A DNA stretch of 64,000 nucleotides, from the NCBI GenBank assembly GCA_021324795.1, contig JAJPIK010000087.1, forward strand, positions 1 through 64,000, in the 5' to 3' direction. The DNA is from Chloroflexota bacterium. GTDB lineage: Bacteria; Chloroflexota; UBA6077; FW602-bin22; CADDYW01. Position 1 is the first letter of the stretch, and every line of letters starts with the position of its first letter. Of the stretch, positions 1 to 64,000 are shown piece by piece. The translations under genes and the position numbers were made by a program. The notes below the pieces were generated by a model. The model searched no databases. It had not been told where the DNA came from and saw nothing but the letters and a program-made list of their open reading frames with translations.

Positions 1-6
1 AGACAT

Positions 7-64
7 CGAGTGATCCTCTGACTGACCGGTTTGAGATACCTCAGTCTAGCAAGAGGATCACTCG
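7..64. repeat. Long inverted repeat / nested hairpin
   Basis: A perfect 13-base inverted repeat (CGAGTGATCCTCT at 7-19, complement at 52-64) encloses a second one (GACTGA 20-25 with TCAGTC 41-46) and a short GGT/ACC pair, so most of the segment can fold into one nested hairpin. No T-run follows, so it is not a typical intrinsic terminator. It may be a structured leader, an attenuator or a mobile palindromic element. It lies at the window edge and the upstream gene cannot be seen. Confidence 0.7.
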
Positions 65-286
65 CTTCTCTACCCGCTCAAACTGACACAATTCTCCGCA
101 CACTGCCAGCATTAAGCAGCCGGACTACGGTTATCATGCCTCGAAGGAGACTTTTGTCGCTGGAAAAGAATGTGCAGAAGCACCGACCGTGCGAAACCCA
201 CACGCCTCTTACGCTAGTCTTGCATGTTTCTGACCGGAGCATACGTACCATAAGTTGGAGAGCCGAGTCGACCAGGACGTCTCTCC
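65..286. other. Non-coding leader upstream of the stress operon
   Basis: About 220 bases without a supported gene. One plus-strand frame is open through it, but it only runs into the start of the glutaredoxin gene and has no homology I recognise. A weak TTGCAT at 220-225 could be a -35 box, but no good -10 follows at the right distance. I looked for CIRCE and HAIR operators, expected ahead of dnaJ/clpB operons, and found neither. Confidence 0.4.
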
Positions 287-297
287 GGAGGAGAATG

Positions 298-819
298 ATG
301 AGCACGAGTCATGAGCCCGTCATTATTTATACGACTCCTACCTGACCATGGTGTCATCGAGCGAAGGAGTTCCTTCGCCAGCGTGGCGTGCCGGTCGTTG
401 AGCGCGACGTTTCGGTCGATCAGAGCGCGGCCCAGGAAATGGTGCGTCGCAGTGGCCAGATGGGCGTGCCGGTGATCACGGCGGGGTCGGAAGTCGTTGT
501 GGGCTTCGATCGACCGCGTCTCGAGCAGATTGCCGCGCGTTATGCTCATGCCAGCGCCACGCCGTCGTCCGGTCCAAAGCTCGGGCTCGCGGTCCGGAGC
601 TCGGTGGGCGGTGGGGTTGAGATTGGCAAAGTTCGGCCGGGTTCGCCCGGTGCGCAGGCAGGATTCCAAGTCGGTGACGTTCTCGAAAGCTTGGGCGGGC
701 AACCGGTGAATTCGAGCGACGACATCGAGCGGTTGACCCGGGCAATGCAGCCGGGGCAGATGATCGACGCGGCAGTCCGTCGGGATGGCCGTCGTCTTCA
801 TCTCACGCTGACGATCTAG
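298..819 (+). CDS. Putative selenocysteine glutaredoxin fused to a PDZ domain
   Basis: Read through one TGA, this gives 173 aa. Residues 1-80 are a glutaredoxin fold: strand VIIYTTPT, then [TGA]PWCHRAKEFL at residue 16, the cis-proline motif GVPVI near residue 59, then VVGFDRPRLEQ. The TGA (343-345) replaces the first Cys of the usual CPWC. Residues about 95-173 are a PDZ domain (KLGLAV, GSPGAQAGFQVGDVL). Expected role: dithiol/selenothiol redox of protein or glutathione targets, with PDZ binding to a peptide tail. Start ATG 298 is chosen from GGAGGAG at 287-293; ATG 295 is also possible. It is the first gene of the dnaJ-hspR-clpB cluster, 46 bases before dnaJ. Seen: same-frame continuity of the fold across the stop, and a hairpin just after it. 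Inferred: Sec insertion. The alternative is a Cys-to-stop mutation or sequencing error; a separate PDZ gene starting at GTG 388 would lack half the glutaredoxin fold. Confidence 0.75.
346..386 (+). promoter_or_regulatory. Candidate bacterial SECIS element
   Basis: Directly after TGA 343-345, bases 361-378 form a perfect 7-bp stem (GCGAAGG with CCTTCGC) capped by the tetraloop AGTT. A weaker lower stem can pair CCATG 346-350 with CGTGG 382-386, including one G-U. Known bacterial SECIS elements have the loop roughly 16-37 bases after the UGA and a G in the first two loop positions. Here 22 bases separate UGA and loop and the second loop base is G, so both rules are met. It would recruit SelB with Sec-tRNA. 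No sel gene lies in the window. Confidence 0.65.
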
Positions 820-865
820 AGCGCTCTGCTCCTGATGCCATTCAAGCCCAGAGGAAGGGGGTAGG

Positions 866-1819
866 ATGGAGTACCAGGATTACTACGCAATTCTCGGCGT
901 GCCGAAGACGGCTACGGAGAAAGATATTCGCTCTGCCTACCGGAAGCTGGCCCGTCAGTATCACCCGGATTTGAACAAAGGCAACAAAGAGGCGGAAGAG
1001 AAGTTCAAGAAAGTCAACGAAGCTTACGAAGTGCTCTCGGATCCCGAAAAGCGGAGAAAGTATGATGAACTCGGTAGTCGCTGGAATGAATTCGAGGCGT
1101 GGGATCATGCTCAACAAGCGACCGGTGGCAACGCCGGCGCTCCATGGGGACAGTTCAGCCACTACACGACTAGCGCCGAGGATCTGAACGACCTCTTTGG
1201 CAACAGCTATCCTTATTCGAGCTTCTTCGAGCAGTTTTTCGGGTACCCTCGGGGGCCGCGCCGAGGCGGCGACCTGATGCAGCGGGTGACGGTTAGTCTC
1301 GAAGAGGCGTACCATGGCACCAAGCTGATTATCGAAGCCTTTGGCCCCGATGGCAAACCACGACCGCTCGAAGTGACGATTCCCCCTGGTGTCGACACCG
1401 GTACGACAATCCGCCTGGCCGGTCAAGGGGCGCCAGGGATCGAAGGTGGACCGCCCGGCGATCGTTATTTGGAGATCGAAGTCAGGCCTCATCCACGCTT
1501 CGAGCGGCGGGGTGATGATCTGTACACCGATGTCGCAGTACCACTCCAGACGATGTTGCTCGGGGGGGAAGTCGAGGTGCCGACACTGACCGGGAAGGTG
1601 GCCTTGAAAATACCGCCCGAAACCGCGAATGGAAAGGTCTTTCGTTTACGGGGCAAAGGAATGCCCAGACGCGGGCAGCCAACTCAGCATGGAGATCTGT
1701 ATGTCGAGGTGCGAGTCGAGCTCCCCCGGAATCTGAGCGAGCGCCAAAAGGAGCTCGTTCGCCAGCTCACCCGAGAGCAGACAGAAGCGAAGGTAGGAGA
1801 GAAGGTGATGGCGCGCTGA
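866..1819 (+). CDS. DnaJ/CbpA-type Hsp40 co-chaperone
   Basis: 317 aa. An N-terminal J domain (residues about 4-70) carries the HPD motif in [10 protein letters not shown], which stimulates the ATPase of DnaK. A linker to about residue 130 is followed by the two C-terminal beta-sandwich substrate-binding domains ([42 protein letters not shown]). The Cys-rich zinc finger of DnaJ proper is absent, so this is the type II, CbpA-like form, and its length fits that class. AGAGGAAGGGGG lies just before the ATG. It is followed within 65 bases by an HspR-like regulator and then clpB, so the protein probably works with DnaK and ClpB in disaggregation. No dnaK or grpE is in the window. Confidence 0.93.
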
Positions 1820-1882
1820 CCACCCATGACCAATAACCAGATGCCAGTCAAGCATTGCCAGCGATCGGGAGCGAGAGGAGTC

Positions 1883-2191
1883 ATGACCGAGAACGAGATC
1901 GTGGAATATTTCCAACTGGAAGAGGTCGCCGAGCAGGTTGGCCTCTCAGCAGCCCGGATTCGTGCTTACGAGCGGGCGGGCCTGATTGCTCCGTCGCTCC
2001 GGCGTGGTCGAAAGCGCTATTACCGCAAGAGTGAGATGGCGCGCCTTCGGCGCTTGCGTCGGCTGGCCACGGATCTGGGGTTGAATGCAGCCGGGGTCGA
2101 GGTCGTCGCCCGCTTGCTCGACGAGATGGATGCGTTGCGCGCTGAAGTACACGCCTTGCGCGGAGAGTGGGAGACTTCCTCCAGCGGTTAG
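1883..2191 (+). CDS. hspR: MerR-family regulator, HspR-like
   Basis: 102 aa from ATG 1883, preceded by AGAGGAG; an upstream in-frame ATG at 1826 would add 19 unconserved residues. A winged helix-turn-helix of the MerR type is visible (EEVAEQVGLSAARIRAYER, AGLIAPSLRRGRKRYY), followed by a helix with GLNAAGVEVVARLLDEM and a coiled-coil tail. The GLNxAG segment and the position between a dnaJ-like gene and clpB match HspR, the repressor of heat-shock operons in actinobacteria and relatives. I did not find a clear HAIR operator near the operon, so autoregulation is inferred from context only. CbpM-like modulators of CbpA are the other option. Confidence 0.75.
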   Translation: MTENEIVEYFQLEEVAEQVGLSAARIRAYERAGLIAPSLRRGRKRYYRKSEMARLRRLRRLATDLGLNAAGVEVVARLLDEMDALRAEVHALRGEWETSSSG

Positions 2192-2319
2192 CCTTACCAG
2201 CGTGTCACCGGAATGGCGTCTCGCGCGGAGCCGCGTTACGATGTGGACCTTTGCTGGCAAGCTTCAACCGTCGGAACTAAACCATATTCCTTCTAGACGT
2301 GAATAATAAGGAGGGGTTC

Positions 2320-4923
2320 ATGAACCTCAATAAACTTACCGAGAAAGCCCAAGAGGCAATTCTAGCTGCCCAGCGGCTGGCCGAGGAGGCTCGCCATACC
2401 CAGCTAGAGCCGGAACATCTTTTGGCGGCGCTGATCGAGCAGCAGGGTGGCGTCGTACCAGCCGTGCTCGACAAGCTTGGCGTATCGAGCCGAGCACTGC
2501 TTCAGCAAGTCCAGAACGCATTGCAAGGCCTGGCGCGGGCGTCGAGCCCGACTCAGGTTTACGTTTCCCCACGTTTCAAAACGGTGTTTGACAACGCCCA
2601 GAGCGAGGCCGAGCGGCTGAAGGATGAATACGTTTCGACCGAGCACTTCTTGCTCGCCTTGGCCGACGACGCCGAGAAGGGGCAGGCTGGCCAGATTCTC
2701 CGGCGAGCGGGGGTAACCCGCGACCGGATCTACCAGGCATTGCAAGAGGTGCGCGGTGGCCAACGGGTGACCAGCCAATCGCCGGAAAGCACCTACCAGG
2801 CCTTGGAAAAGTACGGCCGTGACCTGACCATGCTGGCCCGACAGGGCAAGCTGGACCCGGTAATCGGGCGTGATGAAGAGGTCCGGCGGGTTATCCAGGT
2901 GCTCTCGCGTCGCACTAAGAATAATCCAGTGCTGATTGGCGAGCCGGGCGTTGGCAAAACGGCGATCGTCGAAGGATTGGCCCAGCGCATCGTCCGCGGC
3001 GATGTACCGGAAGGCTTGAAGGATCGCCGGATTGTCGCTTTGGACCTGGGGGCCATGGTCGCTGGCTCGAAGTACCGTGGCGAGTTCGAAGAGCGGCTGA
3101 AGGCGGTGCTCAAGGAAGTGCAAGAGAGCCAGGGCCAGATTATTCTCTTCATCGACGAGCTACATACCGTTGTTGGCGCGGGTGCCGCGGAAGGGGCAAT
3201 GGACGCGTCAAACATGCTCAAGCCACTGCTCGCCCGGGGTGAGCTACACGCGATCGGCGCGACGACGCTCGACGAGTACCGCAAGCACATCGAGAAAGAC
3301 GCCGCGCTCGAGCGACGCTTCCAACCGGTCTTCGTCGGCGAGCCATCGGTCGAAGATACGATTAGCATTTTGCGTGGCCTGCGCGAGCGCTATGAACAGC
3401 ACCATAAGGTCCGGATCAAAGATGCTGCGCTCGTCGCCGCGGCCGTGCTCTCGCATCGCTACATCTCTGACCGCTTCCTGCCTGACAAGGCGATCGACCT
3501 GGTCGACGAGGCGGCCTCGAAGCTACGCATGGAAGCGACAAGTCTACCGGCCGAGCTTGACGAGGTACGGCGCCGGATCATGCAGCTCGAGATCGAGCGT
3601 GAAGGACTGCGCAAGGAGAAGGACGAAGCATCGAGGGAACGGTTGGCGAAGCTCGAGGCTGAGCTTGCTAATCTGAAAGAAGAGAGCGATCAGCTTGAAG
3701 CGCGCTGGAAGAACGAGCTGAGCCAGCTCAATCAGGTTAGTCAGCTTCAAGAAAGGATTGACGCGGCCCGGACCGAGATGGAGCAGGCTTCGCTGCGAAC
3801 CGATTGGGAACGGGCGGCCCGGCTGAAGTACGAGATCGCCCAGCTCGAGCAGCAGCTCGCCGCGTCCGAACAGGCGCTACGCGAGCGTTCCCAGCACGGC
3901 CGAACTCTGGTGAAAGAAGAAGTCGACGAGCAGGATATTGCTGAGGTGGTCAGCAAGTGGACTGGCATTCCCGTCAGCAAGCTGGTCGAAGGCGAGATTG
4001 AAAAGCTGATTCACATGGAAGAGCGGCTGCGCGAGCGGGTGGTTGGCCAAGACGACGCGATCAGCGCAGTTGCCAACGCGGTGCGGGCGGCGCGGGCTGG
4101 CCTCCAGGATCCAAACCGTCCGCTGGGCTCGTTTCTCTTCCTGGGGCCAACCGGTGTTGGGAAAACCGAAACGGCACGGGCGCTGGCCGAGTTCCTGTTC
4201 GACGACGAGCAGGCGCTGGTTCGGATTGACATGAGCGAGTACCAGGAGAAGCATACTGTCTCCCGCTTGATCGGGGCTCCCCCTGGCTACGTTGGCTACG
4301 AGGAAGCGGGCCAGCTCACCGAGGCAGTCCGGCGTCGGCCCTACAGCGTGGTCTTGTTCGACGAGGTTGAGAAGGCTCATCCGGAAGTCTTGAACGTTCT
4401 GCTCCAGTTGCTCGACGACGGCCGCCTCACCGATGCCCAGGGGCGCACCGTCGACTTCAAGAACACGATCGTGATCATGACGTCAAACCTGGGTAGCCAA
4501 TGGATTACCGAGCGGGGACTGAGTTGGGACGAGATTCGGGCGCGAGTGATGGAAGCGGTACGTCAGCACTTCCGACCCGAGCTGCTGAACCGGATCGATG
4601 AGATCGTCATCTTCCATCCGCTCGGCTTGGAGCAGATCGGCCAGATCGTCGAGATTCAGCTCGGAGCGCTGCGCAAGCGGCTTGCCGAGCGGAAGATCTC
4701 GCTCGAACTGACACCGGCCGCGCGTGACTTCCTGGCCCGTGAAGGCTTCGACCCGATCTATGGCGCGCGCCCGCTGAAGCGAACGATCCAAAAAGAGATC
4801 GTTCAGCCGCTCGCGATGCGTCTGCTTCAGGGTGACTTCCGCGACGGCGACACGATTGTCCTTGACGTCGGCGACGGGCGGATCGTATTCCGTCCTGCCG
4901 AGCGGCCGGTCGCAATGACGTAG
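2320..4923 (+). CDS. clpB: ClpB disaggregase (Hsp104/Hsp100)
   Basis: 867 aa, the normal ClpB length. In order: Clp N-domain (1-145), AAA+ D1 with Walker [11 protein letters not shown] near 200 and Walker [10 protein letters not shown], a coiled-coil middle domain (about 405-525, Glu/Arg/Leu rich) that marks ClpB rather than ClpA/ClpC, then AAA+ D2 with Walker [10 protein letters not shown], pore loop GYVGYEE and sensor 2 region YGARPLKR. It resolubilises aggregated proteins with DnaK/DnaJ in the cytosol. Start ATG 2320 is fixed by AAGGAGGGG at 2308-2316; a GTG 21 bases upstream also lies in frame. It is last in the stress operon, 128 bases after hspR; that gap has no clear promoter. Confidence 0.97.
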
Positions 4924-4998
4924 ACTGTGCCTTGCAAGGAGCGGAGTTTCTCGGGTACTCTCCCACCCGACGAATGGCCAGGAATTCTTCTCTCCCAG

Positions 4999-5033
4999 GG
5001 GGAGAGGGAAGAGATCTCTCTTTCCCTCTCCCC
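4999..5033. terminator. Hairpin between convergent clpB and dehydrogenase genes
   Basis: GGGGAGAGGGAAGAGA pairs with TCTCTTTCCCTCTCCCC with one bulged base, and a smaller CTCTCCC/GGGAGAG hairpin overlaps it on the left. It sits between two converging genes and directly abuts the stop of the minus-strand gene, so a bidirectional terminator is likely. The CCCTCTCCC core also matches palindromic elements at 9707-9772 and 12432-12500, so it may be a captured repeat. Confidence 0.55.
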
Positions 5034-6005
5034 TTACCTCTTCAAAACCTCCGGATTCACGCAGTCCAGCGGTGGCTGGCCGGTGAGGACGTTGAGGATG
5101 TTGTCGACGGCCATGCGGATCGAGAGGGCGTTGGCCTGCTCGCTGAAGCCGGCGACGTGGGGGGTGAAGACGGTGTTCTCCCGCGCGAGCACTCGGCTGC
5201 CAGTGGGCGGCTCGTGCTCGAAGACGTCGAGGCCAGCGCCAGCGATCCATTTCTCGCGTAACGCCTGATCGAGCGCCTGCTCGTCGACGAGTGAGCCACG
5301 GGCGGCGTTGATCAAGAAGGCCGTGGGCTTCATCATCCGCAAACGCTCAGCGTTTATGACATGCTTGGTCTCGGCTCCGCCGGGGAGATGGAGAGTCAGG
5401 TAGTCGGCAGTGCGAATGACATCGTCGAGTGACATACGCTCGACCTGATAGGCCTTCGCAAATTCATCATCCCAATACGGATCGTGGGCGACGACGCGCA
5501 TTGAGAAACCCCGGGCGCGGCGGGCCATGCCCTTACCAATCTTGCCCAGGCCAAGAATACCGAGCGTCTTGCCGTATACGTCGATACCGGTGTAGCGCGT
5601 CCATTTGCCTTCACGCGTCAACCGATCGTGGAGGGGGATGTAGCGAGCCAGCGAGAGGATCAGACCGAAGGCGAGGTCGGCGACGGCTTCGTGGTTGGCG
5701 CCAGGAGTGGTCGAGACGACAACGCCATGTGAGGTCGCAGCTTTCAGGTCGATCGCGTCGTAGCCGACACCGACCCGGGCGATCACTTTTAGCCGGTCGG
5801 CGACCTCGAAGACCGAGGCGTCGTAGATGTCGCTGGCGGCGATTACCCCGTCTACTCCCTGAATGAGCTCGCGCATCTCCGCGGCGCTGTGGTGCTGGGC
5901 TCGGCTGTGGTTGCTGATCGCGCAGCCGATCGCGCGCAAGCGGTCGAGCTCGGGATTATCCTCGTTGACGACTGCTGAGGTAACCAAGACTTTATACTGC
6001 GTCAC
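5034..6005 (-). CDS. D-2-hydroxyacid dehydrogenase, PGDH/GyaR-like
   Basis: 323 aa from GTG 6005, which follows AGAGGAAG; the frame is open further upstream but without a second good start. It is an NAD-dependent 2-hydroxyacid dehydrogenase: substrate domain, then Rossmann motif GLGKIGKGMARRA near residue 150, the conserved RVGVGYDAID, the catalytic Arg in NAARGSLVDE, Glu in the LDVFEHEPP segment and His in TPHVAG. The family interconverts 2-hydroxy and 2-keto acids (3-phosphoglycerate, glycerate, glyoxylate). There is no ACT domain, so it is not the regulated form of serine biosynthesis; a glyoxylate/hydroxypyruvate or plant-acid reductase role is equally possible. A related gene starts at the other end of the window (63753). 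Confidence 0.88.
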   Translation of the reverse strand: MTQYKVLVTSAVVNEDNPELDRLRAIGCAISNHSRAQHHSAAEMRELIQGVDGVIAASDIYDASVFEVADRLKVIARVGVGYDAIDLKAATSHGVVVSTTPGANHEAVADLAFGLILSLARYIPLHDRLTREGKWTRYTGIDVYGKTLGILGLGKIGKGMARRARGFSMRVVAHDPYWDDEFAKAYQVERMSLDDVIRTADYLTLHLPGGAETKHVINAERLRMMKPTAFLINAARGSLVDEQALDQALREKWIAGAGLDVFEHEPPTGSRVLARENTVFTPHVAGFSEQANALSIRMAVDNILNVLTGQPPLDCVNPEVLKR

Positions 6006-6085
6006 GCTTCTTCCTCTTAATTCTTCGCGAAACATGCATCGGGCGCGTCTGCCGTCGCCATCGTACCGGCCACGGGGGTGGGGTG

Positions 6086-7567
6086 TCAAGGTGAGATGGA
6101 CGTGATGGCGAGCGGGCGCGGCAGCGGTTGCTCAATTAAGGTCGGAGGAAGTGGCGGCTGATTGAGATCAAGGGTATTCACAAGCGTGTTCGCACTCGCA
6201 TCGCGACTGCCAAGATAGCCGAGGCCAAAACGATCTTCGATCAGACGCAAGACGGACGAGTGAGAATACACCCTGTGATCGACGATGCCCGGACGAGCGT
6301 AGGGAGAAACCACGATCGCCGGAACGCGGATGCCGAGGCCGTCCGAGTCGATCATCGGCGGGATAACGTGGTCGTAAAAGCCACCATTCTCGTCATAAGT
6401 CAGCACGAGAACCGTGTTCTGCCAGTACGGACTTTCCATGAGCGCGTTGACGAGCGTCGTTACGTACCACATGCCAAGCTGGACGTCTTCCGGGGGATGC
6501 TCGCTCTCGGCCATATCGGGCGCGATCCAAGCGACCGCGGGCAACGTGCCATCGCGCAGATCACGGAAGAACTGAGAGTTCTTTACGATCTGGGAACGGA
6601 GTTCGGGCTGTTCGCGAAAGACCTTGAAGGCGGGTAGTGGGTTGAAAGGGCTGTAGCTTTCTGGACGCCCGTCGCCCACGTAGTATTTCCAGCTAATCCC
6701 GGCCGTTGTGAGCTGCTCGGGCAGTGTTGGCACATTGAATCCACCGGGCACCACCTTCCCATCGTTAGAGGTCAACCCGATATTGGTGCCGGCGACTGTG
6801 TAAAGGCGGTTGGGAAGAGTGGGACCCATCAGCGAGGAAAAGAAGTGATCGGCCAGGGTAAATTGGTGAGCGTAGAACCAATAGTTGGGAATATCACGCT
6901 GGTCATAATAGCCCATGGCGCTCGGTGACCAGAGGGGCATACCGCGACTGTCCACTCCTGCCTTCTTGCCGTTTCCGGACAAGCCGGCCTTTCGATTCTT
7001 CCAACTATGGTCGAGGTCGCCGGGCTGGGTGTTCTTCAGGTGAAATGGAATCAAATCAGCGAGACCATTCCGCCGATCGAGCGCCGGGGCGTCTGGAAAA
7101 CCGTCAGCGCCAGGAAAAGTGCCAAAATAATTATCAAACGAATGGTTTTCTTGGATCACGAAGAGAATGTGGTCGATTTCCCCGGTCGGTTGAGGAGGCG
7201 TGGACGGAGCAGGCCAGGCGGTATTTCCACAGACGCGGACGCTGTCGGTTTGGATCAGGCCTTCTTTGGGACGACCAGCCGCGATGATCCGTTTACCCGG
7301 CACAATGCTTTGAGGGACGTCGCCGGGCACGTAGATGACGCGAATAGTTGGGTCCAGATTGTTCTGAACGGCGATCAGGTGCCCGGTGACGTTAAGTACC
7401 GTACCGTCGGCGATGCCGGGGCCGGCGAGGGGTTGGCAGACCGAGGGGGGGGCTATAGCTGGAGGCAGTGGCTCAGACGTGGTTATCTCAGGAGCAACGG
7501 CGAATGTACTCGAAATGGCCAGGATAACAGCAGCTAGGGTCTTTGCCATGTCTGCAGCGGCAAACAT
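6086..7567 (-). CDS. Secreted phosphoesterase (phospholipase C/acid phosphatase AcpA family)
   Basis: 493 aa with a signal peptide (residues 1-25, hydrophobic [13 protein letters not shown]). After an OB-like segment ([11 protein letters not shown]) the phosphoesterase domain begins near residue 130 with the family signature [18 protein letters not shown], where Glu-Asn form the metal site; later motifs are [16 protein letters not shown] and [13 protein letters not shown]. Such enzymes hydrolyse phosphate esters or phospholipids outside the cell, often under phosphate limitation. The substrate cannot be decided from sequence. Start is the first ATG after GGATGAGGGG; an ATG six codons later would still leave a signal peptide. 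It is a lone gene with the minus-strand neighbour 81 bases downstream. Confidence 0.9.
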
Positions 7568-7793
7568 CCCCTCATCCTTTCATCATAAGCAAGCAAGCCC
7601 AGAAATATGCCCTATTGTATGTGAAAAGAACGCAAAAGACAATAGAGAGCAGATGAATTCGGCAGATTGATCGAAACAGGCCAGATCAAGCGGAGCAAAA
7701 TGCGCGAGGTGGCCAGGAAAGTGAGGTATGGGGTACAAAAGATTGCAAAAATCGTGATGTAGTTGGTGCCCTCTGGCTTGAAGGGTAGGATCA
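7568..7793. other. Intergenic region ahead of a palindrome
   Basis: AT-richer than the surroundings, with no supported gene on either strand. It should carry the promoter of the minus-strand phosphoesterase, but I see no clear -35/-10 pair. The large palindrome at 7794-7850 follows it. Confidence 0.4.
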
Positions 7794-7850
7794 GGAGGCG
7801 GGCTGAAGCCCTGCGGGCGCATGGACGCCCCTGGGCTTCAGCCCGCCTCC
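7794..7850. repeat. 57-base perfect palindromic element
   Basis: An 18-base arm (GGAGGCGGGCTGAAGCCC, 7794-7811) is repeated inverted at 7833-7850, with an inner GGGCG/CGCCC stem (7815-7819, 7826-7830). It lies 15 bases past the stop of the ThuA-like gene, so it may end that transcript. The form, a long GC hairpin with no T-run, fits a dispersed REP-type element. Its sequence family differs from the CCCTCTCCC palindromes elsewhere in the window. Confidence 0.75.
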
Positions 7851-7864
7851 CGGCCTTACTCGGG

Positions 7865-8602
7865 CTAGACTGGCTCCAACGGGACCGCACGCTTCATTTG
7901 GATTCGCGTCGACGCCACTGCCGGCCAGCCGAGCGGAGCTGCCCAGCGAACGGCGTTCACGATGACCCTTTGGACTTCCGGTTGGTGGTAGATCGGCAAA
8001 GTCTCGTGGCCGGGACTGAAGTAGAAAATCTTGCCCCGACCCCGCCGGTAGGCGCAGCCACTCCGGAATACCTCACCACCCTGGTACCAGCTAATGAATA
8101 CCAGTTCATCCGGGGCAGGAATATCGAACGGCTCCCCATACATCTCGGTGTGGGGGATTTCGAAGTATTCGGGGAGTCCGGCTGCGACCGGATGGGATGG
8201 CGAAACGACCCAGACACGTTCCTTTTCGCCAATCTCGCGCCACCTGAGCTCGCAGGTCGTGCCCATGAGACGCTTGAAAATCTTGGAGAAATGCCCGGAG
8301 TGCAAAACAATCAATCCCATGCCATCCAGGACGTGCTGCTGGACCCGGTCGACGATCGCGTCGTCGACCTCGCGATGCGCCCCGTGTCCCCACCAGGTGA
8401 GAACGTCGGTTTCGGTCAGCACCGCTTCGGTCAAGCCGTGCTCGGGCTCGTCGAGCGTCGCGGTTCGCACGGTCATGCCATCTGCGCGGAGACAATGCGC
8501 GAGGACCTGATGGATCCCTTCGGGATAGTGGCGTCGAACGTCGTCACGGTGGCGCTCGTGCCGGAATTCGTTCCAGACCGTAACCCGCAGATTCTGCGTC
8601 AT
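7865..8602 (-). CDS. ThuA-like domain protein
   Basis: 245 aa from ATG 8602, preceded by AGGGAGGGAC. It resembles the ThuA family (trehalose utilisation-like, class I glutamine-amidotransferase fold): [11 protein letters not shown] at the N-terminus, [11 protein letters not shown] near 75, [14 protein letters not shown] near 102, [15 protein letters not shown] and [11 protein letters not shown] near 205. ThuA proteins act in uptake or turnover of disaccharides and are often found beside oxidoreductases and TIM-barrel isomerases; one such isomerase lies at 9739-10692 on the same strand. The catalytic role of the family is poorly known, so no reaction is assigned. Confidence 0.8.
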
Positions 8603-8686
8603 GCAGTCCCTCCCTATTCTTTTCACGTGTCGTGGTCGGCTGTTTCTCGGGAAAGTCTCGCCGACGATTCCCTTCCGTGGTACCTT

Positions 8687-8712
8687 TAAGTTATACCCCT
8701 AAGTTATACCCC
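8687..8712. repeat. Tandem 13-base repeat TAAGTTATACCCC x2
   Basis: Two exact head-to-tail copies (8687-8699, 8700-8712) stand 14 bases before a small plus-strand ORF and upstream of the divergent ThuA-like gene. Tandem identical units at a promoter position suggest a binding site for a regulator. The TATACCCC part recurs near the promoter of the copper cluster (52523-52530). Confidence 0.6.
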
Positions 8713-8725
8713 AAAAGGAGCCGAC

Positions 8726-8794
8726 ATGCGTGACGAAAGAGAGGACGAGGAGCGGGAGACGAGGGCCTCAATGTCCACGGAGAGGGTGAAGTGA
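8726..8794 (+). CDS. Putative 22-aa small protein
   Basis: ATG 8726 follows AAAAGGAG at a good distance and the frame encodes a highly charged peptide (MRDEREDEERETR...STERVK). It stands right after the tandem TAAGTTATACCCC repeat. No downstream partner follows on the plus strand, and I know no family. It could be a leader peptide or a chance ORF. Confidence 0.35.
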   Translation: MRDEREDEERETRASMSTERVK

Positions 8795-8844
8795 AGCAGC
8801 TTCGCGTCGCGAGCCTACTCCACGCCACTCTCTCGGCTTTGGCT

Positions 8845-9246
8845 CTACTGATGCTCGCGCCAAGGGCTGTTCAGATGGAAGAAGTTGCTCATGCGACCGT
8901 TGCGCATGTGCTCCTGGTAGATCATGACCAGATGGCGGTCGTCGAAGGTTTTGAACCACTGGTCCCAGGTGACGTGTTCAAGCGTTCGACCGCCGTAGCC
9001 CGGGAAGTCAAAGCGTAAAACCCCGAGGTGACCGTCGTGCTCGGTACCGGGAACCGTCGCGGGGACCGCGTTGCGCTTGTCTGCCCACTGTCGGATCACC
9101 TCGTGGTTACGGGTGACCAGCGATTGCCCCGGATGGCTTTCGTGCTCGTTGGGCGAGTTGATCCAGTGCCCCTCGGTGACTGAGAGGGGAAACTCCGGAT
9201 GTTGCCTACTCGGTTCTTGGGCTTGGTGCTGATGATGCTCTGCCAT
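8845..9246 (-). CDS. Conserved small protein of unknown function
   Basis: 133 aa from ATG 9246, after GAGGAGGGAG. The middle and C-terminus carry a pattern I recognise from a widespread small soluble family, sometimes mislabelled as glucan branching enzyme: RNHEVIRQWADKRNA, then GTEHDGHLGVLRFDFPGY, then WDQWFKTFDDRHLVMIYQE and SNFFHLN. The first 35 residues are His/Gln/Pro-rich and not part of the family core. It lies 21 bases after the minus-strand gene at 9268-9600 and is probably cotranscribed with it. No enzyme motif is evident. Confidence 0.75.
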   Translation of the reverse strand: MAEHHQHQAQEPSRQHPEFPLSVTEGHWINSPNEHESHPGQSLVTRNHEVIRQWADKRNAVPATVPGTEHDGHLGVLRFDFPGYGGRTLEHVTWDQWFKTFDDRHLVMIYQEHMRNGRMSNFFHLNSPWREHQ

Positions 9247-9267
9247 CACTCCCTCCTCGACCCGGAA

Positions 9268-9600
9268 TTAGGCCGCGCGTACTTGCTTTGCAGCACGCTG
9301 AGGTTTCACCGCCTTGAAGAATTGCTCGAGGCTATGAAGGGTATCACTTCCTATCTCGCAGTAGCCGGCGACCCCCTTCAGCAACTCGGGGCTAACGTCG
9401 ATGCTCCTGGCGATCCGGTTCAGGTCATCCTCGGGAATTGGCTTCTGAGCGAGCAGATCGTCGATGATCCGGGGGGATACACCCGCCTGCTTCGCAAAAT
9501 CGGGGACTGAGAGGACATGCCCAAAGCGATAAAGAGTATAGTTGTCAATCAGCCGACGGGTCTCGGCGGGGCTCAGCCGCTTGGGCTTTTCCGACTCCAC
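9268..9600 (-). CDS. Small protein with a possible helix-turn-helix
   Basis: 110 aa. The segment from about residue 33 (DFAKQAGVSPRIIDDLLAQ ... IARSIDVSPELLKGVAGY) has the spacing of an HTH_3/XRE-like DNA-binding unit, and the C-terminus is basic (KAVKPQRAAKQVRAA). It could be a small regulator of itself and of the next gene at 8845-9246. I do not recognise a named family. The start is the first ATG of the frame, 9600, after AGGAGG-type bases (GTCAGGAGGTGCCGC). Confidence 0.6.
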   Translation of the reverse strand: MESEKPKRLSPAETRRLIDNYTLYRFGHVLSVPDFAKQAGVSPRIIDDLLAQKPIPEDDLNRIARSIDVSPELLKGVAGYCEIGSDTLHSLEQFFKAVKPQRAAKQVRAA

Positions 9601-9631
9601 GCGGCACCTCCTGACAGATCGTGACGTTTGT

Positions 9632-9665
9632 AGGGCAACCGAAACCTAGTGGCTTCGGCTGCCCT
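9632..9665 (-). terminator. Hairpin between the minus-strand isomerase and the small-gene pair
   Basis: Read on the minus strand, a 15-base arm pairs fully with its partner if two G-U pairs are allowed (AGGGCAGCCGAAGCC, loop ACTA). On the plus strand the same positions are A-C mismatches, so the structure favours minus-strand RNA. No T-run follows. It may stop or stabilise the transcript from 9739-13691. Confidence 0.45.
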
Positions 9666-9706
9666 GGTCTGTTGCCGGATTTTATCTGCAAAGTATGTTC
9701 CAACAG

Positions 9707-9772
9707 CCCTCACTCCCTCGCTGGGCTCAGGGCAAGCTCTACCCTCTCTCCGAGGGAGGGGGAATTTCCGAG
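9707..9772. repeat. Degenerate palindromic element (CCCTCTCC family)
   Basis: The segment runs CCCTCACTCCCTCGC..., then ACCCTCTCTCCGAGGGAGGG. It shares its composition and half-sites with the elements at 4999-5033 and 12432-12500. It contains the stop codon of the minus-strand isomerase (9739-9741), so the last residues of that protein come from the repeat. Confidence 0.55.
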
Positions 9773-10692
9773 AGCGCCGTGGGAATCCACTCATCCAGGA
9801 TCCAGCGGAAATACTCGATGAAGTGAAGCTGGGCGCGGACGTAGTCGCCAGCACCGCCTTCATTGCCAACCCAGCCGCGGAAGCCGGCCTGCCAGAGAAT
9901 CGTCGCCGCTTCACGAAAGTCGATCATGCCTTCGTCGAGCAGAGTGGGCCAGCTCTGGTAACGATGCTCGCTCGGGAGATAAATCGAGCGGTAGTTTTTC
10001 ACCTCCCAGTAGTTCGTCTTTGCTGCTAGCTTGCCCACCTGATCGCGCCAGGTATCGAGATGCTCGTAATGCACGCGCGCCCAGTTCCCTAGATCCGGGT
10101 TGACGCCGACGTTCGGCTCGTCGATCAGATGGAGCAGACGCAGGCAGTTGTCAGCGGTATCTTGCAGGCCGTCGTCGTGCAACTCGAGGGAAAGCTCCAG
10201 ACCTGCCTGGGCGCAGGCTCGGACGAAAGGCTTGAGCCGGCGGGCAGCTTCCTCGTAGAACTCGGCCGGGGCGTAGTCGCCTCGAAAGAGCTGGCGCGTC
10301 GCGGCGGTCTGAGCATCTCGCTGGCTTGGTAAAGGAACGTTCACGCTGAGATCGAGGATCGTCGTGCCGAGCGCCACGGCGACTTCCAGACAGCGATAAA
10401 GCTGCTTCTCGTCGAGGTCGGCCAGCTCGGGCACGAACAGGCTCTTCCGCAGCGCGTTGAATGCCCCGACCGGAAGGCCCACCTCGTCGAGAACTGTCTT
10501 CAGCACTCGGAAATGCTCGATTGGGCGCTGGTAAAAGTCAGGATAATTGTCGTAGAAGACGATTCCTTCGACGCCTTGCTTCTTCCACCAGGCCAGGTGG
10601 CTACGCAGCCGGCCCGGCTCGTCGAGCGCGGCCCGACCATGCTGTAGGAGCGGGGCGCGAAAGGCAACACCACTGCCAATGGCGAGTTTCAT
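9739..10692 (-). CDS. Sugar phosphate isomerase/epimerase-like TIM-barrel protein
   Basis: 317 aa, AP-endonuclease-2/xylose-isomerase-like TIM barrel. Seen: KLAIGSGVAF at strand 1, GIVFYDNYPDF, AALGTTILDLSVNVP, LELSLELHDDG near 165 (metal-binding Glu and His/Asp), VGVNPDLGNWARV near 195, TNYWEVKNY near 230 and GWVGNEGGAGDYV near 280. The family isomerises or epimerises keto sugars, or dehydrates inosose, using a divalent metal. The exact substrate is unknown. Its ATG overlaps the stop of the membrane protein upstream by four bases (10689-10692), so the two are translationally coupled. The last ~10 residues (IPPPSERG) are encoded by a palindromic repeat. Confidence 0.8.
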   Translation of the reverse strand: MKLAIGSGVAFRAPLLQHGRAALDEPGRLRSHLAWWKKQGVEGIVFYDNYPDFYQRPIEHFRVLKTVLDEVGLPVGAFNALRKSLFVPELADLDEKQLYRCLEVAVALGTTILDLSVNVPLPSQRDAQTAATRQLFRGDYAPAEFYEEAARRLKPFVRACAQAGLELSLELHDDGLQDTADNCLRLLHLIDEPNVGVNPDLGNWARVHYEHLDTWRDQVGKLAAKTNYWEVKNYRSIYLPSEHRYQSWPTLLDEGMIDFREAATILWQAGFRGWVGNEGGAGDYVRAQLHFIEYFRWILDEWIPTALSEIPPPSERG

Positions 10693-13691
10693 GGAGTTAC
10701 TGTTCTCCTCTCGATTGTTATTGTCGTGTCGAGCAACACGCGGTCCTGACCATCGGTCGTCTTCAGTCGCTGCCCGGTCGCTGCATCGTATAACCCGACT
10801 TCGAGTTGGACGGCGCCCGCCGGCGCATTGGGTTGGACGACCAGGGTGTGCCGATCGACGATGGTTTCGCCGGGGGCCCAGGTCGTCGTCGGGCGCGCGG
10901 TCTGGTCAGGAATCCCGTCGTGCTGGGCGACGATCTGACTCTTTGGGGCGAGCAGGTGACTAAAGACGGTAAAGCTCTGACTCACCGGCCGGGTGGTTTG
11001 CCAGTAGAGTGTGAGTTGAATTGGCTGGCCCGGACCGGCGCTCGTTGGCGACACATCGTAGCCGAGCAGGTGAATGCCATTGACAAAGGCGACGTCCTGT
11101 TGGTGAGGAATTGTCACCGGAGTGGTCGCGCGGGGCCGGGCTTGGACAGTTAACGTGCCAATCGGAGCAAGCGTCGCCATCTGGCCGTCGATCGGCAGCA
11201 TCTGCCGACCGGCGCCTTCCAGACCAACGCTCAATGAAAGGGCACCTGGCGAGGTACCGGCCGGAATTAGCAGCGTCTGACGGTCGACGATCACGTCGCC
11301 AGGCTGCCAATAGCGCGGCGACCAGACCCCACCGGTCGGCGGACGAACGCTGCGAGCGAGTGGCTGGTCAGCGCTATTGGCGGCCTGGAGCACGGTATTC
11401 AGATCGCCGTTTATATCGCCATCGGGCGGCTTGATGACTTGCCAAACCAGGCTCACCGCGACGGAATCGCCGTCGAGCAGACTGGTCGGCGCGACCGTGG
11501 TTCCCAGGAGCCGCAGGGTACCGCCAAAAGGAATGTCAAAGTGCTGGGCGATTGGCAAGGTTGCCGGGTCCGGGGGCTCGGATGGCCGTGCGACCTGGAT
11601 CGTTCGGCTCTGCCAGTAAGTGCCAGCCGCCTGGCTAGCGGGATTCTGAACCGGCAGCGCCGTCCCATTGCTCCGCTCGATGCCGACTTGCAGACGATAG
11701 GTGCCCAAAGGTGCATAGCTGGGAACCGGAAACGACCGATGGATGATCAGGAGCTGACCGCGACGCCATTCGGTCGTTGGATAAACGTCTTCGTCGTATT
11801 GGGCCCAGGTCTGGCCCGCCGTATCGACCAGATGGACGAAGAACTTCACCGGCTCGCTGGGGGGCTGCTCGATCTGCCAGTAGAACGTCGGTGCGGCCGG
11901 GAGGCCGGCTTGGATCGCTGGCGGCACGTCGGCACCAATCAGGCGAGCTACGCCAGCGACGTCGACCGTCGGAATCGCACTCTGGTTATCCGGTTTGAGT
12001 GAATCCGGCCGCAAGATGAATGCCTCGACCGCGGGACCATGATCCGGCGCCGTGACCTCGCCGACCCGATCAATAGCCGGAAGTCGGTCGTACCAGGCGG
12101 TATCGGTCGCGGTGCGCGGCAGAACGTAAAGCGTAGGGCCGGCGCCGGGCGGTGGGAGCGGTAGCGCCGAGCGGCCGTCGAACCAGTGTAGGCGCCCAAA
12201 GAGATCCCCGTCGAGGAAGGCGATAGTTGGCTCTGGCCCGTAGCGCGAAGCGACGTAGGTCGAAGCGTACTGGGGCGACTGGGCGCGGATGATTCCCGCC
12301 GCGGCGGTGACGTCGCCTTCGAGGGCCAGGTAGGCCGCGGCGCTCGGTGCCCAGAGCGCGAAATATTGGTAAGCAGCCCAAGCACCAGCGAAGATGGGCC
12401 AGAGCCAGAGGAGGGGGGCAAGATAAGTGGCCGGAGAACCCTCACCCCTCGCCCCTCTCCCAGTGCGCGAGAGAGGGGGGAGGGAGGTGAGGGTTCTCCG
12501 TAGCCAGCCAATCACCGCGCTCAACCCATTCGCGGCGAACAACACCGTCGCCGGGGCGGCGCCGAGGGTGCGCATGAACTGGGGAGAGTCAACCGAGAGA
12601 AAGCCCGGCCCGAGCATCCCGAGCCACCAGATCAGGCAAATGCGCTCGGCTCGCCGCCGCCCACGCCAGACGGCGCGGGCGAAACCGAGCAGGAAGAACG
12701 CCGCGCTGACCGGGTCGAAGACCGGTCGCCCGGCCAGGTTGTACTTCCAGTCACGATCGCCGACCAGGATAAACATTGCCAGGGTGTTGCGCGTGCTCGT
12801 CGCCAGCGTGCTCAAGGGTGAGGTTCCGGCAACAGTCGGATTCCAGATCGCGACCTCGTCGGCTCGGCCAAGAAAGTCGGCTGGGTAATGATAAAAATGG
12901 AGGGCAAGTGGCACGACGACGATGATGCCGACGAGGCCGGCCCCGGCGCTCAGCAAGACAAGCCGAGTAAGCTCATTCAAGGCTGGCCATCCGTGATCTT
13001 GGGTTTTCCTTGACTCCGGCCCCTCTTCCTGGACTGGGAGAGGAGGCTTCCCCAGTACTCGTCCCCCCAGCTCGCTAAGACCGATCAGCCCAAGGACGAG
13101 CAGAAAAAAGCGGCTTGATGGGTAAGTGTAAAGCTGAAGAGCGACGAGACCACCCCCCAAGCAAGCCAGGGCGAGCGAGCGGCGACAAAAAGCTTCCCAG
13201 AGAACGAGTAGCGCCAGGGTATCGAGGAGCGGGACGAGCGAAGTGCGCTCGCCGAGGCGACTGACGTGGATGTCCCAGTAGAGGCCGGCCAAGATGGCAC
13301 CCGCGGCGAGACCAATCCGACGATTATAGAGCGCCGTGCCGAGAAAGATCACCGCCACTGTCGTCGCCGTGCCCGCGAGCGCACCAGCCAGCCGAATCGC
13401 GATGACGTTTGGCCCGAGGATCGCTTCGAGGCCGGCGATCAGATAGAAAAAGAGTGCCTCACGGCCGGTATAGCTGGAGAAGAAGACTGGATGGGCGTGG
13501 CTACTGAGAATCTCCAGGCCGAGCAAGCCATTTGCCGCTTGATCGAAGTGCAGCCCGGGCGGAATCGACCCCAGGTCGATAGTGCGAACGAGCAAGGCGA
13601 GCGTACCGATCGCGACGATCAGTCCGAAATAAAGGGGTGTTGGCAGGTCTGCGACACACGCTTGCTTCTGGTTAGGTGCGGTAGGCGGCAT
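10689..13691 (-). CDS. GT-C/ArnT-PMT-like membrane glycosyltransferase with beta-sandwich repeats
   Basis: 1000 aa from ATG 13691 (AGGACAAGGACG upstream); an open extension to 13769 exists. Residues 1-500 are a multi-span membrane domain of the dolichyl-phosphate-mannose/ArnT type: first helix, loop with acidic residue in LHFDQAANGLLGLEIL, then SSYTGREALFFYL and LGTALYNRRIG. Such enzymes move a sugar from a lipid carrier to an acceptor outside the membrane. The C-terminal half is soluble, with about three similar ~130-aa modules (FYWQIEQP..., LVWQVIKPP..., LYWQTTRP..., each ending VGLE/VGLYD), probably extracellular. A 69-bp palindrome (12432-12500) is inserted in frame near residue 405, and a second degenerate one may lie near 13023-13044. 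The acceptor is unknown. Confidence 0.75.
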   Translation of the reverse strand: MPPTAPNQKQACVADLPTPLYFGLIVAIGTLALLVRTIDLGSIPPGLHFDQAANGLLGLEILSSHAHPVFFSSYTGREALFFYLIAGLEAILGPNVIAIRLAGALAGTATTVAVIFLGTALYNRRIGLAAGAILAGLYWDIHVSRLGERTSLVPLLDTLALLVLWEAFCRRSLALACLGGGLVALQLYTYPSSRFFLLVLGLIGLSELGGRVLGKPPLPVQEEGPESRKTQDHGWPALNELTRLVLLSAGAGLVGIIVVVPLALHFYHYPADFLGRADEVAIWNPTVAGTSPLSTLATSTRNTLAMFILVGDRDWKYNLAGRPVFDPVSAAFFLLGFARAVWRGRRRAERICLIWWLGMLGPGFLSVDSPQFMRTLGAAPATVLFAANGLSAVIGWLRRTLTSLPPLSRTGRGARGEGSPATYLAPLLWLWPIFAGAWAAYQYFALWAPSAAAYLALEGDVTAAAGIIRAQSPQYASTYVASRYGPEPTIAFLDGDLFGRLHWFDGRSALPLPPPGAGPTLYVLPRTATDTAWYDRLPAIDRVGEVTAPDHGPAVEAFILRPDSLKPDNQSAIPTVDVAGVARLIGADVPPAIQAGLPAAPTFYWQIEQPPSEPVKFFVHLVDTAGQTWAQYDEDVYPTTEWRRGQLLIIHRSFPVPSYAPLGTYRLQVGIERSNGTALPVQNPASQAAGTYWQSRTIQVARPSEPPDPATLPIAQHFDIPFGGTLRLLGTTVAPTSLLDGDSVAVSLVWQVIKPPDGDINGDLNTVLQAANSADQPLARSVRPPTGGVWSPRYWQPGDVIVDRQTLLIPAGTSPGALSLSVGLEGAGRQMLPIDGQMATLAPIGTLTVQARPRATTPVTIPHQQDVAFVNGIHLLGYDVSPTSAGPGQPIQLTLYWQTTRPVSQSFTVFSHLLAPKSQIVAQHDGIPDQTARPTTTWAPGETIVDRHTLVVQPNAPAGAVQLEVGLYDAATGQRLKTTDGQDRVLLDTTITIERRTVTP
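12432..12500. repeat. 69-bp palindromic element inserted in frame in a CDS
   Basis: Perfect 15-base inverted arms (CGGAGAACCCTCACC at 12432-12446, complement at 12486-12500) surround an inner CCCCTCTC/GAGAGGGG stem (12452-12459, 12471-12478). Its 69 bases equal 23 codons and contain no stop on the coding strand, where they give RRTLTSLPPLSRTGRGARG plus EGSP. The peptide is basic and Pro/Gly-rich, unlike the hydrophobic residues on both sides. Confidence 0.85.
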
Positions 13692-13848
13692 CGTCCTTGT
13701 CCTGGTAAGCTTAACGAATACCATCCTACTCGCTGTGATCGCTGGCGTAAACCAAGCCAGGGAGATCATCTCCTTATACAGGGTTCACTCTCGTTTTCTT
13801 TGATGTTAGAATCCATGCGGACACTCAGCCAGATGGAGGGTACCCGCA

Positions 13849-14040
13849 ATGTGTGACGGAGCAGTCGAAGAGATCGTCTGGACAATTCAGCGGCGAACGA
13901 CCGGTGAGCCACTCGAGACCGACAGCGGCTACCAGTACGTGTTCAGTGAAGAGGGCGATGCACTCGCCTTCCTGAGCACGCGGCCCGATGCCGCGAGCCT
14001 TGAGATCGTGGCGATTCGCAACGAAAGCCTGGACTGGTAA
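13849..14040 (+). CDS. Small conserved-type protein, 63 aa
   Basis: ATG 13849 after ATGGAGGG. The sequence (MCDGAVEEIVWTIQ, EPLETDSGYQYVF, DALAFLSTRPDAASLEIV) is acidic and compact, with codon use like its neighbours. I do not know a family name. It stands alone between the divergent start of the GT-C gene and the converging phosphodiesterase. Its own stop (TAA 14038-14040) is followed by a transporter relic on the other strand. Confidence 0.6.
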   Translation: MCDGAVEEIVWTIQRRTTGEPLETDSGYQYVFSEEGDALAFLSTRPDAASLEIVAIRNESLDW

Positions 14041-14098
14041 GGGTCGGCTGATCCTTACGTCCTCATTGTTTCAGAAGCTCTCCAATTCGCACCGCTCA

Positions 14099-14296
14099 TC
14101 ACTCGATGCTTCTCCCCATGACCTCTGGGACGATCACTCGCAGCACGGTGGTGACGGGGAGGGCAAGGATAGCGCTCCAGACGCCCAGGGGCTCGCTGCC
14201 GAGTAGAATAACCAGGATGATGCCCAACAGGGCGACCACGATAGCCTGTCGGGGGGACACCCTGGGGAGCGGTGGTATGACCTGAGCAAGAATGTC
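14099..14296 (-). pseudogene. C-terminal relic of an AI-2E-family transporter
   Basis: An open minus-strand frame ending at TGA 14099-14101 encodes a hydrophobic 65-residue tail: VSPRQAIVVALLGIILVILL, then LGVWSAILALPVTTVLRVI. The spacing and the AILALPV...LRV pattern match the last membrane helices of AI-2E/PerM permeases. Nothing upstream continues the protein, since the frame runs into the end of the phosphodiesterase gene read in another frame. It is most likely a truncated remnant. Confidence 0.45.
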
Positions 14297-14313
14297 GCCA
14301 CTATGACTTCTGC

Positions 14314-15516
14314 TTAGACAATCACCAGGGGGACCCGCATCTCGGCCGGGCTTAGACCGGAATGGTAGGCATTCAGGTCGACGCGTCGGCCGAATTGGCC
14401 CTTGGGTACGTACTCGATCGTGTCGACCCCACTCGAGATCAGGATGACGTCTCCAAAACGCTCCCGAATTCGGGGTGAGATCGGACCGGGGCCAAAAAGG
14501 TGATACTGCTCTGCCTCGGCAAGGGAGATGAGAAAAAAGCGGTCGCCAAACTGTGCTTTCAGCCTTTGACAGAACCGCTCTTCGGCGCCGTCGTGGAGAT
14601 GGAAATAGAGGACGCGGTCGTCTCCACTCGGAGGGAAGCGGAGGGCGCTGAAGAGCTCCTCGGAAGGCCGGATCCACTGCCGTGCCGTGACCGAGGCATC
14701 CAGCATACCGTGGTCGGCTCCCAGCACAATTCGACCACGACGGCCGATGCCTTCCGCTAATCGCTCGACGATCCGATTTAGCTCGTTCAGCACTGCCCGG
14801 ACCCCCTGGTGCTTGGTCCCTAGATAGTGGGTCTCTGAATCGATCCAGGGTGTGTAGAGATAGGTGTAAGTGGGCACGCCGGCCGATTGAATGTGGGCGA
14901 GGATAACCTCGGTCGCCTGGGAAAGGTTCTCGTAGCCAAATCTCGGACGGGAGCCGCTGAAGTAAACAGTGGTGGTACTATTCACCAGTCGCGATGGAAA
15001 GAGCGCTAACACGTCGCGGCGCATCTTGCTCATAAGGGGAGGGAGCGGAAAGGCTTGCTCAACCGTGACGCCAAGCTGGCTGAGCGACCGCCCACCCGAT
15101 CGCGCCGCGAAGGGCAGGAGTGCCGCCGCGCTTTTGATCTCCGGCAAATGCGTCCACTGGCCGGTCACGCCATGCTGATTGGGCCAGGCGCCGGTCGCAA
15201 AAGTGGTCAGCACGGTCGCGGTGGTCGACGGGAAGACCGATCGCAGCTCGGCAGCGAGGTGCCGAGACAGAAAGGTATTCTCCGGCAAATCATCGAGAAG
15301 ATTCAGGCCCAACCCATCGGCCAGGATGAAGATGAGATGGTCCGAGTGGCCAACCAGATCCACGAGCTTGGCCATCCCTGGCGTTGGTTCGCCGACCTCG
15401 ACTCCTCCTAGCCAGGCGAGCGTACGGGCAAGGTCGACGACGTTGGGGACGTTGAGATCCGGGCGAAGGAGCGTCCCTTCTTCGAACTTTGCTTCCAACT
15501 TTTCGGCGTCGCTCAT
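14314..15516 (-). CDS. Type I phosphodiesterase/nucleotide pyrophosphatase-family protein
   Basis: 400 aa from ATG 15516. It belongs to the alkaline phosphatase superfamily: metal site IFILADGLGLNLL near 70 with a Thr/Ser nucleophile in FPSTTATVLTTFATG, then HGVTGQW, DSETHYLG near 240 and the metal ligands of VLGADHGMLD near 278; it ends MRVPLVIV. Such enzymes cut phosphodiesters or phosphomonoesters (phosphonoacetate hydrolase and NPP-like). The substrate is unknown; no signal peptide is visible, so it should be cytosolic. It is divergent from the ACT-GlnE gene with only 37 bases between the starts, so the two promoters must overlap each other's coding sequence. Confidence 0.85.
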   Translation of the reverse strand: MSDAEKLEAKFEEGTLLRPDLNVPNVVDLARTLAWLGGVEVGEPTPGMAKLVDLVGHSDHLIFILADGLGLNLLDDLPENTFLSRHLAAELRSVFPSTTATVLTTFATGAWPNQHGVTGQWTHLPEIKSAAALLPFAARSGGRSLSQLGVTVEQAFPLPPLMSKMRRDVLALFPSRLVNSTTTVYFSGSRPRFGYENLSQATEVILAHIQSAGVPTYTYLYTPWIDSETHYLGTKHQGVRAVLNELNRIVERLAEGIGRRGRIVLGADHGMLDASVTARQWIRPSEELFSALRFPPSGDDRVLYFHLHDGAEERFCQRLKAQFGDRFFLISLAEAEQYHLFGPGPISPRIRERFGDVILISSGVDTIEYVPKGQFGRRVDLNAYHSGLSPAEMRVPLVIV

Positions 15517-15553
15517 ATTACCAGATGCTATCATAAGAGCCAACCAGAAAAAT

Positions 15554-17776
15554 ATGGCACACGACGGTGAGATGGAATCCCCGTTTGATCAGCAATTTGA
15601 TCAGCAAATGGCCGACGTTCTGCGCGCGCAGCTTGGCGATACCTATGTGCGCCTTACTGCTCCCGAGCGCGCGCGCTACCTGGCGCTGCTGAATTCGGTC
15701 CGGAAGCCAACCGATGTTGCCCTCGATCGGGTCGAGCGAGGTAACAACCGTTGGACGGTGACGATCTGCTCGGCGGATTTCCCCGGCGCGCTGTCGCTGA
15801 TCGTTGGCTTGTTGACGGCATATCGCCTGGACATCCTCAGTGCCGATATCTTTACCCTCAGCTTCCATGAGCGGCGAGGTCAGCGACAAAGCGGGCGGCG
15901 CTCGGCTGGGCGACGAACCCCGACGGTCGAGCCGAGTGCGCCGACGCGCCGACTCCTCGACATCTTCGAGGTCCGGGCGCTGGCCGAGCCTGCTCCGGAT
16001 CTCTGGCCGAAGTTTCAGGCTGATCTCGTCCGGCTCCTGGGCGCCGGACATCCGGAGGAGGCACGAGACGAGGTTATCAACCGGGTCAGCGCAGTGTTCC
16101 GGGCGCTGGGCAGTCAGGGGGTGAAGCTGCTACCCATGTCAGTTGAGATAAGCAACACCGGCGAGCGTACCCCTCCGTCTCCGTCGTACACGAAGCTGAG
16201 TGTCCGCTCTGGAGATACGCCCGGCTTTCTCTTCGCCTTCGCCAACGCGCTGGCCGATCTCGCCGTCAACGTGGAACGCGCCGAGATCCGCACGGTGAGC
16301 GGCGAAGCTCGAGATACCTTCTGGGTGACCGACCTTTGGGGGCAGCCAATCGTCGATGAGAAACGCCTCCATGAGTTGCGGGTCGCGACAATCCTGATCA
16401 AGCAATTCACCTATTTGCTGCCTCGCTCGCCGAATCCCGGTCAAGCGCTACGGCAATTCAATGCGCTGATCTCACAGATGCTCTCACGCCCGGAGTGGAC
16501 GACCGAGTTCGCGAACCTCGAGGCTCCAGCCGTGCTGGAAACGCTCGCTGATCTCATGGGAGTGAGTCGCTTTCTCTGGGAAGACTTCCTGCGCCTGCAG
16601 CACGAGAATCTCTTTCCTCTGCTCGTCGACGTTCCCTCCCTCGCTGAAACGCGGTCAAAAGAAGCGCTCCGTACCGAGCTTCGGAAGCAATTGGCGAGCG
16701 CCGGCTCACCCGCCGAGCAAGTCCAGGTGCTGAACATGTTCAAAGACCGGGAGATGTTTCGGATTGACCTGCGGCACATCACCGGGCGGAGTGAGTTTGC
16801 TGAGTTCTCGCAAGAGCTGTCCTGGTTAGCTGAGGTCGCGGTCGAGGTTGCCAGCGAATTATCCCTGGCCGAGCTGCTTCCCAAATACGGCCGGGCGACG
16901 CTCGCCGACGGCCGGCGCTGTCCATATTGCATCTGCGCTTTAGGGAAGTTTGGCGGTGAGGAGCTGGGCTTTGGCTCCGACTTGGAGCTGATCTTTGTTT
17001 ACGAAAGCCAAGGGACTACCGACGGTCCCACCTCGCTCTTCAACTCGGAGTACTTCGAGCGCCTCGTTCAGCTCTTTCTCGGCAAGCTGAGTGCTCGCCA
17101 GGAGGGGATCTTCGAGATCGACCTCCGCTTGCGCCCCTTTGGAAAAGCCGGTGCGCTGGCCAGCTCGTTTGACGGATTCCGCGAGTACTATTCGCTTGGC
17201 GGAGCCGCCGAGCAGTTCGAGCGCCTGGCGCTGGTTCGGCTGCGGCCGGTCGTCGGCGATCGCGAGCTTGGGCAACGAGTCCAAGAGACGCGCGATGCCT
17301 TCGTCTACTCGGGGCAGCCACTCGACCTCGGGAATATCCTTCACCTGCGCCATCGGCAGGCTACTGAACTGGTGCCGCGTGGCCAGGTCAATGCGAAGTA
17401 TAGCCACGGCGGCCTGGTCGATCTCGAATACTTCGTCCAGGCATGGCAGATTACCGTCGGGGCGACCGATGCTGCGGTGCGGGTGACCAATACCCGAGAG
17501 GCGATTGGTCGATTGCTAGCGGGGGGATATCTGCAAGCGGATTTGGCTGGCGAGCTGCGAGATACTTACGATTTCTTGCGGCGGCTGATCGATGCCCTCC
17601 GGGTCGTCCGCGGTCACGCGAAAGACCTCACGATCCCCCCCGCACAGTCGCGCGAGTTCTCCTATTTGGCCCACCGGCTGAAGTTTTCGACACCGGACGA
17701 TCTGCACGCGGCGATCGCGAGGCGGATGGAGTTTGCGAAGTCTCTCTGGACCAAGGTCCCTCCCACGAAGAAGTAG
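15554..17776 (+). CDS. ACT-domain protein fused to a GlnE-type adenylyltransferase domain
   Basis: 740 aa from ATG 15554; the open frame goes further up but overlaps the divergent gene. Residues about 50-290 hold two ACT-like units (TVTICSADFPGALSLIVGLL; KLSVRSGDTPGFLFAFANAL), as in GlnD. From about 370 it follows GlnE: MFKDREMFRIDLRHITGRSE, nucleotidyltransferase core ALGKFGGEELGFGSDLELIF with Asp and Glu metal ligands, IDLRLRPFGKAGAL with the third carboxylate, then the helical C-domain (ELVPRGQVNAKYSHGGLVDLEYF). Enterobacterial GlnE has two such catalytic halves and no ACT domain; this has one. It probably transfers a nucleotide to glutamine synthetase or PII in response to a small ligand. 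No glnA or glnB is in the window. Confidence 0.75.
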   Translation: MAHDGEMESPFDQQFDQQMADVLRAQLGDTYVRLTAPERARYLALLNSVRKPTDVALDRVERGNNRWTVTICSADFPGALSLIVGLLTAYRLDILSADIFTLSFHERRGQRQSGRRSAGRRTPTVEPSAPTRRLLDIFEVRALAEPAPDLWPKFQADLVRLLGAGHPEEARDEVINRVSAVFRALGSQGVKLLPMSVEISNTGERTPPSPSYTKLSVRSGDTPGFLFAFANALADLAVNVERAEIRTVSGEARDTFWVTDLWGQPIVDEKRLHELRVATILIKQFTYLLPRSPNPGQALRQFNALISQMLSRPEWTTEFANLEAPAVLETLADLMGVSRFLWEDFLRLQHENLFPLLVDVPSLAETRSKEALRTELRKQLASAGSPAEQVQVLNMFKDREMFRIDLRHITGRSEFAEFSQELSWLAEVAVEVASELSLAELLPKYGRATLADGRRCPYCICALGKFGGEELGFGSDLELIFVYESQGTTDGPTSLFNSEYFERLVQLFLGKLSARQEGIFEIDLRLRPFGKAGALASSFDGFREYYSLGGAAEQFERLALVRLRPVVGDRELGQRVQETRDAFVYSGQPLDLGNILHLRHRQATELVPRGQVNAKYSHGGLVDLEYFVQAWQITVGATDAAVRVTNTREAIGRLLAGGYLQADLAGELRDTYDFLRRLIDALRVVRGHAKDLTIPPAQSREFSYLAHRLKFSTPDDLHAAIARRMEFAKSLWTKVPPTKK

Positions 17777-17807
17777 TTCAACGCTTGATCACTGAGAAGG
17801 AGAACCT

Positions 17808-18572
17808 ATGCCGTACGCACTGGTCAACGAAATCGATCTGTACTTTGAAGAGCATGGGAACCCGCGAGGAGCACCCCTCGTTTTGATCCACGGCTTTGGC
17901 GGCTGCGGCACGACCTGGCAGGATCACATCCCGGCCTTCGCGTCGGACTATCGGATCATCGTGCCGGATCTGCGGGGACACTGCCGGAGCTCCGGAGCGC
18001 CGGAGACGATCCACCACCGCTACTTCGCGGCCGACCTGATCGGATTGCTAGATTATCTCCAGATCGACCGCGCCCATTTCGTCGGCCAGAGCTCAGGTGG
18101 GATGTGCCTGCTGTTCGTGGGGCTCGAATCCCCTCAACGGGCGCGTACCTTGACCCTGTCGAGCGCGACCTACACCTTCGACGCGCACGCCCGTCGGATC
18201 ATGCTGCAAAACGTCGAGCGCATGCACACCGATCCGGAAGCCCGGGCGCAACGCATTCAGGTGCACGGTCCCTACAAAGGCGAGGACTACTGGAAGGTGC
18301 TGACCGAGGTGTTCCGCCAGTTCACGGTGGATCCGGAGAACGAGCTTCCCTCGCGACCCGAGAAGCTTGCCGCGATCAGCCGGCCGGTTCTCGTGCTCCA
18401 CGGCGACCGCGATCAATTTTTCCCGGTGAACATTCCGACGACGTTGTATCGTTCGCTGCCCAACGCCGAGCTGTGCATTCTGCCCAATACCACGCACGCG
18501 CTTCCACGAGAGAATCCAAGCCTGTTCGTCCGGCTCGTCAGCGACTTCCTCGCCCGCCACGCCGACGCGTAG
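17808..18572 (+). CDS. Alpha/beta-fold hydrolase
   Basis: 254 aa with GAGAAGGAG before the ATG. Canonical elements: oxyanion motif VLIHGFGGCG (residues 25-34), IVPDLRGHCRSSG, nucleophile elbow GQSSGG (Ser near 94), Asp in LHGDRDQFFP and His in NTTHALPRENP. The fold and length match the 3-oxoadipate enol-lactonase/haloperoxidase branch, but substrate cannot be read from this. It follows the ACT-GlnE gene by 31 bases and could share its transcript. No signal peptide, so cytosolic. Confidence 0.87.
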   Translation: MPYALVNEIDLYFEEHGNPRGAPLVLIHGFGGCGTTWQDHIPAFASDYRIIVPDLRGHCRSSGAPETIHHRYFAADLIGLLDYLQIDRAHFVGQSSGGMCLLFVGLESPQRARTLTLSSATYTFDAHARRIMLQNVERMHTDPEARAQRIQVHGPYKGEDYWKVLTEVFRQFTVDPENELPSRPEKLAAISRPVLVLHGDRDQFFPVNIPTTLYRSLPNAELCILPNTTHALPRENPSLFVRLVSDFLARHADA

Positions 18573-18588
18573 CGGCCAGGATAGCCCC

Positions 18589-19782
18589 TTATCGCCCCTT
18601 CCCGAGGAGTTGGGCGATATAGCGTGAAGAATAGCCATTGCCCTGGAGCATCCCATAGCGGAAGGCTGTAATCGAGGTTGTCACGCCACTCAAGTTCATG
18701 GGGCGATACATCATCACGTCGTCGTGGAGCCCGTTGCTCCCCCAGAGCTTCAGCGGCGAGGGCAAGAGACCGGTGGCATTGAGATCGGTCGTGACCTGCT
18801 GCAGGTAGCGCTTGGCGAACTCGATCGAGCGCGCGACGAACTCTGGTCGCACCGTATCACCCTGGTGCAGGACAAGCGCACCACCGGCGCCGACGTTGAA
18901 GTGGACCGAGATCTCATGGAGCATCACCTGGTTGGCCGGATCCGGATGGGCTTTATTCCAGGCTGCGACCTCTAGGGCGAGCATGCTGGCCCGGACCTGG
19001 CGGACCAGAATCGTGTTAAGCGACGGTCGGTTGATCGGGACGGTTGGACCGAAGTCGTCAGGAATCGCATCGTTGAAGATCGGTCGGACAATGATCCGTG
19101 AGAAGTCGGATTCGTGGGCCTGCTTGAGAACCGAGGCAGCCACTCCGCGGGTATGCCATGCTTCCGTCCCCTCCGAACCGGGATCCCAGTAAAACGCTTT
19201 ATTGCCACCGTGGCCGGCATCCAGGGCGAGCACGACCCAATGCGTGCGATACTGGTCGCGCAGCGTCACCAAAATGGCCTGGGCGATGGTGTCGTAAACC
19301 TTCTGCAGTGCCGCGCTCCCCTCGCGCTGCTTCACCTGATCGAGAACAATTGTATCCATGGTTTCCAGGATGTCGCTTGGCGAGAAATTAATCGCGGTTT
19401 GGGGAGAGCCCTCTGGATAGCCCGGCAGGCGTCCCCGAAGATAGAGGAGCGCGTCGGCCGGCGTTCGCTGGGCAACGTCCGAGAACTGGGGGTGATCTGG
19501 TATAGCTGTAGCGGTCGGTGACGGCGCGGCCAGGTGGACTTGCTGCGTTGGAATTGGCGTTGGTGCGGCAGATGACATCTTCGCGGTCGGGTGTGGGGCT
19601 AAGGTCGGGACAACGGATGGCGTGCTCGTGGGCGACGGTAGTATGCTGGTCAGTGGCACCGTCAGTGTCGGCATGGATCTTGGCTGAGCAGTGCACGCCG
19701 CGAGCGACGTCGTGAGCATTCCGAGTCCCCCAACTGCGAATCCGCGAACCAGCGCGCGCCGGCGAACGTTTCTTCTACCCAT
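18589..19782 (-). CDS. Lipoprotein with N-acetylmuramoyl-L-alanine amidase-like domain
   Basis: 397 aa. The N-terminus has a twin-arginine stretch (NVRRRALVRGF), a hydrophobic segment and a lipobox ending at Cys near 30 (SLAAC), then a ~70-residue Pro/Thr/Ser linker. The domain from about 160 resembles Amidase_3: VVLALDAGHGG gives the first zinc His, and HEISVHFNVG the later Glu/His. Amidase_3 enzymes cut the amide bond between muramic acid and the stem peptide. The core is shorter and more divergent than in the second amidase at 48583, so activity is less certain. It converges with the hydrolase upstream, 16 bases apart. Confidence 0.75.
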   Translation of the reverse strand: MGRRNVRRRALVRGFAVGGLGMLTTSLAACTAQPRSMPTLTVPLTSILPSPTSTPSVVPTLAPHPTAKMSSAAPTPIPTQQVHLAAPSPTATAIPDHPQFSDVAQRTPADALLYLRGRLPGYPEGSPQTAINFSPSDILETMDTIVLDQVKQREGSAALQKVYDTIAQAILVTLRDQYRTHWVVLALDAGHGGNKAFYWDPGSEGTEAWHTRGVAASVLKQAHESDFSRIIVRPIFNDAIPDDFGPTVPINRPSLNTILVRQVRASMLALEVAAWNKAHPDPANQVMLHEISVHFNVGAGGALVLHQGDTVRPEFVARSIEFAKRYLQQVTTDLNATGLLPSPLKLWGSNGLHDDVMMYRPMNLSGVTTSITAFRYGMLQGNGYSSRYIAQLLGKGR

Positions 19783-19883
19783 CGTACGCTCCGTGTCTCA
19801 ACCTGCCAATGTGATCTCGAAGCCAAATCATCATAACATTGCACACCAAAGAAGGCGATGAAATTCAGGATGACAGCTTAGCA

Positions 19884-19912
19884 TTGACAACGGGGCAGCC
19901 TAGCGCCATCAT
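19884..19912 (+). promoter_or_regulatory. Possible sigma-70-type promoter
   Basis: TTGACA at 19884-19889 and CATCAT at 19907-19912 are 17 bases apart. The -35 is perfect and the -10 matches four of six positions. It points to the plus-strand anchored protein starting at 20014, leaving a leader of about 95 bases. Confidence 0.4.
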
Positions 19913-20013
19913 AACCGCGCATTGATCTGAACGCTGAGAAGACAATTGGCGACACGTTCTACACGTTCTAGTGAGACCGGCGATGTCGCCGAGATGCGAG
20001 GTCGCGACTAACG

Positions 20014-20622
20014 TTGGATCGGAATACAACCGTCCTGGGCATCGCCGCTGGGATCGTCCTACTCATTATCCTGGGCTTTCCGGCTTACCTTTTGGGCCAG
20101 CGTGCGGGTACGCTGAACGCCCAGGCTGCCGAAACGACCATTGCTTTGTCGTTCACTCCAACGCCGACCAGGACACCGACTGCCACGCCAACCCGGACCC
20201 CAACCGCGACTCCGACGCCGACTGCCACGAGCACGCCAACGCCGACGGCAACGACGACCAATACGCCAGCGGTGGAGTTTGGCCAGGTCGACCAGCCCCC
20301 GCTCGCGGTCGTCGACTACGTCCAGGGAATGTTGTCATTCAACGCTAGCCTGATGTGGGAAGCGTTGGATCCGACGACGATTGCTCAGATGGAAGCCCAG
20401 GGGGATTCGGAAAGTGCGCTACAGCAGCGTCTCAACGAGGCGAAAGCGAAAGGTGATCGCTACGACACGATCTTCTTTGCCGGCGGCTACCGTCTTGCCG
20501 ATGGTACCACCTACGTTTTCTACGTAGCCTCCCATCTTAGCCTCGCGAACCGTGACATGCCCGAGCAGATCCCCTTCACCTTCATCGTAGGACCAAGCGG
20601 AAAGATTCTGAAGGTGCAGTAA
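20014..20622 (+). CDS. Membrane-anchored protein with a Thr-Pro linker
   Basis: 202 aa from TTG 20014; the frame is closed by TAA at 20008-20010, so no earlier start exists. One membrane helix (VLGIAAGIVLLIILGFPAYL, residues 7-26), then a linker of repeated TPTxTPTAT units (about 48-85), then a compact C-terminal domain (residues 95-202: DYVQGMLSFNASLMWEALDP ... FYVASHLSLANRDMPEQIPF). It is probably displayed outside the cell. The linker may be O-glycosylated. I do not recognise the C-terminal domain; its layout recalls DUF4878/NTF2-like lumazine-binding domains. Confidence 0.65.
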   Translation: MDRNTTVLGIAAGIVLLIILGFPAYLLGQRAGTLNAQAAETTIALSFTPTPTRTPTATPTRTPTATPTPTATSTPTPTATTTNTPAVEFGQVDQPPLAVVDYVQGMLSFNASLMWEALDPTTIAQMEAQGDSESALQQRLNEAKAKGDRYDTIFFAGGYRLADGTTYVFYVASHLSLANRDMPEQIPFTFIVGPSGKILKVQ

Positions 20623-20799
20623 TGAGTGACAAGTGACCAATGCTTAGCTAAGTAAAGAGAACGATGGCCTGATGGCAATTTGTCTCACCTGGCTTCATTG
20701 TATCGTGCCAAATAGCTAATTACGGAGCTATCTCTGGGTAGAGATAACTCGATCACGATATCACAGCGCCTTATGCTTGACTGCCCAGATCCGCTTACA

Positions 20800-20835
20800 G
20801 AAATCGCTGCGACTTCGGCCAATGGCAGCGATTTC
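20800..20835. repeat. Perfect 11-bp hairpin
   Basis: GAAATCGCTGC (20800-20810) and its exact complement at 20825-20835 enclose a 14-base loop. It directly precedes the CRISPR-like repeat, only three bases apart. Confidence 0.6.
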
Positions 20836-20838
20836 GCC

Positions 20839-20875
20839 GTTTCAATCCCCTAATCGGGATTCTCGTCGTTTCGAC
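20839..20875 (-). CRISPR. Solitary CRISPR-like direct repeat
   Basis: 37 bases that on the minus strand start GTCGAAACGACGAG and end GGGGATTGAAAC. The GAAAC end, the internal AATCCC/GGGATT stem and the length are typical of type I/III repeats in Chloroflexota and cyanobacteria. Only one copy is present; I searched the flanks for GTTTCAATC and TTTCGAC and found no second unit and no cas gene in the window. It is therefore a relic or an orphan, not an array. Confidence 0.45.
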
Positions 20876-20879
20876 AAAA

Positions 20880-20922
20880 CTGCCAAGAACGCGGTCGCGT
20901 GATGGGCGACCGCGTTTGGCAG
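20880..20922. repeat. Long GC hairpin next to the CRISPR-like repeat
   Basis: CTGCCAA and ACGCGGTCGC (left arm 20880-20898, with a two-base GA bulge) pair with GCGACCGCGTTTGGCAG (20906-20922) around a 7-base loop. It is strong enough to act as a terminator or mRNA stabiliser but has no T-run. Confidence 0.55.
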
Positions 20923-21275
20923 CGGGTTGCTCCCGACGAGAAGGATCAGCACGTCGGTCTGATACAGTTGGAAAAGGGGCAGTGAAGACGCCATCATTTC
21001 TCCTCATTAGCGACGCTGCGTCTGCTCCAGTCCAGTCAACCAGCCGGCTGAGAGGTGAGACACAGTATACGCGAGCGGGTGAACAATGGCAAGAGGGCAA
21101 GAAGGCCGGGGGGCCCAAGCCGGGAGCAGTCGACAGTTCTGAGGGCGAGTGGGAGCTAAGGCACCATGGTGTCTTGTCGCCACGGTGAATGCGTGCTATA
21201 GTCCAAGGAGTGCCTGATGCCCGGATGGGCACTACCAGGGGATGAAAACCTATTTTCAAGGGAGGAGGCAGACTT

Positions 21276-21578
21276 ATGGATCATACCTCTTCTCCCCGCT
21301 CGCGGTTGACGATTGATCTCGATCCCGCATTGCGACGCCGGATCAAGGTGGCTGCGATTCAAAATGAACAATCGGTGTCAGAGTATGTACGCGCGATTCT
21401 CGAACGCGCCCTGCCAACTCAATCGGAAGCCGATTTCTCATCGACACGGCGTCTGACCAAAGAAACTATCGACTATTTTCACAAGGTTAGAGAGGAGACC
21501 ATGCGCGGCCGACGCTTCAGCGTTGACTCGACCGACCTGATTAACGACGCGCGCGATGAACGAATTTCTCAACAATGA
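21276..21578 (+). CDS. Ribbon-helix-helix antitoxin (VapB-like)
   Basis: 100 aa, with GGGAGGAGGC before the ATG. Residues 8-50 are a ribbon-helix-helix unit (RLTIDLDPALRRRIKVAAI then SVSEYVRAILERAL). The C-terminal half is acidic and probably wraps the toxin. It overlaps the PIN-domain gene by four bases (ATGA at 21575), the usual antitoxin-first arrangement, so it should bind the toxin and repress the pair's own promoter. Confidence 0.82.
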   Translation: MDHTSSPRSRLTIDLDPALRRRIKVAAIQNEQSVSEYVRAILERALPTQSEADFSSTRRLTKETIDYFHKVREETMRGRRFSVDSTDLINDARDERISQQ

Positions 21579-22024
21579 GCGGTGGGAAGGTCGTCGTTGA
21601 TGCTAGCATTACGCTGAAATGGGTGCTTGACGAGCCGTACACGGCGGAGGCGCTCCTGCTGTTAGATGAGTTGGTTCGGGAAGAGGTCCAACCGCTTGCG
21701 CCAGCTCTCCTGGCGTATGAGGTGGCGAGTGCTCTGTATAAACGGGTGTGTCGCGATGAGCTGAGCCTCGAGCTTGCTCAGGAGCGGTTGGCCGACCTGC
21801 TCGAGCGTGGTCCGGTTCTCGACTTCGATCCGTTGCTTCATCAGCAAGCGCTCTCCCTTGCCCACCGATTCGGGCAATCAGCATCGTATGACGCTCACTA
21901 CCTTGCGCTTGCCCAGCGAGAGCAGTGTGAGTTTTGGACCGCCGACGAGCGACTTTGGAACGCCGTCTGCCAGGATTTACCCTGGGTCCGTTGGATTGGA
22001 ACGTTTGGCCCCTCTGGCCAATAG
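21575..22024 (+). CDS. PIN-domain toxin (VapC-like)
   Basis: 149 aa. All four PIN acidic sites are visible: Asp in KVVVDASITLKW (residue 9), Glu in LAYEVASAL (near 49), Asp in SASYDAHYLALA (near 109) and Asp in EFWTADERLW (near 128). They hold Mg/Mn for RNA cleavage, commonly initiator tRNA or rRNA in VapC proteins. The length and the four-base overlap with the antitoxin match a VapBC module. Nothing suggests inactivation. Confidence 0.88.
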   Translation: MSGGKVVVDASITLKWVLDEPYTAEALLLLDELVREEVQPLAPALLAYEVASALYKRVCRDELSLELAQERLADLLERGPVLDFDPLLHQQALSLAHRFGQSASYDAHYLALAQREQCEFWTADERLWNAVCQDLPWVRWIGTFGPSGQ

Positions 22025-22114
22025 CCGCCAGCGACGATTGCTGGGATCTGGCTTACCATTTTGCGTGACCCGCGTGACGATTTAGAATACCAGCAGCGGG
22101 TTCGAGAGGTGGCG

Positions 22115-23005
22115 ATGGCCGGTCCGATTGTGTTGCTGACCGACTTTGGTGAGCGCGATGGCTACGTTGGGACGATGAAAGGGGTGATCCTCCGAATCAA
22201 TCCTAGCGTGACGATCGTCGACCTAAGCCATACGATTCCGCCCCAGGATGTGACCGACGGGGCGTTTGTGCTGGGCACGAGTTATCGCTACTTCCCGGCT
22301 GGCTCGATCTTCGTCGCGGTGGTCGATCCAGGCGTGGGGAGCGAACGACGGGCGATCGCCCTCTCGGCCGGTGCGTACACTTTCGTCGGCCCCGATAATG
22401 GCTTGTTCACCCTCGTGTTGGCTGATTTTGCGGTCCCGACGCCGGACGGGGGTGGGCTGGCCTCGCTCATGGGGACGCCGGTCACTGGCGTGGTGTTGGA
22501 GAAGTCGGAGTATTTTCTGCCCACGGTGAGCGCGACCTTTCACGGACGCGACGTCTTTGCCCCGGTCGCTGCTCACCACTCGCTGGGCGTGCCGTTGGCG
22601 GCGTTTGGGCCACCACTCACGGAGGTGGTCAGCTTGCCGAGCCAGCGTCCGCGTTGGGAGAATGGCGCGCTGTCCGGCCAGGTGATCCACGTCGATCGCT
22701 TCGGCAATGCCATCACGAACATCACTCGGGCGGAATTGGCTCGCTTGACGCTGCCGGTCGTCGAGGTGGTTGGTCTGCAAATCGTTGGGTTGCAGCACCA
22801 ATACGCCGGCGCGTCTGGTCTGCTCGCGCTGATTGGGAGCTCGGATCGCTTAGAAATCGCTCTCAACGGTGGCAATGCTGCCGTGGAATTCGGCCTGGCG
22901 GTTGGGACACCGGTCGTTGTCGAGGAGGCCCGGTTAGTGGACGAGGCGCGCCTGCCCTCTCGCGAAGGATCGGGTATGATTGACGAAGAGTCCCGATCGG
23001 GGTGA
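22115..23005 (+). CDS. SAM hydroxide adenosyltransferase (DUF62 family)
   Basis: 296 aa from ATG 22115 after CGAGAGGTGG; an upstream TTG at 22061 is less likely. Family signatures: VLLTDFGERDGYVGTMKGV (residues 5-24) with the catalytic Asp, SHTIPPQDVTDGAF, VVDPGVGSERRAIAL, FVGPDNGLF, TFHGRDVFAPVAAH, then HVDRFGNAITNI near 190. These proteins split S-adenosylmethionine with water into adenosine and methionine, related to fluorinase and chlorinase. The next gene, nicotinate phosphoribosyltransferase, starts six bases downstream, hinting at a nucleoside-salvage unit. Confidence 0.9.
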   Translation: MAGPIVLLTDFGERDGYVGTMKGVILRINPSVTIVDLSHTIPPQDVTDGAFVLGTSYRYFPAGSIFVAVVDPGVGSERRAIALSAGAYTFVGPDNGLFTLVLADFAVPTPDGGGLASLMGTPVTGVVLEKSEYFLPTVSATFHGRDVFAPVAAHHSLGVPLAAFGPPLTEVVSLPSQRPRWENGALSGQVIHVDRFGNAITNITRAELARLTLPVVEVVGLQIVGLQHQYAGASGLLALIGSSDRLEIALNGGNAAVEFGLAVGTPVVVEEARLVDEARLPSREGSGMIDEESRSG

Positions 23006-23011
23006 AGCACG

Positions 23012-24037
23012 GTGAGCGATCCTACCTCTGCTCGTTTCACGGTTCTTCCGGAAGTGCTGGCGGGTGAAACGGCTGACGTCTATTTTCTGCGGACTCGCGA
23101 GATCCTCATCCGCGAAGGGATTGATCCGATCGTCACGATGGAATTCTTTCCGTCCCGGGCTGGAGTATTGTGTGGGATTCGCGAGGTGCTGGAGTTTCTC
23201 AAGACGGCGCTCGGCGAGGTCGAGCTGACGATCGAGGCGATGGACGAGGGGGCCTGGATCGAGCCAAAGCAAGTGGCACTGCGCCTGACCGGCCGTTATC
23301 TTGCCTTCGGGATCTACGAGACGGCGCTCCTGGGAATCCTGGCGCAGTCGACCGGCTGGGCAACGGCAGCGCGGGCCTGCGTCGAGGCGGCCAGTCCGAT
23401 TCCGGTCTACAGCTTCGGGGCGCGCCACGTTCATCCGCGCGTCGCACCGATTCTCGATTACGCGGCGATCGTCGGCGGCTGCGTCAGTGGCTCGACGCTG
23501 GCCGGAGCGCACTTGGCCGGACGCCAACCAGCCGGTACGATGCCGCATGCCTTAATTCTGATCATGGGCGATACTGTCGCCGCGGCCGAGGCGTTCGACC
23601 GGATCATGCCGCCGGAGGTGCCGCGCACGGTTTTGGTCGATACGTTTCACGATGAAGCCGAGGAGAGCATTCGGGTGGCCGCGGCGCTCGGCAGCCACCT
23701 CCAGAGCGTGCGCTTGGACACGCCCTCCGAGCGCGGCGGAGTGACTGTCGAGCTGGTGCGCGAGGTGAGGGCCCGGCTGGATCTGGCCTTTGGCCACGAG
23801 CATGGCACGCGACCAGTTGGCATCTTCGTGAGCGGAGGCCTCACTCCCGAGCGGCTGCGCCAGTTTCGCGATTCGGGAATCGCGATTGCCGGCTTCGGCG
23901 TTGGCAGTGCGATCTCCAGTGCCCCGCCGATCGACTTTACGGCCGATATCAAGGCAATCGGTAGCCATCCGGTCGCCAAGCGCGGCCGGATTCCCGGTCT
24001 TACTCCCAATCCGGCGCTGCATCCGGTGGTATGGTGA
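23012..24037 (+). CDS. pncB: Nicotinate phosphoribosyltransferase family protein
   Basis: 341 aa from GTG 23012. It shows the type II phosphoribosyltransferase layout: early YFLRTREIL and TMEFFPSRAGVLCG, then GRYLAFGIYETALLGILAQ, the HVHPRVAPI segment, VGGCVSGSTLAGAHL and GTMPHALILIMGD near 175, VLVDTFHDE near 210, and FVSGGLTPERLRQF with GFGVGSAIS near 290, the phosphate-binding end. It makes nicotinate mononucleotide from nicotinate and PRPP in NAD salvage. It is shorter than E. coli PncB but typical of the bacterial/archaeal short form. Confidence 0.87.
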   Translation: MSDPTSARFTVLPEVLAGETADVYFLRTREILIREGIDPIVTMEFFPSRAGVLCGIREVLEFLKTALGEVELTIEAMDEGAWIEPKQVALRLTGRYLAFGIYETALLGILAQSTGWATAARACVEAASPIPVYSFGARHVHPRVAPILDYAAIVGGCVSGSTLAGAHLAGRQPAGTMPHALILIMGDTVAAAEAFDRIMPPEVPRTVLVDTFHDEAEESIRVAAALGSHLQSVRLDTPSERGGVTVELVREVRARLDLAFGHEHGTRPVGIFVSGGLTPERLRQFRDSGIAIAGFGVGSAISSAPPIDFTADIKAIGSHPVAKRGRIPGLTPNPALHPVVW

Positions 24038-24098
24038 CGAGTAGAGATGGGCTGGCGGTTCGTCTTCGACGGTGGGGTGGAGAAGAAAGGGAGGGATT

Positions 24099-25127
24099 TT
24101 GAAGCAGGTTTTGTTGTTTCTTCATCCCGAATGCTTAGCCCATGAGACCGGCCGGCATCCGGAGAATCCGAGGCGGCTCGAAGCGATTTGGGAGGCTTTG
24201 CAGAGAGCGTCTCTTCCGCGGGGGGTGAGCTGGGCGCAGCCGGCGCCAGCGACATTGGAGCAGGTGCTGCGCGTGCACCGTCCGGAGCTGGTGAATTTCA
24301 TTCGTGAGCTCGCGGCACGGGGCGGTGGTCCGGTCGACGCGGATACGGTCACGTCGGCGCGCTCGTTCGACGCCGCGTTGATCGCAGCGGGTGGGGCAAT
24401 CGAAGCGGTAGGCCACGTCCTGTCTCAGCCGGGACGGCGTGCCTTTGCCTTGGTACGTCCCCCGGGTCACCACGCGACGCCGGAGCGGGCGATGGGCTTC
24501 TGTCTCTTCAACAACGTGGCGATTGCCGTACAGGCGGCGCTCGTCGAGCAGGGTCTCAAGCGGGTAGCAATCGTCGACTTCGATGTTCACCATGGCAACG
24601 GCACTCAGGCGGCGTTTGCTGCCGAGCCGCGGGTGCTCTTTTGCTCGCTCCACCAATTCCCCTGGTATCCGGGCTCCGGTCGAGCGGAGGAGATCGGCGA
24701 AGGCGCGGCACGTGGTCAAACGGTGAACCTCCCCCTACCGGCCGGCTGCGGTGATGCGGTTTACCAGGCCGCGTTCGAGCGGGTCGTCGTACCGGTCGTT
24801 CGTCGCTTCCAGCCGGAATTGATCGTTGCCTCGGCCGGATTCGACGCGCATTGGGCAGATCCGCTGGCCGAGATGGCCGTGTCGACGACCGGCTTCGTGA
24901 CAATGGTCCGAACGTTGGCGAGTCTGGCCGATGAGCTCTGTCAGGGACGGCTTGCCCTTAGCCTGGAAGGAGGCTATGATCGGCAGGCCTTGGCGAGCAG
25001 CGTCGTCGCGGTGACGACTGTGCTGGCCGGGGGCGAGCCAGAAGATCTGCTCGGCCCCGCTCCCGGCGGTGAGCTAAAGAACGTCGATCTGTTGCTCGAC
25101 GAGGTTTGCCGGCTGCACCAAATATAG
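24099..25127 (+). CDS. Histone-deacetylase-family (acetoin utilisation-like) deacetylase
   Basis: 342 aa from TTG 24099, set six bases after GGGAGGG; a GTG at 24072 in the same frame is the alternative. Class II HDAC-type core: HPECLAHETGRHPENPRR, RPPGHHATPERAMGFC (tandem His), AIVDFDVHHGNGTQ (zinc Asp/His), SLHQFPWYPGSG, SAGFDAHWADPLAEM (zinc Asp) and LSLEGGYDRQAL. Bacterial members remove acetyl groups from lysine, polyamines or small molecules. The gene ends near a hairpin that separates it from the converging GntR regulator. Confidence 0.9.
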   Translation: MKQVLLFLHPECLAHETGRHPENPRRLEAIWEALQRASLPRGVSWAQPAPATLEQVLRVHRPELVNFIRELAARGGGPVDADTVTSARSFDAALIAAGGAIEAVGHVLSQPGRRAFALVRPPGHHATPERAMGFCLFNNVAIAVQAALVEQGLKRVAIVDFDVHHGNGTQAAFAAEPRVLFCSLHQFPWYPGSGRAEEIGEGAARGQTVNLPLPAGCGDAVYQAAFERVVVPVVRRFQPELIVASAGFDAHWADPLAEMAVSTTGFVTMVRTLASLADELCQGRLALSLEGGYDRQALASSVVAVTTVLAGGEPEDLLGPAPGGELKNVDLLLDEVCRLHQI

Positions 25128-25139
25128 GCGGGGTAAGGA

Positions 25140-25178
25140 GAGAGACGCTGAAATTACTGCGCAAATCCAGCGTTTCTC
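25140..25178. terminator. Hairpin between convergent deacetylase and GntR genes
   Basis: GAGAGACGCTG (25140-25150) pairs with CAGCGTTTCTC (25168-25178), with one G-U, around a 17-base loop. It sits in a 65-base gap between two genes that converge. The right side runs into TTTCTCCCC rather than a T-run. Confidence 0.5.
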
Positions 25179-25192
25179 CCCTCGGGGTTACA

Positions 25193-25885
25193 TTAATTTC
25201 CGCCGAGAGCCCCGGCAATGCGGGGGGCGCGCTCGGCGGTGTGGGCTATCAGCCGGGAGGTAGCGAGGGCTGGATCGCCGTCGGTGATTGCCTGGAGCAG
25301 CGCCTCGTGCTCGGCGAGCGCCACCTCCGGCGCATCCGGGCCTTCCAGTGTCATGGCGTTCACCGCGAAGAGGAAGATGCGCTGGACATCCGGACGGAGA
25401 CTCGCGAAAAGGTCCTGGAGCCGACGATTGCCGGTCGCGGCGCAGAGGGCGGTGTGGAATTCGACATCGAGCTCGAACTGACGTTGGACGTTGCCTTCGT
25501 TGTACGCCTGGCGCATGCGGGCGACGATCGCCTGCAACGGTGCCAGGCGATCGGGCTGCGGATCACTGGCCAGGATCCGCACGGCGAGAGTCTCCAGCGC
25601 TTCACGGACGGCATAGATCTCGCGCACGTCGTTGGGTTTGAGAGGGGCGACAACGACTCCGCGCCCTTTGGGGGCATCGATGACCAGACCATCCTGCTTG
25701 AGCTGAAGAATTGCCTCGCGCACCGGCGACTTGCTTACTTCGAGCTGCTTGGCCAGGTCGGCTTCGACAATTCGCTGGCCCGGTGAGAGATCTCCCGAAA
25801 CGATCGATGTCCGGAGGCATTCGAAGACCCAGTCGCGTAGGGTCTTGTGGCTGGGAGGCGCAAAGGCCTCATCAATGCTGACCAT
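25193..25885 (-). CDS. GntR-family transcription regulator, FCD (FadR) type
   Basis: 230 aa. N-terminal winged helix (LRDWVFECLRTSIVSGDLSP, EADLAKQLEVSKSPVREAIL, GLVIDAPKGRGVVV), then the all-helical FCD ligand domain (residues 85-220) with the metal ligands Asp/His in ELDVEFHTALCAATGN and His residues in ALAEHEALL and RLIAHTAE. FCD regulators sense small acids or sugar acids and repress divergent genes. It lies divergent from the oligopeptide-type importer at 26238, and the 350-base gap holds a promoter overlapped by a palindrome, a likely target. Confidence 0.9.
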   Translation of the reverse strand: MVSIDEAFAPPSHKTLRDWVFECLRTSIVSGDLSPGQRIVEADLAKQLEVSKSPVREAILQLKQDGLVIDAPKGRGVVVAPLKPNDVREIYAVREALETLAVRILASDPQPDRLAPLQAIVARMRQAYNEGNVQRQFELDVEFHTALCAATGNRRLQDLFASLRPDVQRIFLFAVNAMTLEGPDAPEVALAEHEALLQAITDGDPALATSRLIAHTAERAPRIAGALGGN

Positions 25886-26138
25886 GGTCTCTCCTAAATC
25901 GTAATGCTTAATGCAGAATGTAGGGCCTCCTGGGTTTTAGCCCCTTGCCAGGCCACGTTCGGGGCCTCGCGGAAGCAGCGCCACCAAGTCCTCGCTCTAT
26001 CGGCAAACTCGCCGCTCAGCCCATTATACACGGTGTTTAGGGTCTGGCATTACCTCGAAAAGAATACATTGCCTGCCATCTCTCGTCAAGCATTATGAAG
26101 ATTTAATGCAGATTGTGTACGATTGTCTGATCTGGCTA
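25886..26138. other. Divergent intergenic region, left part
   Basis: Between gntR and the importer operon. No coding frame is supported; a plus-strand frame of 64 codons from 25904 has no homology and no good start. It should contain the gntR promoter, which I could not place. The promoter of the importer is just to the right. Confidence 0.4.
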
Positions 26139-26167
26139 TTGACTTTATGGCATAGCCGGAGTATAAG
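26139..26167 (+). promoter_or_regulatory. Sigma-70-type promoter of the importer operon
   Basis: TTGACT (26139-26144) and TATAAG (26162-26167) with a 17-base spacer, five of six matches at both boxes. The expected start point is near 26174, about 60 bases before the binding-protein gene. Confidence 0.7.
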
Positions 26168-26175
26168 GGGTATAC
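26161..26175. promoter_or_regulatory. Palindrome GTATAAGGGGTATAC over the -10 box
   Basis: An exact 5-base inverted repeat (GTATA/TATAC, 5-base centre) that covers the -10 element of the promoter and the start point. A repressor bound here would block polymerase. The divergent GntR regulator is the natural candidate, though a metal-type regulator cannot be excluded from sequence. Confidence 0.5.
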
Positions 26176-26237
26176 GGTGGACCGGATTGCCTAATTGATC
26201 GACGCGAGTGGGCTAAATCAGACCGGAGGATAGTGGG

Positions 26238-28121
26238 TTGTTAGGTCAAGACTCTTCGCATCGCGCCTACGTGCGGCGGATGAAGCTACGCCGGCGCCAG
26301 ATGCTCCAAGCAGCCGCGGCCAGTGGGAGCGTGGGATTGCTTTCCTTCCTCACTGCCTGTTCGCGCACCCCGACGGCTTCTCCCGCAGCTTCTCCTACCT
26401 CACCGCCGGCGCAAGCGATTGCTCCGGCGAATCCCACTGCGCAGACATCCGCCCAACCAACTCCTGTGCCAACCATCCAGGTCACGGCGACGCCCACTTC
26501 GCTGCCCCAATCGAGCTTCACGACCGGTGCCTCGCCGGTGGCCGGCGCGCTGCACCTCAACCTGGCCAGCGAGCCCGATGAGATGGATCCGAGCCGGGCT
26601 TCCTTCGTCGGCGAGATCGAGGTCATCATGCGCGTTTTCAGCAATTTGTACACGTTCAATGAGAAGGCGCAGTTGGTTCCCGATCAGGCCGAAAGCTTGC
26701 CCCAGGTCTCGCCCGATGGTAAATCGATCACGGTCAAGCTGAAGAAAGGCCTGGTTTGGTCGGATGGTAAGCCGTTGAAGGCAGCCGATTTCGTTTATGG
26801 CGCCAAGCGCCAGCTCAACCCGGTCCTGGCCGGTGATTATGCCTTCACCCTCTATGCGCTCGAAGGTGGCCAGGCCTATAACACTGCCGATCCAAAGAAG
26901 ACGAGCCCGGCCGATCTCCAGAAGCTACGCGACGCGGTTGGGGTATCGGCGCCAGATGACCAGACGATCATCTACAAGCTGGTCGCTCCTGCCCCCTGGT
27001 TCTTGAGTGTATTGGCGACCTGGAATGGCTTACCGATACGTGAGGACGTCGTCACGGCGGGCGGGAAGACCGAGGACAGCCGCGATTGGATCAAACCGGG
27101 TACCTATATCGGTAACGGCCCCTACGTTCTGAAGACTCACGACCCCGGCGTTCAGATGGTTTTCGAGTCGAACCCGAAGTACGTCCGAGGCGAGCCGCCA
27201 ATCAAGACGGTTCAGTATTACATGATCAAAGACGTGACCGTCGCGTTCGCTGCCTACCAGGCAGGAAACCTTGACGCGATCGGACCACAGATTCTTCCGG
27301 TCAGCCCGCTGATCAAGCCGAGTATCGATGGCGATCCAACCCTTAAAGAGCAATTCCAGATAGTTTCCGGAAGCTCGACCTTCTATCTTGGCTTCAATAC
27401 CAAGCTGGCGCCTTTCGACAACGTCAAGGTACGCCAGGCGTTCGCCGCGGCGTTCGACCGGGATACTTTTGCCAGGGACGTGATGAAAGGTCTGGCTTTG
27501 CCGGCCGATCAGTTCATGCCAACTGGCTTCCCTGGCCACTACGATGACATTCCGGTCCAGAAGTTTGATCCCGCGGCGGCGAAAAAACTGCTCGCTGACG
27601 CGGGCTATCCTGATGGCAAGGGGCTGCCGGAGATCAAGGCAAGCTATGCTGATACCGACACGAACCGGCTGATTATGACGGCCGCGGCGGCCATGTTCCA
27701 GCAAAACCTGGGGGTCAAAGTGACACTGGATCCGATCGACCCCAAGGCATTTAGCGGGCTGCTCAAAAAGCAAGAGACGACGCCCCAGATGTATCGCTTG
27801 GGATGGAATCAGGATTACCCGGATCCCCAGGACTGGTACAGCACCGTTTTCCAGTCGACTTCGACGGTCAGTCACACCGGGTGGTCAAACAAGCAGTTCG
27901 ATACTCTGACGGAGCAAGCCGATGTCGAGATCGATCCGAAGAAGCGCGATCAGCTCTACGCCCAAGCAGCGGGTATCCTCGATACCGAGGCGCCGGTGGT
28001 CTTTACCCACTACGCGGCCGCGCCACTGCTGCTCAAGCCACGGGTGCAGGGCTACAAGCTCGATCCGTTCGAGTACTTCTTCGGCCAGCATAGTTTGTAT
28101 GCGATGAAACTCACCATGTAG
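26238..28121 (+). CDS. ABC importer substrate-binding lipoprotein, family 5 (oligopeptide/OppA-DppA type)
   Basis: 627 aa from TTG 26238 (GGAGGA upstream); ATG 26280 is the alternative. A Tat-type signal (KLRRRQMLQAA) leads to a lipobox Cys near residue 42 (SFLTAC), a Ser/Pro/Thr linker, then the SBP_bac_5 domain: LHLNLASEPDEMDPSRASF, SPDGKSITVKLKKGLVWSDG, VRQAFAAAFDRDTFA near 395 and YRLGWNQDYPDPQDWY near 525. It should capture a peptide or similar ligand outside the membrane. Two permease genes follow at once, but no ATPase genes do. Confidence 0.93.
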   Translation: MLGQDSSHRAYVRRMKLRRRQMLQAAAASGSVGLLSFLTACSRTPTASPAASPTSPPAQAIAPANPTAQTSAQPTPVPTIQVTATPTSLPQSSFTTGASPVAGALHLNLASEPDEMDPSRASFVGEIEVIMRVFSNLYTFNEKAQLVPDQAESLPQVSPDGKSITVKLKKGLVWSDGKPLKAADFVYGAKRQLNPVLAGDYAFTLYALEGGQAYNTADPKKTSPADLQKLRDAVGVSAPDDQTIIYKLVAPAPWFLSVLATWNGLPIREDVVTAGGKTEDSRDWIKPGTYIGNGPYVLKTHDPGVQMVFESNPKYVRGEPPIKTVQYYMIKDVTVAFAAYQAGNLDAIGPQILPVSPLIKPSIDGDPTLKEQFQIVSGSSTFYLGFNTKLAPFDNVKVRQAFAAAFDRDTFARDVMKGLALPADQFMPTGFPGHYDDIPVQKFDPAAAKKLLADAGYPDGKGLPEIKASYADTDTNRLIMTAAAAMFQQNLGVKVTLDPIDPKAFSGLLKKQETTPQMYRLGWNQDYPDPQDWYSTVFQSTSTVSHTGWSNKQFDTLTEQADVEIDPKKRDQLYAQAAGILDTEAPVVFTHYAAAPLLLKPRVQGYKLDPFEYFFGQHSLYAMKLTM

Positions 28122-28183
28122 GGGGTGGGTATGGGGGCTAGGGGTTGGCCCCATTCCCCTGTCCCTAATCTCTAGGGGCAGTA

Positions 28184-29149
28184 ATGCTAGCGTTTCTGGT
28201 TCGACGCATCGCGCTGCTGGTGCCAGTGCTCTTTGTCATCTCAATTCTGACCTTTGCCTCGGGTCATCTCGCTCCCGGGGGGCCCTTCGACCAGGCTGGC
28301 TTGGGCCGCGAGCTTCCGCCATCAGTGATCGAGAATCTCAATCGCGAGTTTCACCTTGATGAGCCGGCCTGGAAGCAATACGTACTCTACATGGCAAACT
28401 TTCTCCATGGTGACCTTGGCCCCTCGTATCAGTTTCGTGGCCAGAGCGTCAGCGCGATTATCTTCGCACCGTCGGGGCCCGGCAATTCGTTTTTCAGCAG
28501 CCGCTTCGGCCACAGTCTCGAGTTGGGCCTCATCAGCTTCTCGATTGCCTGTCTAGTTGGTATTCCACTGGGGATTATCTCGGCGGTCAAGCACAATACC
28601 TGGATCGACTATCTCGCCTTGCTCTTCGCGACGGCTGGAGTGACGATTCCCAGCTTCGTCGTCGCCTTATTTCTCATGGTGGTCTTCGGGGTCGATTTGC
28701 ACTGGTTCCCGATCGTCACTGCCAATTACGCTGATTGGCACGCCTGGGTGTTGCCGTCGGTCACTCTGAGTCTCTCGCTGCTCGCTCTGCTAGCGCGGCT
28801 CACCCGAACGAGCATGCTCGAAAGTCTGGGCCAGGATTACATTCGCACCGCGCGAGCGAAAGGGCTGCGGTGGCGCTGGGTCGTTTTGAAGCATGCGCTG
28901 CGCAACAGCCTGATTCCGGTGACTACCGTGCTCGGACCGGGCCTCGCCGGATTGATCACCGGCTCGTTCATCATCGAGTACATGTTCTCGTTTCCCGGCA
29001 TGGGGCAATTTTTTGTGCAAGGGGTAAGCGCGCGTGATTACTCGATGATCATGGGGGTGACCTTGTTCTACGCGGTCGTGATCTCGCTGGCTAATCTTCT
29101 AGTCGACGTCAGCTATGCCGTGCTTGATCCTCGGATCAAGGTGACCTAG
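28184..29149 (+). CDS. ABC importer permease, DppB/OppB type
   Basis: 321 aa. N-terminal helix (FLVRRIALLVPVLFVISILT), loop with GPFDQAGLGRELPP, then the transmembrane core with the ATPase-coupling EAA-like loop RLTRTSMLESLGQDYIRTAR and AKGLRWRWVVLKHALRNSLI, typical of the B permease. It pairs with the C permease three bases downstream. GGGGCAG precedes the ATG as a weak Shine-Dalgarno. Confidence 0.93.
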   Translation: MLAFLVRRIALLVPVLFVISILTFASGHLAPGGPFDQAGLGRELPPSVIENLNREFHLDEPAWKQYVLYMANFLHGDLGPSYQFRGQSVSAIIFAPSGPGNSFFSSRFGHSLELGLISFSIACLVGIPLGIISAVKHNTWIDYLALLFATAGVTIPSFVVALFLMVVFGVDLHWFPIVTANYADWHAWVLPSVTLSLSLLALLARLTRTSMLESLGQDYIRTARAKGLRWRWVVLKHALRNSLIPVTTVLGPGLAGLITGSFIIEYMFSFPGMGQFFVQGVSARDYSMIMGVTLFYAVVISLANLLVDVSYAVLDPRIKVT

Positions 29150-29152
29150 AGC

Positions 29153-30172
29153 ATGGCGACCAACCTCTCGATGACGCCGTTTTTGATTGAAGAAGAAGTT
29201 TGGAGCGAGCAGTGCCAGCAGGGGCTTTGGACCCAGGCGTTTCGGCGGCTCAGCCAGAACAAGGCGGCGATGGTGAGCCTGATCGTGATCTGCCTTCTTT
29301 ACCTGGTAGCCATCTTCAGTCCCTTAATCGCTCCTACCGACCCGACCCAGGTCCATTTTGCCAATATCCTGACTCCCCCGGCCTGGCAGCCGGGCGGAAC
29401 GTGGGAATTCCCACTGGGCACGGACTCGGTCGGCCGCGATCTGCTCAGTCGGCTGATTTACGGCGCGCGGATCTCGATGTCGATTGGCCTGGTGCCGGTC
29501 GTCTTTTACCTGGTGATCGGCGGTACGGTTGGACTGATCGCCGGGTACGCCGGAGGCGTGGTCGACACCGTTTTGATGCGGGGCGTCGACGTGTTCTACG
29601 CGTTGCCAGACCTTTTGATTATGATCACCCTGGTCACTCTCCTGCGGGAGACAGCTCTTGGTGATCTGCTCTCCGGTTTGGTGATCATCCTTGCCGCGCT
29701 CGCGTTGTTTGGCTGGGTAGGTACGGCACGCTTGGTGCGGGGCCAGGTGCTCGCCTACAAAGAAATCAGCTTTGTCGAAGCGGCACGGGCATTGGGCGCT
29801 TCGCCAATGCGAATTATCTTCCGCCACATTGTGCCCCAGATCCTGGCGCCGATCATCGTCCAGATGACCTTTACCATTCCTGGTGCGATCACCGCCGAAG
29901 CAGTGCTCAGTTTCATCGGCATTGGCGTCCGCCCTCCCACCGCGAGCTGGGGGAACATGGTTCAAGACGGCATGAGCGCGCTCTTCACTCGGCCAATGCT
30001 CGCGATCGCCCCGGCCTTTTGCATCGCGATCGTCACTCTCGCCTTCACCTTCCTCGGCGATGGGCTCAGAGATGCCTTGGATCCGCACTTCCTGGCACAG
30101 CCTTCGAGCAATCCCTCTACTCCCCTCACAGGATCCGGAACCCTCCGTCCACGTACAGATACTGGCCGGTGA
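29153..30172 (+). CDS. ABC importer permease, DppC/OppC type
   Basis: 339 aa. It has the N-terminal OppC region (FRRLSQNKAAMVSLIVIC), GTWEFPLGTDSVGRDLLSR, YGARISMSIGLVPV and the coupling loop KEISFVEAARALGASPMRII followed by FRHIVPQILAPIIV. The C-terminal extension after DPHFLAQ runs into the 3' end of the converging dehydrogenase gene, so the last ~30 residues are probably read-through sequence beyond the normal end of the family. No DppD/DppF ATPase follows; a shared ATPase elsewhere is needed. Confidence 0.92.
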   Translation: MATNLSMTPFLIEEEVWSEQCQQGLWTQAFRRLSQNKAAMVSLIVICLLYLVAIFSPLIAPTDPTQVHFANILTPPAWQPGGTWEFPLGTDSVGRDLLSRLIYGARISMSIGLVPVVFYLVIGGTVGLIAGYAGGVVDTVLMRGVDVFYALPDLLIMITLVTLLRETALGDLLSGLVIILAALALFGWVGTARLVRGQVLAYKEISFVEAARALGASPMRIIFRHIVPQILAPIIVQMTFTIPGAITAEAVLSFIGIGVRPPTASWGNMVQDGMSALFTRPMLAIAPAFCIAIVTLAFTFLGDGLRDALDPHFLAQPSSNPSTPLTGSGTLRPRTDTGR

Positions 30173-30887
30173 TGTAGCTCGCGTCGTCCGAGGCGAGGAA
30201 GACCACCGCTTTGGCGATCTCGACTGGCTGGCCGGCGCGGTGGAGAGCAATCTTGTCGAGGACGATTGGCAAGATCTGGGGGTCTTTCATCACCCAGGCG
30301 GTCATGTCGGTGTCGATCAGGCCCGGGTGGATACAGTTCACCCGGATGTTGTGGGGAGCGAGCTCAGCAGCAAGATTCGCGGTGAGCGCTTCGATGGCGC
30401 GCTTGCTCGGGGCATAGTGAGTGCGGCCGGGGAGGACCATGCCAGCCTGGACCGAGCCGATGTTGACGAAAGCGCCGGGCCGTTTAGCGGCAACCATGCG
30501 TCGAGCGACCGCTTGTGCACAGAGCCATTCGCCCTTCAGATTCGTATGGGTGACGCGCTCCCATTCCTTCTCATCGATTTCAAGGAAAGGGATGATTGAC
30601 TCGACGCCGGCGTTGTTCACCAGTACGTCGATCGGTCCGAGATCGCGCTCGACCGTCTCGACCATGCGATTGACCTCGTCGCCACGCGAGACGTCGGCCA
30701 GCACGGCGACCGCCCGCCGTCCCATCCCTCGAATCTCTTTGACGAGGGTTTCAAGCTCATCGGCGCCGGTCAGATCGTTCACGGCGACGTTCGCGCCTTC
30801 GCGCGCCGCCTCTAAGGCAATACCTTTGCCGATGCCCCGTCGGCTGCCAGTTACCAGGACGTTCTTACTTTCAAGCTTACCGGCCAT
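30126..30887 (-). CDS. Short-chain dehydrogenase/reductase (SDR)
   Basis: 253 aa with AGGAAGGGAATC before the ATG. Classical SDR: cofactor motif VTGSRRGIGKGIALEAA, NVAVNDLTG pointing to NADP- or NAD-binding, VLVNNAGVESI, SVQAG and catalytic Tyr-Lys in HYAPSKRAIEAL, ending YITGQYLYVDGGFRIL. A 3-oxoacyl or sugar/polyol dehydrogenase role is typical. It is followed by a TIM-barrel isomerase upstream on the same strand (gap 10 bases), so a polyol or sugar pathway is likely. Its 3' end overlaps the converging permease by 47 bases. Confidence 0.92.
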   Translation of the reverse strand: MAGKLESKNVLVTGSRRGIGKGIALEAAREGANVAVNDLTGADELETLVKEIRGMGRRAVAVLADVSRGDEVNRMVETVERDLGPIDVLVNNAGVESIIPFLEIDEKEWERVTHTNLKGEWLCAQAVARRMVAAKRPGAFVNIGSVQAGMVLPGRTHYAPSKRAIEALTANLAAELAPHNIRVNCIHPGLIDTDMTAWVMKDPQILPIVLDKIALHRAGQPVEIAKAVVFLASDDASYITGQYLYVDGGFRIL

Positions 30888-30897
30888 GATTCCCTTC

Positions 30898-31764
30898 CTA
30901 CTCCTTGGAAATTTCCTCGCATCGCCTCCAGGTGATGCGATTGCCCAGGATCTTGCCGAGATAGCGACGGCTCATCGCCGCTGCTGCCCGAGGTGGACGC
31001 GGCGCGCGCGACGTGCCGTCGAGCTCGACGTTGATCCAACCGGCGAAATTATCTTCGATCAGGACGTTCAGCAGTTCGGGCATCGGGAGGACGCCGTTGC
31101 CAATTGGCTCGTAGTTGACGTAGCCGGTACGGTCAATCTCCGTGCCGTCGGCGTCATACTCGTAGCTGCCACCCCAGTCTTTCAAGTGAACGTGAGTGAT
31201 TCGCTGACGGTAGGTGCGCATCACTTCCAGGATGTCGCTGCCGCCCTTGGCGATCTGGCCGGTATCTGGCGCAAAGCCGACGACGCTCGGATCCAGCAGC
31301 GCCATGATCGTGTCGATGTCCTGGCGGGTTTCGATCGCAGTGCCAGTGTGGGGGTGCAGACCAGTGACCAGACCGATGCCCTGACAGTAGCGGCCAATCT
31401 CGTTGAGGGCGTCAGCTAGCCGTTTGAACTGATCGGCGGTGCAACCGCCCGGGGGTCGACGGCCACAGGCCAGGACGAGAGTGCTGCCATCAAGCTCTTT
31501 GAGCGCGTCGGCTTCTCGCTGAGCGTTGGCCATGTCGTTGGCAGCGGTAGCGGGATCGATCCAGGTCTTGCCGCAGTAGGCGGCGCCGGTCGGGATCCCG
31601 TTGCGCTCGACCAGGGCGCGGTAGCCCCCCGGCTTCTGATTCCATTCGAGGATCGTTCGGCCGAAGGTCTCGAAGCCGAGAAAGCCGAGTTCGGCGGTGT
31701 CACGGTAGGCCTGCTCGATGTCGCCCGGAATACCCCAGGTGATGCCAGTATGGCCAATTTTCAT
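30898..31764 (-). CDS. Sugar phosphate isomerase/epimerase or inosose dehydratase-like TIM barrel
   Basis: 288 aa. AP-endonuclease-2 fold: KIGHTGITWGIPGDIEQAYR, GFLGFETFGRTILEW, STLVLACGRRPPGG near 105, GLVTGLHPHTGTAIET near 130 (metal His/Glu), VVGFAPDTGQIAKGG near 165, ITHVHLKDWGG near 195 (His/Lys/Asp) and GWINVELDG near 250 (Glu). The pattern HPHTGT and HVHLKDW is that of IolE/IolI relatives, metal-dependent enzymes of inositol or keto-sugar metabolism. It precedes the SDR gene and probably acts in the same pathway. Confidence 0.85.
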   Translation of the reverse strand: MKIGHTGITWGIPGDIEQAYRDTAELGFLGFETFGRTILEWNQKPGGYRALVERNGIPTGAAYCGKTWIDPATAANDMANAQREADALKELDGSTLVLACGRRPPGGCTADQFKRLADALNEIGRYCQGIGLVTGLHPHTGTAIETRQDIDTIMALLDPSVVGFAPDTGQIAKGGSDILEVMRTYRQRITHVHLKDWGGSYEYDADGTEIDRTGYVNYEPIGNGVLPMPELLNVLIEDNFAGWINVELDGTSRAPRPPRAAAAMSRRYLGKILGNRITWRRCEEISKE

Positions 31765-31782
31765 GCTCGCTCCTTTGTCTTC

Positions 31783-31929
31783 TCAGCGCCAGAGATCGAA
31801 CGAGACCTTGATAGCTTTTTGTCGATTTCGCCAGCCCCGGCCCACAACCCAGGCAAAGCCCTGTCGAACGAGCTGCCGATAGCTCGGATTGGTTAACACC
31901 GCCAGGAGTAGCGTGGCAGTGCGTGACAT
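31783..31929 (-). CDS. Small basic membrane-type protein, 48 aa
   Basis: ATG 31929 follows AAGGAGGACAGG, a very strong ribosome site. The peptide (MSRTATLLLAVLTNPSYRQL, then FAWVVGRGWRNRQKAI) has a short hydrophobic start and a basic tail. It is 18 bases upstream of the TIM-barrel gene on the same strand and may be its leader gene. I know no family. Confidence 0.5.
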   Translation of the reverse strand: MSRTATLLLAVLTNPSYRQLVRQGFAWVVGRGWRNRQKAIKVSFDLWR

Positions 31930-32100
31930 CCTGTCCTCCTTGGAACTAGCAAGCTTGAGGGGCTTCCCAGAATCCCGGTGATCGGCAAGGTCTTGATGGC
32001 TGTCGACAGATCGCACAATAGCACCCGTGGCTGGCTCCTGTCAATCCGGCTTCGCTGCGCCAGGAAAGGCCGCTTTGGCTTTTCCTTTTCTAGGATCGGA

Positions 32101-32109
32101 TGGTATAAT
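32101..32109 (+). promoter_or_regulatory. Extended -10 promoter of the D2-ATPase gene
   Basis: TGGTATAAT (32101-32109) is an extended -10 (TGn TATAAT) with a perfect -10 hexamer. The -35 region is weak, as expected when the extended element is used. The start point should be near 32116, giving a ~60-base AT-rich leader before ATG 32179. Confidence 0.65.
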
Positions 32110-32178
32110 TGGCTTTCCGAAATTTATGTTAATTTCACCTGTCTTGGAAAAGAAAAAGAAAGGACCAGAGGAACCTTC

Positions 32179-33249
32179 ATGGACTCAGCACGGATCATTC
32201 AGCAGGTACGCCGCCGGATCATCAATCAGGATGAGGCGCTCGATCAGCTGGAGGAGGCGCTGTTGATCGCCGAGGCCGGCTTGAACGACCCGCGCAAGCC
32301 TCTAGGGGTTCTCCTTTTTGTTGGTCCAACCGGGGTAGGCAAGACCGAGACGGTCCGTGCGCTAGCCGAGGCGATTCATGGCTCGGCCGATGCCTACTGC
32401 CGGATCGACATGAGCGGGCTGAGCGAGAGCCACTATGCGGCTTCGCTAGCCGGCTCACCGCCAGGCTACGTTGGTAGTCAGGAAGACGAGACACTCTTCA
32501 ACCGAGCCAAAATCGAAGGAGAGCCGGGCAAGCCCGGTATTCTCTTGCTCGACGAGATTGAAAAGGCCCATGCGTCGGTCCACCAGTCTTTGCTTCAGGT
32601 ATTCGACAATGCCCATCTGCGGCTGGCCAATGGGAAAACTGAGATCTCGTTCACCAATACCTTGATCGTTATGACTTCGAACGTCGGCTCTGATGAGCTG
32701 CGTAATCTCGCCGAGAATCGCCGGCTGGGTTTCCAGGCGCACACCGGCACCCAGATTGATCCGCGCAACGAGCGCAATCGGGTGGTCGAGCGAGCGTTGT
32801 CACGTCAATTCAAACCGGAGTTCTTGAATCGCATCGACTCGGTCGTCGTCTTCCAGTGGCTGGGCCACGACGACCTCCGTCGCATTTTGCACGGACTGAT
32901 CGGCGACCTGAACCAGCGGCTGGTCGAGAACCACGGCCTGACCCTGGAGCTCACGCCCGAGGCCGCCGACTTTTTGATTGAACGTGGCTGGGATCCGAAG
33001 TATGGCGCGCGTCCCTTGAAGCGGGCGCTTCGTCGCGAGCTATATCAGCCGCTGGCGCGCTCGCTGCTGAGCCGTTCTTGGCCAGCAGGTGAGAAGCTGG
33101 TGGCAGAGCGCGTGGATGGCATCGTGCGCTTCCGTCTGGCCGCGCCACCGCCGTCGCTGACCGTCACGGCGCCGCCTCGCGCGATCAGCGCTTGGAATAA
33201 TGCTGAAACGTCTTCGTGTCGAGTACGCAGTGCCGATCGATTTGGCTAA
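32179..33249 (+). CDS. Stand-alone Hsp100 D2-type AAA+ ATPase
   Basis: 356 aa from ATG 32179 (CAGAGGAACC upstream). It matches only the second AAA+ module and C-terminal small domain of ClpB/ClpA: a pre-D2 helix (RIIQQVRRRIINQDEAL), Walker [30 protein letters not shown], pore loop GYVGS, Walker B ILLLDEIEKAH, sensor 1 IVMTSN, arginine finger region FKPEFLNRID and sensor 2 [12 protein letters not shown]. There is no N-domain, D1 or coiled-coil middle domain. No ClpP-binding IGF-type loop is obvious. It may be a small unfoldase or a partner of another Clp protein. It has its own promoter; the last ~30 residues are unconserved. Confidence 0.85.
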   Translation: MDSARIIQQVRRRIINQDEALDQLEEALLIAEAGLNDPRKPLGVLLFVGPTGVGKTETVRALAEAIHGSADAYCRIDMSGLSESHYAASLAGSPPGYVGSQEDETLFNRAKIEGEPGKPGILLLDEIEKAHASVHQSLLQVFDNAHLRLANGKTEISFTNTLIVMTSNVGSDELRNLAENRRLGFQAHTGTQIDPRNERNRVVERALSRQFKPEFLNRIDSVVVFQWLGHDDLRRILHGLIGDLNQRLVENHGLTLELTPEAADFLIERGWDPKYGARPLKRALRRELYQPLARSLLSRSWPAGEKLVAERVDGIVRFRLAAPPPSLTVTAPPRAISAWNNAETSSCRVRSADRFG

Positions 33250-33260
33250 GCAGAGATCAG

Positions 33261-33291
33261 GAGGCAGGAGGTGCGAAACACATCCTGCCTC
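33261..33291. terminator. Hairpin between convergent D2-ATPase and kinase genes
   Basis: GAGGCAGGAGGTG (33261-33273) pairs with CACATCCTGCCTC (33279-33291) with one mismatch, around CGAAA. It touches the stop codon of the minus-strand gene and could end both transcripts. Confidence 0.6.
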
Positions 33292-34302
33292 TCAGACCGG
33301 GTAGGGGTACGACCGGTGGGCGATCTCGGCCACGTTGCCAGGTAGGAATTGATTCATGAACCGACGCAGTCCTTCTTCGCGATCTTCCGCGCTCCCCCGC
33401 CTGCCGAGAATCCGCTCGCCATACGCGGCGATATCCACCACGATTCGCTCGTAGCGATAGTAGGCGAGGGCCACCGGATCGACCTCGGCGTGGCCGTATC
33501 CTTCATAAAACCACACTGCTTCCTGGGCCTGGTTCCATACACCACCCACTCCACCGCCCACGAACATCAAGTCGCGCTCTTTGGGCGCCAGGATCGGCTC
33601 GTCCCAATCCACGATCGCTAGCTCCTCGTTCGCGCTCACCAGAACGTTGCCGCCATGGAGGTCGCCGTGACACATGACCAGGTCGACGGCTCGTTTTTGA
33701 AGCGCTTGGGCGAGCTGGTCGGCCCGTTCGACGATGCATTCAATCTCGTCAGATTTCATCGTCCAGAAGGCGGCCAATCTCGCCGCGATAGGATCAGCGT
33801 ACGCGCTCCGGCACACCTGTTGGTGGAATGCCCGCACGATCCTCCGGCAGCGCGGTGCATAGTCCTCCCGTGGCATCTGCCGCGCCAATCCGGCCGGCAA
33901 GACCGTCGTATGAACGGCCTTCATGCTCTCGCCCAACCTGATCCACCGCGTCTTCGACAGCGCCGCCTCAAGGCCGCGCCTGCCCTCGAAGTACGGGTAC
34001 AGAATCCAGTTGAAATCACCCGAATGCACCCAGAGCTGATTCGTCGGCGTGGCGATTGGAGCCATGATTGCCCCGATGCCTTGAGCGTGGAGGAAGGTCG
34101 GGACAGCGACCGCGATCTCGGTGAAGTGCCCCCGTCGCAGCTTCAGGAAGTAAGGCGTACCATCGTCGGCGGTGACTCGGAAAGCCGCGCTGTTGACGTC
34201 CGCGCCAATCGGCAGAAAGGTTACTTTGGCGATACGCAATCCAAAGTCATCGCACAAACACGCGATGACCCGGTCATCGGTGATCTCGGGTCGCGTGAGC
34301 AT
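33292..34302 (-). CDS. Aminoglycoside-phosphotransferase-like kinase
   Basis: 336 aa with GAGGAG before the ATG. The fold of the APH/choline-kinase family is clear: N-lobe FLPIGADVNSAAFRV with Lys in YFLKLRRG, then the catalytic loop VMCHGDLHGGNVLV near 215 (Asp and Asn) and IVDWDEPILAPKERDL near 237 (metal Asp). The layout is closest to the APH(9)/spectinomycin-kinase group, but the same fold serves choline, homoserine and sugar kinases. Resistance cannot be claimed from this sequence. No transfer marks; the gene stands alone between convergent and parallel genes. Confidence 0.82.
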   Translation of the reverse strand: MLTRPEITDDRVIACLCDDFGLRIAKVTFLPIGADVNSAAFRVTADDGTPYFLKLRRGHFTEIAVAVPTFLHAQGIGAIMAPIATPTNQLWVHSGDFNWILYPYFEGRRGLEAALSKTRWIRLGESMKAVHTTVLPAGLARQMPREDYAPRCRRIVRAFHQQVCRSAYADPIAARLAAFWTMKSDEIECIVERADQLAQALQKRAVDLVMCHGDLHGGNVLVSANEELAIVDWDEPILAPKERDLMFVGGGVGGVWNQAQEAVWFYEGYGHAEVDPVALAYYRYERIVVDIAAYGERILGRRGSAEDREEGLRRFMNQFLPGNVAEIAHRSYPYPV

Positions 34303-34438
34303 ACAGGGCTCCTCTATTTGAATGCGAGTATGCTGGAATCTTTGCGTAACACGTTTTCTCTCTGCGATCGATGATGGCTCGATTGGTCTGCAGCAGGCCC
34401 CATTGCACCGTTGCCGCCGCGATCATCGGTTCTTTCCT

Positions 34439-36049
34439 CTATAGCTCCCGTAGCGCGTTGAATTGCGCGACGTAGCTGGACTTATCGGTTCGGGCGGCGA
34501 TCAGGGTGGTTCGTCGCGTTCCAAGCGTCGCCTGGAGCGCATCCGCCAACGCGTTCTCACTCTCGACGACGACGCCCTCGGCGCCAAACCCACCGGCAAG
34601 CTTTTCCCAATCGATTCCGCCGAGTCCAACACCATACTTTGGTAGGCCTTTGATCTCTTGTTTGACCCGGATCAAGCCGATCTCTTGATCGTCGAAGACG
34701 ACGATGGTGATCGGCAGCTCCTCGCGCACCGAGGTCTGGATCTCGGCGATCGCCATTAGCAGCCCCCCGTCGCCGGTGAAGCAGACGATGGGCCGGTCTG
34801 GATGGGCGAGGCGCGCGGCCAAGCCGGCCGGGATGGCGTAGCCCATGGTGGCGAGGCCGTTGGAGGTAAGAAAGCCACGCGGCTCATAGGACTGCCACTT
34901 TTGGACGACGAGCAAGCGACTGGCACCGGAATCGCAGGTAGCGATCGTCTCGCGTGGCAGGACGGCCCGGGCAACCTCGACCAGGCGCTGCGGCGACAGA
35001 CCAGCCGACGGCAGGTCGAGCGCCGCAGCCAGTTTGGAACGAAACACCCGGGCGGCGGCCTCCCCCCAGCCACTGCCTTCGCTTGCCCATTCAGCTAAGC
35101 CCGACAGTAACGGGCCGAGGCGTCCCACGATCTCCGGGGCGGACGGGACGATCGCGTCGAGATTGGGGCTGCCGGCCAGGCCGAGCACCGACGTGGCATA
35201 CGGCCAGGGCTTCGGCTGAAGCTCGACGCTATCCAGACCGACCGCGACGATCAGATCGGCCTGGCCGATGATCTCGCGCTCGATCAATCCGCCCAGCAAC
35301 ACACCGGCCCGGAGTGGGTGATCCTCCGGCAGGACCCCTTTGGCTTTCGGAGTCGTGAGCACCGGCGCACCCAGCCGCTCGGCCAGGGCAACCAACTGGG
35401 GAGATGCCTTATCCCAGAGGACGCCAAGTCCGGCGAGGATGATCGGTCGGCGCGCTCGGTCGAGCGCGGTCAAAGGGGGGCGCAAGCTATCGCGGTCGGG
35501 ACGGAGCGCGGGCAGGTCCGGGACCAATGATCCGGACGCCGGGGGCTCGGCGGCTTCCTGGCCTGTTTCGCTCGAAGGTAGGTCGAGCTGAACCGGGCCG
35601 GGCGGAAGGGCGGTCGCGACGCGGATAGCGCGGCGGAGCTGCTGGTGGACAGCACTGGCCCGGATCGTCCCGTTCCACTTCGTGATTGCGCTGTAGATCT
35701 GGAGCGCGTTCACGCGCTGACGCAGGCCGGTTTCATAAGTCGAGGCGGGATACTGATCGGTGATCGCGATCAAGGGAGCGCGGTCGAGCCACGCGTAGGC
35801 CACCCCGTTGACCATGTTCGCCGCACCCGGCGCCCGGGTCGAGAGCGATACGCCGGGAGAGCCGGTGAGCTCGCCCCAGGTCGCGGCCAGCATCGCGGCC
35901 GCCGATTCCTGCTTGACCAGGATGAAACGGACGTCGTGTCGGCGTGCCGCGTCCATCAGCTCGACCGATTCGCCGCCGGGGTGACCGACAATGAACGGGG
36001 TGCCCGCCCCTTTGAATGCATCGACCATGACTTCGACGGTGCTCGCCAT
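34439..36049 (-). CDS. Thiamine-diphosphate enzyme, acetolactate-synthase-like large subunit
   Basis: 536 aa from ATG 36049 (GAGGAGGCATGC upstream). Three domains: N-terminal PYR with the catalytic Glu in VKQESAAAMLAATW (near 49) and STRAPGAANMVNG; a central domain; and the C-terminal PP domain with the ThDP signature CFTGDGGLLMAIAEIQTSVR and VVFDDQEIGLI near 450-480. It has no separate regulatory subunit gene here. Related enzymes are acetolactate synthase, sulfopyruvate or oxalyl-CoA decarboxylase; the missing conserved neighbours of ilv operons favour a catabolic decarboxylase/ligase. It is not adjacent to amino-acid genes. Confidence 0.8.
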   Translation of the reverse strand: MASTVEVMVDAFKGAGTPFIVGHPGGESVELMDAARRHDVRFILVKQESAAAMLAATWGELTGSPGVSLSTRAPGAANMVNGVAYAWLDRAPLIAITDQYPASTYETGLRQRVNALQIYSAITKWNGTIRASAVHQQLRRAIRVATALPPGPVQLDLPSSETGQEAAEPPASGSLVPDLPALRPDRDSLRPPLTALDRARRPIILAGLGVLWDKASPQLVALAERLGAPVLTTPKAKGVLPEDHPLRAGVLLGGLIEREIIGQADLIVAVGLDSVELQPKPWPYATSVLGLAGSPNLDAIVPSAPEIVGRLGPLLSGLAEWASEGSGWGEAAARVFRSKLAAALDLPSAGLSPQRLVEVARAVLPRETIATCDSGASRLLVVQKWQSYEPRGFLTSNGLATMGYAIPAGLAARLAHPDRPIVCFTGDGGLLMAIAEIQTSVREELPITIVVFDDQEIGLIRVKQEIKGLPKYGVGLGGIDWEKLAGGFGAEGVVVESENALADALQATLGTRRTTLIAARTDKSSYVAQFNALREL

Positions 36050-36257
36050 GCATGCCTCCTCGCGCTGCGGCGGTCGGATCAATCCTAGCCCTGGTCTGAC
36101 TAGCTGTCAACAATCGGAGGCGATCGCGATCGAGCCTATCTGACCAATCAACCCAGTATCCGCCGTCGATCTCCCAATACGTATCGAGAAACGTGCTATG
36201 ATCGCAAAAAACGGCCGACGGATGGTGGGTGGCCAAATATCGAAGGAGTTAGCAGCG

Positions 36258-36971
36258 ATGACCAAGCTACTGGGAAAAGTTGCCTTGGTGACCGGGGCGA
36301 GTCGCGGCGTGGGGCGAGCGATCGCTCGACGTTTGGCGAAAGATGGCATGGCGGTCGTCTTGCTGGCGCGCGGCGCAGAGGCTTTGCACGCAGCCGCTCG
36401 AGAGATCGAAGAAGCCGGCGGGCATGCGCTGGCAACTCCTGCCGATGTGGCCGATCCGATAGCCGTCGAGCAGGCGGTGGCCGCCGCCGAGGCGCGGTTT
36501 GGCGGATTGGACGTCTTGATCAACAATGCCGGGATCAGTCTGGCCGGGCCAAGCGCGGACTACCCGCTCGAGCACTGGCAGCAGGTGCTCGCGACCAACC
36601 TGACCGGCGCCTTCGTCTGCTCGCGCGCCGCGTATCCGGCTTTCAAACGTCGGGGCAGCGGCCAGATCATTGCAATTGATTCTGGCGCTGGACGTCAGGG
36701 CTACCCACGGATGGCCGCTTATTCCGCTTCGAAGTTTGGCTTGATCGGGCTGATGCAAGCACTTGCTGCCGAGTGGGGGCCAGAACAGATCAAAGTATCG
36801 ACCATTCTGCCCGGCAGCATTCTCACTGATTTCGGAGGACGGAGCACCGCCGACCGAGCGCACAGCGGCACCAAGTTCATCGCTCCCGAAGACGTCGCCG
36901 AGGCGGTTGTCTATCTGCTCAAGCAGCCGGCCCGAGCCTGGACCCAGGAGATGAACCTCTGGCCGTTTTGA
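36258..36971 (+). CDS. Short-chain dehydrogenase/reductase (SDR)
   Basis: 237 aa from ATG 36258 after GAAGGAG; an upstream in-frame ATG at 36198 is unlikely. Motifs: VTGASRGVGRAIARRLAKDG, VLINNAGISL, IIAIDSGAGRQG, catalytic YSASKFGL and TILPGSILTDF. The C-terminus is short, without the usual DGG end (QEMNLWPF), typical of 3-oxoacyl-ACP reductase-like FabG homologues and of YdfG types. Divergent from the ThDP enzyme; the gap of ~210 bases presumably holds both promoters. Confidence 0.9.
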   Translation: MTKLLGKVALVTGASRGVGRAIARRLAKDGMAVVLLARGAEALHAAAREIEEAGGHALATPADVADPIAVEQAVAAAEARFGGLDVLINNAGISLAGPSADYPLEHWQQVLATNLTGAFVCSRAAYPAFKRRGSGQIIAIDSGAGRQGYPRMAAYSASKFGLIGLMQALAAEWGPEQIKVSTILPGSILTDFGGRSTADRAHSGTKFIAPEDVAEAVVYLLKQPARAWTQEMNLWPF

Positions 36972-36989
36972 TTGTCCACTTGCTTCCGC

Positions 36990-37018
36990 TTGACCCGGAG
37001 ACGCATCCCATGTATTGT
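36990..37018 (+). promoter_or_regulatory. Possible promoter of the orphan sugar-binding lipoprotein
   Basis: TTGACC (36990-36995), 17-base spacer, TATTGT (37013-37018). Five and four matches to consensus. A start point near 37025 would leave about 70 bases to ATG 37095. Confidence 0.5.
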
Positions 37019-37094
37019 ATTTGCAAATGACAATGAGGAACGACAGTAACACTTCGGACCAAAGCGATTGGCTCGCTACGTGAAGGAGGGCTCC

Positions 37095-38438
37095 ATGTCG
37101 TTACCTACGGTCAAGCCATCGTCTCCTGGTCGTGCTTCTGGTCCCTGCCCCACTTTCACCCGTCGCCGCTGGTTGAGCGCGGTTTCCGCGGCGACACTGG
37201 CCTGGACGTTTGGCGGTTGTTCATTGGTGCCGCGCGCGGGCGGCGCCAGTCCAACGACGGTGCACTTCATCAACAGTGGCACCGAGCCGGCGGCAGATCG
37301 TCCGTCCCCCAACTCGCCAGACGTCGTCAAGAAATTCGAGCAAGAGTATCCCAATGTCAAGGTAGTTCGGCAGTGGGTGCCCTCGAATTATCCGGAGACG
37401 CTGCTCACCGCGATCGCCGGTGGAGTTCCGCCGGACGTTGCTTACCTTGGCCAGTCGTCGTTGGCGGAATTCGTTTCGCGAAAAGTTGTTCATCCGCTCG
37501 ATTCGTTCATTCAGTCCGATAAGTCATACAACGCCGACGACGTCTTTCCAGTTTATTGGCGAGCCTGGACGATCGACGGCCAACGTCAGGGGCTTCCCTG
37601 GCAGGGAGGGCCGTTTGTTCTCTATTATCACACCTCGCTCTTCGACGCGGCCGGGGTGAGCCATCCAACCGGAGAATGGACCTGGGACAACTGGCTCGAC
37701 GCGGCGAAGAAGCTGACCAGGCGTAATAGTAACGGCCCGGTTGAACAATACGGAACCACCACCTACAATTGGGCGTATTGGGTCTGGTCGGCCGGCGGCG
37801 ATGTCCTCGATGCGACGCTCAAACGCTGTACCTTGGGAGATAAGCCAGCCCTTGATGGGTTCCAGAAGTTGGCCGAGTTCGCGCAGGCAAAGGTCATTCC
37901 CTTGTCATCGCAATCGGCCGGTCAGTTCAACCAGTTCGTCCAAAGTCTTTTCATCTCCAGGAAGCTGGCGATGCACATTGCCAACCACCAGGCAGGAACC
38001 ATCCCAGGCTTCTACACGTCGGAAGTTGGTATCAGCTATCTTCCGAAAGGCCCCAATGGGCGGCAATCGACGTTCCCTGGCGATGGCTACTTCATGGCGG
38101 CGGCGACCAAGGTGCCGGAGGCGGCTTGGGACGTTCTCAAGTTTCAAACGGGCGATTGGTACCGTCGTTACCTGTTCTCCCATGGTGTCGGTGGCGTCCC
38201 CGCGCTCAAATCGACCGCGGCCAGCTCTGAGTACCTCGATGCCGTGCTCCCGCGTTCCTGGAACGAGTTTTTCATTCAAAACGTTACCACCTGTCACCCG
38301 AACCCGCCATCTCCGCAGTGGATCGAGATCGACGGCATCCTCAGTTCAGACGTAGATGCGCTGACCAATAGTCAAATGACCGCGGCGCAGTTAGTCGCTG
38401 ACGTCGTGCCTAAGATCAATCGGCTGGTGGGGAGCTGA
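37095..38438 (+). CDS. ABC importer sugar-binding lipoprotein, family 1
   Basis: 447 aa from ATG 37095 (GAAGGAGGG). Twin-arginine signal (FTRRRWLSAVS) and lipobox Cys near 44 (WTFGGC). Then the solute-binding domain: KKFEQEYPNVKVVRQWVPS, LLTAIAGGVPPDVAYLGQS, YHTSLFDAAGVSHP and GDGYFMAAATKVPEAAWDVL. It should bind a sugar or glycoside and feed a MalFG-like permease, but no permease or ATPase follows within reach, so it is an orphan binding protein. The permease relic at 45700 is too far to be its partner. Confidence 0.88.
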   Translation: MSLPTVKPSSPGRASGPCPTFTRRRWLSAVSAATLAWTFGGCSLVPRAGGASPTTVHFINSGTEPAADRPSPNSPDVVKKFEQEYPNVKVVRQWVPSNYPETLLTAIAGGVPPDVAYLGQSSLAEFVSRKVVHPLDSFIQSDKSYNADDVFPVYWRAWTIDGQRQGLPWQGGPFVLYYHTSLFDAAGVSHPTGEWTWDNWLDAAKKLTRRNSNGPVEQYGTTTYNWAYWVWSAGGDVLDATLKRCTLGDKPALDGFQKLAEFAQAKVIPLSSQSAGQFNQFVQSLFISRKLAMHIANHQAGTIPGFYTSEVGISYLPKGPNGRQSTFPGDGYFMAAATKVPEAAWDVLKFQTGDWYRRYLFSHGVGGVPALKSTAASSEYLDAVLPRSWNEFFIQNVTTCHPNPPSPQWIEIDGILSSDVDALTNSQMTAAQLVADVVPKINRLVGS

Positions 38439-38503
38439 ACCAGTGGGGGCTTTCGACCGCTACTTCAGACGGCTGCCTTATTGGTCGAGAAAATTGTTCG
38501 ATA

Positions 38504-38533
38504 TTGACAAAATAATTACACTCTCCCTATAAT
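38504..38533 (+). promoter_or_regulatory. Near-consensus sigma-70 promoter
   Basis: TTGACA (38504-38509) and TATAAT (38528-38533), both perfect, with an 18-base spacer. It is among the strongest promoters in the window. It leaves about 155 untranslated bases before the most likely start of the LysM-C39 gene. Confidence 0.8.
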
Positions 38534-38694
38534 CGGCACGATTTGCACGGCCCTGACGTCGGCTGACCCTTCTAGTCAGCTCAAGTGCTGGCTCCGTCTT
38601 GGCCGTCATCCTGGCACCCCTTCCAGTTCGAGGCACGGAGGTCGTGGTGTTTTTTTGTTCTCGGCAAGATGACTTGCAGTCCCTTCCTCGTACG
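38534..38694 (+). other. Long leader of the LysM-protease gene
   Basis: About 155 bases between the promoter and ATG 38695. They contain a short hairpin (GCTGAC 38562-38567 with GTCAGC 38575-38580), a T-rich tract near 38648-38655, and no clear Shine-Dalgarno near the start. This could be a structured regulatory leader; genes for LysM hydrolases often sit behind cyclic-dinucleotide riboswitches, but I could not match a known consensus. Confidence 0.35.
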
Positions 38695-39702
38695 ATGCTC
38701 CCCCCGTCTATCTTGAAAAGATCGCTTTTGGCCGCGGTGACCGCACTGAGTCTCTTCGGGGCAATCGCCTCACCGGCCTTTGCCGACACGACGATTACCT
38801 ATCAGATCCAGAACGGGGATACTTTGCTGGGGATCGCGGCGAAGTATAACATTTCCGCGGCCAGCCTGGCCGCGGAGAATGGTCTTCCGGACGCTAACCA
38901 ACTCGTGGTCGGCCAGAAACTGACGATTGTCATTCCTGGTAACAATGGCAATAGTAGCAGTAACTCATCCTCGAGTACTCAATCGTCCACGAGCACGTCG
39001 TCTCAGAGTAGCGTTAACCCGTCAACCCCCGTTCCCATTCCGGAGGGAAGCCTGACGCCCGACGATACGGTGATCAGTTCAAGCCCTGACAATGGAGTCG
39101 TCACTCTTCCCTTCGGCGGAATTGCGTTACCAGCGCCGACCGATCCACTGCCTGCTCCCCGAGCGCCGGTCATCGCGGCTCCGTACCACAGCCAATTTGA
39201 CGGTAGTGCTTACGCCCAATCCAACTGCGGTCCCACCTCGCTTTCGATGGCCTTGGGGGCGCTCCAGGTCACGGTCGATCAGTTGACGTTGCGCCGAGAA
39301 GCGAACACCCAGATGGGAAGCTCGAGTCCGGACATCGGCACTACCTGGGAGTCGCTGGCCTACGCGGCGAAGGTGAACGGGGTCTCGAACGAGGGGCTTT
39401 ACGGGAGTACCGGTTACCGGAGCTGGTCGTTCGACGATCTGAAGAACGAGCTTTCCCAGGGACACCCGGTGCTGCTGCTGGTTCGCTACCAGGATCTGCC
39501 GGGGCATAGTCAGAGTGCTTATCCCGGCGATCATTACGTCGTTGCCCTGGGTATTGACCAGAATGGCAATCTCGTCTTCAACGATCCGGCCTATTACAAC
39601 TCGGCCGGCGCTGGTCAGGTCATGACCCCTGCGCAACTCAACCTCGCCTGGTCGAATACCTCGGTTGGCCTTGTTCGCACCGCCATGGCGTTGTATCGCT
39701 AG
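38695..39702 (+). CDS. Secreted LysM protein with C39-like cysteine peptidase domain
   Basis: 335 aa from ATG 38695, which gives a clean signal peptide (LKRSLLAAVTALSLFGAIAS then PAFA); no Shine-Dalgarno is obvious, and GTG codons lie upstream in the frame. LysM domain (residues about 34-80: YQIQNGDTLLGIAAKYNISA ... LVVGQKLTIVIPG) binds peptidoglycan. A Ser-rich linker follows. The C-terminal papain-like C39 domain has Cys in QSNCGPTSLSMAL (near 176), His in YPGDHYVVALG and Asn/Asp in VFNDPAYY. It probably cleaves wall or extracellular peptides. It stands alone under its own strong promoter. Confidence 0.85.
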   Translation: MLPPSILKRSLLAAVTALSLFGAIASPAFADTTITYQIQNGDTLLGIAAKYNISAASLAAENGLPDANQLVVGQKLTIVIPGNNGNSSSNSSSSTQSSTSTSSQSSVNPSTPVPIPEGSLTPDDTVISSSPDNGVVTLPFGGIALPAPTDPLPAPRAPVIAAPYHSQFDGSAYAQSNCGPTSLSMALGALQVTVDQLTLRREANTQMGSSSPDIGTTWESLAYAAKVNGVSNEGLYGSTGYRSWSFDDLKNELSQGHPVLLLVRYQDLPGHSQSAYPGDHYVVALGIDQNGNLVFNDPAYYNSAGAGQVMTPAQLNLAWSNTSVGLVRTAMALYR

Positions 39703-39744
39703 CGGATGAAAAGTGCTACCCCCGCTCACGAGGAGGATGTCCGA

Positions 39745-42072
39745 TCATTGTCGCGCGGTCTGTATTGTCATGCTTTGTCCGTTCAAAGTGATCGTCACTG
39801 TCCCATCGAGGTCGGTACGGTAGACGCGGCGGTTGTCGAGGAGATCGAGGGTACCCGGCGCAGCACGAGCAAACTGGCTGGCCACTCCAGATGGCAAGAT
39901 GACGACGCTGGGATTGACCAAGGCGAAGAAGTGCGGATCCAATCCCCAGCGTGGCTCACGGCCGACGAGCTTGAGCACCTGGGCGTTCAGCTGGGCACCG
40001 GACTCGGCAAGCTGAGCTTGATCAGCCGGCTGAGCGCTTGCCCAGAGCACACTCGCTTCCCCGAATGTTAGACGCACGGCCAGGTTAGGCGCCCGAGCGG
40101 CCGTCCGTCCTTGAGCCGGTACGCCAGGCAAAGGGTAGGCAAAGAGGTGGGCCGATCGCCCGGCCAGGGCAGTCAGACCTGGCGCAGCGAAGGCACTTTG
40201 AATCTGGTGGTCGTGGGCGGTCGTCGCCCAATGCTGGGTGGTGGTTGGGGAATAGCCGTTGGTGAGGATGACCTGGCGAAGCGGCAGGCGCCCGGCCAGG
40301 TCGTCGAGATCGGTCAACGCTTGATCGGTGCCGGCACTGACGATTGTGAGATCGATCACCCGGTTCCAAAAGGGGAGCCGTGGGCCGATCGCGCGCGCCA
40401 CCGCGACGGCAGAGGCTTCGCCTTGGAGGTAGACGCGGCCGCCATCGTGCAGCTCGACGAGTGTCGCATCGCCCGTACCGACATCGAGAAAGCTGATGCG
40501 GTCGCCGGGTGTGGCCCGGGGAGCTAGGAGAAACGCTCCGGCGAGGATGGATAGCGCCACGACCGGCACGAGCCAGCGCACCCGCGGCAGTGCGGTTAAG
40601 CGCTGCCAGAGCCGGCCAAGCGGAAGGACCGGCACCCCGAGCGAGTTTGGTCGCGAGAAGAAGGCGAGACCGAGCGCAGTGTAGTAGATCAAGACACCAG
40701 CCAAGCCAAGCGGCGGAATCGCCAGCGCGGCGAATGACAATCCGCCGGCCCACTGAATTACCCCGATCATTGCCGCGAGCGGAAACCAGGCCACCATGCC
40801 AGCTAGCGTGCCAAGTGCAGGCGAGACGATGCCCAGCAGCGCGGTTAATGCTCCAAGGCCAATAGCCAGCGGCAGGATTGGCATGACGATGGCATGGACC
40901 GGTAAGGAAGCGAGCGAAATCTGGTCGAAAGTCGCGGCGATCAAGGGAGCGCTGGCGATCTCGGCGGCGAAGGTGGCGCCAATCGCTTCGCTCAGCCAGC
41001 GCGGCCCGGTCGGCAGCCGGTCTTGGATCAAAGGGGCGAGTGCCGCCATGCCCAACGTCGTGAGAAACGAGAGCTGAAAGGCGAGGTTCCAGAGAAGGTA
41101 AGGATTGACGGCGGTCATCAGCAAGGCGGCCAATGCCAGGGCGTTGAGAGTGTCGCGCGGGCGGCCGAGCGCCCGACCAACCGCGAAGACACCACCCATG
41201 ATCGTCGCCCGAAGTGCCGAGGGAGAGCCGCCAACGAGCATGGCGTAGCCGATCAGACCTAGGGTAGTGCCGAGGCCGGCGAGCAGTGGCCGCAGGATGG
41301 CCGAGAGCAGGTTCTCGAAAAGGCTGGCAACCAGTCCGACTTTGTAGCCATCCACCGCGAGAATATGCGTCGTGTTCGTCTGGGCGAAGTCGGCGGCGAG
41401 GTTCGAGTCAAGGGTCCGGGATTCGCCGAGGACGATGCCTCGAGCCAGCCCGGCTTCTGGCTCGGGCAAGGCCCGGTCGAGCGCATCTGCTGCCCACTCG
41501 CGCAACCGGACGAGCCAAAGCCATGGCGAGGCTGCGCCCGTTCCGAGAACCTGAACCGTGGCGCGATTCGCGACCGCGACGGTCTGCTGTTGCTGAAGGG
41601 GTGAAAGGTAGGCGGGAGTTCCCGGATCCGGGGGCGTGAGCACGGCATCGACTTCCACCGCGTCGCCGGCCCGGCCAAGAAACGGACCAGCCGTTCGGAC
41701 CATGACATCGCCATTCGACGGAAACCAGGTGTCGTCTCGCTCGCGCTGACGAACGGTGAAAGAGAACTCGACGCCGCTGCCGCGGGGAACGGGCTCGCTC
41801 GCGACGACACCGCGCAGGCGAATCAGGCTACGCTCGGTGAAGGCGACGACGTCGGCGTGCCCCAGATCGCTCTGGTACGTCTGAAAGCGCAGGAGCGCCA
41901 GCACCGCGCCGACGACCGCGACCGGAAGCCAGATGAGGCGAGGAACGCGCCGAAAGCGCAACGCGACGATGCTAACGAGCACCAGCACAACGAGAAGCGG
42001 GACGATCGAAATTCCGCCCGCCGCCAGCAAGAGTCCGCTGAGCCAGCCTATGGCCAGGGCGATAAGTGCCAT
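39745..42072 (-). CDS. comEC: ComEC/Rec2-family DNA channel, degenerate C-terminal domain
   Basis: 775 aa. Layout of ComEC: N-terminal helices, an OB-fold segment (residues 85-170: LIRLRGVVASEPV, VEVDAVLTPPDPG), the competence membrane core (LPEPEAGLARGIVLGESRTL; LRATIMGGVFAVGRALGRPR; NPYLLWNLAFQLSFLTTLG) and a C-terminal metallo-beta-lactamase-like domain starting ISFLDVGTGDATLVEL. Two oddities: the core motif normally read as SGLHV is AVDGYKV, and the HxHxDH metal site is absent, with VSAGTDQALTDLDDL in its place. The channel may still pass single-stranded DNA, but nuclease activity is doubtful. No comEA or other competence gene is near. Confidence 0.85.
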   Translation of the reverse strand: MALIALAIGWLSGLLLAAGGISIVPLLVVLVLVSIVALRFRRVPRLIWLPVAVVGAVLALLRFQTYQSDLGHADVVAFTERSLIRLRGVVASEPVPRGSGVEFSFTVRQRERDDTWFPSNGDVMVRTAGPFLGRAGDAVEVDAVLTPPDPGTPAYLSPLQQQQTVAVANRATVQVLGTGAASPWLWLVRLREWAADALDRALPEPEAGLARGIVLGESRTLDSNLAADFAQTNTTHILAVDGYKVGLVASLFENLLSAILRPLLAGLGTTLGLIGYAMLVGGSPSALRATIMGGVFAVGRALGRPRDTLNALALAALLMTAVNPYLLWNLAFQLSFLTTLGMAALAPLIQDRLPTGPRWLSEAIGATFAAEIASAPLIAATFDQISLASLPVHAIVMPILPLAIGLGALTALLGIVSPALGTLAGMVAWFPLAAMIGVIQWAGGLSFAALAIPPLGLAGVLIYYTALGLAFFSRPNSLGVPVLPLGRLWQRLTALPRVRWLVPVVALSILAGAFLLAPRATPGDRISFLDVGTGDATLVELHDGGRVYLQGEASAVAVARAIGPRLPFWNRVIDLTIVSAGTDQALTDLDDLAGRLPLRQVILTNGYSPTTTQHWATTAHDHQIQSAFAAPGLTALAGRSAHLFAYPLPGVPAQGRTAARAPNLAVRLTFGEASVLWASAQPADQAQLAESGAQLNAQVLKLVGREPRWGLDPHFFALVNPSVVILPSGVASQFARAAPGTLDLLDNRRVYRTDLDGTVTITLNGQSMTIQTARQ

Positions 42073-42558
42073 GGAACCGCGTCTACCCCCTGATTATCAA
42101 GACTGCTTGAGGTTGACCAGGAGCACAGAGCCCAAGGTACCGAAATACGGCTGCTTAACGGCTCTTTGCCTACTGACCTGGCTTTCCTTCATTTGGCGGC
42201 AAATCCATTTTCGCACACTTGACGCCACTGTTGGTGTGGCCTATTCTGGGCAAGGCAAGTATGGTCTTGCCCGGTCGGTCGAGTCAATCATGGGCTCGGG
42301 TGCTGTATTGTCCGAGGGCCTCACTCATCGGCAGTCTGCGGTAGGGTGGCTAAGCGGCTACGGATAGGCCCTTGCCTTTTGGTTTCGGCGTTCGCGGATG
42401 GGCTGGCGCTGGATTGATATGGAACGTCGAGGCTCAGCACGATGGGAATCGAATACCTCGAATAAGACGGATTCTGACGCACGGGATTGAAATCTGATCC
42501 TTGCATCTCCATGCGTGGGTGAATTCGGTCCGTTGACATCATATAAGTTCATCTATAA
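42073..42558. other. 485-base intergenic region
   Basis: Divergent gap between comEC and a small plus-strand ORF. No supported gene. A TTGACA at 42532-42537 followed by TATAAG at 42553-42558 is suggestive, but the spacer is only 15 bases. No hairpin stands out. Confidence 0.4.
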
Positions 42559-42560
42559 GG

Positions 42561-42764
42561 ATGCTCCAGGACATTGGTCATGAAAGTATGTTAGGGATCG
42601 CCGATGTTATGGTCGTCGGCCTGAATGACGCACTCATTCAAGCTCTGAGACAAGCAATTGTAGTGGGGCCGGGATTAGCGGGGGTCAGGTCCACCAACAG
42701 TTATCAGTGGCGCCTCGTTGGATGCTGGCCCGTTGCCGAGAGCCCGCTCGTTCATGCCGTATAA
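42561..42764 (+). pseudogene. Small ORF, possible VIT1/CCC1 transporter relic
   Basis: 67 codons from ATG 42561 (ATAAGG just before). The segment SMLGIADVMVVGLNDALIQA resembles the first helix of VIT1/CCC1-type iron/manganese transporters, where LGLNDALVELTGxLAG is expected, but the similarity stops after NDALIQ and the rest is not hydrophobic. It may be a frameshifted relic or chance. It ends at 42764, eleven bases before the next start codon. Confidence 0.25.
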
Positions 42765-42765
42765 T
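42760..42765 (+). promoter_or_regulatory. TATAAT box right before the inositol monophosphatase gene
   Basis: A perfect -10 hexamer ends only nine bases before ATG 42775, with GGGAG at 42769-42773 in between. If used, the transcript would be leaderless or nearly so. No good -35 lies 17 bases upstream. Confidence 0.4.
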
Positions 42766-42774
42766 AATGGGAGT

Positions 42775-43587
42775 ATGAGCAGTCAACCGCGAAGTCAGCC
42801 ATCTCCCCTTGACGTCGCGATCGAAGCGGCCCAAGCTGGTGCGCGTATCTTGCGGCGCGGGTTCGGTCAAACTCAGCGCATTTCCCACAAAGGGCTCGTC
42901 AACCTCGTTACGGAACAGGATCGTCGCTCGGAGAGAGCGATTCTCCAGGTCATCACCAGTCATTTCCCCGATCATGCGATTCTTTCCGAGGAAAGCGGCC
43001 GGCACGGTGCGCCCTCGGAGCACCGTTGGATCGTCGATCCGCTCGACGGGACGACGAACTACGCCCACGGCTACCCAATCTTTTGCGTTTCGGTCGCCTA
43101 TGAGCGCGCCGGCCAGCTTGAAGTGGGGGTGATTGTCGACGTGCTCCGACGAGATCTCTTCGTCGCCCAGCGTGGCAAAGGCACGATTTTCAATGGACGG
43201 CCGGCGTCAGTCTCCTCGGCGACAACCTTGATCGAGAGTATGCTCGCGACCGGTTTTCCGTACGAACGCGAGCGGATGCAGCTCGCGCTCGACCAGTTTT
43301 CTCACATGGCTTACTTGACCCAGGCGCTCCGGCGGGCGGGAGCGGCTGCGCTCAGCCTGGCTTACGTCGCGGTAGGCCGGCTCGACGGCTTCTGGGAGGC
43401 GACGATTTCGCCGTGGGATTGCGCGGCCGGCGCTCTGCTGATCCAAGAGGCCGGCGGCACGGTCACCTTACTCGACGGCTCCCCCTACTACGTCGACGCC
43501 CACGAGATTGCCGCCAGCAACGGCAGGATCCACCCGGCGTTAGTTGCTGAGATTGGCAAGGCAAAAGCTACCCCTCGCCCAACCTAA
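42775..43587 (+). CDS. Inositol monophosphatase-family phosphatase
   Basis: 270 aa from ATG 42775. Family metal sites in order: Glu in AILSEESGRHG (near 66), Asp-Pro-Leu-Asp-Gly-Thr in WIVDPLDGTTNYAHG (near 85), and Asp in EATISPWDCAAGALLIQEAG (near 210). It dephosphorylates inositol phosphates or related sugar/nucleotide phosphates (HisN, SuhB, CysQ are relatives). No dedicated pathway gene is adjacent. The stop overlaps the stop of the converging LysR gene by four bases (43584-43587). Confidence 0.92.
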   Translation: MSSQPRSQPSPLDVAIEAAQAGARILRRGFGQTQRISHKGLVNLVTEQDRRSERAILQVITSHFPDHAILSEESGRHGAPSEHRWIVDPLDGTTNYAHGYPIFCVSVAYERAGQLEVGVIVDVLRRDLFVAQRGKGTIFNGRPASVSSATTLIESMLATGFPYERERMQLALDQFSHMAYLTQALRRAGAAALSLAYVAVGRLDGFWEATISPWDCAAGALLIQEAGGTVTLLDGSPYYVDAHEIAASNGRIHPALVAEIGKAKATPRPT

Positions 43588-44504
43588 CCGTGAGCGGCTC
43601 CCTCTTTGCCTGCCGAGTCGCGATAGCTCAGGAAGAAGCTCCAGAGGGCGGCCGCGGCCGCTGAGCGGGGACGGCCAGCCCGTCGGACGATCGACCAGGA
43701 GCGATGAACCGGGAAGCCGACCACATCGAGGATTACCAGCCGGCCGGTGATCAATTCAAGCTCCAGGGCGTCACGGGGCATCACTGCGATGCCCAGATCG
43801 GCCGCTACCGCCTGCTTAATCGCTCCAGAGCTACGCAGCTCCAGCCCTACCCGGAGCGGAATCTCCCGCTTGGCGAAAATGCTCTCGGTGTCGGCGCGGG
43901 TGCCTGAGCCGTCTTCGCGGAGCAAGAAGATCTCTTGGGCCAGTCGCTCCATGGGGATGTTGGGTACGCCAGCCAGGGCGTGGTGGGGTGAGGCGATTAC
44001 GACAAGCTCATTAGGGAGGAAACGCTCGACCTCGAGATGGTGAGTATCCTCGATTAGCCCCATGAGCGCGAGGTCTACTTCGTTGGTGAGCAACAGGTGT
44101 TGAACGGTATGACGGTTCACCACGTCGAGGGAGAGCTGGAGCGTTGGATAGGTGCGGTGGAAGGCGCCGCGCACTCGGGGAGCAATGTAGATGCCGGCCG
44201 TCGTGCTTGCCGCGACTTTGACGCTTCCCCGTCGCAGACCACCGAGCTCCTCGAGCACGAGCCGGGCTTCATCCATCGCTGCGAAAATACGCTCGCTGTA
44301 GGTGAGAAGCTCCTGACCGGCTTCGGTCAAGTGGAGCGTTCGACCGGTTTTCTCGAAGAGGGGAAGACCAATACTGTGCTCGAGAGCTTTGACCTGCATC
44401 GTCACGCCCGGCTGACTGATCAGGAGCTTCTCGGCAGCTCGGGAATAGCTCCGGTGGTGCGCGACGGCTTGGAAGATGCGAAGCTGGTGCAGTGTAAAAT
44501 CCAT
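43584..44504 (-). CDS. LysR-family transcription regulator
   Basis: 306 aa. N-terminal winged helix (QLRIFQAVAHHRSYSRAAEK, ISQPGVTMQVKALEHSIG, PLFEKTGRTLHLTEAG) and a periplasmic-binding-like effector domain (GSVKVAASTTAGIYIAPRV, LMGLIEDTHHLEVERFL, AAADLGIAVMP-type AVAADLGIAVMP). The layout recalls the CbbR/CysL branch. Targets are unknown: nearest upstream on the other strand is the small protein-adk unit at 44674, whose promoter region it faces. Confidence 0.93.
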   Translation of the reverse strand: MDFTLHQLRIFQAVAHHRSYSRAAEKLLISQPGVTMQVKALEHSIGLPLFEKTGRTLHLTEAGQELLTYSERIFAAMDEARLVLEELGGLRRGSVKVAASTTAGIYIAPRVRGAFHRTYPTLQLSLDVVNRHTVQHLLLTNEVDLALMGLIEDTHHLEVERFLPNELVVIASPHHALAGVPNIPMERLAQEIFLLREDGSGTRADTESIFAKREIPLRVGLELRSSGAIKQAVAADLGIAVMPRDALELELITGRLVILDVVGFPVHRSWSIVRRAGRPRSAAAAALWSFFLSYRDSAGKEGAAHG

Positions 44505-44673
44505 AAATTTTTCCTGATGCTTTTATCAAAAGATCGTATTGGACATTATACGTGCCGGCTGGTATTGTGCAATGAGAAGGGCTTTGCCATGGTTGTACCC
44601 GGCTGCATGGCCAGTGAAGCTGAAAGAGAAATAGTGCATTCCCCTTTCCAGTTTCCAGTGAGGAGTGTCCCTG

Positions 44674-44913
44674 ATGAGATTTTCCACGGCGGAGCGGCAG
44701 ATTCTAAACGGCAGCCCCCCGGCAATGACGGTGGCGGACGAAAAACGTATCCGCAGCGCGACTCGCCTCCTGATTCAGCGTTCTCGCGGCCCGGAGGCAG
44801 GTGTCGACGTGCAATACGTGTTTGACTTGCTGAGCTATCTTCAGCCGGAAGCGCGGGCGATCGTTGACGACGAAGCGGCTCGGACTCTGGCCGAGTTGAT
44901 CGGCAGTACCTGA
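44674..44913 (+). CDS. Small protein of unknown function upstream of adk
   Basis: 79 aa from ATG 44674, after GAGGAGTG; an ATG at 44665 is in the same frame. A charged helical protein (MRFSTAERQILNG, ADEKRIRSATRLLIQR, VQYVFDLLSYLQPEARAIV). It is 39 bases before adenylate kinase and divergent from lysR, so it is probably cotranscribed with adk. No family known to me. Confidence 0.6.
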   Translation: MRFSTAERQILNGSPPAMTVADEKRIRSATRLLIQRSRGPEAGVDVQYVFDLLSYLQPEARAIVDDEAARTLAELIGST

Positions 44914-44952
44914 TTTCGATCCACGTCTGAACAGTATCTGAGGTGACAGCGA

Positions 44953-45621
44953 ATGGTCATTATTCTCTTCGGCCCACCCGGGGCAGGCAAAGGCACGCAA
45001 GCCCACCTCTTGGCACAGCGACTTGGTCTCCCTCGCATTGTCACCGGCGATCTCTTTCGCGAAGCGATTACTCGGGGCGACGCTTTGGGCGCACAGGTGA
45101 AGCCCTACTTAGAACGTGGCGAGCTCGTTCCCGATGACTTGACGATTGCTTTGGTCGTCGCCCGTCTCCAGCGCGCCGATTGCGTCGCGGGTGTCGTGCT
45201 CGACGGCTTCCCGCGCACGGTGGCTCAGGCGCAATGGTTCGACCACGAGCTGAAAAAGCATCGACGCGCCGTCGACTGCGTGGTGAATCTCGTCGTCGGA
45301 GACGACGAAGTCTTTCATCGCTTGGCCGGTCGAATGATCTGCTCGGCCTGCCAGCGGACCTACCACGTGACCGCGATGCGGCCGGAAAAAATCGGCGTTT
45401 GCGATCAGTGTGGTGGAAAGCTGATCCAACGCGCAGATGATTCCAGCGCGGCGATTCCGGTGCGCCTCCGGGCCTATCGCGAGCAAACCGAACCGGTGTT
45501 GACTTACTACCGTGGCAAGCAATGCGTCGTCAACGTCGATGGCGAAGCGTCCCCTGAGGTGGTCCAACAAAGGATCTTGGATAGTCTTCCCTTTGCCCTG
45601 ATGGCGGCCTCCTCGTCTTGA
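44953..45621 (+). CDS. adk: Adenylate kinase
   Basis: 222 aa. P-loop GPPGAGKGTQAHLLAQRL (residues 7-24), AMP site TGDLFREAI, LDGFPRTVAQAQWF near 80, and a zinc-binding LID with two Cys pairs (CSACQRTYH and CDQCGGKL), then DDSSAAIPVRLRAY. It catalyses ATP + AMP = 2 ADP in the cytosol. The Cys4 LID is common in Gram-positive and thermophile enzymes. In most bacteria adk lies in the ribosomal-protein spc operon beside secY; here it is separate. Confidence 0.96.
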   Translation: MVIILFGPPGAGKGTQAHLLAQRLGLPRIVTGDLFREAITRGDALGAQVKPYLERGELVPDDLTIALVVARLQRADCVAGVVLDGFPRTVAQAQWFDHELKKHRRAVDCVVNLVVGDDEVFHRLAGRMICSACQRTYHVTAMRPEKIGVCDQCGGKLIQRADDSSAAIPVRLRAYREQTEPVLTYYRGKQCVVNVDGEASPEVVQQRILDSLPFALMAASSS

Positions 45622-45699
45622 CGCCCCTGGATCACCTTCTTATAATCCGACCGCTACTTGTGTTGGACGCTTACCGGCATCTTTTTGAGGAGGACAGCA

Positions 45700-45825
45700 T
45701 GGCAGGAAGCCGCGGCGATTGATGGCGCCGGACGTTGGCAGAGCTTCTGGGCGATCACCTTGCCGTTGCTGCGGCCGATCTTCTTGTTTGTCGGCATTGT
45801 TAGATCATCGGAGGAAAAATGGTAG
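45700..45825 (+). pseudogene. Relic of a MalF-type sugar permease (EAA loop)
   Basis: A frame without its own start encodes [20 protein letters not shown] then [14 protein letters not shown], the textbook EAA coupling loop of family-1 sugar permeases. Upstream it dissolves into non-conserved bases, and downstream it stops at 45823-45825, inside the next gene's start. About 35 codons of a ~300-codon gene remain. The GGAGGA of the next gene lies within the relic. Confidence 0.75.
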
Positions 45826-46982
45826 CTCAGCCAAAGATTAGGCGCGTCACCGTTCACCAGTATCAGTACGAACTGGATGACGTCGGTAAGGATTATAACG
45901 GCTTCAACATGGTCTATCTCAAAGGTGGGAAGTCTCAAGCGAAGGGGTATGTCTTCACGGTTGAGACCGACGCCGGGATCACCGGGGAGTGGGCCGGTGG
46001 GAGCGCCGAAACGTACGCCCAGGTTGGAATGATTGCCCAATACTTGATTGGCAAGAACCCCCTGGAGCGCGAGCTGATCTATAACGACCTGAAACGTGCC
46101 TTGCGCAAGAACGATCGCTTCGGCATCGCCCCGGTGGACATCGCCCTCTGGGACATCGCCGGCAAGCTCTACAATGCGCCGATCTACCAGCTCCTTGGCG
46201 GCTATCGCAAGACTCTCCCCGCTTACGCCAGCACGACCCACGGCGACGAGAATGGCGGGCTCGATAGCCCGGATGCCTACGCCGACTTCGCTGTCCAATG
46301 CCGCGAGCGCGGCTACCCCGCGTTTAAGATCCATGGGTGGGGCCGCGGTCTGGTCCAGCGGGAAGTCGCCACCGTCCTCAAGGTGCGCGAGAAAGTCGGT
46401 CCTGACATGGACCTGATGATCGATCCGGCCTGCGAGCTCAATACCTGGGCCGACGTTCTGAAGGTCGGTCGCGCCTGTGACGAAGCCAGGTTCTTCTGGT
46501 ACGAAGACCCCGGCAAGGACGGGGGCATCTCCGCCTTTGGCTACAAAAAGCTGCGCCAATTGATCAAGACGCCGCTCTGCCTCGGCGAGCACGTCCGCAC
46601 CCTCGAGCCTCACGTCGATTTCATCGTCGCCGACGCGGTTGATTACGTCCACACCGACGCGACCTATGATGGCGGGATCACCGGTCTGATGAAGATCGCC
46701 CATGCCGTCGAAGGCTTTGGTCTCGACGTGGCAATCCACGCTCCGGGCCCGGCCCACCGCCACTGCTTCGCCGCGCTGCGCAATTGCAACTACTATGAGA
46801 TGGGGCTGGTGAACCCGAAGCTGAAGTCCACCAAGCCGCCGATTTACCGGGATTACCGCGATGAACTCGACTCAGTCGACGCCAATGGCCACGTCCCGGT
46901 GCCCCAGGGTCCCGGGCTGGGGGTGCAGATCGATTGGGAGTGGGTGAAGAAGCACGAAGTCGGAAAGGTCGTCTACGAGTGA
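45819..46982 (+). CDS. Enolase-superfamily enzyme, mandelate racemase/muconate lactonising type
   Basis: 387 aa, with GGAGGAAAA before the ATG. N-terminal capping domain, then the barrel with Lys and His in [10 protein letters not shown] (near 170), metal ligands Asp in [10 protein letters not shown], Glu in FWYEDPG and Glu in LCLGEHVRT, and a late His in [12 protein letters not shown]. The family abstracts a proton alpha to a carboxylate, giving racemisation, cycloisomerisation or dehydration of sugar acids. The substrate is unknown. It overlaps the next gene by four bases (46979-46982), so the two act together, and a permease relic precedes it. Confidence 0.85.
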
Positions 46983-48412
46983 CCATCCAGCGAGCTCCGA
47001 CGTCGCGGGTACGTCTTGGCGTTGCCCGGACCGAGATTACGCCGCCGGTGGGAATCTACCATCGGATGTGGGGGGCGGCACGCCACGATCGCTCGACAGG
47101 TGTGCATCGCCCACTGGTCGGGGACGTGCTTGCCTTTGGAGCGCTCGCGGGAAATAGCGTTGATCTGATCCGTGTCTATCTCGACGGGGTTGGGCTGGCC
47201 CAGCCCCAGCACGACGAGCTCGCTCGGATTCTCGCCGAAGCCGGTGGCGTTCCCCTGGAACGGGTAATCATCACCTACTCGCATACCCACTCCGGAGGGG
47301 TGTTCTACCCGGATCGAATCCCCCTTCCGGGTGGCGAACTGATTCCGGCTTACCTTGCCCAGCTTGGCGAGCGGCTGGCCACTGCCTGCCGGCAGGCAGT
47401 GGCAGCGTTCCAACCGGTGGTCATCACCTACGCGATTGGCCGCTGTGATCTGGCGGCGAACCGCGACTACTGGGACGATGCTTTCAACGGGCACGTCTGC
47501 GGCTTCAATCCGGACGTCCCGGCCGACGATACGGTTTTGGTCGCTCGGGTGACTGACTCGGACCGACGTCTCTTGGCGACGATAGTCAATTACGCCTGTC
47601 ATCCGACGACCCTGGCCTGGGACAATACTCTAATCAGTCCCGATTACGTCGGGGCGATGCGCGAGGAGGTGGAGAAGGCGACCGAGGCTCCCTGCGTCTT
47701 CGCCCAGGGGGCTTGTGGTGACCTCGGGCCACGCCACGGCTTCGTCGGCGACCCCGCCATCGCCGATCAAAACGGCCGACAGCTTGGTTACGCTGCCCTC
47801 TCGGCGCTGACTTCGCTGGGGCCGCCGGCGACCGATTTTCACTACCGCGGACCGGTCATCTCCGGTGCGACCGTCGGCGTTTGGGCCCACGCTCCCTTCG
47901 ACGCGACGCGCCAAGCCGAGACGTCTCACTTCGTCGGCGGTAGCTATACCGTCGAGCTGCCGCTCAAACCGAGGCCGGAACCGGCGGCATTGCGGGCCGA
48001 GATGGAGCGCTGGGAAGCGCAGCAAAAAGATGCCGATGCCCAAGGTGATGCGATCGCGGCACGCGATTACGGTGCCCGGGCCGAGCGGGCTCGGCGCTGG
48101 CTCGGTCGCTTGGCGGTGCTTCCTTCTGGCTCGACCTTTCCCTTTCCTTATTCGGTCTATCGCCTGGGCGATGCCGTCTGGGTGACAACCGGTGGTGAGC
48201 CCTATAACCTCCTCCAAACCTCGCTGCGCCGACAGTTCCCAGGGCGCACGATTATCGTCTCTCCCTTGGCCGGTGCCGGCGCGGCCGCTTACCTCCTGCC
48301 GCGCGATCGTTACGGCAAAGGCCTCTATCAAGAAGAGCCTTCGATCCTGGCGCCCGGCTGCCTCGAAACCCTGATCGAGACGATCGCCGAGCGCATCGCC
48401 GCGCTCGAGTGA
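46979..48412 (+). CDS. Neutral ceramidase-like N-terminal-domain hydrolase
   Basis: 477 aa from GTG 46979, which overlaps the stop of the enolase-superfamily gene (GTGA). Motifs of the neutral/alkaline non-lysosomal ceramidase family: GVARTEITPPVGIYHRMWG, DLIRVYLDGV, ITYSHTHSGGVFY (zinc His pair near 100), IVNYACHPTTLAW (His near 210), CVFAQGACGDLGPRHG, and VTTGGEPYNLL near 405. No signal peptide. True ceramidases cleave N-acyl sphingosine; this shorter bacterial form, paired with a sugar-acid enzyme, more likely acts on an unrelated amide or ester. Confidence 0.75.
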   Translation: MTIQRAPTSRVRLGVARTEITPPVGIYHRMWGAARHDRSTGVHRPLVGDVLAFGALAGNSVDLIRVYLDGVGLAQPQHDELARILAEAGGVPLERVIITYSHTHSGGVFYPDRIPLPGGELIPAYLAQLGERLATACRQAVAAFQPVVITYAIGRCDLAANRDYWDDAFNGHVCGFNPDVPADDTVLVARVTDSDRRLLATIVNYACHPTTLAWDNTLISPDYVGAMREEVEKATEAPCVFAQGACGDLGPRHGFVGDPAIADQNGRQLGYAALSALTSLGPPATDFHYRGPVISGATVGVWAHAPFDATRQAETSHFVGGSYTVELPLKPRPEPAALRAEMERWEAQQKDADAQGDAIAARDYGARAERARRWLGRLAVLPSGSTFPFPYSVYRLGDAVWVTTGGEPYNLLQTSLRRQFPGRTIIVSPLAGAGAAAYLLPRDRYGKGLYQEEPSILAPGCLETLIETIAERIAALE

Positions 48413-48582
48413 CGCCATTGTATGCGATAGAGTTAAACGCTTTCGCGCGAAATACTCGTACTCCAAAGGCCGGCCTCTCGCCGGCTACGTAAATGGCAGG
48501 AGAAAGTAAGGTCGGGGTTGTACCACTGCTCAAAAGGAAAAGAGCATGCAACTCCTTGCCATCTCCCAGCGAATAATCCGAG

Positions 48583-50082
48583 TTAGCCACCATAATAGAG
48601 CTCGATTGCTCGGGCATACGCCTCGGCCAGGGCATGCAATGTGCGCGGGTCGCGCAAGCGTTGGGCATCCTGGGGGTTGGTAACGAACAACCCTTCGACC
48701 AGCGCACTGGGCATCTGGATCGGCCGCACCGCGTCGGGCCCAAGGACGTAGAAGTGGTTCCCTAGCCCCACCGCCATGCTATCCGTTTGTACCCCACGGT
48801 TGAGAGTCTGGTAGCCGATATTGGCGAGCGCTGCCGTCGCCTGCTGATCGAGAAGTTGGGCGAAGTGGAGACTACGCTCGGAAAACGGACGGTCCGCGTC
48901 GTAATAGACGGTCGTCCCCCGAACCGATGGATCGTCGTAGCCATTGAAGTGGATCGAAAGGAAAAGGGTCGCGTGGGCATTGTTCGCGATGTCCACCCGC
49001 GCTTGGAGGTCGTCGGCGAGAGGGTCGCTGAGATTCCGGTCTACCCAGGAATCGGTGGTTCGTGTCTGAACGACGGTGTATCCCGCTTGGCGGAGAAGCA
49101 TCGCGGTTTGATTCGCCACGGCGAGATTGAGATCTTTTTCCTTCAGGACCGTTCCGTCTGAGAATGTATAAGAAGCGCCGATCTCGGCCCCGCCGTGTCC
49201 GGGATCCAGGACGATGATCGGCGCCTCGGACTCGAAGGCGCGCGTCAGGTCAGTATTGGGCAGCGCATTGGGGCGAGCGACCCATTGGGGCTTTTGCGGA
49301 TCGTATTGGCCGAAATAGGGACTTGTCCGCGCTTGCGCCAAGAGATCGGGAGGAAGGTTTTCCCCCATTAAAACGTCTTTAAAGTAGTCGGCCAGCAGAA
49401 TTCCTTGCGTTGTGTGAGTCGTTGCATCGTAGTGCAAGATCCCGCGTTGGAAACGCTGATACACGAATTTCTTATTGTGGGGATCGTAGGTCGGCGGACT
49501 CGTGGGAACGCCCCAGACTTCGAGGTCGAAACCGGCCAGTAAGGCGAGATTTTTCTGCCCGGACGGAAGGGCGACTTGCGCCGGCACGGTGTTGAGAAAG
49601 CTCTGGTGGAACGCGACCGGAATCCCATTCCAGGAGTCGGGGGCCACCCGACTGATCCAGTGGAAGACTGCCTCGCTATAGTCGGGAGAATCGACCGGTG
49701 GAGCTGTCTGAATCAGCGCGATGTCCACGCCGGGGAAAATCGCCCCGTTGACCTGGGTATAGGGAAACAAGCCTGGATCGAGCAGATTGAGGAGCTGAAC
49801 GTGGCCATCCGGGTACCGTTGCATGACCGCGCGTTGAAAGATCTGGACTGGAAAACCAAGGAAAGTGAACTCCCGGGAAACCGGATAGCCGAACGTCCGT
49901 ACGCCACCCCGTTTGTTGAAATAGTCTAAGAAATGGGGATCCTGAATGGCGAAACCGGTCTGCGGAAAGAAGTTCGTGGAAGCTGCCTGGACCGAGACTG
50001 GTCGGGGAAGCAACCCGACCAGCAAGGCAACTGCGATAATAATAAGCGTCGAAGCCTGCCGATGCACGACACACCACTCCAT
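48583..50082 (-). CDS. Secreted N-acetylmuramoyl-L-alanine amidase (Amidase_3)
   Basis: 499 aa with a signal peptide (LIIIAVALLVGLLPRPVSVQ). Residues 40-280 are a WG-like/LysM-independent N-terminal region (FNKRGGVRTFGYPVSREF; FGYPVS repeats recall LGFP-like wall-binding units). Amidase_3 domain from about 285: PIIVLDPGHGGAEIGASY (first zinc His), KEKDLNLAVANQ (Glu), LSIHFNGYDD (His) and MPSALVEGLFVTN (catalytic Glu). It cuts the bond between muramic acid and L-Ala in peptidoglycan. It is single-gene, separated from the copper cluster by a hairpin. Confidence 0.9.
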   Translation of the reverse strand: MEWCVVHRQASTLIIIAVALLVGLLPRPVSVQAASTNFFPQTGFAIQDPHFLDYFNKRGGVRTFGYPVSREFTFLGFPVQIFQRAVMQRYPDGHVQLLNLLDPGLFPYTQVNGAIFPGVDIALIQTAPPVDSPDYSEAVFHWISRVAPDSWNGIPVAFHQSFLNTVPAQVALPSGQKNLALLAGFDLEVWGVPTSPPTYDPHNKKFVYQRFQRGILHYDATTHTTQGILLADYFKDVLMGENLPPDLLAQARTSPYFGQYDPQKPQWVARPNALPNTDLTRAFESEAPIIVLDPGHGGAEIGASYTFSDGTVLKEKDLNLAVANQTAMLLRQAGYTVVQTRTTDSWVDRNLSDPLADDLQARVDIANNAHATLFLSIHFNGYDDPSVRGTTVYYDADRPFSERSLHFAQLLDQQATAALANIGYQTLNRGVQTDSMAVGLGNHFYVLGPDAVRPIQMPSALVEGLFVTNPQDAQRLRDPRTLHALAEAYARAIELYYGG

Positions 50083-50231
50083 GGCATAGAGGGAGTCTCG
50101 ACCATCCGATGACCTCGTACCAGCCCGAGGTGTACGCCGAAGTGATCAGCGCGGACCGGTCGGTAACTCGACTTTACACCAGCCATAGAGCCGAGGACTA
50201 GGGCTTTTCATGGGATTCTAACCCGGTAAGG

Positions 50232-50263
50232 CGTCATTCCCCCAGGAGCGCGGGGGAATGACG
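50232..50263. terminator. Hairpin after the CopC cluster
   Basis: CGTCATTCCCCC (50232-50243) pairs perfectly with GGGGGAATGACG (50252-50263) around an 8-base loop. It lies 25 bases past the stop of the CopC-like gene (minus strand) and before the amidase gene, so it may end the copper transcript. The sequence is of a type often found as a dispersed repeat. Confidence 0.55.
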
Positions 50264-50287
50264 TGTCGGTATGTCGTCGCGGTCGGA

Positions 50288-51358
50288 TTAGTGCTGGCGG
50301 AGTGCGACGATTCCTCCTGTCGCCAGAACCAGGACAACGACTATTCCAAGGATGAGCTTGCCGTCGACAATTGAAGCCGCGGGAGTGGCCGGTGGAACGA
50401 TGGTTGGCGTTGCTCCCATGGTTACAGTCGGTTGAATAATAGTTGGCGATGCCGGCGCCAGGGCCGACGGTCGGGTGGACGGGGCGAGAGTGGTCGAGGT
50501 GAGCATCGCGGCCGGGGAGGTCGAGGTTGGCGACGGAACGGATCTGGTAGAAGCGAGGCTTAGTAGGGCCGGCTGGGTAGGTGCCGCGGTTGGGCCAGCA
50601 GCGGTGGTAGTTGACACCGGCGCTGCGCTCAGGGAGATGTGCGTCGTCGTTGATACGTCGTCGAGACCGGCCCGGCGGACGATCACTTCGAATTGCCAAG
50701 ACCCGATCAAGCCGAGGGTAAAAGAGGGCGTTCTCGCATTGCTGCCCTTCGCGGGTGCCACGATCTCGTCCTCTCCTAGTTTGAGGCCGACTGGCTGATA
50801 GCGGAAGATCACGCGCTGCAGGTTGGTGAGCGCATTCCCCTTCGCGTCGGTCACGGCGGCGTCGATCGTCGTCGGGCCGACGTCGCCACGCCCGAATCGC
50901 AGCTTGACGGTCGTGTCGCCCACCTTCAAAGGTGGAAGGTCTGGGGCCGGCTTGGCGGGCGGAATTGGACCGACTGTGAAGGCGTAGAACTGGCTCAGGG
51001 TGTGACCATCCTCGGCGGAGACCGAGGTCCAGGCCACCGTGTAGACGTCTGGGACGAGAGGAGGCAAGGTGGTTTGCAGCGTTGGATCCTTGCCGGGAAC
51101 CTGGTGGGGGGCTAGGCCTTCGACGGCCGAGTGGTCGGATCGATAAAGCAGGATCTGGTTGCCGGAATCTGCTAGCGGCGAGTCGAACTTCAGGGTCAGA
51201 TCTGGCGGGGATACCGCCAGATCTGACTCCGCCGCCGGGGTAGAGGTGATCACGTGGGCGTGCGCGCCGACCGTCTGAATCGCCGCGGCCACTGCGGCCA
51301 GCCCAACGATCAGCACACCGAGCCGTCGCTCGCAGTCCCCAACGCGGAGTGAACGCAT
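50288..51358 (-). CDS. CopC-domain surface protein with Thr/Pro linker and C-terminal helix
   Basis: 356 aa. Signal peptide (LGVLIVGLAAVAAAIQTVGA), then a CopC copper-binding domain beginning HAHVITSTPAAESDLAVSPP with the N-terminal His, and SVSAEDGHTLSQFYAFTVG as second half. A middle domain (residues 150-235) resembles YtkA-like (TVKLRFGRGDVGPTTIDAAV; WQFEVIVRRAGLDDV). A Thr/Pro/Ala-rich stretch leads to one membrane helix (LILGIVVVLVLATGGIVAL) near the end. Likely exported and membrane-anchored, storing or handing over copper. It starts one base after the stop of the upstream CopC gene. Confidence 0.8.
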   Translation of the reverse strand: MRSLRVGDCERRLGVLIVGLAAVAAAIQTVGAHAHVITSTPAAESDLAVSPPDLTLKFDSPLADSGNQILLYRSDHSAVEGLAPHQVPGKDPTLQTTLPPLVPDVYTVAWTSVSAEDGHTLSQFYAFTVGPIPPAKPAPDLPPLKVGDTTVKLRFGRGDVGPTTIDAAVTDAKGNALTNLQRVIFRYQPVGLKLGEDEIVAPAKGSNARTPSFTLGLIGSWQFEVIVRRAGLDDVSTTTHISLSAAPVSTTTAAGPTAAPTQPALLSLASTRSVPSPTSTSPAAMLTSTTLAPSTRPSALAPASPTIIQPTVTMGATPTIVPPATPAASIVDGKLILGIVVVLVLATGGIVALRQH

Positions 51359-51359
51359 C

Positions 51360-51878
51360 TTAGTGCCCGTGACGGCGAAGCGCCACGCCCGCGTTCAGGA
51401 CCGCGATGCCACCGGCAATCGGTAATGCCAGAGGTAGCCCACCAGTTTTCGGCAACGTGGCGGTTGCTGTTGAGGCTGCTGCGCTGGCGGCGGAAGCGAC
51501 GGTAAAGCTAAACGACCCAGTCGCCGTGTCGCCATCATCCGCCGATACCGTCGTCCAATTCACGGTGTACGTACCGGGGCCCAGGCCCGACTTGAGAGAT
51601 ACCAGCATGGTCTGGCGACTCGGATCGTTTAGGTCGACATGGCCATCACCCCTGTCGGCGCGTGCGCCGTTCGGGCCGGTAACGGTGATCGAGCTTCCTT
51701 GGGGATTTATCCCTTCGCTGTAAGTGCCCTTGACCTGACTGGGAACGCTTGCTACGGTCGACTTGGGAGCCGGAATCGAGCTGACAAATTCGGCGTGGGC
51801 AAGTGCCACCGAGACGAAGGCGACGACAAGCACGACTGTCGTCACGCTCGCCATCAGCAGACGTCGTGATAACATCAT
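51360..51878 (-). CDS. CopC-domain protein with LPKTG-type sorting signal
   Basis: 172 aa with AAGGAGA before the ATG. Signal peptide (MASVTTVVLVVAFVSVALA), then HAEFVSSIPAPKSTVASVP and WTTVSADDGDTATGSFSFTV, the CopC copper-binding fold with N-terminal His after cleavage. The tail reads LPKTGG, a hydrophobic segment (LALPIAGGIAVLNAGVAL) and RRHGH, the exact order of a sortase signal (LPxTG, helix, basic tail). No sortase lies in the window. It is the middle gene of the three-gene cluster. Confidence 0.8.
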   Translation of the reverse strand: MMLSRRLLMASVTTVVLVVAFVSVALAHAEFVSSIPAPKSTVASVPSQVKGTYSEGINPQGSSITVTGPNGARADRGDGHVDLNDPSRQTMLVSLKSGLGPGTYTVNWTTVSADDGDTATGSFSFTVASAASAAASTATATLPKTGGLPLALPIAGGIAVLNAGVALRRHGH

Positions 51879-51899
51879 TAAATCAATCTCCTTTATGTT

Positions 51900-52403
51900 T
51901 TAGGCATGGATGAGGAGGAGTTCGGCGAAGCGGGGAGGTGGGGGGATTGGCCCATCGGCAGTCTGAGGGGTGCTTCGAGAGATAGTGAGATTAATCTGAA
52001 AGCTAACCGCCAATGGGTAGATCGCCGCGAGTAAAGCCACGATCAAATCAAAAGCAATCAGCGAGAGTATGATTGTCGAAGCGCCCTCGTAGACTGATAG
52101 GACCCGGCCCTCGGCAAGACTTCCTGTGGCAAAATTAGACGAGTGTAAGGGGGTGGTTTCCTGGAGTTGGCCGTCGTTTGGGTCAGTTCTGAGCGAGCCA
52201 AAGAAAGTAACCAGAGGATTCGGATGCTCGTGGTGCTGCCAATGTGGAGGAGGTGGACCGCCGATGAATAGGTGGGCATGGGGAAGGATCTCGCCGTAGA
52301 GGGCCGGGCAGATGCCGCCGGCCGCTACCAACGCGATGAGGGCCAAGACCATCGCCGTTCTGGCACGATAACCCGCCTTTTTGACTAGGCGGAGCAACGT
52401 CAT
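51900..52403 (-). CDS. Two-helix membrane protein of the copper cluster
   Basis: 167 aa from ATG 52403 (GTG 52421 is an alternative). One hydrophobic segment at 15-35 (TAMVLALIALVAAGGICPAL), a His-rich loop (ILPHAHLFIG, HWQHHEHPNP) that could bind copper, and a second segment near 115-140 (STIILSLIAFDLIVALLAAI). I know no named family; gene order CopC-CopC with a His-rich membrane protein suggests a copper or heme/oxidase-maturation role. It is the first gene of the cluster and lies 22 bases before the CopC gene. Confidence 0.6.
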   Translation of the reverse strand: MTLLRLVKKAGYRARTAMVLALIALVAAGGICPALYGEILPHAHLFIGGPPPPHWQHHEHPNPLVTFFGSLRTDPNDGQLQETTPLHSSNFATGSLAEGRVLSVYEGASTIILSLIAFDLIVALLAAIYPLAVSFQINLTISRSTPQTADGPIPPPPRFAELLLIHA

Positions 52404-52522
52404 GTCGGGTACCTTACCCACCTCGTTAGCAGGAAATTCCCCAGATTATGTACAAGGCCACTGAACAGCACCTGAACAGCCACCGCCCGGTCCTGAATAA
52501 GCCCTCACAAGCCCTTTTATAG

Positions 52523-52561
52523 TATACCCCCTTACGATTCATGGCCTGTCGGGTAATACCC
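52523..52561 (-). promoter_or_regulatory. Probable promoter-operator of the copper cluster
   Basis: On the minus strand the region reads GGGTATTACCC (52551-52561) and, further on, GGGGTATACTATAAAAGG with a TATACT/TATAAA -10. GGGTATTACCC is an inverted repeat. G/C-tracts flanking TATAC halves resemble CsoR-type copper repressor sites, though that match is by eye only. Confidence 0.4.
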
Positions 52562-52600
52562 CTAACTGAGTCAGGCGATCCCGCCTTCGCTGGTCCTCTC

Positions 52601-52702
52601 TCAGAGGACGGTGGCTTTGTTAGTTTGGAGGTCGACGAGGTAGAGGGCAAGCTCGCCGGCGATAGCGAACCACTTGCCGTCGGGCGACCAGGCCGAGGTC
52701 GG
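52601..52702 (-). pseudogene. Relic of a TolB/PD40-type beta-propeller
   Basis: A short minus-strand frame ending at TGA 52601-52603 encodes TSAWSPDGKWFAIAGELALY then LVDLQTNKATVL, a single PD40/WD40-like blade (WSPDGKxxAxAxxxxLYLVD). It is cut off upstream exactly where the transposase fragment on the other strand begins, so a gene end was probably stranded by insertion. Confidence 0.55.
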
Positions 52703-53103
52703 GGCACTTCGCCCTGAATGCCTCGGATCTGGAGACGACGGCTCGATATGTCAGAGCGGGGGCACTGAAGAAGACCGAGAAGAAGGTAACGAAGGACAAG
52801 ACGGTCGTCGAGAGCGAGCGGTGGGGCCACGGTTTCCAGGTCTTTGTGGCCGACGAAGTCCGCTTGCGGCTGGTGGTGGGGGCCAAGGTGGTCCCGATCC
52901 GGGAGTGGGAGACCAAGCACACGCTCGCCCTGGTGCGCCAGACCATCGAGAACCTGGAGCCCGGGGTGATCAAGGTCCTCCTGATGGATCGTGGCTTTCT
53001 CGACGGAGCGGACCTATGGGTGCTCAAGCCCCAATGGGAGATCGACTTCGTCGTGCCGGCGAAAGAGAAGATGGGGTGCTCAGGTGCTCATCGCGCGGTT
53101 GAC
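52703..53103 (+). pseudogene. Truncated DDE transposase fragment
   Basis: A start-less frame gives KKTEKKVTKDKTVVESERWG, then HGFQVFVADEVRLRLVVG and IENLEPGVIKVLLMDRGFLD. The last stretch (VLLMDRGFLDGADLWVL with DFVVPAKEKM) is the second Asp region of IS4-like DDE transposases. The first Asp and the C-terminal Glu parts are missing, and the frame ends where the promoter of the next gene begins. No terminal inverted repeat was found. It is an insertion-sequence relic. Confidence 0.6.
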
Positions 53104-53127
53104 GCTCATAGGGGCCTATGCTATCAT
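53099..53127 (+). promoter_or_regulatory. Promoter of the second enolase-superfamily gene
   Basis: TTGACG (53099-53104), 17-base spacer, TATCAT (53122-53127), five of six matches each. Start near 53134; ATG-equivalent GTG 53231 is about 95 bases on. It sits at the boundary of the transposase relic, which may have supplied or moved it. Confidence 0.6.
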
Positions 53128-53230
53128 CGCCCACGCCTGACCGTGCGAGACGCAAGACGCCTATTTTCCGACTCCCCCTTGGGACGGGTTGCTGACCATC
53201 TCTATCCGACTCCTAACGTGGAGGGACACC

Positions 53231-54394
53231 GTGAAAATCACTGACGTACGTACCATCTTGCTTACCGCGCCGATTCCGCCAGAGCGGCGCTGGCGGAGCG
53301 ATTTGGGGACGAATACGAAGTTCAACCTGGCGATCGTCGTCGTCGAGACCGACGAAGGGATCATCGGCTACGGCGAGGCGAAGGGTGAGGCGCTGGCGAT
53401 GAAGACGATCGTCGAGCATCGCTTGAAGCCTGCGCTGGTCGGCGAGGATCCCACCCGGGTCGAGTATCTTTGGGAAAAGCTATACAGTGGCTCGCGCCTT
53501 GGTCTGGCTTTGAAATATGGCCGGCCTTACCACGGCCACAACCTCCGCGGCGAGGTGCTCTGCGCGATTAGCGGAGTCGACGTTGCACTCTGGGACATTT
53601 TCGGTAAATCGCTCGGCGTGCCGATCTACAAGCTGCTGGGTGGTGGGATCCGATCACGGGTCCGCGCTTATGGCAGCGGAGGTTGGGCTCCTCCGGGGAA
53701 GGCCGGGGCCGAGCTGGCCGGCTACGCCGAGAAGGGCTTCACTGCGGTAAAGATGCGTGTCGGCGGACTAGACGACGAGGACTTTCCGAATCGCTCGATC
53801 GCGCGACTGCGCGAGGTGCGCGAGACACTTGGGCCGAAGATCGACATCATGATGGATGCACACGGTGCACTGACGGTGATTCAGGCAACCCAATTGGCGC
53901 GTGCAGCAGAGGAGTTCCGGATTAGCTGGTTCGAGGAACCGGTGATTGCTGCCGACGACCTGCGCGGGATGGTCGAGGTTCGCCAGCGGACGACGATCCC
54001 GATCGCCACCGGCGAGAACCAGCAAACCCGCTTCGAGTTCCAGGAGATCCTCGACGCGCGAGCTGCCGACGTACTCCAGCCGGACATCGCGATTGCCGGT
54101 GGTATTACCGAGACCCGGCGGATCGCTGACCTGGCCTACGCCCGAGGTATCGTTGTCGCACCTCATAACTGGGGCTCGGCCATTCTCTGGGCAGCATCGG
54201 TTCAATTCGCGGCCGCGACCGCGAACTGCATCATCCTCGAGTTCTGCCAGGCTTACAACCCACTCCTCTATGACTTGGTCACCACGCCAATCGCCGTGGC
54301 GAAAGATGGCTACGTCGACGTCCCGACCGGTCCCGGCCTCGGTATCGAGCTGCAGCCGGATCTGGAGAAGAAGTATCCGTTCGAAGGGGACTAG
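53231..54394 (+). CDS. Enolase-superfamily enzyme, mandelate racemase-like
   Basis: 387 aa from GTG 53231 after TGGAGGG. N-terminal cap, then the barrel: TAVKMRVGGLDDED (K-x-R in place of the K-x-K of mandelate racemase), metal ligands Asp in IDIMMDAHGAL, Glu in ISWFEEPV and Glu in IATGENQQTRFE, and the opposing base His in VVAPHNWGSAI. This set marks the mandelate-racemase branch, which dehydrates or racemises hydroxy acids and sugar acids. The exact substrate is unknown. It is a single gene with its own promoter next to mobile relics. Confidence 0.87.
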   Translation: MKITDVRTILLTAPIPPERRWRSDLGTNTKFNLAIVVVETDEGIIGYGEAKGEALAMKTIVEHRLKPALVGEDPTRVEYLWEKLYSGSRLGLALKYGRPYHGHNLRGEVLCAISGVDVALWDIFGKSLGVPIYKLLGGGIRSRVRAYGSGGWAPPGKAGAELAGYAEKGFTAVKMRVGGLDDEDFPNRSIARLREVRETLGPKIDIMMDAHGALTVIQATQLARAAEEFRISWFEEPVIAADDLRGMVEVRQRTTIPIATGENQQTRFEFQEILDARAADVLQPDIAIAGGITETRRIADLAYARGIVVAPHNWGSAILWAASVQFAAATANCIILEFCQAYNPLLYDLVTTPIAVAKDGYVDVPTGPGLGIELQPDLEKKYPFEGD

Positions 54395-54516
54395 TGCTTG
54401 CTCTCTGGCTTAAATGGCACCAGGAGCAGGAATCAGCCAGATTCGGAAGGATCATGTGCTTTGGTTTGCACATTTGGTGGATCCTCTTGCGCCGGTAGTC
54501 GGCGAGTAAGATTCCC

Positions 54517-55707
54517 ATGGTAGCGATAAGCCTGCAATCTGCCTGGCTATCATTAGCGCGTGAAATTGACCACCGGTGCCGATTTGAAATCGGTCGAGAA
54601 TGGCTTTATGATGAGAGTGGGCAAGCACGCTTGATCGGAGGCTGTGTGGAGGCGAATACGACCGTAGGGGAAGAGGGTGTGCCGCTTGCCCGACGCAAGT
54701 TGCTCGCGATCGACGGCGGTGGAATCCGGGGCATCATCCCGGCGACCGCGCTGGTCAAGCTCGAGCAGACCACCGGTCAGCTCACCCGTGATATCTTCGC
54801 GTTCGTTGCTGGTACCTCGACCGGAGCGATCATCGCAGCGGGGATCGCGGCCGGAGTCCCTGCCCAACGTATCCTCGACCTCTACGTCACTCGCTCCCCG
54901 GAGGTTCTCACCCAGCGGCCCTGGAATGTGCCCGAGCGTATTGTTACGGGCGCCATGTACTCGATTCAGAAGCTCCATGATCTCATCGGCGAGGAGGCCG
55001 GCGCGGCGCGGGATTGGACGCTCAACGACGCGCCCGTCGACCTGCTGATCACGGCCAAGCGGGTCCCCGACGGCATGCCCTGGTACTTCGTCCGCGACAA
55101 GCCCGCCAACTCGCAGCGCACCGGTCATCTGCGCCTCGTTGACTGTGTGACCGCCTCGGCGGCTGCTCCGACCTACTTCCAGCCGTGGACGATCGTGGAG
55201 GATCCTGCCGTCTTGCGCGCCCATGGCTGGGACCCGGTTGGAACGTTGGTGGACGGCGGCGTGGGCGTAGCGGGGAATCCGGTCTACCAGGCGGTGGTGG
55301 AGGCTTTCTACTATACTGGCGAGTATCGTCCCGACGAGACGTTGGTCGTCTCCCTGGGAACCGGCCGCTTGGCACCAACCGAGCGCCCTACCTGGCTCTG
55401 GCCCTGGCTTAACTGGATCGTGGGAGAGCTCCTGGCATCCCCGGGCGAGCAACAGACGGAAATCGTCCAGCGCCACTTTCCGGAACTCCCTTTCTATCGG
55501 CTGGACCCGGACTTGAAGGCGTTGGATCCCACGCTCACCCAACCGATTGGCCTGGACGACGTGGGCAGCGTCCCACGGCTGCAGGCTTACGGCAAGCAGT
55601 TTGCTGACTTGATCGACTGGAACGCCATCCTGGCGGGTACCGACACGACCTTCCGGGTCACCCCTCAGACCACCCTCGCGCCGCAATATGAGCGTCCGCA
55701 AAGCTAA
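54517..55707 (+). CDS. Patatin-like phospholipase
   Basis: 396 aa in the longest frame; GTG 54679, after GGGAAGAGG, would give a 342-aa protein starting at the domain and is more likely the true start. Patatin signatures: LAIDGGGIRGIIPA (oxyanion loop), GTSTGAIIAA (Ser nucleophile), SAAAPTYFQPW and GTLVDGGVGVAGNP (Asp-Gly dyad), then LVVSLGTG. It hydrolyses acyl esters of phospholipids. Patatin effectors of CBASS look similar, but no cyclase, E1/E2 or other defence gene is near. The gene stands alone. Confidence 0.85.
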   Translation: MVAISLQSAWLSLAREIDHRCRFEIGREWLYDESGQARLIGGCVEANTTVGEEGVPLARRKLLAIDGGGIRGIIPATALVKLEQTTGQLTRDIFAFVAGTSTGAIIAAGIAAGVPAQRILDLYVTRSPEVLTQRPWNVPERIVTGAMYSIQKLHDLIGEEAGAARDWTLNDAPVDLLITAKRVPDGMPWYFVRDKPANSQRTGHLRLVDCVTASAAAPTYFQPWTIVEDPAVLRAHGWDPVGTLVDGGVGVAGNPVYQAVVEAFYYTGEYRPDETLVVSLGTGRLAPTERPTWLWPWLNWIVGELLASPGEQQTEIVQRHFPELPFYRLDPDLKALDPTLTQPIGLDDVGSVPRLQAYGKQFADLIDWNAILAGTDTTFRVTPQTTLAPQYERPQS

Positions 55708-56036
55708 CCGCCGGGCATTTCAGAGCTAACTCTAAAACACTCCCCTCCTTCAGATGCCCCGGCCGTCCTCGCCTTCGTCCGAGCCCACGCGCCGGACACG
55801 TTCGCGGGGATGCCGCTCTACTTCGGGCTGATCTTCTCGGGCGGCCTCGACCACGACCACGCCTGGCTCCGTTGCGACGTCGAGGATCGATTCACCGGTG
55901 CCTGGGGCCACGGTTTTGACCAGGGTCTCGGCCAGTCGGACCATCTGTGACGCTGCCCGCTCGGCGTACCTGGACACTCGTGCGCCCCACTCCGTGCGCA
56001 CCCTCCTGAGTCTTGTCTCCTTGCCCAGGCAATAGA
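55708..56036. other. 330-base gap with a methyltransferase relic
   Basis: Between the patatin gene and the converging permease. Besides the relic at 55750-56030 no gene is supported. No clear terminator hairpin. Confidence 0.4.
55750..56030 (-). pseudogene. Relic of a SAM-dependent methyltransferase
   Basis: An open minus-strand frame contains RYAERAASQMVRLAETLVK, then VAPGTGESILDVATEPGVVVV and EAARE, close to motif I of UbiE-type methyltransferases (LDVATGTGVVxxEAAR), but the Gly-Thr-Gly loop is altered to EPG. Nothing of the remaining domain follows. The frame also has no good start, so the gene is decayed. Confidence 0.4.
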
Positions 56037-56876
56037 TTAACCTTTGACGGCGCCAAGCGTCATGCCACGCAGGATGTAGCGCTGCACGGCGAGCGCGAAG
56101 ACGATCACTGGCAGGAGGATCAAGGTGCCCGCGGCCATGACTAGACCCCAATCAGTACCCTGGTCGGTTTCGAAGGTGAGTGGCATCTGGGCAAGGGTGT
56201 GCGTGTCGCGGCCGGCCAGAATGATCGAGAAGAGTAGCTCGTTCCAGCCCAAGAGAAACGCGAAGATCGAGGTGGCGGCGAGGCCGGGTAATGCCAGGGG
56301 GAGAACAATTCGGATGAGGACGATCAGACGGTTTGCGCCGTCGACCATGCCGGCCTCTTCCAGTTCGACGGGGATCTCTTTGAAGAAACCAATCATCAGC
56401 CAGATCACGAAAGGGAGAGAGAAGGTCGTATAGGCGAGAATCAGACCAGTGTAGGTGTTGAGCAAGCCGAACGTTCGTAACAACAGGTAGTAAGGAATGA
56501 CCAGCACGAAGCGCGGGAGCATGCGCAATATAAGATAGAAAAGCGGTAAGGTATCGGATCCCGGATAGCGAAAGCGGGCAAAACTATAGGCCGCCAGACT
56601 GCCAAAGAGCAAGGCGATGATCGTCGTGAAAATCGAGACAATCAACGTATTCGAAAGATAGTGAGTAAAAGAGGTTGTCGCCAACAAGTTGGCGAAGTTC
56701 TTCAGAGTAGGCGGGAAGATGAACACCGGTGGGACCGAATGATCAAGCTCACTCGGCATGAACGCCGTCGAGGCCATCCAGTAGAGCGGACCTAGCGACC
56801 AGACCATCGCCAGGAGAATCAACACCGTGCGAATTAGGCTACTGATGGACCAGCGCTTTGTCTGACGTCGCTTCAT
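56037..56876 (-). CDS. ABC sugar importer permease, MalG type
   Basis: 279 aa. N-terminal helix, then the periplasmic TAFMPSELDH region, and the coupling loop EEAGMVDGANRLIVLIRIVL followed by LGWNELLFSIILAG, typical of the G permease. It ends QRYILRGMTLGAVKG, the conserved C-terminal QRY...G..xGAVKG of this group. It follows the MalF-type gene by 21 bases. No ATPase gene is linked. Confidence 0.93.
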   Translation of the reverse strand: MKRRQTKRWSISSLIRTVLILLAMVWSLGPLYWMASTAFMPSELDHSVPPVFIFPPTLKNFANLLATTSFTHYLSNTLIVSIFTTIIALLFGSLAAYSFARFRYPGSDTLPLFYLILRMLPRFVLVIPYYLLLRTFGLLNTYTGLILAYTTFSLPFVIWLMIGFFKEIPVELEEAGMVDGANRLIVLIRIVLPLALPGLAATSIFAFLLGWNELLFSIILAGRDTHTLAQMPLTFETDQGTDWGLVMAAGTLILLPVIVFALAVQRYILRGMTLGAVKG

Positions 56877-56897
56877 GAGAATCGTCGCTCCGCCGAA

Positions 56898-57827
56898 TCA
56901 GGTTGAGACTTGCATGTCACGTAGCTTTTTCACGAAGAAAATGCTGAAGCCGAGCACGAGCAGGAGAATCACCCAGGCCACGGCTGAGGAGCGTCCTACG
57001 TCGTAGGAGTGGAAGGCAAGAATGTAGGCGAGGATCGAAATGACCTGAGTTGCTTCGCCAGGACCGCCGCCGGTGAGAATGAGAAACGTATCAAACTCCC
57101 GAAAGGCGTCCATCCCACGGATCGTTAAGGCGATCAGAATCAATGGCATTAGCAAGGGCAGAGTCACCTGGCGCAGAATCTGCCAGCTCGCTGCGCCATC
57201 GATCTGCGCTGCCTCGATGACCTCCGGCGAGATTGCTTGCATGCCCGCTAATAGCACGACGAACATAAAGGGCGTGGTGCGCCAGACGTCGACCAGGATC
57301 AGGCTGGGCAGGGCAGTGGAAGGGCTACCGAGCAATGGGAAATTCGGATCAAAGCCAAAGATCGACAGGAATTGGCCAAACAAGCCATCCCCCGGATAGA
57401 ACAGGCGCAGGAACATCAGCCCGACGACCGAAGGGGTCAAAAACAAGGGCAGCATCAAGATCACTCGGACGATACCTTGCCCCCAGAACTCGCGGTTCAG
57501 TAGAAGGGCGAAGCCGAGTCCGAGGAGAAACTCAAGGGTGACTGCGGCGACGGTAAAAATGATAGTCAAGAAAATCGAGTTGAAGAACGTCGGAACCTGG
57601 AAGGTCCAGGCGTAATTGGCTAAGCCGACGAAGGATTGCTCATTCGGTCGAGCGAGTTCGTAGTGCTCGAAGCTTGCCACCAGCGCAAAGCCCAATGGAT
57701 AGAGCATGATCACGATGGTCAGGATCATGGCGGGGAAGAGGAACAGGTAGCCACTGAAGGCACGACTCCGAACAAAGCGTGCAATCCCGGATTTTGCTTG
57801 AGGCAGCGTCGTAGCTTGAGAGCTCAT
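56898..57827 (-). CDS. ABC sugar importer permease, MalF/UgpA type
   Basis: 309 aa from ATG 57827 (GGAGAAGGCCC); an ATG at 57842 lies upstream in the frame. First helix YLFLFPAMILTIVIMLYPLG, FVGLANYAWTF, and the coupling loop PEVIEAAQIDGAASWQILRQ with TLPLLMPLILIALTIR. It pairs with the MalG-type protein. The binding-protein gene lies upstream past a hairpin. Confidence 0.93.
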   Translation of the reverse strand: MSSQATTLPQAKSGIARFVRSRAFSGYLFLFPAMILTIVIMLYPLGFALVASFEHYELARPNEQSFVGLANYAWTFQVPTFFNSIFLTIIFTVAAVTLEFLLGLGFALLLNREFWGQGIVRVILMLPLFLTPSVVGLMFLRLFYPGDGLFGQFLSIFGFDPNFPLLGSPSTALPSLILVDVWRTTPFMFVVLLAGMQAISPEVIEAAQIDGAASWQILRQVTLPLLMPLILIALTIRGMDAFREFDTFLILTGGGPGEATQVISILAYILAFHSYDVGRSSAVAWVILLLVLGFSIFFVKKLRDMQVST

Positions 57828-57850
57828 GGGCCTTCTCCGCACCGCGAGTG

Positions 57851-57907
57851 AAAAGCGGGAGGAAAGAGCAGGGCTTGCCGTGGGCTCGGCTCTCTCCTCC
57901 CGCTTTT
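57851..57907 (-). terminator. Hairpin between binding-protein and permease genes
   Basis: A 19-base arm (57851-57869) pairs with 57889-57907, perfect on the minus strand if one G-U is allowed, and is followed by TTTT in that direction. It lies just after the stop of the binding-protein gene. Such partial terminators raise binding protein over permease levels in sugar importer operons. Confidence 0.7.
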
Positions 57908-57912
57908 GCGCT

Positions 57913-59400
57913 TTATGATTTTTGGTAGCCGCCCTTCTTCATAATATCGTTGAGCGCCGCGGCTAGCCCATCGATCGTTTCCTTGGGGGTCGAGGTGCCC
58001 GACGTGAGTTTGGAAGCCCAGATATCCATCTGATTGATGATGTCTCCGTATTCCTTGTAGATTGGTCGCTTCTTAGCGATCGGGATCGTCGCGGCAATCG
58101 CCTCGGCGGCCGGAGTCGTCTGCTTGAACTCCGCGCTATTGAGCACCGAGACTCGGCAGGGGTTGCCCGAGCCCCCCTTGGTGTAGTTCAACTGCCCTTG
58201 GTAGCTCGAGAACCATTTGATGAACTCCCAGGCGGCATCGCGGTTTTTCGAATCAGCCGGAATCACCATGCTCCAGACCCCGCGCATAGAGAGGGGCGGA
58301 GTCTTTTCGCCAAGCGCTTTCGCGAAGCCGACCTTGTCAGCAACCGTCTGTTTCTTGTCCTTGACAATGCTGAGGGTGACTGACGACCAGTAGTAGAAAA
58401 AGACGCCATGCCCGGTCGCCATGTTGTCGGGAAGTACTGTCCCATCGTAGCCGAGATGGCCTTTCGGAGCGATGGTGTCGACTGTTTTCTTGAAGAATTC
58501 AGCGGCGGCATAGCCCTGGTCGTTCTGGAAGGCAACTTTGTTCGCCTGGTCGAAGATCTCATTGCCCCAGGTTTCCAGGTAGGTCCAAAGATTAATGCCA
58601 GTTTGATCGTCTCGCTTGGTAACGAGCAATTGTCCCCACAGTTCCTTATCGCGCTCTTGGGTCTTCATCGCATCGTCGTAGAGCTCACTCCACTTGGTCG
58701 GCACCTGCAACCCCTTGGCGTCGAGCAGATCCTTGCGGTAGAAGAGGATCTCAACGTTCGAATCAAACGGAATTGCGTATTGATTGCCTTGATAGGTGCC
58801 CGCGTCCCACATGATCGGGACCCAGTCCTCGACGGGGAAATTGTCACGCTTGATCAGCGGAGTTAGCTCAAGCAGATACGGGCTATAGGCCGGAATGTAG
58901 GGCTCGTCGCTCGTGGTCAGATCGTATTCGCCAGTGCGCCCGGAGAGAGAGACGATTTGCTTGGAGGCAAGCTCGGTGCTGGCGACGAGATCGAAGACAA
59001 CCTTGCCCCCTACTTCTTGCTCGAACTTGGGCACCCAGGTCTTCATGCCATCGGCTTTGTAGAGATTCCAGGCGAGAAGGTGTAAGGTCTTACCCTTAGC
59101 TGCCGATGGGTTCATGGTCGCTTCGGGGACCGTGCCGCCGGCCGTGCTTGCCTGGGTTGTCGGCCGCGCAGCCGTGGTTGGCTTCGCGGCAGCCGTGGCT
59201 GGTGTGGCAGCAGCGGTCGGAGCCGCGGCGGAAGCCGAGGTCGAGGCGGCCGTCGGAGCCGGCGCGCTCACCGCGGTGGGTGAGGCGGGGGCCGACGACG
59301 AGCAGGCGACGAGCGCCGTCGCAACGGTACCGAGGACGACGCCTTGAAGAAGAACTCGACGGGAAAGGCTGCGACGATTGACGACGTGAGCAAGAGCCAT
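57913..59400 (-). CDS. ABC sugar-binding lipoprotein, family 1
   Basis: 495 aa. Twin-arginine and lipobox signal (RRSLSRRVLLQGVVLG ... ALVAC, Cys near 33), a ~60-residue Ala/Pro/Thr linker, then the solute-binding domain: LHLLAWNLYKADGMKTWVPK, VASTELASKQIVSLSGRTGE, NQYAIPFDSNVEILFYRKDL and WSMVIPADSKNRDAAWEFIK. It should capture a sugar or polyol for the two permeases that follow. The divergent LacI regulator and a promoter in the 144-base gap suggest substrate control. Confidence 0.93.
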   Translation of the reverse strand: MALAHVVNRRSLSRRVLLQGVVLGTVATALVACSSSAPASPTAVSAPAPTAASTSASAAAPTAAATPATAAAKPTTAARPTTQASTAGGTVPEATMNPSAAKGKTLHLLAWNLYKADGMKTWVPKFEQEVGGKVVFDLVASTELASKQIVSLSGRTGEYDLTTSDEPYIPAYSPYLLELTPLIKRDNFPVEDWVPIMWDAGTYQGNQYAIPFDSNVEILFYRKDLLDAKGLQVPTKWSELYDDAMKTQERDKELWGQLLVTKRDDQTGINLWTYLETWGNEIFDQANKVAFQNDQGYAAAEFFKKTVDTIAPKGHLGYDGTVLPDNMATGHGVFFYYWSSVTLSIVKDKKQTVADKVGFAKALGEKTPPLSMRGVWSMVIPADSKNRDAAWEFIKWFSSYQGQLNYTKGGSGNPCRVSVLNSAEFKQTTPAAEAIAATIPIAKKRPIYKEYGDIINQMDIWASKLTSGTSTPKETIDGLAAALNDIMKKGGYQKS

Positions 59401-59467
59401 GAGCTACGAACCTCCCTAAGCGCAAAATACAATCGCTTCTTTCAAACATGCTTGTCGGCTAGCGGTC

Positions 59468-59496
59468 AGAATAGTATGATCTAATCGATTTGTCAA
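59468..59496 (-). promoter_or_regulatory. Promoter of the sugar-importer operon with operator-like sequence
   Basis: On the minus strand: TTGACA (59491-59496), 17-base spacer, TATTCT (59468-59473). The spacer contains AAATCGATTAGA, a symmetric ATCGAT centre of the kind LacI-family repressors bind. The start point would be near 59461, about 60 bases before the binding-protein gene. Confidence 0.65.
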
Positions 59497-59544
59497 TACA
59501 CGGTGTCTCGTGCTACTGACTTCGTAGCGGTGCTCGGGAGCAAC

Positions 59545-60579
59545 ATGCCAAACCGCAAACGTGTCACGCACCGCGACGTCGCCCGCCTGGCGGGCGTCTC
59601 GACCGCGGTCGTTTCCTATGTCCTGAATAATGGTCCCCGAGGCACCTCTCCAGAGACCCGCCAGCGCGTCCTCCAGGCGATCGAGCAGCTTGATTACCAT
59701 CCCAGCGCGCTCGCGCGCGGGCTCCGTGCTCAATGTACGCATACGATTGGTTTTATTGTCAACGATTATTTCCCCCTCGACGTTTTTCTCTCTCCCTATA
59801 GCGCGAGCATTCTCACCGGTCTCACCGCTGAGCTGATGAAGCGCGGATACTACGTCCTGATTTATCCGGTGACCGTGGGCGAAGACCTCTCGGGACTGGC
59901 GACAATGCTCCACAGCGGTCGTTTGGATGGCGTCGTGACGCGCTTGATTCAGGATCCGCCGGACACGGATCCCTTGCTGGAGGTGATCGCGGCCAGTCGG
60001 GTACCAGCCGTACTGATTGAGCGGGCCGGCGCGGGGCGATTTGGTTTCAGCGCGGTGGCCTATGACGATGAAGCGGGGGCAGAAATAGCAACCCGCTATC
60101 TGCTCGAGCGCGGATATCGCCGCATCGCTCACCTGGCCGGCGACCTGCTCTACGCCAGCGCCAGGGCTCGTCTGAACGGCTATCGACGGGCGCTGACGGA
60201 GTGCGGACAGTCGGTCGATGATGCGCTAATTCAAGGGATGAGCTGGGCACCAGCGCACGCGGTGGCCGGGACGCGCCGCTTGCTCGAGGCAGCCGAGCCG
60301 CCTACCGCGGTCTTCGCCGCTTCGGATAACCTGGCGTTCTGTGCGATCGAGGTCCTGCGCCAAGCGGGCTATCGGGTACCCGAAGACGTGGCCGTCGTTG
60401 GCTTCGACGACATCCCACTCGCTCAAGAGATGACACCGCCGCTGACGACAGTGCGCATTCCCCTGGACGAGATCGGCCGGAAAGCAGCCAGGCTCGTTCT
60501 TCAGCTTGCACGGGGAGAAGCCAGCCCTCCGACGATGATCCGACTGCCGGTTGAACTCGTGTGTCGCGGCACTGCCTAA
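59545..60579 (+). CDS. LacI-family transcription regulator
   Basis: 344 aa from ATG 59545; GTG 59503 is in the same frame. Helix-turn-helix and hinge: THRDVARLAGVSTAVVSYVL and LDYHPSALARGLRAQ; then the sugar-binding core TIGFIVNDYFPLDVF, RLDGVVTRLIQDPP, RGYRRIAHLAGDLLYASAR, AVFAASDNLAFCAIEVLRQ and EDVAVVGFDDIPLAQEMTPP. It is divergent from the sugar importer and is its obvious regulator, probably a repressor released by a sugar. Confidence 0.94.
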   Translation: MPNRKRVTHRDVARLAGVSTAVVSYVLNNGPRGTSPETRQRVLQAIEQLDYHPSALARGLRAQCTHTIGFIVNDYFPLDVFLSPYSASILTGLTAELMKRGYYVLIYPVTVGEDLSGLATMLHSGRLDGVVTRLIQDPPDTDPLLEVIAASRVPAVLIERAGAGRFGFSAVAYDDEAGAEIATRYLLERGYRRIAHLAGDLLYASARARLNGYRRALTECGQSVDDALIQGMSWAPAHAVAGTRRLLEAAEPPTAVFAASDNLAFCAIEVLRQAGYRVPEDVAVVGFDDIPLAQEMTPPLTTVRIPLDEIGRKAARLVLQLARGEASPPTMIRLPVELVCRGTA

Positions 60580-60606
60580 GATAGATCCGATCGGGAGTGA
60601 ACGAGT

Positions 60607-60765
60607 ATGGAATTCGTCTTCGAAGCAAAGAAACGCAGGTGTAGCTACAGGAGCGAGATAGTTCGCGCGCCGCGCTTGTCGTTGGGCGGTGACGAGCGCG
60701 AGCGGATTCTGGGGATCATTCGACAGGCGATCGAGACCTGGCCAGGCAAGGGGGGGCTACAATGA
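60607..60765 (+). CDS. 52-aa ORF resembling the C-terminus of a DapA-family protein
   Basis: ATG 60607. The second half ([19 protein letters not shown] then [13 protein letters not shown]) fits the last helix region of dihydrodipicolinate-synthase-family enzymes (VRPPRLPLxxxERxxIxxIIR). The first 18 residues are not of that family, so it is either a truncated relic or a small fusion. The stop overlaps the ATG of the proline-racemase-family gene (ATGA, 60762-60765). In hydroxyproline catabolism the partner of that enzyme is a DapA-type deaminase, which makes the pairing meaningful. Confidence 0.45.
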
Positions 60766-61715
60766 GCAGGTCGGATTTCCGACGCATCCAGGTCATCGAT
60801 AGCCACACCGGCGGCGAGCCGACTCGGGTGGTAATGGCCGGCGGGCCGGACCTTGGTCAAGGCTCCCTGGCCGAGCGGCGCGCGGTCTTCCGCGAGCGCT
60901 TCGACACCTTCCGGTCGGCGGTTATCAACGAGCCGCGCGGCTCGGACGTCCTGGTCGGTGCCCTTCTGTGCGAGCCGGTCGATCCGAGCTGCGTGGCCGG
61001 GGTCATTTACTTCAACAATGTCGGCTACCTTGGCATGTGTGGTCATGGGACGATTGGCGTCGTGGTCACCTTGGCACACCTGGGCCGGATTGGTCCGGGC
61101 CAGTATCGGCTGGAGACGCCGGTTGGCGTCGCCACTGTCCAGTACGCGGGAGGCAACGAGGTGACGATCGAGAATGTGCCGAGCTACTGCCACCGGACGA
61201 GCGTGAAGGTCGACGTGGCCGGGCTCGGCGCTTTTGTTGGCGATGTCGCCTGGGGTGGCAACTGGTTCTTTCTCTGTGGCGACCATCGAGAGACGCTGGA
61301 CCTTGCCAACGTCGAGCGGCTGACCGACGTGACCTGGCAAATTCGGCAAGCGCTCAAACAGCAAGGCATCACCGGCACGAATGGGCAGGAGATCGACCAT
61401 ATCGAGCTGTTTGGCCCACCGCGCGATCCAAGTGCCCACAGCCGCAACTTCGTCCTTTGCCCGGGGAAAGTCTACGATCGCTCGCCCTGTGGCACCGGTA
61501 CCAGCGCAAAGCTTGCCTGTCTTTACCGAGAAGGTGTACTTGCCCCGGGCCAGGTCTGGCGTCAGGAAAGCATCATCGGTAGCATCTTCGAAGGATCGGT
61601 GCGCCTCGACGGGGAGAAGATCATCCCGCGCATTACCGGTTCCGCCTACATCTGCGCTGAATCGACTTTGATTCTGGATCCGAACGATCCGTTCGCGCTG
61701 GGCATTCGAGCGTGA
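60762..61715 (+). CDS. Proline racemase-family enzyme (hydroxyproline 2-epimerase type)
   Basis: 317 aa. Both catalytic cysteines are present: [12 protein letters not shown] (near 90) and [17 protein letters not shown] (near 245). Two Cys favour 4-hydroxyproline 2-epimerase or proline racemase over trans-3-hydroxyproline dehydratase, which has Thr instead of the first Cys. Other motifs: [13 protein letters not shown] at the start and [16 protein letters not shown]-like region near 280. It converts trans-4-hydroxy-L-proline to the cis-D form for further breakdown. A short DapA-like ORF is coupled upstream and the LacI regulator of a sugar importer precedes it. Confidence 0.88.
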
Positions 61716-61785
61716 GCAGTGGGCTGGGGCGAGCCGATTGTCATCGGGGTGAGGATCGTCGGTGCTGCTTGCACCGAGGGGAGCA

Positions 61786-62397
61786 TTAGTTGATAGAAGC
61801 CTTCGCTGCTCGGGGATGGGGCCGAGGGGTCACCGTCCGTTTGATCTGGACCCAGAAGATCCGCAGGCCAGTCGGCAGGAAGCGGCAGATGTGCCAGGCG
61901 AGCGGAACGATCAGCAAGATGCTGAGCCAGAGGTGCAGATCCAAAAGGAAGCTTTGCTGGCGGTGGAAGGGACGCAGCTCGAGCGCGAGGCCGGAGAGAT
62001 AGCTTGCTGGCCCGAAGATCAGCACTCCCCAGGACATAGCCTTTTCAAATTGAAGGCGGTTTGGACCGAAGCGCTTCGGCCACCAACCCCGTAATGTGGG
62101 CCACGAGACGACAGCCTTGGCGATGACGACGAGCAGACTCGCGTAGCCGACGTAGACGTGGGTATCGGTCTGGAAGCCGATGTCTTGGAGGTAGAGAAGG
62201 TTCCGGTCGACTAGCCACTGGAAGAGCTGCCCTTCCCAGGGCGCATCTCTTGGGAGCAGTCGGTTCAGGAAGACGAAGAGAATGAAGCCAGTCACGGCCT
62301 CGATAAGCAGCGGGAGCAGAAGGGCGAGTCCGAGATCGCCGACCAAGCGGGGGTGTCGACGATCGAGGGGAAACGGAAGTACTGGCTGATTTCTCAC
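61786..62397 (-). CDS. Cytochrome-b561-like/DUF4405-type membrane protein
   Basis: 203 aa with about four membrane segments (LGLALLLPLLIEAVTGFILF, ASLLVVIAKAVVSW, WGVLIFGPASYLSGLALEL, LWLSILLIVPLAWHICRFL). His residues sit at helix edges (DTHVYVGYA, LHLWLSIL, PLAWHICRF), as in heme-b proteins of the cytochrome b561 or nitrite/formate membrane-subunit type. Electron donor and acceptor are unknown; no redox partner gene is near. It is nine bases after the phosphofructokinase gene on the same strand. Confidence 0.6.
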   Translation of the reverse strand: MRNQPVLPFPLDRRHPRLVGDLGLALLLPLLIEAVTGFILFVFLNRLLPRDAPWEGQLFQWLVDRNLLYLQDIGFQTDTHVYVGYASLLVVIAKAVVSWPTLRGWWPKRFGPNRLQFEKAMSWGVLIFGPASYLSGLALELRPFHRQQSFLLDLHLWLSILLIVPLAWHICRFLPTGLRIFWVQIKRTVTPRPHPRAAKASIN

Positions 62398-62405
62398 CGG
62401 AGTGC

Positions 62406-63599
62406 CTACCCCACGTATACTCTCTTCAACCGCGCGTGCTCCGGTAGCGGTCCTCCGAGCAGCGGCTCGGCGTAGTCGCGGAAGGCTTGAGGGAGGATGG
62501 CATCGACAGATGGGAAGAACTCGGGAGGGAGGAGCTTTTCCTGGTTGGCAATAGCGCTGAGTGGGGTCAGATCGAATTCGCAGCGGTAGTGAGGGCCAGC
62601 CGGGCGGAGCAGAGTGACCATCTGATCGGTTTGGCCGCCCACGAGCGCGCCGACGGCGTGGCGGCCGGCGTTGTAGGCCTCGCTGAGGTCGACCTCGGAT
62701 TGGAACGGCGTGAGCATGCGCTGGATCGTGCCCGGGCGATCATAACGAGCGCGCAAGCCAAGCTTGGTGGCAATTAACGTGCTGAGCTTGCGCGCGGGCT
62801 CGGAAAGTCGTTGATGGCCAAAGCTATCCCGAATGTCCTGGTCGGAAGTCCCGACCAATTCGCCGTCCGGTGTGCGTACGGTCTCGGCGACGACGACGAC
62901 GCAGTGGCCAATCCGTCGGTAGACTGCCTCGACTTCGGCAAGGAACTGGTCCGGATCCAATCGCCGCTCGGGCGGGTAGAGGAGATGCGGCGGATCGAAC
63001 TCGTCGCGCTTGCCAAGGGCGCTGGCCGCGGCAACCCAGCCGGCGTTGCGTCCCATGACTTCAACGATCTTGACCGGATCCACATCGTGCATGGTTTCGG
63101 TATCGCGGCCAACCGATTGGAGAGCGGCCGCGACGAAGCGGGCGATCGATCCGTAACCGGGGCAGTGATCAGTGATGGGCAGGTCATTGTCGATCGTCTT
63201 GGGAACGACGATGACTCGGAGTGGTTGGCCAATCTCAGCGGCGCGCTGGGCGAGACGATGAGCGGTATCCGCGGAATCGTTACCGCCGATATAGGCGAAG
63301 TAGCCGACCTGGAAATCCCGAAAACGCGTGAGCAAGCGATCGGTATCGCCTTCTTGCAGCTTGTAGCGGCACGAGCCGAGCGCGGCCGAAGGAGTCCGGT
63401 AAAGTGCCCGCAACGTCGTTGGCTCTTCCTGACCAAGGTCGATTACCTTACCGGCAAGCAGCCCCGTGATGCCGTCGATACTGCCGAGCACGCCAGAGAC
63501 CCCGGGTTGATCGAACGCGGCGTCGATCACGCCGAGTAAAGAGCTGTTGATCACGGCGGTGGGACCGCCCGATTGACCGACAAGCAAGCGCGTGAGCAT
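62406..63599 (-). CDS. 6-phosphofructokinase, PPi-type (Pfp-like)
   Basis: 397 aa from ATG 63599; an upstream ATG at 63638 is also in frame. Phosphofructokinase fold: VGQSGGPTAVINSSL at the start, IGGNDSADTAHRLA (GGND, where ATP-dependent enzymes have GGDG), catalytic PKTIDNDLPITDH, EVMGRNAGWVAA, and GTIQRMLTPFQSEVD near 290. The GGND and longer length point to the pyrophosphate- or unspecific-donor group (family II/long form) rather than the classical ATP enzyme. It commits fructose 6-phosphate to glycolysis, reversibly if PPi is used. The cytochrome-like gene follows. Confidence 0.87.
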   Translation of the reverse strand: MLTRLLVGQSGGPTAVINSSLLGVIDAAFDQPGVSGVLGSIDGITGLLAGKVIDLGQEEPTTLRALYRTPSAALGSCRYKLQEGDTDRLLTRFRDFQVGYFAYIGGNDSADTAHRLAQRAAEIGQPLRVIVVPKTIDNDLPITDHCPGYGSIARFVAAALQSVGRDTETMHDVDPVKIVEVMGRNAGWVAAASALGKRDEFDPPHLLYPPERRLDPDQFLAEVEAVYRRIGHCVVVVAETVRTPDGELVGTSDQDIRDSFGHQRLSEPARKLSTLIATKLGLRARYDRPGTIQRMLTPFQSEVDLSEAYNAGRHAVGALVGGQTDQMVTLLRPAGPHYRCEFDLTPLSAIANQEKLLPPEFFPSVDAILPQAFRDYAEPLLGGPLPEHARLKRVYVG

Positions 63600-63752
63600 A
63601 CGAACTCCAACTCTTAGCCTGGATCCCCACGATAACACGGGGACCGGAGGGTGTCAAACTGCCAGATCTGCTAGTATCAGTTCTGATAGTCCGCCGGATG
63701 CGTGACCGATCAGATTGCTCAGCAACGCTAGCAAAATAGAGGAGAAGAAGGG

Positions 63753-64000
63753 GTGTCCATCAAGCTAGTTCTTTCGACCCACGAAGATCCCCGCCTTCCC
63801 GAGCGGATTCGGGAAGCGGTGCCCCAGGTCAAAGTGGTCGTCGCGAATGACGACGCGACAGCGCTCAAAGAGATTGTCGAGGCCGACGCCTTTTACGGAC
63901 AGATCACCCCAAAGCTGCTTGCCGCTGCCCGGCGCCTGCGCTGGATTCAATCGCCGGCCATTGGCCTGGAACGAACGATGTTCCCCGAACTGATCGCTCA
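63753..64000 (+). CDS. D-2-hydroxyacid dehydrogenase, N-terminal part (cut by window end)
   Basis: From GTG 63753 (GGAGAAGAAGG upstream) the frame runs open to the edge, giving about 82 residues: VSIKLVLSTHEDPRLPERIR, VVVANDDATALKEIVEADAF, then RLRWIQSPAIGLERTMFPEL. The last stretch matches the substrate-domain motif (WIQSPSAGVDxLLxPEL) of D-2-hydroxyacid dehydrogenases. The Rossmann part lies outside. It is divergent from the phosphofructokinase gene. Confidence 0.7.
   Translation, partial: MSIKLVLSTHEDPRLPERIREAVPQVKVVVANDDATALKEIVEADAFYGQITPKLLAAARRLRWIQSPAIGLERTMFPELIA

Follow-up and report, generated by a model that had tools for sequence, protein, structure and literature searches.

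A predicted selenocysteine-containing glutaredoxin-PDZ fusion protein in Chloroflexota

Our in silico analysis indicates that the gene at positions 298-819 of the window (the whole stretch of DNA analysed, 64,000 nucleotides from a Chloroflexota genome) is a selenoprotein gene, whose predicted product joins a glutaredoxin with selenocysteine (Sec) at the attacking residue to a PDZ domain. Selenocysteine glutaredoxins are already known, and on the evidence of sequence the glutaredoxin-PDZ combination with Sec is a well-supported new architecture. We consider it highly probable that SelB and a downstream hairpin drive Sec insertion at UGA 343-345; the product would act as a PDZ-steered thiol-disulphide oxidoreductase.

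The gene forms a single frame of 173 codons from ATG 298, just preceded by a second ATG at 295, to TAG 819. As the initial annotation had claimed, the frame is intact save for one TGA (codon 16, 343-345), which falls on the first residue of TPT[U]PWC, the attacking position of a CPWC/CxxC-type active site. With this TGA read as Sec, the frame yields a protein of 173 residues carrying Sec at residue 16. The features that we assign to the gene are collected in Table 1.

Table 1. Features assigned to the glutaredoxin-PDZ gene (window coordinates)
Feature	Positions	Strand	Basis
Putative Shine-Dalgarno-like GGAGGAG	287..293	+	Read from the sequence; upstream of ATG 298
Predicted selenoprotein gene, glutaredoxin-PDZ fusion	298..819	+	Translation, Pfam, relatives
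Glutaredoxin domain (YruB / Uxx-star type), residues 8-67	319..498	+	PF00462, NCBIfam scores
UGA codon for predicted selenocysteine, first residue of UPWC	343..345	+	TGA in 31/39, Cys in 8/39 relatives with intact motif
Longer fold around the upper stem (lower stem, internal loops)	344..396	+	RNA fold; predicted
TGT codon, resolving Cys19 of UxxC	352..354	+	Invariant in the 19-row alignment of class relatives
bSECIS-type upper stem-loop	361..378	+	Stem 361-367/372-378 (GCGAAGG/CCTTCGC), loop AGTT 368-371
PDZ domain, DegP/DegQ (HtrA PDZ1) type, residues 93-172	574..813	+	PF13180, profile, fold search

Both domains were recognised well above the Pfam cut-offs. With Sec read as Cys, Glutaredoxin (PF00462) scored 69.4 bits against a cut-off of 22.9 (E 3.1e-19), and PDZ_2 (PF13180) scored 46.9 bits against 27 (E 3.4e-12). 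We considered the best 25 of the 33 NCBIfam models that match the protein, and among these Uxx_star (NF041212) alone passes its cut-off, barely (66.4 bits vs 66, residues 8-71), and covers the redox domain alone; TIGR02196 (GlrX_YruB) reached 82.1 bits, below its cut-off of 88.55. In the PDZ part, a profile built from the 19-row class alignment matches DegP/DegQ chains, and in a fold search the top ranks went to MucD, DegS and DegQ, whose TM-scores to the whole model were 0.41-0.42. The AlphaFold model (mean pLDDT 83.6) is good inside the domains and unsure in the arrangement between them (pTM 0.47; 3 sequences).

The active-site codon alternates between TGA and Cys among relatives, as had been expected from the start. 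We surveyed the 29 genomes of the class and a sample of 400 genomes of the phylum, class included. A full-length relative was found in 19 of the 29 class genomes, with TGA at this residue in 16 and Cys in three. The phylum sample gave 39 full-length genes with an intact UxxC or CxxC motif, one counted per genome, 31 with TGA and eight with Cys; the phylum holds at least these relatives, at most eight first-look candidates having been scored per genome. This count leaves aside a second gene copy in one genome (G287b), ten rows of family f19, and matches to the glutaredoxin or to the PDZ domain only. Each of the 31 TGA copies contains that stop alone and no other disruption, and seven of them come from single-contig assemblies. 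Eight of the pairs that we compared contain a TGA copy, and in every one of them dS is greater than dN downstream of the UGA, in the glutaredoxin part as in the PDZ part. Thus the relatives are not disrupted elsewhere, in agreement with the initial annotation.

Sec and Cys rows are intermingled on the tree, which requires seven state changes, and the Cys rows cluster no more tightly than shuffled labels do (as low in 184 of 500). In one instance a Cys copy (G005) and a Sec copy (G004) of the same family are sisters, with support of 100/99. The direction of the changes is not polarisable on this tree; on sequence grounds, Cys tips scattered among Sec branches would fit repeated exchange of Sec for Cys.

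Some relatives depart from this pattern. Ten genomes, all of family f19 (L108-L117), carry glutaredoxin-PDZ proteins that kept both domains and lost the active-site pair (DPxC/DPxS), suggesting that the clade may have retained a non-redox role; in one pair from this group (G309-G169), too, dS exceeds dN. The second copy in G287 (L107, G287b) is a Cys form with an in-frame TAG between the domains and an ATG a few codons later; it could be either a split gene or a copy in decay. One scan reaching beyond the phylum sample returned 20 loci, two of which (L050 and L051, both Chloroflexi) cover both domains, while two archaeal records (L052, L053) hold the redox domain alone, with Cys.

The hairpin that the initial annotation had described 15 bases after the TGA is indeed present. 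In the window gene, positions 343-400 fold at -24.5 kcal/mol (z -2.80), and 4 of 200 shuffles folded as well. The G and U of the loop are invariant in all 31 TGA copies, and the stem occurs there in four variants, GCGAAGG/CCTTCGC, GCGAAAG/CTTTCGC, GTGAAAG/CTTTCAC and GCGAGAG/CTCTCGC, the first of which is offset by one base of register from the other three. We scored pairing over a stem of 7 bp in the best of four registers per sequence, against a null of 2000 synonymous resamplings drawn from each gene's own codons. The TGA copies form 211 of 217 possible pairs, whereas the resamplings average 155.8 (sd 4.15) and never exceed 172; all seven pairs are present in 25 of the 31 copies and six in the remaining ones. 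The Cys copies, instead, form 36 of 56 pairs against 35.5 in the null, and none has six or more. The strength of this test owes to the free choice among four registers, a freedom that was given to the null likewise. Single genes are mostly only suggestive (p 0.044 for the window gene; 0.41, 0.22, 0.17 and 0.16 for G029, G041, G011 and G010), and it is the sum over genes that is decisive.

With the register fixed, 86.2% of the cells are paired; this count, that of cells with change on both sides, and the covariation score are each higher than in any of 500 shuffles. On the other hand, two-sided change is seen in two of the seven pairs, which 75 of 500 shuffles equalled, the variety of pair types does not surpass that of shuffles, and a register slid by +2 gives a nearly equal covariation score (0.155 vs 0.159). 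Folding energies are in line with the pairing test. Windows of 42 nt starting from two codons before to six codons after the UGA have mean z-scores of -1.1 to -2.0 against synonymous shuffles, those starting seven codons after it rise to +0.65, and no later window mean (62 positions) goes beyond -0.76; the Cys copies range from -0.5 to +0.3 at the same nine places and reach down to -0.87 elsewhere. The available part of PMC13188914 gives four rules for bacterial SECIS elements (bSECIS). The window gene agrees with them (loop AGTT, 22 nt, -15.4 kcal/mol), as do 27 of the 31 TGA copies on all four rules, the other four missing the energy limit only, and one of the eight Cys copies, with stems counted whole. 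Judged by these comparisons, the hairpin is conserved with the TGA copies and not with the Cys copies, far beyond chance.

The genome encodes the machinery for Sec, and the search for it that had been proposed at the outset returned all four genes. selB lies on contig C9 (352 bits, cut-off 242.25), selA on C86 (565.7 bits, cut-off 267.9) and the tRNA-Sec gene selC on C49 (72.9, cut-off 47; anticodon TCA according to ARAGORN). selD, on C7 (386.6 bits, cut-off 125), has an in-frame TGA of its own in SHGAG[U]ACK, a known selenoprotein site. The assembly measures 4.87 Mb in 124 contigs, is 93.68% complete and 5.99% contaminated, and the window covers the opening 64 kb of contig C44. Since the sel genes lie on other contigs, any single one of them might be contamination.

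Class-wide, 25 of the 29 genomes gave a selB match at E up to 1e-60, and 23 gave one to tRNA-Sec at E up to 1e-8, for which 100 first-look candidates per genome were scored. At the same threshold, selB was found in 27 of the 31 TGA genomes; the four without a match are 57, 66, 82 and 88% complete, with a tRNA-Sec in the 88% one. Neither selB nor tRNA-Sec was matched in the 82% complete genome (G006), which has a TGA copy, and tRNA-Sec, searched for in the class only, was not matched in 3 of its 16 TGA genomes. All eight genomes with a Cys copy also hold selB, and therefore the Cys forms do not stem solely from loss of the machinery. As far as gene content tells, some relatives make do with Cys even though they could use Sec.

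Further UGA-containing genes came to light along the way. We built a covariance model from the 31 hairpins and ran it on the whole genome, scoring the best 150 of 2044 first-look candidates; among those scored, it recovered the window gene (E 1.8e-11) and two other loci (E 0.0015 and 0.0028). One (L148, G000:C81:26942-27002, + strand) is a second putative Sec glutaredoxin or NrdH-like gene with the motif HERUSAC, in which TGA is the first residue of UxxC; it precedes the aligned start by 5 bases and a GTGAAAG hairpin by 15. This match is partly expected by homology because the model includes primary sequence; G002 has a comparable short protein (L047) with Cys at that place. The other (L149, G000:C7:293932-293997, - strand) is an ArsC/Spx-like frame with RTUTAC, again with TGA first in UxxC, whose match begins at the TGA and which reaches neither the curated cut-offs of the ArsC/Spx models nor that of NF041106. 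Four short glutaredoxin-like frames in other genomes (L044, L045, L046 and L048, in G011, G012, G009 and G011) have a TGA in GUxFC, GUAPC or TUPYC, and all of them show a hairpin at roughly this position.

Other readings of the TGA have to be weighed against Sec insertion. The gene lies near the end of a draft-assembly contig, which starts at window position 1, and TGA is one base away from TGC or TGT, so that a nonsense mutation in a decayed gene, or a sequencing or assembly error, might be imagined. Such an accident would hardly put TGA at exactly the same residue in 31 of 39 relatives, seven of them single-contig genomes, nor would it account for a hairpin with 211 of 217 pairs in TGA copies only, for dS above dN after the UGA, or for a frame with no further lesion; we regard it as exceedingly improbable. 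Equally small is the probability that we give to a reassigned code, with UGA meaning Trp or another residue, or to mere read-through of a leaky stop. UGA followed by C can be a leaky context, and C follows the UGA in all 31 copies, but this C is forced anyway by the Pro codon. Moreover, the alternative to TGA among the 39 relatives is Cys and never Trp, the genome holds tRNA-Sec and SelB, the adjoining dnaJ frame terminates at TGA, and the SECIS-type hairpin is conserved.

Two further alternatives accept the selenoprotein and differ in what is made of it. When selenium is low, translation may stop at the UGA or restart downstream, for example at GTG 388, where an open frame of 143 residues begins, and thereby yield a PDZ fragment without active site, so that the UGA, besides coding for Sec, would sense selenium. 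That an inactive glutaredoxin-PDZ protein can persist is illustrated by the ten PDZ-bearing relatives without the active-site Cys pair. Nevertheless, the codons between the UGA and 388 are conserved as protein in the 19-row class alignment, which places the full-length product under selection, and a two-product switch appears quite improbable to us. A role of the PDZ domain in oligomerisation or in partnership with a membrane protease, rather than in the choice of redox substrates, has more in its favour, and we see it as possible, though on the unlikely side. The domain is of the DegP/DegQ PDZ1 and site-2-protease type, and PDZ domains of this type also serve assembly and regulation; against a fixed partnership, no adjoining partner gene is conserved, the largest cluster of neighbouring ORFs (90 residues or more) extending to 6 of 39 genomes.

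The initial annotation had also placed the gene in a heat-shock operon, which is true of the window and not of the family. Downstream lie DnaJ (866-1819), whose frame ends in TGA, a MerR-type regulator (1826-2191) and ClpB (2320-4923). We compared 38 other neighbourhoods of about 3-6 kb a side, some of them shorter at contig ends. ClpB occurs about 0.26 kb past the gene in G001 and DnaJ just before it in G337, and neither was matched in the other 36 at E up to 1e-8. No HAIR-like site was found in the window at up to 3 mismatches. With DnaJ and ClpB each in one of 38 neighbourhoods and no HAIR-like site, we reject a heat-shock neighbourhood as a general feature. Promoter- and terminator-like matches within 1-2400 are few and all on the opposite strand, and no Rfam family passes its gathering threshold in the window.

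The contig start itself bears a strong hairpin at 7-64 with outer arms of 13 bp (1-75 folds at -32.1 kcal/mol, z -4.66). The first 107 bases of the window are identical to the start of another contig, C112, so the assembly probably broke here at a repeat.

Assuming that the gene encodes a selenoprotein, the following course may be proposed. SelB would bind the hairpin and deliver Sec-tRNA-Sec at UGA 343-345, and the ribosome would continue to TAG 819. In the product, Sec16 would attack a disulphide or a sulphenic acid of the substrate and Cys19 would then resolve the selenenylsulphide, while the HtrA-type PDZ domain may hold C-terminal or exposed peptides of particular substrates beside the active site. 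The reducing power would likely be supplied by a thioredoxin-reductase-like system, or by a low-mass thiol other than glutathione. As an indirect sign, the ATP-binding domain of glutathione synthetase (PF02955) was not matched in the window genome at E up to 1e-5, and one of the 29 class genomes has it; for this reason we infer that the UxxC reductase is probably independent of glutathione. Hence the name glutaredoxin, under which the gene had been annotated, is right by family (PF00462), whereas the use of glutathione that it implies is doubtful.

A link to protein quality control is hinted at by the adjoining DnaJ and ClpB. Taken further, one may picture a phylum-wide, selenium-dependent and glutathione-independent reductase that, by means of its HtrA-like PDZ domain, forms the redox counterpart of the Deg proteases, recognising misfolded or exposed C-terminal peptides and reducing wrong disulphides or oxidised cysteines together with DnaJ and ClpB. 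We put this forward tentatively, as an idea that is rather unlikely to hold in full.

Our findings would add to the selenoproteins an architecture with Sec at the attacking residue that is present in genomes across one phylum. They offer a clean comparison of Sec and Cys forms, in which the SECIS hairpin is present or absent together with the UGA, and they point to a selenium-dependent thiol enzyme in bacteria seemingly without glutathione synthetase, with the PDZ fusion suggesting a reductase aimed at chosen proteins. Where UGA is taken for a stop, a gene caller would truncate the gene or place its start further on, for example at 388, and so lose the active site; such proteins are therefore likely to be missed or misannotated.

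The literature that we found agrees with the earlier remark that the PDZ fusion is poorly described. The accessible portions of two reviews (PMC13188914, PMC9312934) catalogue a Sec glutaredoxin (UxxC) and a Thioredoxin_7/PDZ selenoprotein (CxxU), with NF041199 in the later one; these portions mention PDZ a single time each, and a glutaredoxin-PDZ selenoprotein was not found in them. From the available excerpts of older work, data of 2006 comprised three Chloroflexi selenoproteins and three Sec glutaredoxins (PMC1794560), and ten Sec glutaredoxins were reported from the Sargasso Sea, with no PDZ mentioned in the excerpt (PMC1088965). For Dehalogenimonas alkenigignens, the accessible text of PMC4918011 describes sel genes, with SelD and formate dehydrogenase as selenoproteins, and in that text glutaredoxin is not mentioned. 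Our literature searches, which covered openly accessible papers and included Chloroflexi and Dehalococcoidia, found no report of a glutaredoxin-PDZ selenoprotein fusion among the papers listed; a prior description of it may exist.

Several known systems share parts of this design. HtrA/Deg proteases (DegP, DegQ, DegS, MucD) have a PDZ1 domain that is alike by sequence profile and fold search, attached to a protease domain, whereas the window protein is without one and has its PDZ behind a redox domain. The family NF041199 (Trx7/PDZ) also consists of selenoproteins that join a thioredoxin-like domain to a PDZ, but its redox part is a Thioredoxin_7 domain with a CxxU motif, as far as the available descriptions go, compared with a glutaredoxin and UxxC here; the window protein matches this model in the PDZ part only, at 33.2 bits against a cut-off of 300. 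The Sec glutaredoxin (Grx, PF00462) in the accessible portion of PMC13188914 has UxxC in the Grx fold like the window protein; those described there are small glutathione-using enzymes, whereas ours is PDZ-fused and belongs to a genome with no matched glutathione synthetase domain. The redox domain is the same as in Uxx-star (NF041212, with TIGR02196, GlrX_YruB), a family named as (seleno)proteins, and each of the 19 class relatives hits this family at E up to 0.01. Its model spans 70 positions, the redox domain only, and the window protein adds to this a PDZ domain of about 80 residues behind.
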